Origin: a virus
Virus record (IMG/VR): IMGVR_UViG_3300046471_000042
Span: 1 to 30,210 of that record
Strand: one strand, 5' to 3'
DNA: 30,210 nt
Shown here: piece by piece, positions 1 to 30,210 of the stretch
Layout: each line of letters opens with the position of its first letter
How positions within the stretch are numbered: the stretch's first letter is position 1
Translations under genes and position numbers: made by a program
Notes under the pieces: model-generated
Database searches by the model: none
Told to the model about the DNA's origin: nothing
Seen by the model: only the letters and a program-made list of their open reading frames with translations

Positions 1-466
1 CGCCGCACTGCGTGGCTCCGCGACCGTTGCCGCCGGCCCCGCCGTTGGCGTTGTCAGCAGCGCCAGTTCCGCCCGACCCGCCAGCCCCGCCCGTGGACGT
101 GACCGCATTGGCTCCGGCCGAGGCCGAGAGCACCGTGGCCGCGGTGTTGTCCAGTATGAAGGTCGCAACACCGGAGCCTCCAGCGCCGACTTGAACCGTG
201 AGGGTGTTCCCCGCGATCAGGTTGGTCATCGAAGTGATCTTGCGGTACTCGCCGCCGCCGCCGCCGGAGCCCGAGGTGGTGTTGATGACCCCGGCCGAAC
301 CGTTCCCGCCTGGCCCGATAGCCTCGGCTGAGACCAGCGAAACGAAGTTGGTTGGCGCCCACGTCACGGTTCCGGCCGTGATGACGTCGGTCTGGATGAA
401 GGTGGCGACGCCGGCCGGTACAGTTGCCCGGTTGCCGTAGGCCGCGACGCGGCGGGCGCGTTGCAT
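1..466 (-). CDS. Glycine-rich tail fibre/adhesin-like protein, 3' end off the window
   Basis: The ATG at 466 directly abuts the TAG of the upstream gene (stop 467-469), and the frame stays open to the left edge, giving 155 codons without a stop. The product begins MQRARRVAAYGNRATVPAGV. It has a short beta-rich start, then runs of glycine (a GSGGGGG stretch near residue 75) and a GGAGGSGGTGAADNANGGAGG-type tail. Repetitive glycine-rich segments are common in phage tail fibres and in collagen-like or GGX adhesins. As the last gene of the fibre cluster it may contact the receptor. No domain is recognised and the C-terminus is missing, so the function is inferred from composition and position. 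Confidence 0.7.
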   Translation of the reverse strand, partial: MQRARRVAAYGNRATVPAGVATFIQTDVITAGTVTWAPTNFVSLVSAEAIGPGGNGSAGVINTTSGSGGGGGEYRKITSMTNLIAGNTLTVQVGAGGSGVATFILDNTAATVLSASAGANAVTSTGGAGGSGGTGAADNANGGAGGNGRGATQCG

Positions 467-1144
467 CTAAGTAAAGTTGCCGATGCCGATGCAGGAGACG
501 TTAGTCCCCGTCGTCAGCTTCCAAGCGCCGCTGACGCTCCGCAGGTTCAGCGGAATGTAGAACGGCACGAGGTTGGACACGCTGGTCGCCCCGCCCGCGA
601 AGACGGTGATCGACGTGGCGTTGTCCAGCAGCAGGACGTTGCCGGGCGAGGTGGTCGCCGGGATCACTAGGATGCCGTCGATGTCGTCGCCGGTCGCGCC
701 GGTCGCGCCGAGCACCTGCGCAGTCGCGGACGCTGCCACGGTCTCGTACTCCCGGCCCGCTCCGATGCTGTCGTTGATGGACTTAAGCCGGGCGAGGACC
801 GTGTTTGCCGCGGGGCTGGCGGTAACGACGCCGAGGACTTCAGCTCCGGCGCTGTCCACCATGAACGCTCGCAGAGCCCCCAGGAGGTCCGTCCAGAGGT
901 TGGAGCGGTCGCCGGCAGAGATGGCCGCCGGAGCGCCCGAGGTCGCCTTGGCCCCCACCTTGACCGGGTTACCGCTGTCGGCGGCGTCGTGGGCCACATC
1001 GCCAGCGATCGGGGATGAGGCGGTGTAATCGACCGCCGTTCCCGAAGTGTCGGTGATGATGACGTTCTGGATCTGAAACCCGCCGACGTCGGTCGTCTTG
1101 ACCGTCTTGCCGGAGCCTTCAGTGACGGCGATATTATTGGCCAT
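467..1144 (-). CDS. Phage tail fibre/virion structural protein
   Basis: 225 aa beginning MANNIAVTEGSGKTVKTTDV. The ATG lies one base after the stop of the tiny upstream gene. The protein is small-residue and beta-rich, with no signal peptide or membrane segment. The C-terminal third (LLLDNATSITVFAGGATSV followed by PFYIPLNLRSVSG) resembles the beta-sandwich ends of many small phage fibre or head-fibre proteins. A central segment (LARLKSINDSIGAG, about residues 125-138) could be a short helix for trimerisation. Its place between the spike-like gene and the glycine-rich gene supports a virion adhesion or decoration role. The exact function is not recognised. Confidence 0.72.
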   Translation of the reverse strand: MANNIAVTEGSGKTVKTTDVGGFQIQNVIITDTSGTAVDYTASSPIAGDVAHDAADSGNPVKVGAKATSGAPAAISAGDRSNLWTDLLGALRAFMVDSAGAEVLGVVTASPAANTVLARLKSINDSIGAGREYETVAASATAQVLGATGATGDDIDGILVIPATTSPGNVLLLDNATSITVFAGGATSVSNLVPFYIPLNLRSVSGAWKLTTGTNVSCIGIGNFT

Positions 1145-1145
1145 G

Positions 1146-1265
1146 TTAGGAAGCCTTCGTTAGAGCGAGGAGGAGGCCGATCGGCTGGCCGGCGGTGGAA
1201 GCGCCGCCGCCGGAACCCACGGAGAAGCCGCCGAGGGTCAGGCCCAGGGAGAGGGACATGCTCAT
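1146..1265 (-). CDS. Tiny hypothetical protein (39 aa) in fibre cluster
   Basis: 39 aa, MSMSLSLGLTLGGFSVGSGG and a short tail ending LLLALTKAS. It fits the 145-bp space between the spike-like gene and the next fibre gene, and its TAA ends one base before the next ATG, as expected in a packed operon. It has glycine/serine-rich and leucine-rich patches and no recognisable domain. The ribosome binding site is weak, and a second ATG at 1259 is an alternative start. It could be a chance ORF. The main support is spacing and a composition resembling other small phage structural peptides. Confidence 0.45.
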   Translation of the reverse strand: MSMSLSLGLTLGGFSVGSGGGASTAGQPIGLLLALTKAS

Positions 1266-1290
1266 GAGGGTGTCTTTCGAGGTGGAGGGG

Positions 1291-2346
1291 TCAGGCGTCG
1301 CCGGTGCCGCGAAGGGGCACGACGCGGTACTTGCCGGACATGGTTCCGGCGTTGGCCAGGAGGCGGAAGTGCGTGGCCCGGCCGAACGCGCCGACACCAA
1401 AGCCGGTGAACAGCCACTTGCCGGCAACGCCGCTGGTGTTGTTGTAGGCCGAGACCGACCCCTCGCAGACTGTGGAGTCAGAGCCGCTATTGGGCGTCCA
1501 GACGCTCATGCGGATGACGCCGGGGCGGTTGGCGGTGTTGGCCAGGGACTCGTTCGCGGCCAGGTTCATGAAGGTGGTGGTGGCTGCGGCGACGACGGGC
1601 GTGCCGCCCGAGGCGAACGCGTTCTGGATCGTGGACAGGTAGTCGGCGGCGCCGGACTTGTAGGTGGCCCCGTTGTCGTAGCTGAAGCGACCGTTCAGGG
1701 TCGAGGCCGAGCCCATCAGGAGGTCGAAGACGGTGATCTCCCAGCCGCGAACGCCGGTCGGGGTGTTGGTCAGCGGGATATCCACGCTGGCGACCGCGGA
1801 GAATGTCGTGGCCTCGGTCTGCACAACGCCCTGGAGTTTCTTCAGGCTCTCCTTGATGATGCCGTCAACGTTGAAAAGTGCGGCGTCCACTGTGATCAGG
1901 TCGGCTTCCGTGCCGTTCCAGCCGCCGATGCGCATCGTCCCGCCGACGTTGTCGGGGGTCGCGTCGCCGGCCTCGAGGTAGACCGTCCCGCCAGATCCCC
2001 GGATCGAAAAGCGGCTGTTCGTGAAGTCCTTGGTGAAGCTGGCGCCGTCAGCGCCGAGGGCCGGGACGTCCTCCCACCCCACCACGAACACGCTTGAGGC
2101 GTCGAGGAAGGCCACGTCGTAGTTGCCGTCCGCCAGGAACACGAGCGTCACGGCGTTGCCGGCGGTCACCGGGTAGCCGGCCGAGTTGGTGTTGACCGGG
2201 TTGGTGAGCGGCGTGCTCAGCGTGGCGTCGCTGAAGAGGGTCGAGAGCGTGGTGGTGTTGGCGTTATAGACGCGCACCTTGCCGCCACTGATGACGACGC
2301 CGGCAGCGGTCGTAACCCTGGCTCCGGGCGGTAGCAGTAGGGCCAT
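1291..2346 (-). CDS. Tail spike/fibre protein with phage head-binding-like N-terminus
   Basis: 351 aa. Residues 1-75 (PPGARVTTAAGVVISGGKVR, then YNANTTTLSTLFSDATLSTP and TNPVNTNSAGYPV) form the motif typical of the N-terminal domain of podovirus tail spikes and fibres, which docks on the tail machine. A short helix (IIKESLKKLQGVVQTEA, about residues 163-179) precedes a beta-rich C-terminal domain of about 170 residues that may bind the receptor. No catalytic motif is visible. The ATG at 2346 is followed on its 5' side by an inverted repeat that includes the GAGG Shine-Dalgarno, suggesting translational control. Function is inferred from the N-terminal motif and cluster position. Confidence 0.75.
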   Translation of the reverse strand: MALLLPPGARVTTAAGVVISGGKVRVYNANTTTLSTLFSDATLSTPLTNPVNTNSAGYPVTAGNAVTLVFLADGNYDVAFLDASSVFVVGWEDVPALGADGASFTKDFTNSRFSIRGSGGTVYLEAGDATPDNVGGTMRIGGWNGTEADLITVDAALFNVDGIIKESLKKLQGVVQTEATTFSAVASVDIPLTNTPTGVRGWEITVFDLLMGSASTLNGRFSYDNGATYKSGAADYLSTIQNAFASGGTPVVAAATTTFMNLAANESLANTANRPGVIRMSVWTPNSGSDSTVCEGSVSAYNNTSGVAGKWLFTGFGVGAFGRATHFRLLANAGTMSGKYRVVPLRGTGDA

Positions 2347-2350
2347 GCGG

Positions 2351-2384
2351 GAGCCTCACGGAAAAGCGCGAGCGGGTGAGGCTC
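2351..2384 (-). promoter_or_regulatory. Perfect inverted repeat enclosing the RBS of the spike gene
   Basis: GAGCCTCAC (2351-2359) and GTGAGGCTC (2376-2384) form a perfect 9-bp stem with a 16-nt loop. Read on the minus strand, the 3' arm contains GAGG, the only Shine-Dalgarno-like sequence upstream of the ATG at 2346. The hairpin would therefore sequester the ribosome binding site. There is no T-run, so it is not a typical terminator. The rest of the gap up to 2496 holds a second short inverted repeat (GCGGGA/TCCCGC, 2425-2442) and no convincing gene. Confidence 0.55.
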
Positions 2385-2496
2385 GGGCGTGGTAGGGGTG
2401 GCGGGTGTGGTGGCGGTCGTTTTGGCGGGAGGACGTTCCCGCGCTGTGGGGTCTGATCTGGCGGGCTGTGGTCGCAACCGGCCTATCGGCGCTGAT

Positions 2497-4125
2497 CTAC
2501 CGCCTGTTTTCCTGACCGGCGGGGATCGCGAAGAAGTTCTGAGCCGGCTGCGGCTCCACCCACGGGCGCAGATTAACGCGATCTACGGGCGGCGGCATCG
2601 GGCCATTGACGACGGTGCTAAGCGCGCGGTCAACGTTCCCGCGCGTCATGGCTTCCGATCCCATCTTGGCGGCCTGCCCGGCGGCGCTCAGCCCAAGCGA
2701 GCTACCGCCCGTCGCGCCTGCCGCACCCAAATTGGTGAACATCGACAGCGCGCCGTTAGTTGGCGCCATCTTGCCGATCAGCCGTAGGGCGTTCTGCAAC
2801 GGGCCGCCGCGAACCGCTTCCTCGATCACGGCGCGCTCCTCGGGCGTGAGGTTGTGTGTGGTCTCTAGAACGCGGCGAAGGTTCTGCCGGACTGCGTTCT
2901 CGGTGTTGCCGCCGGCTCCCGTCGAGGCTGCGCGCAATTCACCTCGGTCAGTCGCCTCGGTGATCGCCTCGGCCTTGCGCAGGCGGGTGTTCAGATCGCG
3001 CGCTCGCTTCAAGGCCTCCGCTCCGCGCGTCGCGTCGCCGCCAGTCACTTGGCCAGGCCCAGCCGCGTCCACGAACTCATCGATGCTGCGGATCATGCGT
3101 TGGCCGAAGAAGGCCTCCGAGGGGTCCTTGGCGCTGGCCACATCTCGGCGCACGACCTGGCGAAGCTGGTCGATCTGCGTGAGGGTCGGCGTGTATCCGG
3201 CCTCGCGCATCTTCTGGAAGTCCTGCAGCATCGAGGACGCCTTTGGGTGGCGCATGGGATTGATGCTGGCCGCCGTAGCCTCATCGGAAAGCCCCTGCAC
3301 GAGGTCGCCGAACGCCTGCGGAGAGTATGTCACGCCTGCGTTCTCAGCCGCCCGATAGGCCGCCGTCTTCTCGGCCGCCAGCTTCTCAAGGTCCACCTTA
3401 GGAGCGCGAGCGGGGATCTTTGCGCGCACTCCCGAGGCTGCGCGAGCTGCAGCGCCCGGAGCGGAGAGCGCGGCGGGCACGACAGCTCCCACGACTGCTC
3501 CGGCTGGGATAGCCTGGCCCGCGTCCGTGAACCGCTCGCCGAGCGTGCCGCGGTCAGCGAAGGCGTTTCCCGCAGCGTACGCGCCGCCCACGGCTGCGTT
3601 TCGCCCGACAGTGGCCGCCGCGCCCTTTAGGCCCGTCTTGGCGGCTGCCTGAAACAGGTTTGGGGCGGCAGCCGAAGCACCCCCGGTCAGAAAGGCGGGG
3701 ATCGCCTGAACGTCGTAGGCTAGGCCCTTGAACAGGTTTGCCCCTACCGGGTGCTCTTTCTGGTACGCTTCTTGCGCCCCCGCCTGCCAATCGCGACGAG
3801 CCTTCCAGTTCTCGGAGAACTTGCCCTTGCCCTGCAGGGTATCCACGCCGGCCTCGATGCCGGCTTTGGCCTCGTCCATGAACGGGATCGCCGCGTCGAA
3901 GGTCGCCGCTCCACCGTAGTAAGCGCCTTTCCCAGACTGGCGGCCGGCTTGGCGGGCTGGAGACGCGCCGAGGTGGGCCACGACTTCGGCATCTGAATAG
4001 CCAGCCTGGCGAGCGGCTTTGACCTTGGCCCCCAGCGTGGGGTCTTTCCCAATATAGGCGGCGATTTCCGCGTCGCTGTAGCCCGCCTTGCGGGCCTGCG
4101 CGATGCTGGCGGCGAGGTCTGCCAT
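2497..4125 (-). CDS. Large internal virion/DNA ejection protein
   Basis: 542 aa, alanine-rich and mostly helical. The N-terminus carries two tandem copies of an ARKAGYSDAEIAAYIG-like motif (about residues 11-26 and 38-53), which is seen in large phage ejection or internal virion proteins. Hydrophobic Ala/Gly/Val stretches around residues 125-225 could insert into a membrane, as expected of a protein injected with the DNA. The C-terminal half is charged and helical and ends in a proline-rich tail. It is the third protein of a three-gene ejection set, like P22 gp7/gp20/gp16. It starts at the TGATG junction with the upstream gene. No lytic transglycosylase motif is seen. Confidence 0.7.
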   Translation of the reverse strand: MADLAASIAQARKAGYSDAEIAAYIGKDPTLGAKVKAARQAGYSDAEVVAHLGASPARQAGRQSGKGAYYGGAATFDAAIPFMDEAKAGIEAGVDTLQGKGKFSENWKARRDWQAGAQEAYQKEHPVGANLFKGLAYDVQAIPAFLTGGASAAAPNLFQAAAKTGLKGAAATVGRNAAVGGAYAAGNAFADRGTLGERFTDAGQAIPAGAVVGAVVPAALSAPGAAARAASGVRAKIPARAPKVDLEKLAAEKTAAYRAAENAGVTYSPQAFGDLVQGLSDEATAASINPMRHPKASSMLQDFQKMREAGYTPTLTQIDQLRQVVRRDVASAKDPSEAFFGQRMIRSIDEFVDAAGPGQVTGGDATRGAEALKRARDLNTRLRKAEAITEATDRGELRAASTGAGGNTENAVRQNLRRVLETTHNLTPEERAVIEEAVRGGPLQNALRLIGKMAPTNGALSMFTNLGAAGATGGSSLGLSAAGQAAKMGSEAMTRGNVDRALSTVVNGPMPPPVDRVNLRPWVEPQPAQNFFAIPAGQENRR

Positions 4126-4895
4126 CAGCGGAAAATCTCGTCTAGGCCGGGGCGCTTGGCCGCGGGCGTGGAACCGGCCGCGCCGGCGCCCCTCTTCTGC
4201 TGATAGACCTTGCCGTCAGCGCCTCGGAAGTACGAACCATCAGGGATGGTCGTGCGATTGTCGGGCGTCAGATCGATCGGCATGTTGGGCGACGATCCGG
4301 GCTTCGGCTCAATGTAGGCCGGTCCTGCAATTCTCACCGACTGGTCCCGGAAGCGCCTGCGCAGCTCCGCCTTGTTCGGCTCGACGCCCTCGCTTTCGCC
4401 CGGCTGGCGGAAGTAGGACTTGTTTGCGCGCACCACTTCCGGTTCCGGCGCGTTGGCGCCCGAGGTGGTCCGCAGGGCGCCGTCCGTGAACTGAAGCTCA
4501 GCGGCACGGCCCCGCTCTGACGGCTTGTCGCGAACCACGTCGGCGAACCAGTTGCCCACCTTCGATCCCTCGACGCTGCGGGCGAACTGGTTCCTGAAGC
4601 CTCCAGGGTTGTAGCCTTCTTTGCGCGCTGACTCGTAGTCGCGCTGGCCCTGATCCATGAGCGTTGCGCGCGCCGCCGCGTTGGCCTGAAACTCCTTGAT
4701 GTCGGCCATTCCAGAGGCTTGCCCGGCGGCCTTTAGCACGGTCATTCCGCCGCGCGGGCCGTAGCGAACCACGGACCCATCGGGGAGCTTCTTGGAGCCC
4801 GGCCCCCAATCCTGCCAGTTGGAACGGTCCTTGTAGTCTCCGCCCGTGAACTCGTAGCCGTCCACAATGTCGCCGACTTGGAACTTATCAGCCAT
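4125..4895 (-). CDS. Probable internal virion/ejection-associated protein
   Basis: 256 aa starting MADKFQVGDIVDGYEFTGGD. The ATG at 4895 sits one base after the upstream TGA, and the stop overlaps the next ATG by one base, so this start is preferred over the longer open frame. The N-terminal about 45 residues look like a small beta domain with a GDYKDRSNWQDWGPGSKKLP segment. A polar helical middle follows, and the C-terminal residues 190-240 are proline-rich and basic. Its place between two ejection-type genes suggests a packaged internal protein. It is not recognised by family, so the role is inferred from position. Confidence 0.62.
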   Translation of the reverse strand: MADKFQVGDIVDGYEFTGGDYKDRSNWQDWGPGSKKLPDGSVVRYGPRGGMTVLKAAGQASGMADIKEFQANAAARATLMDQGQRDYESARKEGYNPGGFRNQFARSVEGSKVGNWFADVVRDKPSERGRAAELQFTDGALRTTSGANAPEPEVVRANKSYFRQPGESEGVEPNKAELRRRFRDQSVRIAGPAYIEPKPGSSPNMPIDLTPDNRTTIPDGSYFRGADGKVYQQKRGAGAAGSTPAAKRPGLDEIFR

Positions 4896-4896
4896 G

Positions 4897-5685
4897 TCAG
4901 TCTTCCCACGGCTTGCGGCGAGCACCGCCGCCTGGTGCGCCGGCGCCCGATGGAGTGCGAGGCGGGGCACGGGTAGCGCCTGCGATCTGGCGCTTGCCGG
5001 CGACATAGCCGGGATCGACCTCAAGGTTGCCGTCCTCACCGTAGGTGAAGCCTTGCGGGGTGCGCCGCTCCATCTGCAGGTTGTGGCGCGAGCGCTCAGC
5101 GGCCTCGATCTTCTCCTTGACCGTCAGCGCGTCGGAGATTTCCTTCTGGATCGCGCCGGGCTGGTTGAAGTCGATCGCCAGTTCTTCGGGCTTGTAGCCC
5201 TCTGCGGCGAACCTCTGGGACATCTCGCCCCAGCGCGCGGCTTGCTCGGCCGGCGGGAGATCGCGGATCTCGTAGAGCGCGGACGCCATCTGCTGGCTGT
5301 GCTCCTTGACCGTGGCCCGCTGGCGCTCGTCCATCTTGTCGATGTAGGCCGCAAGCTGGTCGTCGCCGGCCCCGATGGCGCTCTGCCGGGCTTCATCCAT
5401 TTTCCCAGCGCCCAGCGCGTCAACCGCCTTGCCGCGCGCCTCAAGCCGCCGGTCATCGTTGCGGCGCGAGTGGATGGCGTTCGCAGACGGGATGTCGCCG
5501 GCCTGGATGAACCCGCGCTCTGCGCCCTGGTCGTCACCGTTGGCGAACATGTTGCGGGCGCGCTGGCTTTGCTCGTACTGCTCCTGCTCCTGGCGATATT
5601 GCTTCTGCTTCTGGCCGTACTGCTGGCCTTGGGCGAAGGACGCGAACAGGTTGGGGGCGCGGAGTTGGTCCCAGTTGAGATCCAT
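4897..5685 (-). CDS. Helical internal virion/ejection protein
   Basis: 262 aa. After a short N-terminus (MDLNWDQLRAPNLFASFAQG) comes a Gln/Glu/Tyr-rich coiled-coil stretch at about residues 20-45 (QYGQKQKQYRQEQEQYEQSQ). A long charged helical region follows to about residue 215, then a Gly/Pro/Arg-rich tail ending RRKPWED. Such Gln-rich helical proteins lacking catalytic motifs are typical of podovirus ejection proteins that line the trans-envelope conduit. It overlaps the preceding gene by one base (TGATG), indicating translational coupling. Assignment rests on composition and gene order. Confidence 0.68.
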   Translation of the reverse strand: MDLNWDQLRAPNLFASFAQGQQYGQKQKQYRQEQEQYEQSQRARNMFANGDDQGAERGFIQAGDIPSANAIHSRRNDDRRLEARGKAVDALGAGKMDEARQSAIGAGDDQLAAYIDKMDERQRATVKEHSQQMASALYEIRDLPPAEQAARWGEMSQRFAAEGYKPEELAIDFNQPGAIQKEISDALTVKEKIEAAERSRHNLQMERRTPQGFTYGEDGNLEVDPGYVAGKRQIAGATRAPPRTPSGAGAPGGGARRKPWED

Positions 5686-7148
5686 CAGAAGACACCCCCG
5701 CCGCCAAAGTACGCGCCAGCCGCCTGCGCGCCCGTGGCGAACAGGTTTTGCCCGAAGCTGCCGCGCGAGATGGCGGCGTTAGCGCGGGTCTGGGCCACGT
5801 TGTTGTTGTTCGACGCGCTGGCCTGGTAGAAGTTGTTGCCCGCCGTCCCGGTCTGCGCGGCGGCGTTCTGGCCGCTGTTAACGAGACCGAAGAGGTTGGA
5901 CGTGCGCTGGTCGGCGCGATTGGCCCCGTAGCCGCGGTCCTGCTCGAAGTTGGTGTCGTTGCGGTCAGTGCCGTAGGTGTAGCGGTTGAAGACGTCGGAG
6001 TTGGTCGTATCGACGTTCCGGTCGGACCGGCCCTGCTGCTGGTTCCACAGGTTGCCCTCGAAGGCACGATTGCCGGCGAACTGGTTCTGGGCGTTGTTGA
6101 ACATGGTGTTCTGGCGCTGGAACCAGTTGCCGTATTCCTGGCTGGCGAGGTTGCTGGAGAGGGTCGCCAGCGCCTTCGCCGCGTCGCCGCTCCGGAGCTT
6201 GCCCCGAACCGCCGAAGCCGCGTTGACGCCGCTCAGGGCCTCGCTACGACGGTAGGCAGCGCCAGGGTCCGCTTCGAAGTTGGAGAAGAACGACGCCATG
6301 TCCGGCGCTTTGCCGTAGTCGCCCATCTTGACGTCGGTGTAGCCCTGGCGCTCGGGCTGCGGACCCGAGAGGGGCCGGCCGGCGGCGTCAGTGGTCGCAG
6401 GCGTGCCGCCCGTGGTCGTCATGGGCGTGGCGTTCGGATCGCCGGCCGACTGCTTGGCGTGGAAGGCCGCGAAGTCTTCCACCGAGTTGACGCCCTGCTG
6501 CTGTAGGTAGGCTTGGCCCTCGGGCGTCTGGGAGAACTCGTTGTAGTACTGCGCGACGTCGGGACGGGCCGCGAGGTAGGCGGCGGCGTCAGGCGTGCCA
6601 GGCGTTGCTTGGGAGGTCGGGGCGACGTATCCGGGGTCAGTGGGGCGGGCTGCTGGGGCCGCCGCTGTGGGGGCCGTAGGCCCGCCGCTGGTGCTGAAGG
6701 GGGCCTGCGGGCCTTCCAAGGGCGACGTGGGCGGCTGATACTCGCCCCCACCCCAGCGGGGGTTCGGCCCGTTCGTGCGGAGGGTCGCCTTATCGAAGGT
6801 GTCGATGCCTGCGTTCGCAGCCGTGGGCCTCAAGCCAGCGGGCGTCCCGGCGCCGGCGTTGCCGCCGCCTGCCGCCAAGCCGCCGTTGGCGCCGGAAAGG
6901 CCCGCGCCCGTAGCCGCCGGGCCAGGGTCAAGCCCCAACTCCCGCATCAGCGCCGACAGGCTGGATTGGCCGGCCTGGTTGTAGGGCTGGAGGTCGGTAC
7001 GCGTCTGGCCGTAGATGTCCCTGGCAAGCGCGATGTTCTTGTCCGCGGCGTCCTGAACCGCTTGCGTGGCCTTCTTCGTCGCCTTCTTGTTCTCAGCGTC
7101 CGAAAGCACGCCGATGAGGCCGCCGGTGATGGCAGAGAGGATTCCCAT
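5685..7148 (-). CDS. P22 gp7-like DNA transfer/ejection protein
   Basis: 487 aa. The N-terminus (MGILSAITGGLIGVLSDAEN) is an amphipathic, potentially membrane-active helix followed by a Lys/Ala helix (KKATQAVQDAADKNIALARD). The middle about 130 residues are Gly/Pro/Ala-rich linker. A conserved-looking block AYLAARPDVAQYYNEFSQTP (about residue 187 on) is a motif found in many phage DNA-transfer proteins. The C-terminal 200 residues are Asn/Gln-rich helices (NLASQEYGNWFQRQNTMFNN) ending in a Gly/Phe-rich tail (GAYFGGGGVF). It is first in the ejection cluster, directly after tail-accessory genes, as in P22-like phages. Confidence 0.75.
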   Translation of the reverse strand: MGILSAITGGLIGVLSDAENKKATKKATQAVQDAADKNIALARDIYGQTRTDLQPYNQAGQSSLSALMRELGLDPGPAATGAGLSGANGGLAAGGGNAGAGTPAGLRPTAANAGIDTFDKATLRTNGPNPRWGGGEYQPPTSPLEGPQAPFSTSGGPTAPTAAAPAARPTDPGYVAPTSQATPGTPDAAAYLAARPDVAQYYNEFSQTPEGQAYLQQQGVNSVEDFAAFHAKQSAGDPNATPMTTTGGTPATTDAAGRPLSGPQPERQGYTDVKMGDYGKAPDMASFFSNFEADPGAAYRRSEALSGVNAASAVRGKLRSGDAAKALATLSSNLASQEYGNWFQRQNTMFNNAQNQFAGNRAFEGNLWNQQQGRSDRNVDTTNSDVFNRYTYGTDRNDTNFEQDRGYGANRADQRTSNLFGLVNSGQNAAAQTGTAGNNFYQASASNNNNVAQTRANAAISRGSFGQNLFATGAQAAGAYFGGGGVF

Positions 7149-7164
7149 TCACAGGCCTCCGGAG

Positions 7165-7413
7165 TTAACTGAAAACGCGCCAGAACTGGTCGCTGGCCGT
7201 CCCGTCCGCGTTGGCGACGGGGCCTTGGGGGAGATCCCCACGGGTCGGGAACACGATAGGCCAGAGCTTGGTCAGGTAGTCGGTCGCCATGCCGGACCGG
7301 TCCACGAGGGGGATGCCGGGCTGGTAGGGCTGTAGAGCCCCCTTCTTCCGCCACTGGGCTTGCAGGAAGCCGGTTCCAAGGCCGTTGGGGGCGAAGAGCG
7401 GGATGTTCCTCAC
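7165..7413 (-). CDS. Small conserved tail-region protein (82 aa)
   Basis: 82 aa. The chosen GTG at 7413 overlaps the upstream TGA (GTGA, 7410-7413), which fits the coupling pattern of the operon better than the longer upstream frame. The protein starts VRNIPLFAPNGLGTGFLQAQ, with a QPYQPGIPLVD segment and WPIVFPTRG in the middle, and is rich in aromatics and prolines. Short proteins of this kind are often found between DNA-stabilisation and ejection genes, but no named family can be assigned. It is probably a minor tail or connector-associated protein. Confidence 0.6.
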   Translation of the reverse strand: MRNIPLFAPNGLGTGFLQAQWRKKGALQPYQPGIPLVDRSGMATDYLTKLWPIVFPTRGDLPQGPVANADGTASDQFWRVFS

Positions 7414-8816
7414 GGCACGTTGACCGAAGCGCCGGACACCCGCCGCACGACGGGGTCCGAGATGAACCACTTGAACCACATGCCCTGCGGATGGTTGGCC
7501 TGGCCGAGGCCGTTCCAGCGCACTCGCTTCATGTACTCGCCCGTCGCGCCCAGGCCGCGATATCGGATATTCGGGTTGAAGGTCTTGCCGCCGTCTCGGG
7601 ACGTCTGCAGGCCACAGAGCGGGTCGCTCCCCTGCCCCGTCCGAGGGCTTCCGCCGACCTCGCAGTGCAGATCAACATTCGCCACCTGGACCGGCCGTTC
7701 CTTGGTCTCAAGGTAGGCGCAGAACTCCATCGTGAACGGCGTTCCGTCGTCGTCCAGCAAGTCGGGGTCGATGCGGTAGATCTGGTTGCTCACCACGTCG
7801 CGGGCCAGCACCACATCGCCGATGTTGCAGAACAGGTCTTGGCGCCAGTAGGGGTAGCCAGCCGACGTCGCTCGGGTCCATTCCTTCGACGCCAGGTCGT
7901 AGAGCCAGGTTGCCGCCGTCCCGAGGGTCAGGACGTAGACCGGATGCTGATCCTTCACGAAGAACGAGGCCCGCAGGTCCGCAGGGTCGCTGCGGCGGAT
8001 TTGCTCGGCCAGGCCGTGGTCGCTGATGATGGTGGGCACGCCACCTTGGCTCATCCGAACCGCGCAGTCCTGATCGACCCAGAGCAGGGTTCCGCGGCAG
8101 TTGACGGCGGCGTAGATCGACCGACAGCCGATGTCGTACTTCAGACCGGCGGCGGGCTCGATGGGGGACGTGGCGTCGCCCGTAGCCCGCCAGAACTCCG
8201 TCGAGACCTCGCCCAGCAGCGCGGCAAGCTCGCCCACCACCACCACGCCCTTGACCTTGTCCGGCGAGTACTCGGCCGCCGCAAACTCGATCGGGTTCCA
8301 CGTCGTGCCGCCCGGCTCGATGTAATAGACGAAGTCCGTTCCGGTCTCCGCGCCCCAGAAGTAGCCGCTCAGGAAGGCGACCGACGTCGCCCCGGTGTTG
8401 CTGCTGTCGGGGAAGTTCTCGGCCGCGACCGCAGAGCCAGAGACGGTGTACATCGCCGTTCCCGTGGCGATCCGCACGAGGCTGTTGCCGTCAGGGTCTA
8501 TGCCGCCGTCAGCGATGCAGAGCCCGTCGCCGGCGATGGTCCCCGTGAACGCCTGGACATCACCCGCCGCGCTCAGCCGGTAGAGCGTGTTGCTCGCCAG
8601 GATCAGCGCGTCGTTGTCGAACAGCCCTTGCTTCTGCCAGATCAGGCGGATGGGCGCCGTACCGATCACCTCGAACGCCTCGGTTCCCGGCCGGGCGATC
8701 AGGGCGATGATCTCGGCCTTGCTGGTCGGATCGCGCTCCACGAGGCAGTTGACCGTCACGGCTTCGGGGAAGCCGGTGCGCTTAGAGGCGCTGGAGAACA
8801 GGGCGAGTGCTGGAAT
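7410..8816 (-). CDS. P22 gp10-like packaged DNA stabilisation protein (tail accessory factor), ATT start proposed
   Basis: The open frame carries a beta-propeller-like protein with repeated segments such as NDALILASNTLYRLSAAGDV, LSGYFWGAETGTDFVYYIEP and TLLWVDQDCAVRMSQGG. These resemble the P22 gp10 family, which plugs the portal channel and links it to the tail needle. The first conventional start is GTG at 8759 (449 aa), but it lacks the expected N-terminus. Nineteen codons upstream, an ATT at 8816 has a strong AGGGGAG Shine-Dalgarno with a 7-nt gap. Starting there adds an ALALFSSASKRTG segment that fits the family, giving 468 aa. No ATG, GTG or TTG lies between the upstream in-frame stop and 8759. 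Confidence 0.78.
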   Translation of the reverse strand: MPALALFSSASKRTGFPEAVTVNCLVERDPTSKAEIIALIARPGTEAFEVIGTAPIRLIWQKQGLFDNDALILASNTLYRLSAAGDVQAFTGTIAGDGLCIADGGIDPDGNSLVRIATGTAMYTVSGSAVAAENFPDSSNTGATSVAFLSGYFWGAETGTDFVYYIEPGGTTWNPIEFAAAEYSPDKVKGVVVVGELAALLGEVSTEFWRATGDATSPIEPAAGLKYDIGCRSIYAAVNCRGTLLWVDQDCAVRMSQGGVPTIISDHGLAEQIRRSDPADLRASFFVKDQHPVYVLTLGTAATWLYDLASKEWTRATSAGYPYWRQDLFCNIGDVVLARDVVSNQIYRIDPDLLDDDGTPFTMEFCAYLETKERPVQVANVDLHCEVGGSPRTGQGSDPLCGLQTSRDGGKTFNPNIRYRGLGATGEYMKRVRWNGLGQANHPQGMWFKWFISDPVVRRVSGASVNVP

Positions 8817-8830
8817 GGCTTTTCTCCCCT
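8814..8830 (-). promoter_or_regulatory. Shine-Dalgarno plus unconventional ATT start codon
   Basis: On the minus strand AGGGGAG (8830-8824) is followed after seven bases by ATT (8816-8814), in frame with the gp10-like gene. This is the best ribosome binding site in the neighbourhood, whereas the GTG at 8759 has only weak complementarity upstream. ATT starts are rare but real, for example in enterobacterial infC. The call is an inference from spacing and the resulting N-terminus. Confidence 0.5.
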
Positions 8831-8851
8831 GTTTGTAGTAGAGTTTTTGGC

Positions 8852-9175
8852 ATGACCGACATCGTAGAGCGGGCCGCTAAGGCCGCCTGGGAAGAGCAAC
8901 GCAAGCGGTTGGCTGCGGAGGTTCCCGAACTCCAGAGTTGGGAAGATGAAACCGAAGAACTTCGTGACGACTGGAGATCAATTGCCAGTCAGGTAATTTT
9001 GCAGGTCCAAGCCGAGTACGCCGAGGCGGCGACGTTTGCATTTGGGGAAGCGTACCGGGTTCTTACGGCCCGCTTTGACCCGCCAAGGACCGGATGGGAC
9101 TTGATCCGAATGAAGCCCGGGGTGATGGGCATCTTCAGCGGCCAGTTGATAAACGGCCTCGGTCTGCCCCGCTAA
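8852..9175 (+). CDS. Inverted single gene (moron candidate), 107-aa hypothetical
   Basis: 107 aa, MTDIVERAAKAAWEEQRKRL, acidic and helical with tryptophans, then a less charged C-terminus ending FSGQLINGLGLPR. It is the only plus-strand gene inside the leftward virion block. Its start diverges from the gp10-like gene 35 bp away, and its TAA overlaps the TAG of the convergent neighbour (9172-9175). By my hand count about a third of its codons end in A or T, clearly more than in the flanking genes, suggesting separate acquisition. Upstream DNA is locally AT-richer, with a TAGTAG/TAGAGT -10-like stretch. No function is recognised; an independently expressed moron is plausible. Confidence 0.7.
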   Translation: MTDIVERAAKAAWEEQRKRLAAEVPELQSWEDETEELRDDWRSIASQVILQVQAEYAEAATFAFGEAYRVLTARFDPPRTGWDLIRMKPGVMGIFSGQLINGLGLPR

Positions 9176-9594
9176 GGCCATCCTTGGCTAATGTCGATGT
9201 CTTCGAGGTCTTCCCGCCGCTCAACAGCGCGGGCCAGATCCTTCAGCCGCGACCAGTTGAGTTGCGCATTCACCGCCCAGGTCCGCATCGCGCGCAGCGT
9301 CACCGCGGCTTGCGAGTAGGTCGCCGGATAGGAGCGGTTCGAGGTCGCCCGTAGGCCGGTTGGAACCGAGAGGCCCCCACCTCCCGCCGCCACGGCCTCG
9401 TTGAAGATGTCCAGCAGCACCAGCCAGCGGGTCACGTGCTCTTGCGTGGCGAGCTGCAGGGTTTCCGGCTCATCCTCAAACAGGATGGGTTCACCTGCGA
9501 TCACCAACGGGAAGCCGATGCCCAGGCGGCGTTCGTACTCCGCGTCGATTTCGAGGATGCGCTTCCGCACGAAGCCGGCGAAGGACCGGGGCAC
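9172..9594 (-). CDS. DUF4376-like tail-region protein (140 aa)
   Basis: 140 aa. After an N-terminal helix (FAGFVRKRILEIDAEYERRL) it has the pattern GFPLVIAGEPILFEDEPET, a run of helices (LATQEHVTRWLVLLDIFNEA) and a C-terminal helix with RAMRTWAVNAQLNWSRLKDL. This layout resembles DUF4376 proteins, which accompany phage tail fibres. It lies 18 bp after the spike-base-like gene. The stop converges with the inverted gene to the left. Family resemblance is from memory of the pattern and the exact role is unknown. Confidence 0.62.
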   Translation of the reverse strand: MPRSFAGFVRKRILEIDAEYERRLGIGFPLVIAGEPILFEDEPETLQLATQEHVTRWLVLLDIFNEAVAAGGGGLSVPTGLRATSNRSYPATYSQAAVTLRAMRTWAVNAQLNWSRLKDLARAVERREDLEDIDISQGWP

Positions 9595-9612
9595 GTGGCT
9601 AGCGCCTACAAC

Positions 9613-9861
9613 TCAATATAATGCCACGATGTCGGTGGCGGTCGTATTCGTGCTCATGACCTTGGTTACCTGCCAGGCGTGCTCGGCCCCGGCCACCACG
9701 TTCTTCATGGTCACCGCCGCCGTGTCGCCCGCGAAGATCACGGCGACGTCGCCCGTCACGCCCACGTAGATGCCCCGAGTGGCGGGGAGAATGGTCGCGT
9801 CGCTTTTGGTCACCGCAACCGCGCGATAGGCGCCGGCCACGTCTTTGCTGCGTCCGCTCAT
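9613..9861 (-). CDS. Spike-base-like protein (RCAP_Rcc01079 type)
   Basis: 82 aa with the sequence pattern YRAVAVTKSDATILPATRGI, then YVGVTGDVAVIFAGD, ending in TATDIVALY. This closely follows the short beta-rich phage proteins annotated as spike base protein, RCAP_Rcc01079 family, named after the head-spike base of the Rhodobacter gene transfer agent. Such proteins start near the N-terminus with A/S-x-A-V-T-x-S-D and end T-x-I-V-A-L. It could form a vertex spike or a fibre anchor on this virion. It sits between the connector gene and a DUF4376-like gene. Confidence 0.72.
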   Translation of the reverse strand: MSGRSKDVAGAYRAVAVTKSDATILPATRGIYVGVTGDVAVIFAGDTAAVTMKNVVAGAEHAWQVTKVMSTNTTATDIVALY

Positions 9862-9870
9862 GGCGCGCTC

Positions 9871-10575
9871 CTAGCTCATCTCGGGTTGCATGAAGACCGA
9901 CGTCTCTTCGTCGTCGTAGGCCGAGAGCTGGCCGTATAGGAAGGCGGCCCGCTCCTCGATCTTGGCGGCGCCCTGAGGGTCGGCGATGTGGTTCTTGAAG
10001 AACGGCGTCAGGCGCGCGGCCAGGCCGTATTGGAGGACTTCCAGCCACTCCTGCGGCGTGTCGAAATCGTCGTCCAGGGCGTCGATGTCCTCGATCACCC
10101 GGAGGTAGGTGTAGGGGATGGTCACCGCCGCAGCGATGGTCGCGTTGGGGACCGGCCAGACATAGAGCGTGCGCGCCGCGCGCTGGGGGTCGAAGTAGGC
10201 CTCCGTCGCGTAGCCGATGGACAGCTTGTTGGCCTTGTCGAAGTACTCCTGACGGCTGATCATCGTCATCGGCGTGTCGTTCTGGCTGACGCCGGTTCCG
10301 GTCCTACGCCGCGCTGAGAGCACCTTGCGGGCCGCAGCTAGGGCGTAGGAGGCGGTCGACGCCAGCGGCGTTACCGAACCCTCCGACATCTGCCAGAGCT
10401 TCGGCTTCGGGTCGGCTCCCCACGTCTTCAGCATCAGGTTGGCCTGCGTCTTGGCCGTATCCATGTCCTCTTCGGCCGGCGTGTCGCCCATGGCGCAGGC
10501 CCCGACCATCACCAGGGCCGACGTAGCGATCTGGCGGAAGGTCTCGGTGAAGTCGCTCGAGCCGGAGGTGGTCAC
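9871..10575 (-). CDS. P22 gp4-like head-to-tail adaptor (packaged DNA stabilisation)
   Basis: 234 aa. The N-terminal half is helical (FRQIATSALVMVGACAMGDT, then TAKTQANLMLKTWGADPKPKLW), a pattern shared by P22 gp4-like connectors that dock under the portal. A middle section has an SRQEYFDKANK motif and aromatic beta strands (AARTLYVWPVPNA). The C-terminal helical part (EWLEVLQYGLAARLTPFFKN) is also typical of this family. It overlaps the upstream small gene by ATGA. Together with the gp10-like gene it argues for a short-tailed virion. Confidence 0.75.
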   Translation of the reverse strand: MTTSGSSDFTETFRQIATSALVMVGACAMGDTPAEEDMDTAKTQANLMLKTWGADPKPKLWQMSEGSVTPLASTASYALAAARKVLSARRRTGTGVSQNDTPMTMISRQEYFDKANKLSIGYATEAYFDPQRAARTLYVWPVPNATIAAAVTIPYTYLRVIEDIDALDDDFDTPQEWLEVLQYGLAARLTPFFKNHIADPQGAAKIEERAAFLYGQLSAYDDEETSVFMQPEMS

Positions 10576-10829
10576 AGGTCAGCCGGCGTGACTGAAGTGG
10601 GCGAACGGAAGGTCGCGGGCGCTTCGGGGCGAGCCCACGGCACGCGGCCTTCGTTCGTAACCCTGGGAGCTGCGCCCTCCTGCGGGTGCTTCTGGGCCTC
10701 CGAGCCGATGAACCGGCGATGCACGCGGTAGCCGCGTGAGTCGGTCACCATTTCGGAGGCCCAGAAGGTCATTCCGCTGAAGTCGCAGACGGCCTTCCAG
10801 TCGCCAGGACGAGCGCCGCTGGTGCTCAT
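10572..10829 (-). CDS. Small phage protein related to zinc-ribbon connectors (cysteines lost)
   Basis: 85 aa, with GDWKAVCDFSGMTFWASEMV near the N-terminus and then RGYRVHRRFIGSEAQKHPQE. Many phages encode a small protein after the capsid genes with the same skeleton (W-x-x-x-C-D-x-C-G-x-x-F-x-A/N-S/D-E, ending H-P-Q-E/D) in which four cysteines bind zinc. Here only the first cysteine of that set remains, the second being replaced by serine (CDFSG). It overlaps the beta-helix gene by one base (TGATG). It is likely a virion-associated protein of unknown detail. Confidence 0.6.
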   Translation of the reverse strand: MSTSGARPGDWKAVCDFSGMTFWASEMVTDSRGYRVHRRFIGSEAQKHPQEGAAPRVTNEGRVPWARPEAPATFRSPTSVTPADL

Positions 10830-11794
10830 CAGCTATCGACCGCCGGGATGACAAAGCCGGTGGCGCCCTTGACCCCGGTCACCCGGTTCTCGAAGAAGCC
10901 GAAGCCGACGTTGGCCGTGCAGATCAGGTCCGTGGTCGTGGTGAGCGTCTGGACGTAGTTGTTGTAGAACCAGCCGGTCGAGGTCGTGCCGCCGACGTTC
11001 ACCAGCGAGCCGCCGGCCGTGGTGGTGTTCGGGCGATAGGCCTTGTTGAACCCGATGTCGGCGTTGGTCAGGATGCCGGCCGTGGCGATCACGCCAGCCG
11101 CGACGTCGTTCTGCACCGCCCACTTGAGGTTGTTGCCCTTGAAGGTCAGCCGGTCGATGGTGTTGGCCGTCAGGACGGCGGTGTTGTTCGCCGTCACGCC
11201 GAGGTTGTCCACGACGTTGTTGCTGAAGGTCAGGCCGTCCGCGGTGTTGGCGGCGCCCGTGGTCTTCACGATGTTCAGGAAGTTGAGCACCGAGGACGTG
11301 TCCACGAAGTAGCAGTCCTCGACGGCGAAGTTCGCCGCGGTCGCCACCGTGAAGCACGCGGCGATCGACAGGAAGTTGGCCTTGAAGATGCAGTTCTTCA
11401 CGGCGCAGTTGGCCGCGCTCACCGGGATCGTCGCCGTGTTGGCGGTGTCCAGGGTGAAGGTCGGGCGCAGCGAGCCGGTGCCCAGGCCCACGATGGCGAC
11501 GCCGGCCGTGCTCATCGCGAACGAGGTCGCGTCCGAGATGGTCTCGGTGTGGCCGGCCTTGACCATGATGACATCGCCGCGCGAGGCGGTCGCCTGGGTC
11601 AGGGCAAAGGCCACGGTCGAGAAGGGGGACTGGAAGCCGCCCTTGTTGCCGTTGGAGCCGCCACGCTGCGACGCCATCAGCGCCGAGCCGTTGTAGACCC
11701 AGAAGATCCGGCCCGGATAGGCCGTGTGAATGGGGATTTCGCGGATCAGCAGGTTTGCGCCGACGCCGGTCGGATAGCTGTTAGGGCCAGCCAT
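10829..11794 (-). CDS. Right-handed beta-helix (pectin-lyase-like) virion protein
   Basis: 321 aa with repeating rungs rich in Asn, Thr and Val, such as NCAVKNCIFKANFLSIAACF, ANFAVEDCYFVDTSSVLNFL, GLTFSNNVVDNLGVTANNTA and RLTFKGNNLKW. These are spaced about 20-25 residues apart, as in parallel beta-helices. The first 60 residues (LIREIPIHTAYPGRIFWVYN) form a distinct head. No polysaccharide-lyase catalytic residues can be identified by eye. The ATG at 11794 has a strong AAAGGA Shine-Dalgarno. The gene is the first after a terminator that closes the capsid unit, so its level can be set separately. It may be a head fibre or decoration, or an adsorption protein. Confidence 0.75.
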   Translation of the reverse strand: MAGPNSYPTGVGANLLIREIPIHTAYPGRIFWVYNGSALMASQRGGSNGNKGGFQSPFSTVAFALTQATASRGDVIMVKAGHTETISDATSFAMSTAGVAIVGLGTGSLRPTFTLDTANTATIPVSAANCAVKNCIFKANFLSIAACFTVATAANFAVEDCYFVDTSSVLNFLNIVKTTGAANTADGLTFSNNVVDNLGVTANNTAVLTANTIDRLTFKGNNLKWAVQNDVAAGVIATAGILTNADIGFNKAYRPNTTTAGGSLVNVGGTTSTGWFYNNYVQTLTTTTDLICTANVGFGFFENRVTGVKGATGFVIPAVDS

Positions 11795-11852
11795 GGGGGA
11801 GTCCTTTCTCTGAACCGCTGTGCGGTCCGAATGGGAGGTGTTTCAGAGTTCG

Positions 11853-11887
11853 GGAAAAGGCGGCCCGCCCCGGTGAGGGGGCGGGCC
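11853..11887 (-). terminator. Intrinsic terminator after the major capsid gene
   Basis: A perfect 10-bp GC-only stem, GGCCCGCCCC (11862-11871) with GGGGCGGGCC (11878-11887) and a 6-nt loop. On the minus strand it is followed by GCC and then TTTT. It begins 12 bp after the capsid stop codon. This is the clearest rho-independent terminator in the window. It should raise capsid transcript abundance relative to the downstream tail genes, or allow partial read-through. Confidence 0.85.
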
Positions 11888-11899
11888 AGTTGGGGAGGA

Positions 11900-12808
11900 T
11901 CAGGCCCCGCCGCCGTTGGAAAACAGGCCGCGGAAATCCGTGTTGCCGGCCGAGTAGCGCTCGTAGACGGAGTACTTCAGGTTCTTGGTGTCGAACTCGT
12001 TGTCCTCGTCGTAGATCGCTTCCTCGCGCTGGAAGAACACCATGCCCTGCTCGGCGTCGGTGCGGATGAAGAAGGCATCGTCGTCGTCGAAGTAGTGGCT
12101 GGTCTTGGCGCCATCGGGAAAAATGTTCATCGAACGCAGGGCGTTGATGGCATTGTTCGCGGTGTCGTTCTGGCCCAGCGACTTCAGCACGCGAGCGGCC
12201 TCGAACTTGAGGCTGGTCGGGATGTGAAGGCTCTTGACCGCGATGGCCGCCGGAAGGCCGACTTCGTCCTTGGCGTTTTCGATCTGAATGCACAGATCTT
12301 CCACCGATGCCTCCGAGAAGTCCGCCGCCGTGGTCAGGCGGTTGGACTGGTTGCCGGAGGTGGTCGGGTGCGCGGTCGAGCAGATGACGACGCCGTCAGC
12401 GCCCAGGTACGAGCTGTTGTGTGCCCGGTTGTAGGTGTTGGCGCAGACGGTCTCCTTGGTGACGCGCGCGGCCTTCATCAGCATACGGGCGCCCTTCAGG
12501 GCCTTCGACTTGTACTGGTTGTCGCGGATCGCCTCGAAGGTGATCATGAACCCCGAGCTGTACGCGGTGTGCGTATAGCGCGTGGTTAGGCCTTGCGAGG
12601 TGTTCTGGTACGTGGTCGCCGAGCCCTCGGTCTTCACCGAGAGCAGGCCCAGACCAGGCATCAGCTGGTCTTCCTCGTACTGCTTGTCCGAGCCCTGGAC
12701 CTCGAAGAGATCCTTGTACTCGAAGGGGTGGTCCTTGTAGGTCCCCCAGATGACGTTCAGGCCAGGCTTCAGGAGCTTGGCAGCGTTGCCGGTTGAAAAA
12801 GCGGACAT
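11900..12808 (-). CDS. Major capsid protein
   Basis: 302 aa, MSAFSTGNAAKLLKPGLNVI. It has the layout of HK97-fold phage capsid proteins: an extended N-arm (HPFEYKDLFEVQGSDKQYEE), the GFMITFEAIRDNQYKSKALK segment that resembles E-loop/P-domain spine-helix surroundings, a peripheral helix (ASVEDLCIQIENAKDEVGLP), and an A-domain-like hydrophobic end. There is no N-terminal protease-like delta domain; scaffolding is probably supplied by a separate gene. It follows scaffold and decoration genes and is closed by a strong terminator, consistent with the most abundant virion protein. Identification is by gene order and overall pattern. Confidence 0.82.
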   Translation of the reverse strand: MSAFSTGNAAKLLKPGLNVIWGTYKDHPFEYKDLFEVQGSDKQYEEDQLMPGLGLLSVKTEGSATTYQNTSQGLTTRYTHTAYSSGFMITFEAIRDNQYKSKALKGARMLMKAARVTKETVCANTYNRAHNSSYLGADGVVICSTAHPTTSGNQSNRLTTAADFSEASVEDLCIQIENAKDEVGLPAAIAVKSLHIPTSLKFEAARVLKSLGQNDTANNAINALRSMNIFPDGAKTSHYFDDDDAFFIRTDAEQGMVFFQREEAIYDEDNEFDTKNLKYSVYERYSAGNTDFRGLFSNGGGA

Positions 12809-12820
12809 GTGCTGTGCTCC

Positions 12821-13402
12821 CTACACGCCGATGAGTTGGTCGACGAGGCGGTGACGGTTGATCCGCACAACCCAGCGGTTGTAGTAGCCGTACGAAAGGT
12901 TCGGACGGTTCACCACGCGCACGAGCTTGCAGACCAGGGTGTTGGTCGTGTTCTCGGTCGTGTTGTTGATGATCGTGCCCGACAGGCCGGTGACGGTGCT
13001 GCCGGCGGTGACCGAGATGCTGATGTTGTTGCCGACATCGTTCTCGGTGAGCGCAGTGCCGGAGCCGCCTTCCTGAACCTCGTACAGCATGCTCGGATCG
13101 GTGCAGACCAGCAGGCGGCGCAGGGTCGAGGCGGCGCGGTAGGGAAGCGAGGCTTCCGTGTCCGCGAGCACCGCGACGACGACGCCGTCGATGATGTCCG
13201 TGGTGGCCGCGATCACACAGTCAGGGTACGAGACCCCGTTGACCGTCTGGCCGGTGCCATTGCCGGTCTTGGTGACCGGATCGCCGATGTAAATGGCGGT
13301 GCCATCGCCGGCAGGGGTCGTGAAGACCTCCAGGTTGCCGGAATGACTGCCGCCAACGGTGCCGATCGGGCGAAGCCCGAACGGAGCGTTTACGTTTGCC
13401 AT
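12821..13402 (-). CDS. Head decoration-like protein
   Basis: 193 aa with the N-terminus MANVNAPFGLRPIGTVGGSH, a recognisable start for a family of phage proteins encoded immediately next to the capsid gene and usually annotated as decoration or hypothetical capsid-associated proteins. The rest is beta-rich, with VVVAVLADTEASLPYRAAST and a threonine-rich stretch (IINNTTENTTNTLVCK). It starts 18 bp after the upstream gene and ends 12 bp before the capsid ATG. The decoration role is inferred from position and family resemblance. Confidence 0.68.
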   Translation of the reverse strand: MANVNAPFGLRPIGTVGGSHSGNLEVFTTPAGDGTAIYIGDPVTKTGNGTGQTVNGVSYPDCVIAATTDIIDGVVVAVLADTEASLPYRAASTLRRLLVCTDPSMLYEVQEGGSGTALTENDVGNNISISVTAGSTVTGLSGTIINNTTENTTNTLVCKLVRVVNRPNLSYGYYNRWVVRINRHRLVDQLIGV

Positions 13403-13420
13403 GGTGAAATTCCTTGCGCC

Positions 13421-13864
13421 TTAGCGCGAGTGTTCGACGGTGCTCTTGATCGACGGGGCGTACTGGCCTTCAAGCTGGCCGGTCGGGTCGCCAGAGCGGC
13501 GAATGACGTCTTCCACGACCTTGCGGGATTCTTCCTTGTCCGCGACGCCGTGGGCGTACTCATGTTCCGGGGTCTCCATCAGCACGGCGTGCATCGGAGC
13601 GCCTTCCTCGGTCTTGCCCGCATGGCGGGTGATCCGGGTGCCCTGGCCGTCCGTGCGGGACTTTCCGTCGCCGGCACGGTCGTTGACGAGGGTGTAGCCC
13701 AGGCGCTCCATCTTCAGGATGCGGCTGGGATCGCCGTTGACGAAACGGCGGACGAAGCCGGGCCGCTGTTCGGCCTCCAGCTTCAGCGAGAAGCCTCCAG
13801 CAGAGGCACGCGGGCGACGACGGGCCGGGGGAACGGCTTCGGTTTCCGGGGCTGCGTCAGTCAT
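13421..13864 (-). CDS. Conserved phage protein between scaffold and capsid genes
   Basis: 147 aa, basic and polar. The recognisable segment is FSLKLEAEQRPGFVRRFVNG, then PSRILKMERLGYTLVNDR, followed by MHAVLMETPEHEYAHGVADK. Proteins with this order occur next to capsid genes of several podovirus-like phages. The ATG overlaps the scaffold stop (ATGA, 13861-13864), indicating coupled translation. No catalytic motif is visible. It may be a minor capsid or assembly factor. No firm function is assigned. Confidence 0.62.
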   Translation of the reverse strand: MTDAAPETEAVPPARRRPRASAGGFSLKLEAEQRPGFVRRFVNGDPSRILKMERLGYTLVNDRAGDGKSRTDGQGTRITRHAGKTEEGAPMHAVLMETPEHEYAHGVADKEESRKVVEDVIRRSGDPTGQLEGQYAPSIKSTVEHSR

Positions 13865-14751
13865 TTGCGTTGGTCCTCAATGGCGAAGTGCTCTCGCGCG
13901 TACGATTCCTTGGTGATCTTCCCGTTCGAGGCCTTGATCATGTCGAGGCACATCTCCTGGGCGTCCCGTGGCATGTCGGAGAAGGACTTGCTGCCTCCCC
14001 GACGCGCCCCGCCCGGCCCTTCCACAGCGCCAGGCAGCGCGCGGTTCGGGTTCGTGGGCTTGGCGAACTTGGCCGGAAACTGCTCGCGCAGCCGCCGATC
14101 AACTTCCTTGGTCTGCGCCTTGCCGGTGTAGCCTTCGTCGAACACCTCGTTGCCGAGGGCGATGCAGGCGGCGGTCATGGCCTTGTCGGTCCCGAACCAG
14201 GGGTTCTCGGCCTTCCAGGCGGTGAACTCGGCTGGCTCGTCAGGGGCTTCCGGCGCAGCCTCGGCCGTGACTTCCTTCTCCAGGGCCACGATGTCGGCGG
14301 TGACGGACTTGACGTTCTCGACGTCGCCCGCGGCGGCGTAGGTGGCCAGTTCCGACTGCAGCTCACGGGAGCGCTGCTCGTAGCCCTCCTTGCGGGCCTT
14401 GGTGATGTGGCCGATCGAGGTCTTGACCGCGCTCTTGAGGCCCTTGATCTCGTCGTTGGCCTTCTCCAGCGACTTGCGCATGGAGGGGAGCACTTCGCCC
14501 GCGGCCTTTAGGATGAACTCCGGCGCGTCGAGCCAGTCCGCAGGATCGCCCTTCCAGGCCTCCTTGCCGGACCAGCCGATGGTCAGCGCCGTGGCCTCCA
14601 GCTTGGACTTCGGGTCCTTGGGCTCGGCCGGTGCGGGATCAGCCCCGCCGGCCGCCTCGTCGCGCTTGTCGGTGACCGGAGCGCCGGCCGCAGCGTCGAT
14701 CGCAGCGGAGGCGGCGGCGTCCAGGGCGTCGTCGGTCAGGGCTTCGCTCAT
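13861..14751 (-). CDS. Probable scaffolding protein
   Basis: 296 aa, acidic and alanine-rich. A disordered N-terminus (about residues 1-45) is followed by long predicted helices with heptad character around residues 75-165 (MRKSLEKANDEIKGLKSAVK, then KARKEGYEQRSRELQSELAT). A short tryptophan-rich stretch (AWKAENPWFGTDKAMT) comes next, and then a basic C-terminal helical segment likely to contact capsid protein. Length, composition and position between portal/co-chaperonin and capsid match phage scaffolds. ATGA overlaps exist on both sides. The scaffold role is inferred. Confidence 0.68.
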   Translation of the reverse strand: MSEALTDDALDAAASAAIDAAAGAPVTDKRDEAAGGADPAPAEPKDPKSKLEATALTIGWSGKEAWKGDPADWLDAPEFILKAAGEVLPSMRKSLEKANDEIKGLKSAVKTSIGHITKARKEGYEQRSRELQSELATYAAAGDVENVKSVTADIVALEKEVTAEAAPEAPDEPAEFTAWKAENPWFGTDKAMTAACIALGNEVFDEGYTGKAQTKEVDRRLREQFPAKFAKPTNPNRALPGAVEGPGGARRGGSKSFSDMPRDAQEMCLDMIKASNGKITKESYAREHFAIEDQRK

Positions 14752-15068
14752 TGCTCGGCCTCGATCACGGCGAGGATGTCAGCGTCGTTCATCACGACGT
14801 AGCGTTCCCCGTCCGCGCCCTTCTTGACCTCGGAGCCGCTGTACTGGGCGAACAGAACCCGGTCGCCAGGCGTGGGCTTAGCCGCTGACTCGCCCCACTC
14901 CTTGAACGCGTTTGCGCCCGCGGCGATGAAGGTCCCCTTGACCCCCGCGAACTTGGCTTTGTCGGCGCTGGTCTCGGGAATGTAGACGCTGCCGATCTTC
15001 TCGGCGATGACGTCCGGCTTCACGAGGATGCGCAGATCCACCGGCACGAGGCCGCTGGTGTTTTCCAT
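14748..15068 (-). CDS. groES: GroES-like co-chaperonin (Cpn10 family)
   Basis: 106 aa, close to the 95-105 aa of cellular GroES. Residues 8-17 (VPVDLRILVK) match the first Cpn10 strand (I-x-P-L-x-D-R-V-x-V-K). A loop region with IGSVYIPETSADKAKFAGVK at about 25-44 corresponds to the mobile loop and following strand. GTFIAAGANAF is the V-x-A-V-G-x-G strand, and PGDRVLFAQYSGSEVK matches the C-terminal signature (V-x-x-G-D-x-V-L-F-x-x-Y-x-G-x-E/T-V-K). It ends with an N-D-A-D-I-L-A-V-I pattern, as in GroES (E-x-D-I-L-A-I-V). It lies between the portal-linked gene and the scaffold, so it may tune host GroEL for capsid folding, as T4 gp31 does. Confidence 0.82.
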   Translation of the reverse strand: MENTSGLVPVDLRILVKPDVIAEKIGSVYIPETSADKAKFAGVKGTFIAAGANAFKEWGESAAKPTPGDRVLFAQYSGSEVKKGADGERYVVMNDADILAVIEAEQ

Positions 15069-15121
15069 GGTTGCTCTTCGGGTAGGTGTGAAGCCCGGTC
15101 TCTTCGGCGGGCTATCGGACG

Positions 15122-15415
15122 CTATTGCGCGTCGGATTCGGTCTCTTCGGCAGGCTCGGCGTCATCTTCAGCCGCCGCAGCCGCGTGCTCGTCGATCCGG
15201 GCGTACATGCCCTCGACGTCAGGCCATTTCAGGGTCGAAAGCTCCGTCCATAGGAGCGCCTTGGTCTGCTGGCGGGGGTCCATCTCCTGGCCCCGCGCCC
15301 ATTGGTCCGCCAGGCAGTTCCGCTCCGCCTTGAGGAGGTCCAGGAACATCCGGGTTTCCCGGCGGTTGATCCATTCCAGGAACTGCGCCTTGCTGAACCG
15401 GGGGCTGTCCTCCAT
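15122..15415 (-). CDS. Small helical protein overprinted on the portal 3' end
   Basis: 97 aa, MEDSPRFSKAQFLEWINRRE, helical with conserved-looking tryptophans (DQWARGQEMDPRQQTKALLW) and an acidic alanine/glutamate tail. Its first 197 bp overlap the portal gene in another frame. In the overlap this frame has about 89% G/C at third codon positions by my count (7 A/T endings in about 64 codons), against 44% (29 of 66) for the portal frame, so this is the constrained reading. No function is recognised. Its position is between portal and co-chaperonin. Confidence 0.68.
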   Translation of the reverse strand: MEDSPRFSKAQFLEWINRRETRMFLDLLKAERNCLADQWARGQEMDPRQQTKALLWTELSTLKWPDVEGMYARIDEHAAAAAEDDAEPAEETESDAQ

Positions 15416-17453
15416 TTTCCACCAACTGTAGCGCCCGCTGGATGCCGGCTTGGATCGCCTGCTCGATGGCGGCCATGAACTGCGGCGCCATCATCGCAAG
15501 CTCGAGCTTCTTCGCCTCGGTTTCGACCGTCTGCGCCGCGATGTTGGAAGCCGCCTCGGCCGCCTCGATCTGCGTGCGTCGGTCGTCCATCTCGGCGTCG
15601 GCCTTGGCTTTGACGAGCGCCGGATCTTCCGGCGGCGGCCCCTGCGGCTTCGGGAAGATCTCCTCGGGAGCATCGACCCGGAACGCCTCCAGCGCCCGCA
15701 GGCCCGCAACCCGCATGTCCCCGCCGGCTTCCTTGGCGATTTCCATCGTCGCCTGCGCCTTCGTGGTGCGCTGCATGTCCGTGGCCATGTTCGGGTCGGA
15801 CACCGGGACCACGTCGCAGTCGCCGAGCTTGTAGTCGTCCTGCGCAACCACGCCTTCCTCATCTTGGAAGGTGAAGTAGGCCTCGGGCTCCAGATAGCGC
15901 GCGTTCAGGCGGTAGAGGATGCCCAACTCGTCCTTGAAGGCCCTGTGCAGGCGCTTCACGATGGCCGTGAAGGTCTTCAGGCCCTGTTCGATCAGCGCCG
16001 ACACGGTGCCCACCGGGAGCGTGCCCTTGCCCGCATCCCCGCCCAGGATGTCCTGCGTCGCCGTGAGGTCTTTCGCGCCGTCGATCAGGAAGACGAGCAG
16101 CTCCAGCAGCACCCGCGACGGGTCCTGCGTCGGGAACGGGACGACGTTCTCCCTCAGGGAGCCGCCATTGCCCACCGCGGCCTTCTTCCACTCGCCCGGC
16201 CGGCGCGTCATGTTGCCGGACTTGATCGAGATCCCCTCGCCGATGAACCCGCCGCCCAGGTTGGACAGGGTTCCCGCGTCGAAAAGCTGGTTCAGCACCG
16301 TGTTGACGCTGTTGACCGTCGAGCCCAGCAGCATCCCGAAGCCGATGTCGTAGTAGCTGCCGTCCATGGCCGGGATGAAGGGCCACTTCGTGAACGAACG
16401 CTCCGGCTCGATGCGAGCGATGGTCTCGGGCCAGTATTTTACGATAGGAGGCTGCCCTGGAACTTGGCTGCGCTCGATCTCAGCTCGCTTGCCATCAGGA
16501 CCGTACACGCCGCGCTCGTCGAAGCGCGCCACGATGCGGACGACTTGGCCGGACTCCTTCTCCACCGTGACGATGTAGGGTTCGGGATACTCGTCCTCGT
16601 CCAGGTCGATCAGCCGGAACTGCTCATAGAAGGTGTAGGGCGCCTGGTCGTCGTTGGCGGCCTCGGCAGGGCGGCCCAGGTCCACGTCCAGCCACGTCTT
16701 GGCCCGGATGCGCTCGGTCACCTCGTGCGGGTAGAACGTGAGCACGTGCGTTCCACGTGGGCACGTCTCCAGATCCTTGGTCCAGTAGTTGACGACGAAG
16801 TCCTTGGCCGTCACCATCTCAGTTCGGTTGCAGCCCTTCATCGGGTCGAACCACGACTTGCGGAAGCTGCAGCCCACGATGGGGTTCTGGATCAGAAGCC
16901 GGTCAGTGTCCTCTTCCCAGCCGGGCATCTCCTCCATGATCTGGTAGGACATGTGAGCGCCGATGCGGTCGGCCCGTTCACGCTTGGCCCCCGGCTTGAC
17001 CTGCCACACCGGCTCGCCGGACTGCGGGTCCATCTGCGGCTGACCGTCCGGACCCATCTGGGGGATGCCGCGGTCAGAGCCCTTCACAGAGCCCTTCACC
17101 GGGATAGGTCCGTCGATCAGGGCGCCGTACGCCCGCGCGTTGAACTGGATCGCAGCCGTGGCCAGCAGCGGATGCTTGACGTTGGATGCGCCAGGCCAGG
17201 GGAAGCTCTTCTGCTTGGCCACCAGCATGGCGAGGTCCATCGCCGTCTGATAGCGTTCGTCCCAGCCCTCCTTGCGGCGGCTTTCCTCGTCGATCTTGTA
17301 CTCTTCCAGCACCTTGTCGCCGATGGTGGCGAGGAGGGCCGGCGAGAGGTCTTCGGCGATGTTGGGCGACTGGATCGCCGCCATCAGGTCGAAGGGCGCG
17401 GGGCCTTCTTCTTCAAGGTCGTCCTGGGGCTCGTATGCGAGGGCTTCAGACAT
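15219..17453 (-). CDS. Portal protein
   Basis: 744 aa, in the size range of large podovirus portals such as P22 gp1. Recognisable pieces are FPWPGASNVKHPLLATAAIQ near residue 85, an acidic/aromatic wing region, the VNSVNTVLNQLFDAGTLSNL helix (stem/crown-like, about residue 380) and a long C-terminal helical region (AQTVETEAKKLELAMMAPQF). The last about 66 residues form a Gly/Pro-rich tail ending DGAFDPEMA, read through DNA that also encodes the next gene. It would form the dodecameric ring for packaging. It lies downstream of the terminase genes, as usual. Confidence 0.82.
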   Translation of the reverse strand: MSEALAYEPQDDLEEEGPAPFDLMAAIQSPNIAEDLSPALLATIGDKVLEEYKIDEESRRKEGWDERYQTAMDLAMLVAKQKSFPWPGASNVKHPLLATAAIQFNARAYGALIDGPIPVKGSVKGSDRGIPQMGPDGQPQMDPQSGEPVWQVKPGAKRERADRIGAHMSYQIMEEMPGWEEDTDRLLIQNPIVGCSFRKSWFDPMKGCNRTEMVTAKDFVVNYWTKDLETCPRGTHVLTFYPHEVTERIRAKTWLDVDLGRPAEAANDDQAPYTFYEQFRLIDLDEDEYPEPYIVTVEKESGQVVRIVARFDERGVYGPDGKRAEIERSQVPGQPPIVKYWPETIARIEPERSFTKWPFIPAMDGSYYDIGFGMLLGSTVNSVNTVLNQLFDAGTLSNLGGGFIGEGISIKSGNMTRRPGEWKKAAVGNGGSLRENVVPFPTQDPSRVLLELLVFLIDGAKDLTATQDILGGDAGKGTLPVGTVSALIEQGLKTFTAIVKRLHRAFKDELGILYRLNARYLEPEAYFTFQDEEGVVAQDDYKLGDCDVVPVSDPNMATDMQRTTKAQATMEIAKEAGGDMRVAGLRALEAFRVDAPEEIFPKPQGPPPEDPALVKAKADAEMDDRRTQIEAAEAASNIAAQTVETEAKKLELAMMAPQFMAAIEQAIQAGIQRALQLVENGGQPPVQQGAVPGMDQPPGNPDVPGPPQGGAELPGGPMGAGPGDGPPPADQGAPMDGAFDPEMA

Positions 17454-17466
17454 TCATCAGCCTCCG

Positions 17467-17637
17467 CTAGTAGCCCGTAGATTGGTTCGCGCTCTGCTCT
17501 CGCGCCGCGTCCGCATCCCGCCGCTTCAGCTCGTCCGGTCGCTCAGCGCAGAACGGAGACGCCAGGCGATCCGCAACCTTCTCCCGCGTAGTGCCGCAGA
17601 AGACGCAGGCCCCATGAAGCCGGAAGTAGTGGTCCAT
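17467..17637 (-). CDS. Tiny CxxC protein abutting terL (56 aa)
   Basis: 56 aa: starts MDHYFRLHGACVFCGTTREK and ends AREQSANQSTGY. The ATG at 17637 directly follows the terL TAG with no gap, and the TAG at 17467-17469 is 13 bp before the portal ATG. A CVFC pair plus a third cysteine (SPFC, residue 30) suggests a small metal-binding knuckle. The C-terminal STGY and its DNA match the end of TerL (13 of 15 bases), hinting at a local duplication. It fills the terL-portal gap exactly, which supports coding despite its size. Function unknown. Confidence 0.6.
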   Translation of the reverse strand: MDHYFRLHGACVFCGTTREKVADRLASPFCAERPDELKRRDADAAREQSANQSTGY

Positions 17638-18984
17638 CTAGTACCCCGTGGACTCGTTGCGGCCGGCTTCGTCCCATTCCTGCGGAACATCGTCGTTCGC
17701 CCCGTACTCCTGGGGCTTGCCGATCGCGAAGGTGCGGAAGGCGTCCGCCGGGTCGCTCGCCCAGTCGTGGAGCGGTTGGTCCTTGTAGGCCTTCAGCTTC
17801 TCATCCCAGATCCGCCGATAGGACCGCAGCGCGTCGATCCCATGCGCGCACTTCTCAGCGTCGAACACGCAGATCGGGAGAACCTTGCGGACCTCGTTGA
17901 TGTCCGTCGCCACGCTCAGCGTCCGCGGCACGACCCGCACGTTCTTCAGGCCCATCCGGCGCAGCGTGTCGGCGATGCTGGCGGCCTCAGGGAGCGCCAG
18001 ACGCTTGTCCCCGCCGTCGTGGGGCAACAGGTGCTCACCGTAGACGTACGGCCTGCTGGTGATCTCCCTGGCGTACCAGTCGATGCCCGCCGTGGTGTTG
18101 GCGACGTAGTCGATAGCCGCCCAGCCCATCGGGGTCCGCTGCATGAACCAGATCACCGTCATGTCGTTCGCGCCGAGGTCCCAGGCCGTGTGAACCTGTC
18201 TCGCCGGATTGTACGGCACGCGCCCGATAGCGCCTTCAGCCTCCAGCTTGTCGATCACCTTGGCGTAGTAGGCGCCCGGAAGCGCCGCAGCCCACGAGCA
18301 CATGTACTCCTGCTCGTAGATCGCCTCGCCGTCCGTCTCGCCCCGTTCGGACAGCAACTCTGCCTTCTCGTTGGCGAGCTGCGCCGCGGTGAAGACGCCG
18401 GTCTTCTCAGCCGTCAGGTGCTCGGCGAACCACTCCTCCGAACCCTTGGCCATCTCGTACATGCGGTGCGCGTGGTTACGACCGCGCGGTGTGGTGATGA
18501 AGATCGACCAGCCGCCGTTCTCCAGCAAGATAGGCCGGATCAGCGACCAGGCCTGCGGGTCGCTCAGCGCCCACTCCGAGAAGACAACCCCGATCGGCGG
18601 CGTGCCCACCAGGGCGTCGTAGTTGTCCGAGCCGATGACCTGCCAAGTTGACCCGGTCTTGAACCGGATGAACATCTCGTCGTCGCGCGTGGCGTCCCTA
18701 AGCTCGGCGGGGAACGCGTCGTCTATCCGCCGGCGGCCGGTGTGCGGGTTGACCGCGTTCCAGATCGCCTTACGGGCTTGGTTCTGCTGGGGCAGCAGAT
18801 GCCAGTAGGTTCCGACCCGCTCATGAGCCGCGCAGGCCGTGAAGTGCAGCGCCAGGTCGTCCTTGCCATGCCGCCGCGGCCAGATGGCGATCGCTCGCTT
18901 CCCGCCGTTGTGCATGTAGCGCCAGAGCGGCTGCTGATAGTCCCTCGCCTGCCACTGGTGCGGTAGCTCGAGCGTTCGGCTCAT
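17638..18984 (-). CDS. terL: Terminase large subunit (packaging ATPase and nuclease)
   Basis: 448 aa. An N-terminal ATPase holds a Walker A-like motif WPRRHGKDD (about 35-43), a Walker B-like strand and acidic residue IGVVFSEWA (131-139) and the coupling motif ITT (163-165). The C-terminal RNase H-like nuclease has TAWDLGANDMT (first acidic residues about 269 and 273) and a final HDWASDPADAFR motif (406-417). It pumps and cuts genomic DNA at the portal. It overlaps the small terminase by ATGA. The C-terminal RNESTGY resembles the end of the next small protein. Assignment is firm. Confidence 0.93.
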   Translation of the reverse strand: MSRTLELPHQWQARDYQQPLWRYMHNGGKRAIAIWPRRHGKDDLALHFTACAAHERVGTYWHLLPQQNQARKAIWNAVNPHTGRRRIDDAFPAELRDATRDDEMFIRFKTGSTWQVIGSDNYDALVGTPPIGVVFSEWALSDPQAWSLIRPILLENGGWSIFITTPRGRNHAHRMYEMAKGSEEWFAEHLTAEKTGVFTAAQLANEKAELLSERGETDGEAIYEQEYMCSWAAALPGAYYAKVIDKLEAEGAIGRVPYNPARQVHTAWDLGANDMTVIWFMQRTPMGWAAIDYVANTTAGIDWYAREITSRPYVYGEHLLPHDGGDKRLALPEAASIADTLRRMGLKNVRVVPRTLSVATDINEVRKVLPICVFDAEKCAHGIDALRSYRRIWDEKLKAYKDQPLHDWASDPADAFRTFAIGKPQEYGANDDVPQEWDEAGRNESTGY

Positions 18985-19412
18985 CCGGGCTTGTTGATGA
19001 CGACCGTCAGCGGCGCGAGGTCGTCAGCCTGGCCGAGCGCCAGCTTGTCGCCGAAGCGCTTGGGGTCCCACTTCGACAGAAGCTTCATCCGAGTGTCGAT
19101 CTGCAGCTTGCGATGGCCGAGCATGTCGCCTTCGCGGACCTCGGTTTGACCCTCGGCCTTGGTCACGGTTTCCTGGCCCAGCAGCGGCGTGTCGGCGATC
19201 TCCAAACACTGTGCGGCCAGCATGTCGTAGCCGCTTTCGCGCGCGCGGGCGATGGCGGCGGAAAACTCTTCGTTCGCCGAAATCCAATCCCGCACCGTGC
19301 GATCGGACGGATATCCCTCATCCCGACAGATGACCGCCATCGGCTCGCCCAGCGCCAGCCTGTCGCAGATCTGATCAGCCAGGCCCTGAGTGAACTTGCT
19401 CGGCCGGCCCAT
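18981..19412 (-). CDS. terS: Terminase small subunit
   Basis: 143 aa, MGRPSKFTQGLADQICDRLA. This is the classic helix-turn-helix N-terminus of phage small terminases (GRPSKYT, then a DRTVRDWISANEEFSAAIAR segment, residues 37-56), followed by a helical oligomerisation part and KWDPKRFGDKLAL near the end. It recognises the packaging site and recruits TerL, whose gene it overlaps by ATGA. The ATG directly abuts the TAG of the small membrane-protein gene upstream. Confidence 0.88.
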   Translation of the reverse strand: MGRPSKFTQGLADQICDRLALGEPMAVICRDEGYPSDRTVRDWISANEEFSAAIARARESGYDMLAAQCLEIADTPLLGQETVTKAEGQTEVREGDMLGHRKLQIDTRMKLLSKWDPKRFGDKLALGQADDLAPLTVVINKPG

Positions 19413-19565
19413 CTAGCGCCCCACGCTCCCGCCGATACGCCCGTCGCCATCTCGATCGAACGGCTCGATCGCCTTCCGCAGGCGTCCGTTCTCGGCAATG
19501 GTGAGGATGGCAATGGTCCAGCCGGCGATAGCGATGAAGGCTAGAGCTACCGCCAGGGCTTCCAT
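19413..19565 (-). CDS. Small single-pass membrane protein with EF-hand-like loop
   Basis: 50 aa, MEALAVALAFIAIAGWTIAI. A hydrophobic segment at about residues 3-24 is followed by a short basic helix (ENGRLRKAIEPF) and then DRDGDGRIGG, which matches the DxDxDG core of EF-hand/dockerin calcium loops. A GAGG Shine-Dalgarno lies seven bases before the ATG, and the TAG abuts the terS ATG. The 133 bp upstream hold a GCCCG/CGGGC hairpin but no gene. Function unknown; a holin or membrane-docking role would be speculation. Confidence 0.6.
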   Translation of the reverse strand: MEALAVALAFIAIAGWTIAILTIAENGRLRKAIEPFDRDGDGRIGGSVGR

Positions 19566-19698
19566 GCTGGGCCTCGTGGGTTTAGCCCGCCTCGGGCCGC
19601 TCGTTTGTGCAAGCTGAGCTTTGAGGCGTTGTCGGCTGGGCGGGCTGTTGGGCGAGATCGGTGGCGCTCCGTGCGCACTTCCGACCACTAGATATTCC

Positions 19699-20172
19699 CT
19701 ACCCGGTTCGTTCGGGGGCGTCAACAACCTCTAGTGCGGCGGATTGGTTCCGGCGCAAGATGCTGATTTGACCACCAGACTTGGTGTCATAGATCATGGC
19801 GATGCGGACAGCGTCGTCGGGCGTGGCTCCGGCCGCCATAGCACCCTGCGCGAACTCCGAGCCCGATCCCATGCAAAGCGTATCGTTGGCGGTTCTCTCC
19901 CATCCGCGCGGCGTGAGTAGCAGGATCTGATCCTCTGGCGTGATTATCGCGCCGTGGGTCGTTGCCTCGCCATCGGGCATCGTCGGCGGCTCGCCCTTCA
20001 TGCCGCGCCGGAACCAGTCGAGGAAGGCCTGACACGAACTCAGGCTACCAGACGTCGCGGCCAGGTAATCGCCGCGCTGCGCGATCTTGGTGCAGTAGCC
20101 GTCGCGGTTTGAGCCCCAGGTCGCGAGCGTGTCTGCCGCCAAAACCCCGCCCCTATAGGCCACGGTGGTCAC
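19699..20172 (-). CDS. HslV/proteasome-like Ntn hydrolase
   Basis: 157 aa starting MTTVAYRGGVLAADTLATWG. Removal of Met would expose an N-terminal threonine. Asp14 and Lys29 (TKI) sit where HslV and the proteasome beta subunit place their catalytic Asp17 and Lys33. A later GSGSEFAQGAMAAGATPDDA matches the GSG-x3-A-x2-A helix of HslV, and AVRIAMIYDTKSGGQ the region after it. The length is near that of HslV (about 175 aa). It probably forms an Ntn-fold peptidase. It overlaps the upstream gene by ATGA and lies just upstream of the packaging genes. Its substrate is unknown. Confidence 0.75.
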   Translation of the reverse strand: MTTVAYRGGVLAADTLATWGSNRDGYCTKIAQRGDYLAATSGSLSSCQAFLDWFRRGMKGEPPTMPDGEATTHGAIITPEDQILLLTPRGWERTANDTLCMGSGSEFAQGAMAAGATPDDAVRIAMIYDTKSGGQISILRRNQSAALEVVDAPERTG

Positions 20173-20726
20173 GCCGCCACCCTCCCCGGTTCCTGATAGT
20201 AGGCCCTCAGGCCCTCCAGAGCCGCCACAACGGCCTGTGTCTGTCGGTCCCTCGCATGGTAGCCCAGCCGCTCCATGACGCCGCGCCAGACCATCGCCCG
20301 GTCCTCCTCGATAGTCGCCACCATGAAGGCCTCGAGGATGGCCTTTGCGCCAGGTTCGACCGAGGCCAGAGCGCGGGCCACATCACGTCCGCCGCGGATC
20401 ATGCGATCGGTCACCAGCTCGGCGCAACCTCCCCCGCCATCGACGTAGCCGCCGAACGTCTCAGGCTTCCCGTCCAAGCCCTTCCAGGCCGCCCAGGACA
20501 GGCCCAGCGTGTATGCCGCGTCGTGGTGGTTGGGCGTGATCGTTCCCCGCTCCAGCAGCAGGCGGAAGACGTTGGCGCGGTAGGCGCTGACGATCCGGCC
20601 GACGTTGTCCACGGTGACAGTGGCGCCGGAGTTGGTGAGGCGCTTGCGCTCGGCCTCTCGCTCCAGCCTGGCGAGCATGGCCTTGGCGACGGCTGCGGGA
20701 TCTGCGGGCTTACGGCGGCGCGTCAT
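20169..20726 (-). CDS. Hypothetical protein (185 aa), basic N-terminus
   Basis: 185 aa. The basic N-terminus (MTRRRKPADPAAVAKAMLAR) continues into helices. The middle has VSAYRANVFRLLLERGTITP then NHHDAAYTLGLSWAAWKGL, and the C-terminus is helical (MVWRGVMERLGYHARDRQTQ). No family is recognised with confidence. The helical, basic character and its place in the chain of small regulators and DUF1376 could suit a DNA-binding role. TGATG couples it to the gene upstream and ATGA to the Ntn-hydrolase gene downstream. Confidence 0.7.
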   Translation of the reverse strand: MTRRRKPADPAAVAKAMLARLEREAERKRLTNSGATVTVDNVGRIVSAYRANVFRLLLERGTITPNHHDAAYTLGLSWAAWKGLDGKPETFGGYVDGGGGCAELVTDRMIRGGRDVARALASVEPGAKAILEAFMVATIEEDRAMVWRGVMERLGYHARDRQTQAVVAALEGLRAYYQEPGRVAA

Positions 20727-20980
20727 CAGGCAGTCTTCCTCTCGATGAAGTCCTGGGCCTTGGCGTCTTCAGCAGCGGCTTGGCGGGCTGCGTTTGGCGC
20801 GATCTGTTCGAGTTCGCTCATGGCGCGTGCTAGCGTGAACCAGATGCGGAAGGCGCGCTCGAGGCGCTCGGCGATCTCCTCCCTCGATGCGCCGGGGATT
20901 GCAGCAGCGTGGAGGTGGAAGCCGAGCATGGTGTCAGCCACAGCGGCAGTCTTGGCGGCTTGGGCGATGGCTTGCCTCAT
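20726..20980 (-). CDS. Small helical hypothetical protein (84 aa)
   Basis: 84 aa, MRQAIAQAAKTAAVADTMLG. The ATG at 20980 overlaps the preceding stop (ATGA, 20977-20980), which decides the start over the longer open frame. It is almost entirely helical, with AIPGASREEIAERLERAFRI and WFTLARAMSELEQIAPNAAR, and has no catalytic motif. It may be an accessory to the DUF1376 replication-like protein encoded before it. Function not recognised. Confidence 0.65.
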   Translation of the reverse strand: MRQAIAQAAKTAAVADTMLGFHLHAAAIPGASREEIAERLERAFRIWFTLARAMSELEQIAPNAARQAAAEDAKAQDFIERKTA

Positions 20981-21657
20981 GCTGCACGGTCCAGCACGAC
21001 GATGCCGAGGCTCAGCAGGACTGCCGCGGCCTCGCCTCGGATCTTCTTGGCGGTGTAGGGCCTGGGCGGGATCAAGGCCCGCTCCGGCACGTCCTGCCAG
21101 CCACACGGATCGATCCAGGTGCAAACCCAGTGGTCGTCCATCTTGGCGAGGAAGGCGTCCCTGACTTCCTTTGGTCCTGAAAATTCATTCTGCCCAGAGA
21201 GTGAAGAAGGCCTATTGGGGCCTTCTTCTTCTCTGGATGCGGGTTGCGGAGCAGCTTTTAAGCAGACTTTTTCGCCCGTTTTTGCCTGCTTAAATCCTGC
21301 TTGCGGGGTGCTTTTAGCAGCCTTTGCGCGCCCTCCAGCCGCAGCCCGCTCGGCGTAGAGCACCTTCTTCGCAGCCCAGCGCTCAAGCTCCGCGTCAATG
21401 CGCTTATGGCGCCAGTGGCCGAACTCGACGCGGAAGAAGCGAAGCAGCTTTTCGCGGTGCTTGCGCCAGGACTTGGCGTCCAGTCCGGTGATGGCCGCTA
21501 GGTCGCTGTCGTCGTCCACGGGCGGGCCGTCCACCCAGTACGACATGATCAGCAGGAGGTAGGCCCCGTGCTGCTCAGTGGTCAGCCGCGTGGTGTCCTT
21601 GAGGTAGTCGCCGATAACCAGCGGCATCCATGTGTCTGGTTTGGCGGCGTTGCTCAT
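20977..21657 (-). CDS. DUF1376 (YdaU-like) phage replication-associated protein
   Basis: 226 aa. Residues 8-80 carry the DUF1376 signature: WMPLVIGDYLKDTTRLTTEQ, then HGAYLLLIMSYWVDG, followed by DDDSDLAAITGLDAKSWRKH. The family is found in phage replication or early regions and its N-terminus is winged-helix-like. A basic linker (about 100-150) with repeated lysines follows, and the C-terminus ends VLLSLGIVVLDRAA. The ATG at 21657 is in ATGA overlap with the upstream gene. No helicase or loader gene is seen next to it. Confidence 0.8.
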   Translation of the reverse strand: MSNAAKPDTWMPLVIGDYLKDTTRLTTEQHGAYLLLIMSYWVDGPPVDDDSDLAAITGLDAKSWRKHREKLLRFFRVEFGHWRHKRIDAELERWAAKKVLYAERAAAGGRAKAAKSTPQAGFKQAKTGEKVCLKAAPQPASREEEGPNRPSSLSGQNEFSGPKEVRDAFLAKMDDHWVCTWIDPCGWQDVPERALIPPRPYTAKKIRGEAAAVLLSLGIVVLDRAA

Positions 21658-21854
21658 GCCAAGACCCTTAGCCTGGGCGCCGGAATCCGCTGACTGCGAC
21701 ACCTGACAAATTCGTCGTGACCGTCCCAGGTCGAGATCACGAACTGCGCCCACGTCTCACAGCAGCCGACGCGCGCCGCGATCTCTCGAACGGTCATGCC
21801 GCGGAGGTGGTGGAAGATGATGCGCGGAGCCTTGCCGCCCTGGCCGTAGCTCAT
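21654..21854 (-). CDS. Small helix-turn-helix-like protein (66 aa)
   Basis: 66 aa, MSYGQGGKAPRIIFHHLRGM. The central GMTVREIAARVGCCETWAQF followed by VISTWDGHDEFV has the helix-turn-helix spacing of small site-specific DNA-binding proteins. The C-terminus is basic (RCRSQRIPAPRLRVLA). It is joined to both neighbours by ATGA overlaps. The role could be a transcriptional or replication accessory. No family name can be given. Confidence 0.66.
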   Translation of the reverse strand: MSYGQGGKAPRIIFHHLRGMTVREIAARVGCCETWAQFVISTWDGHDEFVRCRSQRIPAPRLRVLA

Positions 21855-22237
21855 GCGGCATCCCTCGTACCCAGGGTGCGCCAGGACGCGATGTCGGCCT
21901 GCGTGTTGGGGTCGTTGCCGCCGACGATCTGCTCAGCCCTGTGCGCGCCATGCGCCCAGGCAAGGCGGGTGATGGTGTCGGCGTCGTAGGCGTCAGCGCC
22001 GGTGCGGAAGCACTTGGACGCGGCCTCCCGGCCCATGCCCCAGGTCAAGGCCACGCCATGGGCGGAACAGCCTGTCTCGGCCACGATGCGGAGGATAGCT
22101 CGGCGGCGTGCGGCGATGACCTCGTCAGACTGGCGCGAGCCGTTGCCGAGGATCTGATCCAGGGTGATTCCGGAGCGTCGGGCCTCGTCCGCCGCGATGC
22201 GGTTGACGACAGGTCGCGGAGGGCGACGGGGGTTCAT
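21851..22237 (-). CDS. DnaA domain IV-like DNA-binding protein
   Basis: 128 aa. The segment ITLDQILGNGSRQSDEVIAA (about 24-43) followed by RRRAILRIVAETGCSAHGVA and LTWGMGREAASKCF resembles the C-terminal DnaA domain: V-x-x-x-I-L-G/x-x-S-R, then A-R-x-x-A, a helix, and the signature with F-G-x-R. No ATPase part is present. Such stand-alone domains could bind DnaA-box-like sites and influence replication or transcription. The next gene upstream encodes GcrA (ATGA at 22234-22237). The similarity is by eye and moderate. Confidence 0.68.
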   Translation of the reverse strand: MNPRRPPRPVVNRIAADEARRSGITLDQILGNGSRQSDEVIAARRRAILRIVAETGCSAHGVALTWGMGREAASKCFRTGADAYDADTITRLAWAHGAHRAEQIVGGNDPNTQADIASWRTLGTRDAA

Positions 22238-22755
22238 GCGGCTAACCGGACGATGCGGCGACGCTCGCGCTTCTTGGCCGGCGTCACCTGCTGGTAGACG
22301 ACGGATTCACACGCCAGGCAGTAGATGCGGCGCTTGTCGGCAACCGTCTCAGTCGGGGCGCAGCAGGACAGCAGGCCGTCACCCTGGCCGATCGGGAAGG
22401 CGCACTGTCCCGGCCGGCGCTCTTCCCACGGGCGGGCGTTGGCGTAGTTGATCACCGGGGCCGGGGCCTTCGGCGCGCTGGCCCGCGGCGGCCTCGGCGA
22501 GGCCAGGAGGCGAGCACGAGCCGTTGGCTTAGCACGCTGGGGCTTCGCCACCCGCTGCAGGCCACGTGGCCCTGACGGAGACATGCGAACCTCGATCTCG
22601 CCGGCTAGGCGCAGCCTGTGAACCTTGCCGATGATGGCGCTACGGGTGTAGCCTCCCATCTCCTTGGCGATCTGTCCGCCAGACCAACCCTTGGTCCAGA
22701 GATCCTTGAGGCGTTCGATGTGCTCGGCGGGCCATGAGGCCTCGAAGGCGGCCAT
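22234..22755 (-). CDS. gcrA: GcrA-family cell cycle regulator
   Basis: 173 aa. Residues 5-48 (EASWPAEHIERLKDLWTKGW, then SGGQIAKEMGGYTRSAIIGK and VHRLRLAG) match the N-terminal helix-turn-helix of GcrA almost throughout. A basic, proline-rich linker leads to a C-terminal cysteine motif, GQCAFPIGQGDGLLSCCAPT then RRIYCLACESVVYQ, corresponding to the C-x-W/F-P-I-G-D...C-G...Y-C region. GcrA binds the RNA polymerase sigma-70 subunit and activates promoters carrying GANTC methylation in Caulobacter. The ATG at 22755, with a GGGGG Shine-Dalgarno, overlaps the preceding TGA. Confidence 0.88.
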   Translation of the reverse strand: MAAFEASWPAEHIERLKDLWTKGWSGGQIAKEMGGYTRSAIIGKVHRLRLAGEIEVRMSPSGPRGLQRVAKPQRAKPTARARLLASPRPPRASAPKAPAPVINYANARPWEERRPGQCAFPIGQGDGLLSCCAPTETVADKRRIYCLACESVVYQQVTPAKKRERRRIVRLAA

Positions 22756-22973
22756 CAGCGCTGCCCCCGCCAAGCCTGAGGCCTACGTCCAACAGACGCC
22801 GCCAGAGCCGCGCACGTCGCCTCGAAAGCCGGACGGAACCGCTCCCCTGTGGCGCGGTCATCATGAGCGTTGATGGCCTGCTTGAGCTGCGCGACCAGAA
22901 CGGTTCGTTCTGCCTCTGCCTTCCTGGCAGCATGGCGTCTTGCCATTGCTCTCAGGGCTTTACGGAAGATCAT
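22755..22973 (-). CDS. Small basic hypothetical protein (72 aa)
   Basis: 72 aa, MIFRKALRAMARRHAARKAE. It is strongly basic and helical at the N-terminus, with an alanine-rich C-terminal half (FEATCAALAASVG). It overlaps the preceding small membrane-protein gene by 14 bp and joins gcrA by TGATG, so it is probably translated with the chain. No domain is recognised. A nucleic-acid-binding role is possible from charge alone. Confidence 0.6.
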   Translation of the reverse strand: MIFRKALRAMARRHAARKAEAERTVLVAQLKQAINAHDDRATGERFRPAFEATCAALAASVGRRPQAWRGQR

Positions 22974-23160
22974 TGTAGTTTCCCCTCCCCTTCAGGGCTC
23001 GCCAGTGCCTAACGAGTTCGTCTCTCGCCCATTCGGCGCTCGGCAGACTCAGTGACGTGATCAGGTGTCCGATCGCCGCCGGAACGCCGGTCAGCAGCAG
23101 GGCCAGCCCCAGCCCCAGGATCGCCAAACAGTGCAGCAAGACGGCTCCCGTGCTCTTCAT
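22960..23160 (-). CDS. Small membrane protein (66 aa)
   Basis: 66 aa, MKSTGAVLLHCLAILGLGLA. A hydrophobic segment at about residues 6-34 (reaching LLLTGVPAAIGHLI) could span the membrane once, followed by a polar helix (SAEWARDELVRHWRALKGRG). A GAGGA Shine-Dalgarno lies six to seven bases before the ATG. The gene overlaps the 3' end of the upstream gene by 152 bp in a different frame. Third codon positions favour this frame, so this protein is likely the constrained one. A holin-like role cannot be excluded. Confidence 0.65.
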   Translation of the reverse strand: MKSTGAVLLHCLAILGLGLALLLTGVPAAIGHLITSLSLPSAEWARDELVRHWRALKGRGNYNDLP

Positions 23161-23470
23161 GGGCCTTCCTCATTTCGATGATGAACTGGTCGGCCCCTTG
23201 GCCCACGACCAACGCCTTCACAGCGAAGATCACGGCCCAGCCGCCAGCTTTCTCTATTTGGTCAAGGGTGGTGAGCGAGGCCCGGCAAGCGACGACGCTC
23301 CGGGCCTGGTCCAGGGTCAGGCCGAACTCACGCGCGCCGTGCTTGGCCGTGTTGCTCGGCCAGCGCATCCGCCAGTAGTCGGCCATTGCATCGCGCGAGC
23401 CCTTGTCAAGCGCTAAGCTGCGTTGTCTAGCCCCGTAGTTGTGCCGGATTTCCACGACTGCCCCATTCAT
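23009..23470 (-). CDS. Conserved-looking phage hypothetical protein (153 aa)
   Basis: 153 aa, MNGAVVEIRHNYGARQRSLA. The body is helical: AMADYWRMRWPSNTAKHGAR, then FGLTLDQARSVVACRASLTT and LDQIEKAGGWAVIFAVKALV. The last about 50 residues are Arg/Gly-rich and lie over the next gene, so they may be a non-constrained tail. A GAGG Shine-Dalgarno precedes the ATG by six bases. No named family is assigned. The pattern of a W-P-S-N-T-x-K-x-A domain suggests a small phage-specific protein of regulatory type. Confidence 0.65.
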   Translation of the reverse strand: MNGAVVEIRHNYGARQRSLALDKGSRDAMADYWRMRWPSNTAKHGAREFGLTLDQARSVVACRASLTTLDQIEKAGGWAVIFAVKALVVGQGADQFIIEMRKAHEEHGSRLAALFGDPGAGAGPAADRRSGGDRTPDHVTESAERRMGERRTR

Positions 23471-23814
23471 GTTGAGCCTCGTGAAGACGGGAGTTGCAGA
23501 TGGAGGTTCAGCGGGACAGCAGGGCAGAGGCGCTTGAGGCCAGGGACAGGCTTCTGGACGCAATGGAAGGGTTGAGTACGGAGGACGGCCAAGCATGTTG
23601 GCGCGCCGCCCTCAGACAGAACAGACGAGCGAAGGAAGCCGACAGCGTTGGCGCGCTGTCTGGCTTCGTCGCCATGCAATGAGTGACCCCCAGAGCCAAC
23701 TGTCGGGCAGGCTCCAGGGGCCGCGCGCAGCGGTGACAAGGGGGCTCGTCGGGCTGCGCGCTCGCGCACCGCGGGCGGGGAGGCCAGAAGCGGTGCGGAT
23801 GGGAAATGGGTCAT
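23467..23814 (-). CDS. Alternative ORF linked by ATGA on both sides (115 aa), doubtful
   Basis: The minus frame from ATG 23814 to TGA 23467 overlaps the methyltransferase stop by ATGA and the next gene's start by ATGA, the same coupling used along this operon. The product (MTHFPSAPLLASPPAVRERA...) is rich in proline, serine and arginine and lacks a recognisable fold. Over 23500-23682 the plus strand holds a more protein-like ORF. Either gene, or neither, may be real. It is listed so that the double ATGA linkage is not lost. Confidence 0.25.
   Translation of the reverse strand: MTHFPSAPLLASPPAVRERAARRAPLSPLRAAPGACPTVGSGGHSLHGDEARQRANAVGFLRSSVLSEGGAPTCLAVLRTQPFHCVQKPVPGLKRLCPAVPLNLHLQLPSSRGST
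23500..23682 (+). CDS. Small helical hypothetical protein on the opposite strand (60 aa)
   Basis: 60 aa, MEVQRDSRAEALEARDRLLD. GGGAG sits six bases before the ATG at 23500, a good Shine-Dalgarno spacing. The sequence (DAMEGLSTEDGQACWRAALR) reads as an amphipathic acidic helix pair, and 42 of 59 codons after the ATG end in G or C by hand count. It lies on the plus strand between two minus-strand genes and conflicts with the antisense frame 23467-23814. Function unknown. A true gene is favoured but not certain. Confidence 0.45.
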   Translation: MEVQRDSRAEALEARDRLLDAMEGLSTEDGQACWRAALRQNRRAKEADSVGALSGFVAMQ

Positions 23815-24602
23815 GCGCAGGCCTCGGCTTCGAGGATGGCGCGGCCGATCAGTTCGGGGATCTGCGGGACTACGGCGTTTCCGAGGGTTCGCAGTCGGTC
23901 CACCCGATTGGGAAGCCCATGAGCCACTCGACAAACATTGGGCTCGTCGGCCCAACGTGGCCGTTCAGCTTCAGCCACCGATGCAACGTGTCCGGCGCCC
24001 GCCCCGATGCCTGCCGCTTGAGCGACATGCCGGGGGACTTCGCCCCGTCGCTCGCCCGCGGCGTGGGCAACCAGCCAGAGCCGCTGTCGAAGATGGGGCG
24101 CGCCGGCATTTCCAGCACCCACAATGAGCGTTTCGCAGGCGTAGCCGAGGGCTTCCAGCGCTGTGATAACCCGGTCGACGCCAGCAGTTGCGAGGCGATG
24201 GACATTCTCAACCAGCACCCATCCGGGCCGGGCAAGATCGACGATTCGGACGAGCTCAACCCAAAGGCCGGATCGATCTCCATCAAGTCCCGCTGCGTCG
24301 GTTCCGCGGCGGGCCTGGCTGACGTCCTGACAGGGGAAGCCTCCGCAGACGACGTCCACGGGACCCACGGCGGCGACCTGTTCTCGGTCCAAGGAACGAA
24401 TGTCTCGAACAATGGGCACCTCCGGCCAATGCTTCGCCAGCACCCGCCGGCAGAACGGGTCGATCTCGCAGAACGCGACAGTCTTGAAGCCTCCTGTCCG
24501 CTCAAGGCCGAGGTCGAACCCGCCGATGCCGGCGAACAGGCTGAGGACGCGAAGCTGCGGCTTGGCGTGGGTCGATGGGGACAGATGACTGGAGGAACCC
24601 AT
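23811..24602 (-). CDS. C5-cytosine DNA methyltransferase
   Basis: 263 aa with the ordered motifs of the family: motif I LFAGIGGFDLG (22-32), motif IV GGFPCQDVS with catalytic Cys91 (87-95), motif VI VLVENV (129-134), motif VIII QRLWLVAHA (173-181) and motif X GNAVVPQI (241-248). The target-recognition region between VIII and X is only about 60 residues, shorter than in most stand-alone enzymes, so the target is probably short. No restriction endonuclease gene is adjacent, suggesting self-protection or regulation rather than restriction-modification. The start ATG at 24602 is preceded by an 8-base G run that can act as Shine-Dalgarno. Confidence 0.92.
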   Translation of the reverse strand: MGSSSHLSPSTHAKPQLRVLSLFAGIGGFDLGLERTGGFKTVAFCEIDPFCRRVLAKHWPEVPIVRDIRSLDREQVAAVGPVDVVCGGFPCQDVSQARRGTDAAGLDGDRSGLWVELVRIVDLARPGWVLVENVHRLATAGVDRVITALEALGYACETLIVGAGNAGAPHLRQRLWLVAHAAGERRGEVPRHVAQAAGIGAGAGHVASVAEAERPRWADEPNVCRVAHGLPNRVDRLRTLGNAVVPQIPELIGRAILEAEACA

Positions 24603-24610
24603 CTCTTAAT

Positions 24611-24640
24611 CCCCCCCCTCAACACCAAAGACACGGGGGG
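24611..24640. other. C8 and G6 tracts in the divergent leader (methyltransferase side)
   Basis: C8 at 24611-24618 and G6 at 24635-24640 can pair into a stem with a 16-nt loop. On the minus strand the G8 tract lies 8 bases before the methyltransferase ATG, where it can serve as the Shine-Dalgarno. Slippage would change only its length and spacing, not the frame. Between 24641 and 24753 there is a palindromic CTACAGTTGTAG (24679-24690) of unknown meaning. Confidence 0.45.
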
Positions 24641-24753
24641 AAGGGAGACCACGGAGGGTAGTGCGCGTACTGCGTTTACTACAGTTGTAGGTTGTCACGG
24701 TGGCGCTCGATGGCGCAGTGTGAACCCCGAGGGAGTTCCTGGGGTTAGTAAGC

Positions 24754-25053
24754 GTGATATCAAAACGATCAGAGGAGCCGGAGCCGGCGATTCCGCCGCC
24801 TACGCCCGAGCGCATTCTCATCAGAGTAGCGTTAGAGGCGTACATGGCGACGGCACATTCGAAGCCCCGGCAGCGCGCGCGGGCCTTCTTCGACTTCGGG
24901 TCGCGCCTGCTGCAGAACGAGGAGACGGTCTCAGCGCTCTTCCCGGTGAAGTCGAACGCTTCACGGGGGGAACTGAACCGCGTCCGGCGCGAGGCCTGCG
25001 CCATCTGGGAAGGATGGGCGCCTACTCTCTTGGCGAGAATTCCCCCCGTGTAG
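24754..25053 (+). CDS. Hypothetical protein (99 aa), plus strand
   Basis: 99 aa from a GTG at 24754. After a proline-rich acidic start it has PERILIRVALEAYMATAHSK, then PRQRARAFFDFGSRLLQNEE, RREACAIWEGWAPTLLARI and a final PPV. Third codon positions are mostly G or C, which favours this frame over the antisense ORF at 24606-25058. It is divergent from the methyltransferase gene and converges on the small regulator gene with a 4-bp gap. A helical DNA- or protein-binding role is possible; no family is recognised. The Shine-Dalgarno is weak. Confidence 0.6.
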   Translation: MISKRSEEPEPAIPPPTPERILIRVALEAYMATAHSKPRQRARAFFDFGSRLLQNEETVSALFPVKSNASRGELNRVRREACAIWEGWAPTLLARIPPV

Positions 25054-25057
25054 GGCA

Positions 25058-25279
25058 TCAGGCGGCCCGGCGCTCGGAGGCCAGTTCCACCAGCTTCTCA
25101 ACCGTGATGTCGTGACGGCCTCGCTCGGCTGCCAGTTCCGCGATCTTCGGGAACCAAGAGACCGCGATGGACTCGCGCTTGCGCGCCGCCCGGCCGGTGT
25201 TCGGGTCCATGCCGATCGCCCGGCTGAACTTCGTGGCGCCGCCCAAAGCGTCGATGACCTCGGAGAACGAATTGACCAT
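25058..25279 (-). CDS. Small Cro/carph-isopro-like regulator, leftward
   Basis: 73 aa from ATG 25279: MVNSFSEVIDALGGATKFSR, then AIGMDPNTGRAARKRESIAV and SWFPKIAELAAERGRHDITV. The order (IIxALGG-x-x-x-x-A-R, a basic recognition helix, W-F/W-x-x-I, then a helix ending EKLVEL) is that of short phage DNA-binding regulators of the Cro or carph-isopro type. It diverges from the XRE gene across an operator-rich gap. A -35/-10 pair (25309-25314, 25286-25291) predicts transcription starting at or next to the ATG. The longer upstream frame (to 25390) would run through the operators and into the divergent XRE gene, so it was not used. Confidence 0.75.
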   Translation of the reverse strand: MVNSFSEVIDALGGATKFSRAIGMDPNTGRAARKRESIAVSWFPKIAELAAERGRHDITVEKLVELASERRAA

Positions 25280-25285
25280 TCCCTT

Positions 25286-25314
25286 TAGGTACCCTACGTA
25301 CCCAAAGACGTCAA
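25286..25314 (-). promoter_or_regulatory. Leftward promoter, possibly leaderless
   Basis: On the minus strand TTGACG (25314-25309) and TACCTA (25291-25286) are 17 bp apart. The spacer contains TTGGGTAC (25305-25298), and a second GGGTAC (25294-25289) overlaps the -10. The expected start site is around 25279-25280, at the regulator's ATG, so the message would have little or no leader. Only the -35 is a strong match; the -10 shares just TA with the consensus. Confidence 0.5.
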
Positions 25315-25341
25315 CACCCCATGTACCCAATCGGTGGGTAC
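25289..25341. promoter_or_regulatory. Operator array of GTACCC(A) motifs between divergent regulators
   Basis: GTACCC at 25289-25294, GTACCCAA at 25298-25305, and a palindrome GTACCCAATCGGTGGGTAC at 25323-25341 whose arms GTACCCA/TGGGTAC are perfect 7-bp inverted repeats. A TTGACC (25272-25277), 17 bp before TACGTA (25295-25300), could be the rightward promoter for the XRE gene, with motifs over its -10. The arrangement resembles a lambdoid operator region, and a regulator encoded on either side is the likely binder. Confidence 0.65.
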
Positions 25342-25352
25342 GATCCGGGGCC

Positions 25353-25670
25353 ATGACAAAGACCGCGATCTCCCCGCCAGACCTGACCACTCAAGCCGGC
25401 CGTATCCGCTGGGCGCGCGAGAACATGAAGTTCACGTCAGCCAGGGCGGCGGCCGAGAAGTTCGAGTGGAACGAGAACACCTACAAGAGCCACGAGCAGG
25501 GCATCCGAGGGAAGGACGGCATCAAGCCGCGCACCCTGGAGAAGTACGCCCGCGCGTTCGGGGTCTCTGCGGAGTGGCTGGCCTTCGGGCGCGGCGGTCA
25601 CGAGCGCAAGGGCGATGACCCGGTCGAGATGGCCCGCGAGCTGCTGCGCGCCATGGAAAAGCGCGGCTGA
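25353..25670 (+). CDS. XRE-family helix-turn-helix regulator
   Basis: 105 aa from ATG 25353. Residues 12-75 carry an XRE helix-turn-helix: GRIRWARENMKFTSARAAAE, then KFEWNENTYKSHEQGIRGKD and RTLEKYARAFGVSAEWLAFG (the L-x-x-I/Y-A-x-x-F/L-G-V-S-x-x-W-L signature). It has no C-terminal LexA-like protease domain, so SOS-type self-cleavage is unlikely. It diverges from the smaller regulator over the operator array. The longer frame upstream starts inside the neighbour and the operators, so the start at 25353 is preferred. Confidence 0.82.
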   Translation: MTKTAISPPDLTTQAGRIRWARENMKFTSARAAAEKFEWNENTYKSHEQGIRGKDGIKPRTLEKYARAFGVSAEWLAFGRGGHERKGDDPVEMARELLRAMEKRG

Positions 25671-25720
25671 TCTAACCCCCTGAGTCGGACCGTCCGCACC
25701 TAGCGGCGCAATTTTCTGCG

Positions 25721-25768
25721 CGCATTGGGTACGTTTTGTGTTGACGCATTGGGTACACGGTGTACTGT
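25721..25768 (+). promoter_or_regulatory. Rightward early promoter with repeated operator
   Basis: CGCATTGGGTAC occurs twice, at 25721-25732 and 25745-25756, 24 bp apart. TTGACG (25741-25746) and TACTGT (25763-25768) are 16 bp apart, and the second motif lies between them. A perfect 13-bp palindrome GTACACGGTGTAC (25753-25765) extends the motif into the -10. A repressor bound here would block RNA polymerase at the promoter of the rightward operon, whose first ATG is at 25796 with a GGAG at 25782. Confidence 0.65.
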
Positions 25769-25795
25769 CTCCATACCAACTGGAGACCAGCAGAC

Positions 25796-26038
25796 ATGGC
25801 CAACATCGCCAGGACCCAGGACCCGGAGCCCAAGTTTGCGGTGCTCGCGGCCCTCGACTTCGAGCCGGAAGACCGCCCTGCCAAGATGATCGAAGCGACC
25901 TTCTTGGTCGATGAAAGCACGAACTGGCTCGCCGGGCTCTACGAGGTCCGGTTCGTCCGCGCCCTCAGCGCGCAGGAATGGAGCGCGCGGTCCTACCGTG
26001 ACGCCATCGCCGAAGCCGCCAAGGCGACCGGCCAATGA
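25796..26038 (+). CDS. First gene of rightward operon, hypothetical (80 aa)
   Basis: 80 aa, MANIARTQDPEPKFAVLAAL, with acidic stretches (DFEPEDRPAKMIEATFLVDE) and a C-terminal helix (WSARSYRDAIAEAAKATGQ). The ATG at 25796, with GGAG upstream, is preferred to the earlier start, which lies in the promoter. It is the first product made when the repressed promoter opens, so it is a candidate early regulator or host-takeover protein. No family recognised. ATGA couples it to the next gene. Confidence 0.65.
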   Translation: MANIARTQDPEPKFAVLAALDFEPEDRPAKMIEATFLVDESTNWLAGLYEVRFVRALSAQEWSARSYRDAIAEAAKATGQ

Positions 26039-26292
26039 CCGCCACCGAGGAAATGCACGACGCCCTTCGCGAGGGCCTCCACTACACCGCCCCCGCGCTG
26101 AACCACATGCTCGCAATGCACCTCATCGCCCTGGAAGGCGCAGAGGATGTGCTGATCGAGCGGTTCGGGGCCTTCCGTGGTCCGCGTGAGATCGCGGCCG
26201 AGGCCATCGCCATCCTGCGTCATCGGGCTCTGGTGAGGTCTTATCCGGCGCGGGTTGAACCGTCCGTCGCGGCTCTGCGGAAGGCTGCCTGA
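26035..26292 (+). CDS. Small helical hypothetical protein (85 aa)
   Basis: 85 aa, MTATEEMHDALREGLHYTAP. The whole protein reads as helices (ALNHMLAMHLIALEGAEDVL, then ERFGAFRGPREIAAEAIAIL). No catalytic motif, membrane segment or known family. Coupled by ATGA to the gene before and by TGATG to the gene after, so it is made with the early operon. Confidence 0.63.
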   Translation: MTATEEMHDALREGLHYTAPALNHMLAMHLIALEGAEDVLIERFGAFRGPREIAAEAIAILRHRALVRSYPARVEPSVAALRKAA

Positions 26293-26474
26293 TGCGCGCC
26301 CCCTTCCCCATCCAGACGCCGCAGATAATCAGCCACATCGACGGCTTCCGCCTCACCTACATGGACGGAACGGTCGATGACTTCCCTGACTGGGAAGGTG
26401 TCTCTGCGGCCTTCTACACCGCTACGGCGGCCCTGGCGCTGCTGACGGACGTGTTCAAGGCGGTGCGGGCATGA
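26292..26474 (+). CDS. Small hypothetical protein (60 aa)
   Basis: 60 aa, MRAPFPIQTPQIISHIDGFR. It has a short beta-like N-terminus and an acidic middle (TYMDGTVDDFPDWEGVSAAF), then a hydrophobic helix (YTATAALALLTDVFKAVRA). The stop/start junctions TGATG and ATGA on both sides support translation. Not recognised; an early accessory protein. Confidence 0.55.
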   Translation: MRAPFPIQTPQIISHIDGFRLTYMDGTVDDFPDWEGVSAAFYTATAALALLTDVFKAVRA

Positions 26475-26746
26475 GCCTGACCCAACGCCTTCTGGCCTAC
26501 CACGACAGCCTCGGCAACGCCGAAAGCAAGGCGCTCCTGAAGGACGTAATGGCCGAGTTGAGCCGCCGGACGTGGCGGGAAGCCCTCGCCTACGAAGCCC
26601 TCCGGGGGCTGGCCGACACCTGCCGCTGGCAGGTTCGCAGAATGGATGGCTGGGGCAAGTCGCACGAGGAACTGGACGGCGCCCTGGCCGCAGCGCTCGA
26701 CGCGCTCACCGCCATCGCCGCACGCGAAACGGAGACCGCTCAATGA
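26471..26746 (+). CDS. Small helical hypothetical protein (91 aa)
   Basis: 91 aa, MSLTQRLLAYHDSLGNAESK. It is helical with conserved-looking tryptophans (LADTCRWQVRRMDGWGKSHE) and a C-terminal alanine-rich helix. It is chained by ATGA to both neighbours. No family is recognised. The composition suits a small protein-protein interaction module. Confidence 0.6.
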   Translation: MSLTQRLLAYHDSLGNAESKALLKDVMAELSRRTWREALAYEALRGLADTCRWQVRRMDGWGKSHEELDGALAAALDALTAIAARETETAQ

Positions 26747-26844
26747 ACCGCCCCATCCTCTGGTGGGCCTACGAGTTCACCAAGCTTTCCATCCTGATCC
26801 TGGCCGTGGTCGGGGAAGCCCATGTGCTGGGGGTGCTGTCGTGA
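26743..26844 (+). CDS. Tiny membrane-associated protein (33 aa)
   Basis: 33 aa, MNRPILWWAYEFTKLSILIL and a short tail. A hydrophobic helix of about 20 residues fills the chain from Trp7 to Val31, so membrane insertion is likely. ATGA overlaps the preceding gene and GTGA the next, the main evidence that it is translated. Function unknown. Confidence 0.5.
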   Translation: MNRPILWWAYEFTKLSILILAVVGEAHVLGVLS

Positions 26845-27002
26845 AGTCGGAGTTCGCCCAATGGCGGGATGAGCTGAACCCGCCGCCCAAGTTCGAGACG
26901 CTGAAGGAGCGCCTGACCCGCATGGGCTGGAAGTTCCCCGCGACGAACGAAGAGCCCGCCCCCAACGCGACTGCTTCCAATGGGTGGAGGTGTCTCGCGT
27001 GA
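26841..27002 (+). CDS. Tiny hypothetical protein (53 aa)
   Basis: 53 aa from a GTG at 26841 that overlaps the preceding TGA (GTGA). The sequence starts VKSEFAQWRDELNPPPKFET and continues LKERLTRMGWKFPATNEEPA. It is charged and mostly helical with a proline-rich hinge. No known family. The overlap and G/C-ending codons favour coding; a chance ORF of this size cannot be excluded. Confidence 0.5.
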   Translation: MKSEFAQWRDELNPPPKFETLKERLTRMGWKFPATNEEPAPNATASNGWRCLA

Positions 27003-27024
27003 CCCCTGTTGATGGAGAACAGCC

Positions 27025-27531
27025 GTGAGCTACCTGGACCCCATCAAGGAAGCGAAGGCCGTAACGGCTCTCCGGGGGACGCTGGCAGACCACGGCCTCG
27101 CGGACGATCCCGACCTCCTGATCGACAGCATCGAGGGCGAAACATCGCTCTTTGAGGCTATCGACCGCCTGCTGATCACCATAGCAGAAAGCGAAGGCTT
27201 GGCGAAGGGCGCCAGGGCGGCGGCGGCGGAAATCGAGAGCCGCGCGCTGCGCTTCGACAAGCGCGCCGAGACGTGCCGGGCGATGATCGAGCAAGCGCTG
27301 ATGATCGCCGAGTTGGAGAAGGTCGAGCGCCCCGGCGGAACCCTCTCGCTCGTGCGCCGCGCCGCTAAGGTCGAGATCACCGAGGAGTCCGACATTCCGG
27401 CCGAGTTCTGGAAAACCGGAGATCCGAAGCTCGACAAGAAGGCGCTCGCCGCCGCGCTCAAGGAGGGTCGCCCCATCGCCGGCGCCGCCCTCTCCAACTG
27501 CGCCCCCTCCCTCACCATCAGGACCGCATAG
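27025..27531 (+). CDS. Siphovirus Gp157 family protein
   Basis: 168 aa from GTG 27025 with a GGAG Shine-Dalgarno eight bases before. The pattern DSIEGETSLFEAIDRLLITI, then AEIESRALRFDKRAETCRAM and IEQALMIAELEKVERPGGTL, ending in the beta strand and SDIPAEFWKTGDPKLDKKAL block, is that of the Gp157 family. In streptococcal phage Sfi21 a Gp157 homologue has been linked to phage resistance; in other phages it often lies next to recombination genes. It starts the recombination sub-cluster here. Confidence 0.85.
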   Translation: MSYLDPIKEAKAVTALRGTLADHGLADDPDLLIDSIEGETSLFEAIDRLLITIAESEGLAKGARAAAAEIESRALRFDKRAETCRAMIEQALMIAELEKVERPGGTLSLVRRAAKVEITEESDIPAEFWKTGDPKLDKKALAAALKEGRPIAGAALSNCAPSLTIRTA

Positions 27532-27533
27532 CC

Positions 27534-28463
27534 ATGAGCCAAGCCGTCGTCGCCCTTCATGGGACCAACTACACGGGCGCCCAACTGGCGCTGATCAAGC
27601 GAACCGTCGCCAAGGATACGAACCCCGACGAGTTCGACCTGTTCATGGCCGTGGCGAGGATGAAGGCGCTGGACCCGTTTTCGAAGCAGATCAGCGCGAT
27701 CGTCTTCAACAAGGACAAGCCTGACAAGCGCAACATGTCGATCATCACCACGATCGACGGAATGCGCGCCATGGCCGCCAGGTCGGGCCGCTATCGGCCG
27801 GACGAGGACGAGCCGGCGATCACCTATGACGATGCCCTACGCTGCTCCACGAACCCACTGGGCATCGTGAAGGCCGTGGTCCGCATCTACATCGCCGACA
27901 ACGCCAAGGGCGGGGGCTGGAAACCCGTCTCCGGCGTTGCCTACTGGGATGAGTTCGCGCCGATCAAGGACGAGTGGGCGTTCGATGAGGCCGCCAACAA
28001 GCGCAAGCCGACCGGCAAGCAGACCCTCGACGGCAACTGGCCGAAGATGGGCCGGATCATGATCTGCAAATGCGCCGAGGCCCAAGCACTCCGCAAGGCC
28101 TTCCCCGAGGATCTGAGCGGGATCTACGAGGGCTCGGAGCTGGACCGCGCGCAGGCGGTGGAGGTCGTGGCCTCTGAGGTCATCAGCGCGCACCAGGAAG
28201 AGACCCGCATCGCCCGCATCGGCGCGGCCAACTCCATCACCATCCAGCTATCGCCCACCTCGCCGCTGGAAGGGATCGAGGTTGGCAAGATGGCCGACCG
28301 GATCATGGAGGCGGCGGACGGCTGGGACCTGAACCAGTTTCGCTGGTTCGAGAGCGCCAACACGCACCCCATGCGGGAGTTCTGGGCTCGCGCGCCGACC
28401 GACGCACTGGCGGTGAAGAAGCACCTCGAACAGCGCCGGGCCAGCCTGGAGGCGCAAGCCTAG
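27534..28463 (+). CDS. bet: RecT/Bet-type single-strand annealing protein
   Basis: 309 aa. The family block is LIKRTVAKDTNPDEFDLFMA, then VARMKALDPFSKQISAIVFN and MSIITTIDGMRAMAARSGRY, the conserved region of Red beta/RecT proteins. It is followed by AYWDEFAPIKDEWAF and KCAEAQALRKAFPEDLSGIY, which contains the typical K-x-A-E-A-x-A-L-R-K-A-F-P motif. It anneals single strands during recombination and replication-fork repair. A matching exonuclease is not visible within the window. The next gene is ninB, as in lambda-like recombination clusters. Confidence 0.92.
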   Translation: MSQAVVALHGTNYTGAQLALIKRTVAKDTNPDEFDLFMAVARMKALDPFSKQISAIVFNKDKPDKRNMSIITTIDGMRAMAARSGRYRPDEDEPAITYDDALRCSTNPLGIVKAVVRIYIADNAKGGGWKPVSGVAYWDEFAPIKDEWAFDEAANKRKPTGKQTLDGNWPKMGRIMICKCAEAQALRKAFPEDLSGIYEGSELDRAQAVEVVASEVISAHQEETRIARIGAANSITIQLSPTSPLEGIEVGKMADRIMEAADGWDLNQFRWFESANTHPMREFWARAPTDALAVKKHLEQRRASLEAQA

Positions 28464-28465
28464 CC

Positions 28466-28861
28466 ATGTCCCGCGCCGTCATCGTCATGACCGATACAGC
28501 GACCCGTCAGCGGGCGGCGGCGTGGTGCCTGAAGGCCCCGCCTGGCTGCCGGGTGGAGTTCCGCGAGGCTAAGCGAACTACGGACCAGAACGCCCGCATG
28601 TGGGCGATGCTGACGGAGGTTGCCCGCCAAGTCGAGTGGCATGGGCTGAAGCTGTCCGCCGACGACTGGAAGCTCATTTTCATGTCGGGGCTCAATCAGG
28701 AAATGCGCCTCGTTCCCAACATCGAGGGGACCGGCTTCGTGAACCTCGGTCGCTCGTCCTCCGCTCTGTCCAAGGCCGAGATGGGCGAGCTGATGGACCT
28801 GATCGAGGCCTTCGGCGCGCAACATGGCGTCGTCTTCCAAGATCAGGCGCGGGCCGCATGA
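28466..28861 (+). CDS. ninB: NinB-like recombination protein
   Basis: 131 aa. The family core is RTTDQNARMWAMLTEVARQV (about 37-56) followed by DDWKLIFMSGLNQEMRLVPN, then VNLGRSSSALSKAEMGELMD and LIEAFGAQHGVVF. NinB (lambda Orf) binds single-stranded DNA and SSB and helps RecFOR-type loading in phage recombination. It starts two bases after the bet stop and overlaps the next gene by ATGA. Assignment is clear by motif order. Confidence 0.88.
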   Translation: MSRAVIVMTDTATRQRAAAWCLKAPPGCRVEFREAKRTTDQNARMWAMLTEVARQVEWHGLKLSADDWKLIFMSGLNQEMRLVPNIEGTGFVNLGRSSSALSKAEMGELMDLIEAFGAQHGVVFQDQARAA

Positions 28862-29394
28862 ACCGGACAGCCGATCAGCGCCGCGACTTGGCCCTGCTGC
28901 GCCAGAAGATCCGAGAGATCGAAGCGCCGGAGAAGAAGGCCGCCGCGAAGAAGCGCAACAGCGACCGGCGCGACCGCGCGAAGGCCCTGAAGGCTTCCGC
29001 GGCGCCCGGCAAGCGCCACGAGCGCGAGCACGACAAGGGCTATCTGGCGCACACGCGTCTGCAGCCGTGCATTGTGGGTCCGATCCTGGGTGGATGCGAA
29101 GGTCGCATTGACCCGGCCCATCTTCGGTTTGGGGAGGCGAAGGTCGGTCGCCTCAACCCTGGGCTTGGCAAGAAGCCGGATGACCGCTGGGTCCTGCCGC
29201 TCTGCCGCAAGCACCACGAGGCGCAGCACGCCGCCGGCAACGAACGCCGCTGGTGGGCAGAGGTCGGCATCGACCCCAACCAGGCCTGTCAGGAGCGCCA
29301 CGCGGCGTACCTGGCTGTCCAGCGGAGTGAAGGGCCAGCCGATGGCCCCGCAGGGGCTCAAACACATGTCAGCAAAGGCGGCCATAATGTCTGA
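28858..29394 (+). CDS. HNH/Ref-like endonuclease (DUF968-type)
   Basis: 178 aa. A basic N-terminus (residues 26-60, EKKAAAKKRNSDRRDRAKAL) precedes a zinc-finger/HNH core: CIVGPILGGC (71-80), GRIDPAHLRF with the HNH-type His, then WVLPLCRKHHEAQHAAGNER (111-130) and RWWAEVGIDP. This order matches phage DUF968 and the P1 Ref recombination-enhancing nuclease, which cuts DNA at RecA-bound sites. It could process joint molecules made by the neighbouring annealing protein. The ATG overlaps the ninB stop. Confidence 0.8.
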   Translation: MNRTADQRRDLALLRQKIREIEAPEKKAAAKKRNSDRRDRAKALKASAAPGKRHEREHDKGYLAHTRLQPCIVGPILGGCEGRIDPAHLRFGEAKVGRLNPGLGKKPDDRWVLPLCRKHHEAQHAAGNERRWWAEVGIDPNQACQERHAAYLAVQRSEGPADGPAGAQTHVSKGGHNV

Positions 29395-29857
29395 ATCTGA
29401 ACCTACCATAAGAGCCGAACCAGACCTCAAGGGACTGCTTGAGCGGGTAGAAGGTGCGAGCGGGCCGGACGCGGTTCTGGATCGACTGATCGTGGAGGCC
29501 TTGCAGGCTTCGGGACTGTGCCGCGAATGCTGGGGCCTAGGCGGATACAATCGAGGCGACGGGCACCGGTGTGAGCGATGTAATCGAACCTACGCCGATC
29601 CTGTCACCGACAGCCTAGACGCCGCCCTGGCCCTCGTGGATCGTGTGTTGCCGGAGATGGGCGTGGCGCTGGGGACGTGCTTCCTCGGCTCCTCTGGCCC
29701 TCGCCAACCTTGGGCAACCCTATCCATCCCGTCAAACGAGCGGGTGGCGACCGCGACCGGCTACCGGTTCAAGCACCCGACCTACCTGGGTGACGCCGCG
29801 ACCCCGGCGCTTTCCGTGCTCGCCGCCCTCCTCCGCGCAAAGGCGTCTCAGTCATGA
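29387..29857 (+). CDS. Phage ABA-sandwich-like protein with a zinc-binding motif
   Basis: 156 aa starting MSESEPTIRAEPDLKGLLER. Residues 45-65 (CRECWGLGGYNRGDGHRCER and C) form a CxxC...CxxC zinc site. The C-terminal half (DAALALVDRVLPEMGVALGT, then ATGYRFKHPTYLGDAATPAL and SVLAALLRAKA) resembles the phage ABA sandwich domain, whose members are small early proteins of unknown role. An alternative ATG lies at 29366. It overlaps the nuclease gene by 8 bp and the next gene by ATGA. Confidence 0.68.
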   Translation: MSESEPTIRAEPDLKGLLERVEGASGPDAVLDRLIVEALQASGLCRECWGLGGYNRGDGHRCERCNRTYADPVTDSLDAALALVDRVLPEMGVALGTCFLGSSGPRQPWATLSIPSNERVATATGYRFKHPTYLGDAATPALSVLAALLRAKASQS

Positions 29858-30150
29858 GCACTGAACCTGACCTCAAGGCGTTGGCCTTGGCTGCGACGGC
29901 GAACCCGAACCATCACGGCCACTGGGAAGCGTTCCGCGCTGCAACGAGGCCGGCGGCTGTCCTCGCCCTAATCGCAGAACGGGATGCCCTGCGGAAGGCG
30001 GTGGAGGAGATCAAGGCCGTTGGCACGCAGACGGTCACTCAGCGGGTGGGAGACGCCTACGATCCCCACGGCTGGCAGGACTACGAGATCATCAGCCCCG
30101 AAGCGGAGATAGCCGCCGCCGTGCTCCAGCAGGTGGGGGCCGGGGAATGA
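29854..30150 (+). CDS. Small helical hypothetical protein (98 aa)
   Basis: 98 aa, MSTEPDLKALALAATANPNH. The N-terminus shares an EPDLKAL-type stretch with the previous protein (EPDLKGLL), suggesting a fragment of a repeated module. A helix RPAAVLALIAERDALRKAVE and a beta/charged C-terminus (QTVTQRVGDAYDPHGW) follow. The A-L-I-A-E-R-D-A-L-R pattern is common in phage Ead/Ea22-like proteins. ATGA overlaps at both ends. Confidence 0.65.
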   Translation: MSTEPDLKALALAATANPNHHGHWEAFRAATRPAAVLALIAERDALRKAVEEIKAVGTQTVTQRVGDAYDPHGWQDYEIISPEAEIAAAVLQQVGAGE

Positions 30151-30210
30151 AGATCGCCAAGGCCGACCACCCTCTGACGCCGTTTGTAACCCTCCCCGAC
30201 GGCTACGTTC
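30147..30210 (+). CDS. Partial gene at right edge
   Basis: ATG at 30147 overlaps the preceding TGA (ATGA, 30147-30150). The frame stays open to the edge (21 codons), beginning MKIAKADHPLTPFVTLPDGY. The overlap is consistent with the operon continuing. Too short for a function. Confidence 0.5.
   Translation, partial: MKIAKADHPLTPFVTLPDGYV

Follow-up and report, generated by a model that had tools for sequence, protein, structure and literature searches.

The window analysed here is an entire virus record of 30,210 bases, with a G+C content of 66%, which may be a partial phage genome; no tRNA genes were found along its 30,210 bases. The phage is podovirus-like, with control of the cro/repressor type, and the sole GcrA match in the record is the gene gcrA. 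The features needed for the discussion below are as follows.

17638–18984, minus strand: terminase large subunit (phrog_2472, phrog_2; 74% to a Sphingomonas aquatilis prophage), the query used for relatives.
18981–19412, minus strand: terminase small subunit (PF20901, 109 bits).
20977–21753, minus strand: DUF1376/primosomal (replisome organiser-type) protein, downstream of gcrA (PF07120, 66 bits; phrog_3992).
22234–22755, minus strand: the GcrA-family gene, product P0001 (PF07750; match to 7YE1; AlphaFold2 model compared with 5YIU/5YIV and 5YIX).
22291–22443, minus strand: predicted sigma-interacting-type domain, residues 105–155, with C118, C131, C146 and C149 (superposition on 5YIX_B).
22606–22740, minus strand: predicted DNA-binding domain, residues 6–50, three helices, recognition helix YTRSAIIGKVHR (superposition on 5YIV_A).
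23811–24602, minus strand: cytosine-5 DNA methyltransferase, ~1 kb upstream of gcrA in the same operon (PF00145, 133.7 bits; TIGR00675).
25280–25352, no strand assigned: control region between the cro-like and repressor genes, with two ATTGGGTACR operators (operator scan and sequence).
25681–25687, plus strand: TGAGTCG, the sole intergenic GANTC site of the YGAKTCG type, ~60 bp upstream of the TTGACG at 25740.
25740–25767, plus strand: rightward promoter-like element TTGACG-N16-TACTGT, read by eye; one operator overlaps it at 25748 and another precedes it at 25724.

Leftward on the minus strand, a cro-like gene (25058–25279) is followed by an ORF of 150 aa, the cytosine-5 methyltransferase gene, small ORFs and gcrA. 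After gcrA come a 128-aa ORF, a small HTH ORF, the DUF1376 gene, an HslV-like gene, the small and large terminase genes, the portal gene and virion genes. The rightward genes start with a repressor-like gene (25353–25670) and continue with Gp157/Gam-like, RecT and NinB genes. The original prediction had described gcrA as embedded in a phage operon, and the consecutive order of the methyltransferase, gcrA, DUF1376, terminase and portal genes on the minus strand bears this out. The HslV-like peptidase gene (19699–20172, minus strand; phrog_1040, E 1.5e-35) separates the replication genes from the terminase. The rightward operon ends with 459 bases (29395–29853) that carry no called gene and have a GANTC at their edge (29393).

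Four ATTGGGTACR operators, one of them mismatched, were found, a count reached by no shuffle: two are located between the cro-like and repressor genes, two ahead of the rightward operon, and none elsewhere. These repeats, within 25297–25331 and 25724–25757, are likely repressor operators. An ORF at 25167–25670 was dropped as the whole repressor, because its upstream part overlaps the cro-like gene, and the start is more likely at 25353. The consensus promoter scan of the window yielded nothing above shuffles and did not pick up the element at 25740. The layout of the control region and the gene order therefore place gcrA on a leftward transcript with the replication genes, leading to the terminase and virion genes. 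The 25280–25352 region would be the likely source of this transcript, and the gene order suggests that gcrA is expressed early.

The gcrA ORF runs from ATG to stop and encodes 173 aa; it is intact and its composition is coding-like. The Pfam profile PF07750 matches the product with 74.9 bits (E 1.2e-20; cut-off 26.9) over residues 7–161, corresponding to profile positions 2–152 of 155, and thus covers both model ends. Among solved structures, phmmer matched full-length Caulobacter GcrA (7YE1, E 3.6e-15) and the Caulobacter GcrA DNA-binding domain (E 7.5e-12). Judged from the sequence, this family match far exceeds chance, and the GcrA-family gene that had been proposed at 22234–22755 is confirmed by both searches. 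The NCBIfam equivalog model NF050816 (GcrA sigma-70 cofactor) gave 68 bits, under its 280-bit cut-off, and for this reason we do not call the phage protein an equivalog of chromosomal GcrA. The identity to any host GcrA is low (27–37%), which, together with the NF050816 score, indicates that the function of the phage protein may have drifted.

The AlphaFold2 model, built from an alignment of 45 phage sequences, has pLDDT values of ~95 in the DNA-binding domain and ~90–97 over most of the C-terminal domain; the linker is weak. The helices predicted for the DNA-binding domain (residues 10–21, 26–33 and 38–47; pLDDT ~95) superpose with the rest of this domain on the same domain of Caulobacter GcrA in 5YIV_A (Z 8.3, rmsd 1.0 over 45 residues, 58% identity) and 5YIU (Z 8.7), in agreement with the intact helix-turn-helix claimed in the original prediction. 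Residues 105–155 superpose on 5YIX_B (Z 5.2, rmsd 1.9 over 46 of 48 residues, 24% identity), a structure of the sigma-interacting domain determined together with sigma-70 region 2; Foldseek matched the C-terminal domain to 5YIX with a probability of 0.80. The 5YIX_B match has a moderate Z over a small domain; as the PF07750 profile also spans this part, we took both domains as present. The phage GcrA is thus predicted to have a DNA-binding domain of three helices at its N-terminus, joined by a long linker to a sigma-interacting-type domain at its C-terminus. Structure prediction, which had been suggested as a check, thus matched both GcrA domains.

Alignment with host GcrA, the second such check, was made for the window protein with 27 chromosomal and 83 phage GcrAs, and revealed substitutions at positions 36, 39, 120 and 149. 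Positions 118, 131 and 146 are Cys in all 27 chromosomal GcrAs and in all but one or two of the 83 phage proteins, and the window protein retains C118, C131 and C146. At position 149, where all 27 chromosomal and 76 phage GcrAs have His, the window protein has Cys, as do six of the 83 other phage homologs. The C-terminal cysteine region, previously described as intact, is thus kept at its three cysteines and changed from His to Cys149 at the fourth position. The ligand-like positions are conserved across the 83 phage homologs, the GcrA pattern being CxWP, FC and YCxxH; residue 120 of the window protein is Phe in place of Trp. Since position 149 admits only His or Cys, as a metal site would, the four metal-ligand-like residues of the C-terminal domain may bind zinc. 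In the recognition helix, residue 39 is Asn in 27 of 27 chromosomal GcrAs and Ser in the window protein and 15 of the 83 phage homologs, and residues 36 and 39 of the window protein both differ from all 27 chromosomal sequences.

Queried alone against viral and genome contigs, the window protein gave no relative. An alignment-based scan, for which a narrower GcrA alignment was used, the broad one being too diverse, detected relatives in 160 viral contigs, of which 80 were kept. Chromosomal-type GcrA is matched by 34 records of annotated phages, most of them phiCbK-like. In the tree, the window protein falls among phage proteins bearing a CA[FY]P...SCC...YC C-terminus (L136, L137, L139, L138/L140/L141 and L148/L151/L153), apart from host sequences; the branches are long, the support at the inner forks is not strong (SH-aLRT 82–91) and the deep support is weak. 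This group contains the nearest relatives of the window protein (43% to L136, with the SCC motif in common). Its members keep His as the fourth ligand-like residue and are mostly without a cytosine methyltransferase, whereas the window protein has Cys149 and its phage encodes such an enzyme. As in the window, gcrA lies upstream of replication genes in this group: a Toprim/AAA_25 or DnaB protein follows it in L136, L139, L148 and L153, with few small ORFs between at most, and a helicase in L137. In L142, a sliding clamp follows gcrA. The L153 terminase is 74% identical to that of the window and lies 6 kb downstream of its gcrA on the same strand, and L136 has a counterpart of the window gene 20169–20726 at 60%. 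Of 50 GcrA phages, 13 have a DUF1376 gene, always on the strand of gcrA and nearly always downstream of it.

Within the terminase clade, gcrA is not universal. L014 was the only one of the relatives examined first with a Pfam GcrA match over the cut-off in this slot, and L006, L009 and L031 have weak HTH-only GcrA-like matches upstream of the terminase. The L014 gene (5558–6256), upstream of a related terminase, encodes a GcrA-type protein with an extra HTH-like segment before the C-terminal domain. In L214, an ORF of 614 aa (9989–11833) has an N-terminal GcrA domain and then tandem VADPR-containing segments, with no second Pfam family; it is either a fusion or a frameshifted neighbour.

Caulobacter crescentus GcrA (5YIU/5YIV, 5YIX, 7YE1) shares with the window protein the two-domain plan and long linker, a DNA-binding domain at 58% identity, and a sigma-interacting domain that superposes on the C-terminal domain. 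The window protein differs in having Ser39 for Asn, Phe120 for Trp and Cys149 for His, in being phage-encoded beside replication genes, and in scoring under the NCBIfam equivalog cut-off. With Caulobacteraceae GcrA orthologs, the overall identity is just 34–37%. Descriptions of phage GcrA go back to 2012 (PMC3556154), a precedent absent from the original prediction. The phages of phiCbK gp222 and its relatives likewise combine a full-length GcrA, an alphaproteobacterial host and GANTC avoidance (PMC3556154). However, phiCbK is a 215-kb siphophage, whereas the window phage is podovirus-like with cro/repressor-type control, and the two types of GcrA lie in different parts of the tree. A GcrA cell cycle regulator is also annotated in Agrobacterium phage Atu_ph08, cyanophage Pam5, phiLM21-like prophages and uncultured Caudovirales, which are of phage types other than that of the window, and many further database entries exist. 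Phage GcrA is already known, and the window protein adds a member with a divergent C-terminal motif common to a phage group.

GANTC occurs 22 times in the window against 136 expected from dinucleotides (observed/expected 0.16), and is by far the most avoided of the 16 XYNY'X' palindromes, the next lowest being at 0.60. Under synonymous-codon shuffling within genes, a stricter control than the dinucleotide expectation, 16 sites were observed against 39.7 ± 4.7 expected (z −5.0), and five other palindromes stayed within ~2.3 sd. Among relatives with the same terminase, the GANTC ratios are 0.06–0.61 in alphaproteobacterial prophages and 0.92–1.39 in beta-, gamma- and deltaproteobacterial relatives. 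Like the window, the former avoid GANTC, unlike the latter, and this makes the host an alphaproteobacterium of the CcrM type. The alphaproteobacterial relatives avoid GANTC alike with and without GcrA, and the avoidance therefore reflects host CcrM-type methylation, not the phage GcrA. The nearest named terminases belong to prophages of two Sphingomonadales, Sphingomonas aquatilis (74%) and Alteraurantiacibacter (72%), and the host is probably a Sphingomonas relative. Two phages with a recorded cyanobacterial host, Synechococcus phage Yong-M4-211 (L219) and Ssp-JY42 (L002), carry a full GcrA; their GANTC ratios (0.20 and 0.29) are the lowest of the 16 palindromes, as in alphaproteobacterial phages, and the recorded host may reflect a mixed-culture origin.

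The family, domains, operon position and host type are given by sequence and structure prediction. Beyond these, the proposed mechanism involves putative sigma binding, a presumed preference for methylated GANTC, hypothetical targets and probable timing. In the best-supported reading, to which we give roughly an even chance, the phage GcrA would be a sigma-70 cofactor that is made early, works with host CcrM marks at promoters of the host and favours replication. The gcrA product would be made early from the cro-side promoter and would bind the host's housekeeping sigma factor at region 2, taking RNA polymerase to host promoters bearing CcrM-methylated GANTC; the host S-phase and replication gene programme would thereby be kept active during phage replication. 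Action via the host sigma-70 is plausible because the predicted model matches the solved sigma-binding domain. A host with GANTC biology and the recurrent position of gcrA beside replication genes speak for this reading; the low identity to host GcrAs, the NF050816 score and the substitutions at residues 39, 120 and 149 speak against it. The methyl mark would be supplied by the host CcrM, since no match to an N6/N4 or Dam-type adenine methyltransferase was found in the window, although the record may be a fragment. A phage-encoded GcrA/CcrM pair is not supported, as a CcrM-type adenine methyltransferase was not found in the window. Host GcrA exerts its effect on m6A-bearing promoters by way of sigma region 2 (PMC7403470, PMC3667746), and the same proposal, with the host replication programme kept active, was made for phiCbK gp222 (PMC3556154).

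Another possibility, which we hold to be rather unlikely, would be that the phage GcrA activates promoters of the phage itself, for example at the replication-to-late step, through GANTC or through another sequence after a change in the DNA-binding domain. The location of gcrA between early control and the terminase and virion genes would fit this explanation, as would the single YGAKTCG site ahead of the rightward operon, the residues at 36 and 39, unlike those of all aligned chromosomal GcrAs, and the weak GcrA-like HTH proteins upstream of the terminase in L006, L009 and L031. A 26-gene prophage operon in Brevundimonas subvibrioides shows GcrA-dependent expression (PMC7987155), and because of this precedent the use of phage promoters may occur, above all with a changed DNA target. 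However, the window has three YGAKTCG-type sites, and the one that is intergenic, at 25681, is ~60 bp away from the −35 of the single rightward promoter that could be recognised, on its upstream side, and thus beyond the −40 to +40 window by which the C. crescentus GcrA regulon was defined (PMC7987155). GANTC was found neither in the 25280–25352 control region nor in the 23597–23810 gap, and the mapping of GANTC near phage promoters, which had also been suggested as a check, found none in a recognisable core promoter of the window. We also considered and rejected a late promoter that would depend on GANTC ahead of the terminase, the sites that separate gcrA from the terminase gene (22166 and 21683) being inside ORFs.

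A comparison across phages also argues against phage promoters as targets. For 75 loci of GcrA phages, the intergenic-to-coding ratio of GANTC, with both terms taken as observed over expected, is 1.63; 43 alphaproteobacterial relatives that lack a full GcrA give 1.62, and the group closest to the window phage gives 1.06. The intergenic counts are approximate, because the shadow-ORF choices of our simple gene caller, corrected by hand over the methyltransferase in the window, remain in the other loci. Such errors are expected to be equal for GcrA and non-GcrA loci. A published motif survey found GcrA sites in phages without positional asymmetry (PMC9437464). The idea that the phage brings its own promoters under methylation-dependent control through GANTC finds no support in the avoidance of GANTC, the distance of the 25681 site, the lack of an adenine methyltransferase match in the window and the near-identical ratios. 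GANTC placement shows no trace of GcrA carriage, and the protein is therefore more likely to act on promoters of the host, or on a DNA target that has changed.

The SCC-type group has an altered C-terminal motif and, in some members, Ser39 in the recognition helix. It is conceivable, albeit improbable, that this group constitutes a phage-dedicated sigma-70 cofactor, which would recognise a sequence other than methyl-GANTC and time the passage from early to replication or late transcription. We also find it hard to favour a purely competitive role, in which the C-terminal domain would occupy region 2 of the host sigma-70 without activation, displace the host GcrA and freeze the cell cycle. The confidently predicted sigma-interacting-type domain and the recognition-helix substitution absent from the 27 chromosomal GcrAs are compatible with such a competitor, but the DNA-binding domain is well preserved (58% identity to 5YIV), which a pure decoy would not need, and Ser39 recurs in 15 of the 83 phage homologs.

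The cytosine-5 methyltransferase gene ~1 kb upstream in the same operon could suggest that the phage GcrA reads cytosine methylation from the phage's own enzyme, but a C5 methyltransferase is present in only 15 of 50 GcrA phages and is rare among the records of the closest group, and with a pairing so inconstant we give this explanation very little credence. A pairing of GcrA and methyltransferase genes as a rule was rejected, PF01555 being found in 13 and PF00145 in 15 of the 50 records. It is just as hard to believe that gcrA was captured from a host and now does little: the single-protein scans gave no close relative, but the ORF is intact and coding-like, all domains and ligand-like positions are kept, and the protein groups with phage proteins apart from host sequences, with weak deep support.

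To conclude, GANTC avoidance under the synonymous-codon control is a usable marker of phages whose alphaproteobacterial hosts carry CcrM. The proposal that phage GcrA drives infected cells toward replication dates from 2012, and in the papers cited here its targets, be they host or phage promoters, are at the stage of proposals. Our analysis gives a first sequence-based answer on these targets, which favours promoters of the host or an altered DNA target.
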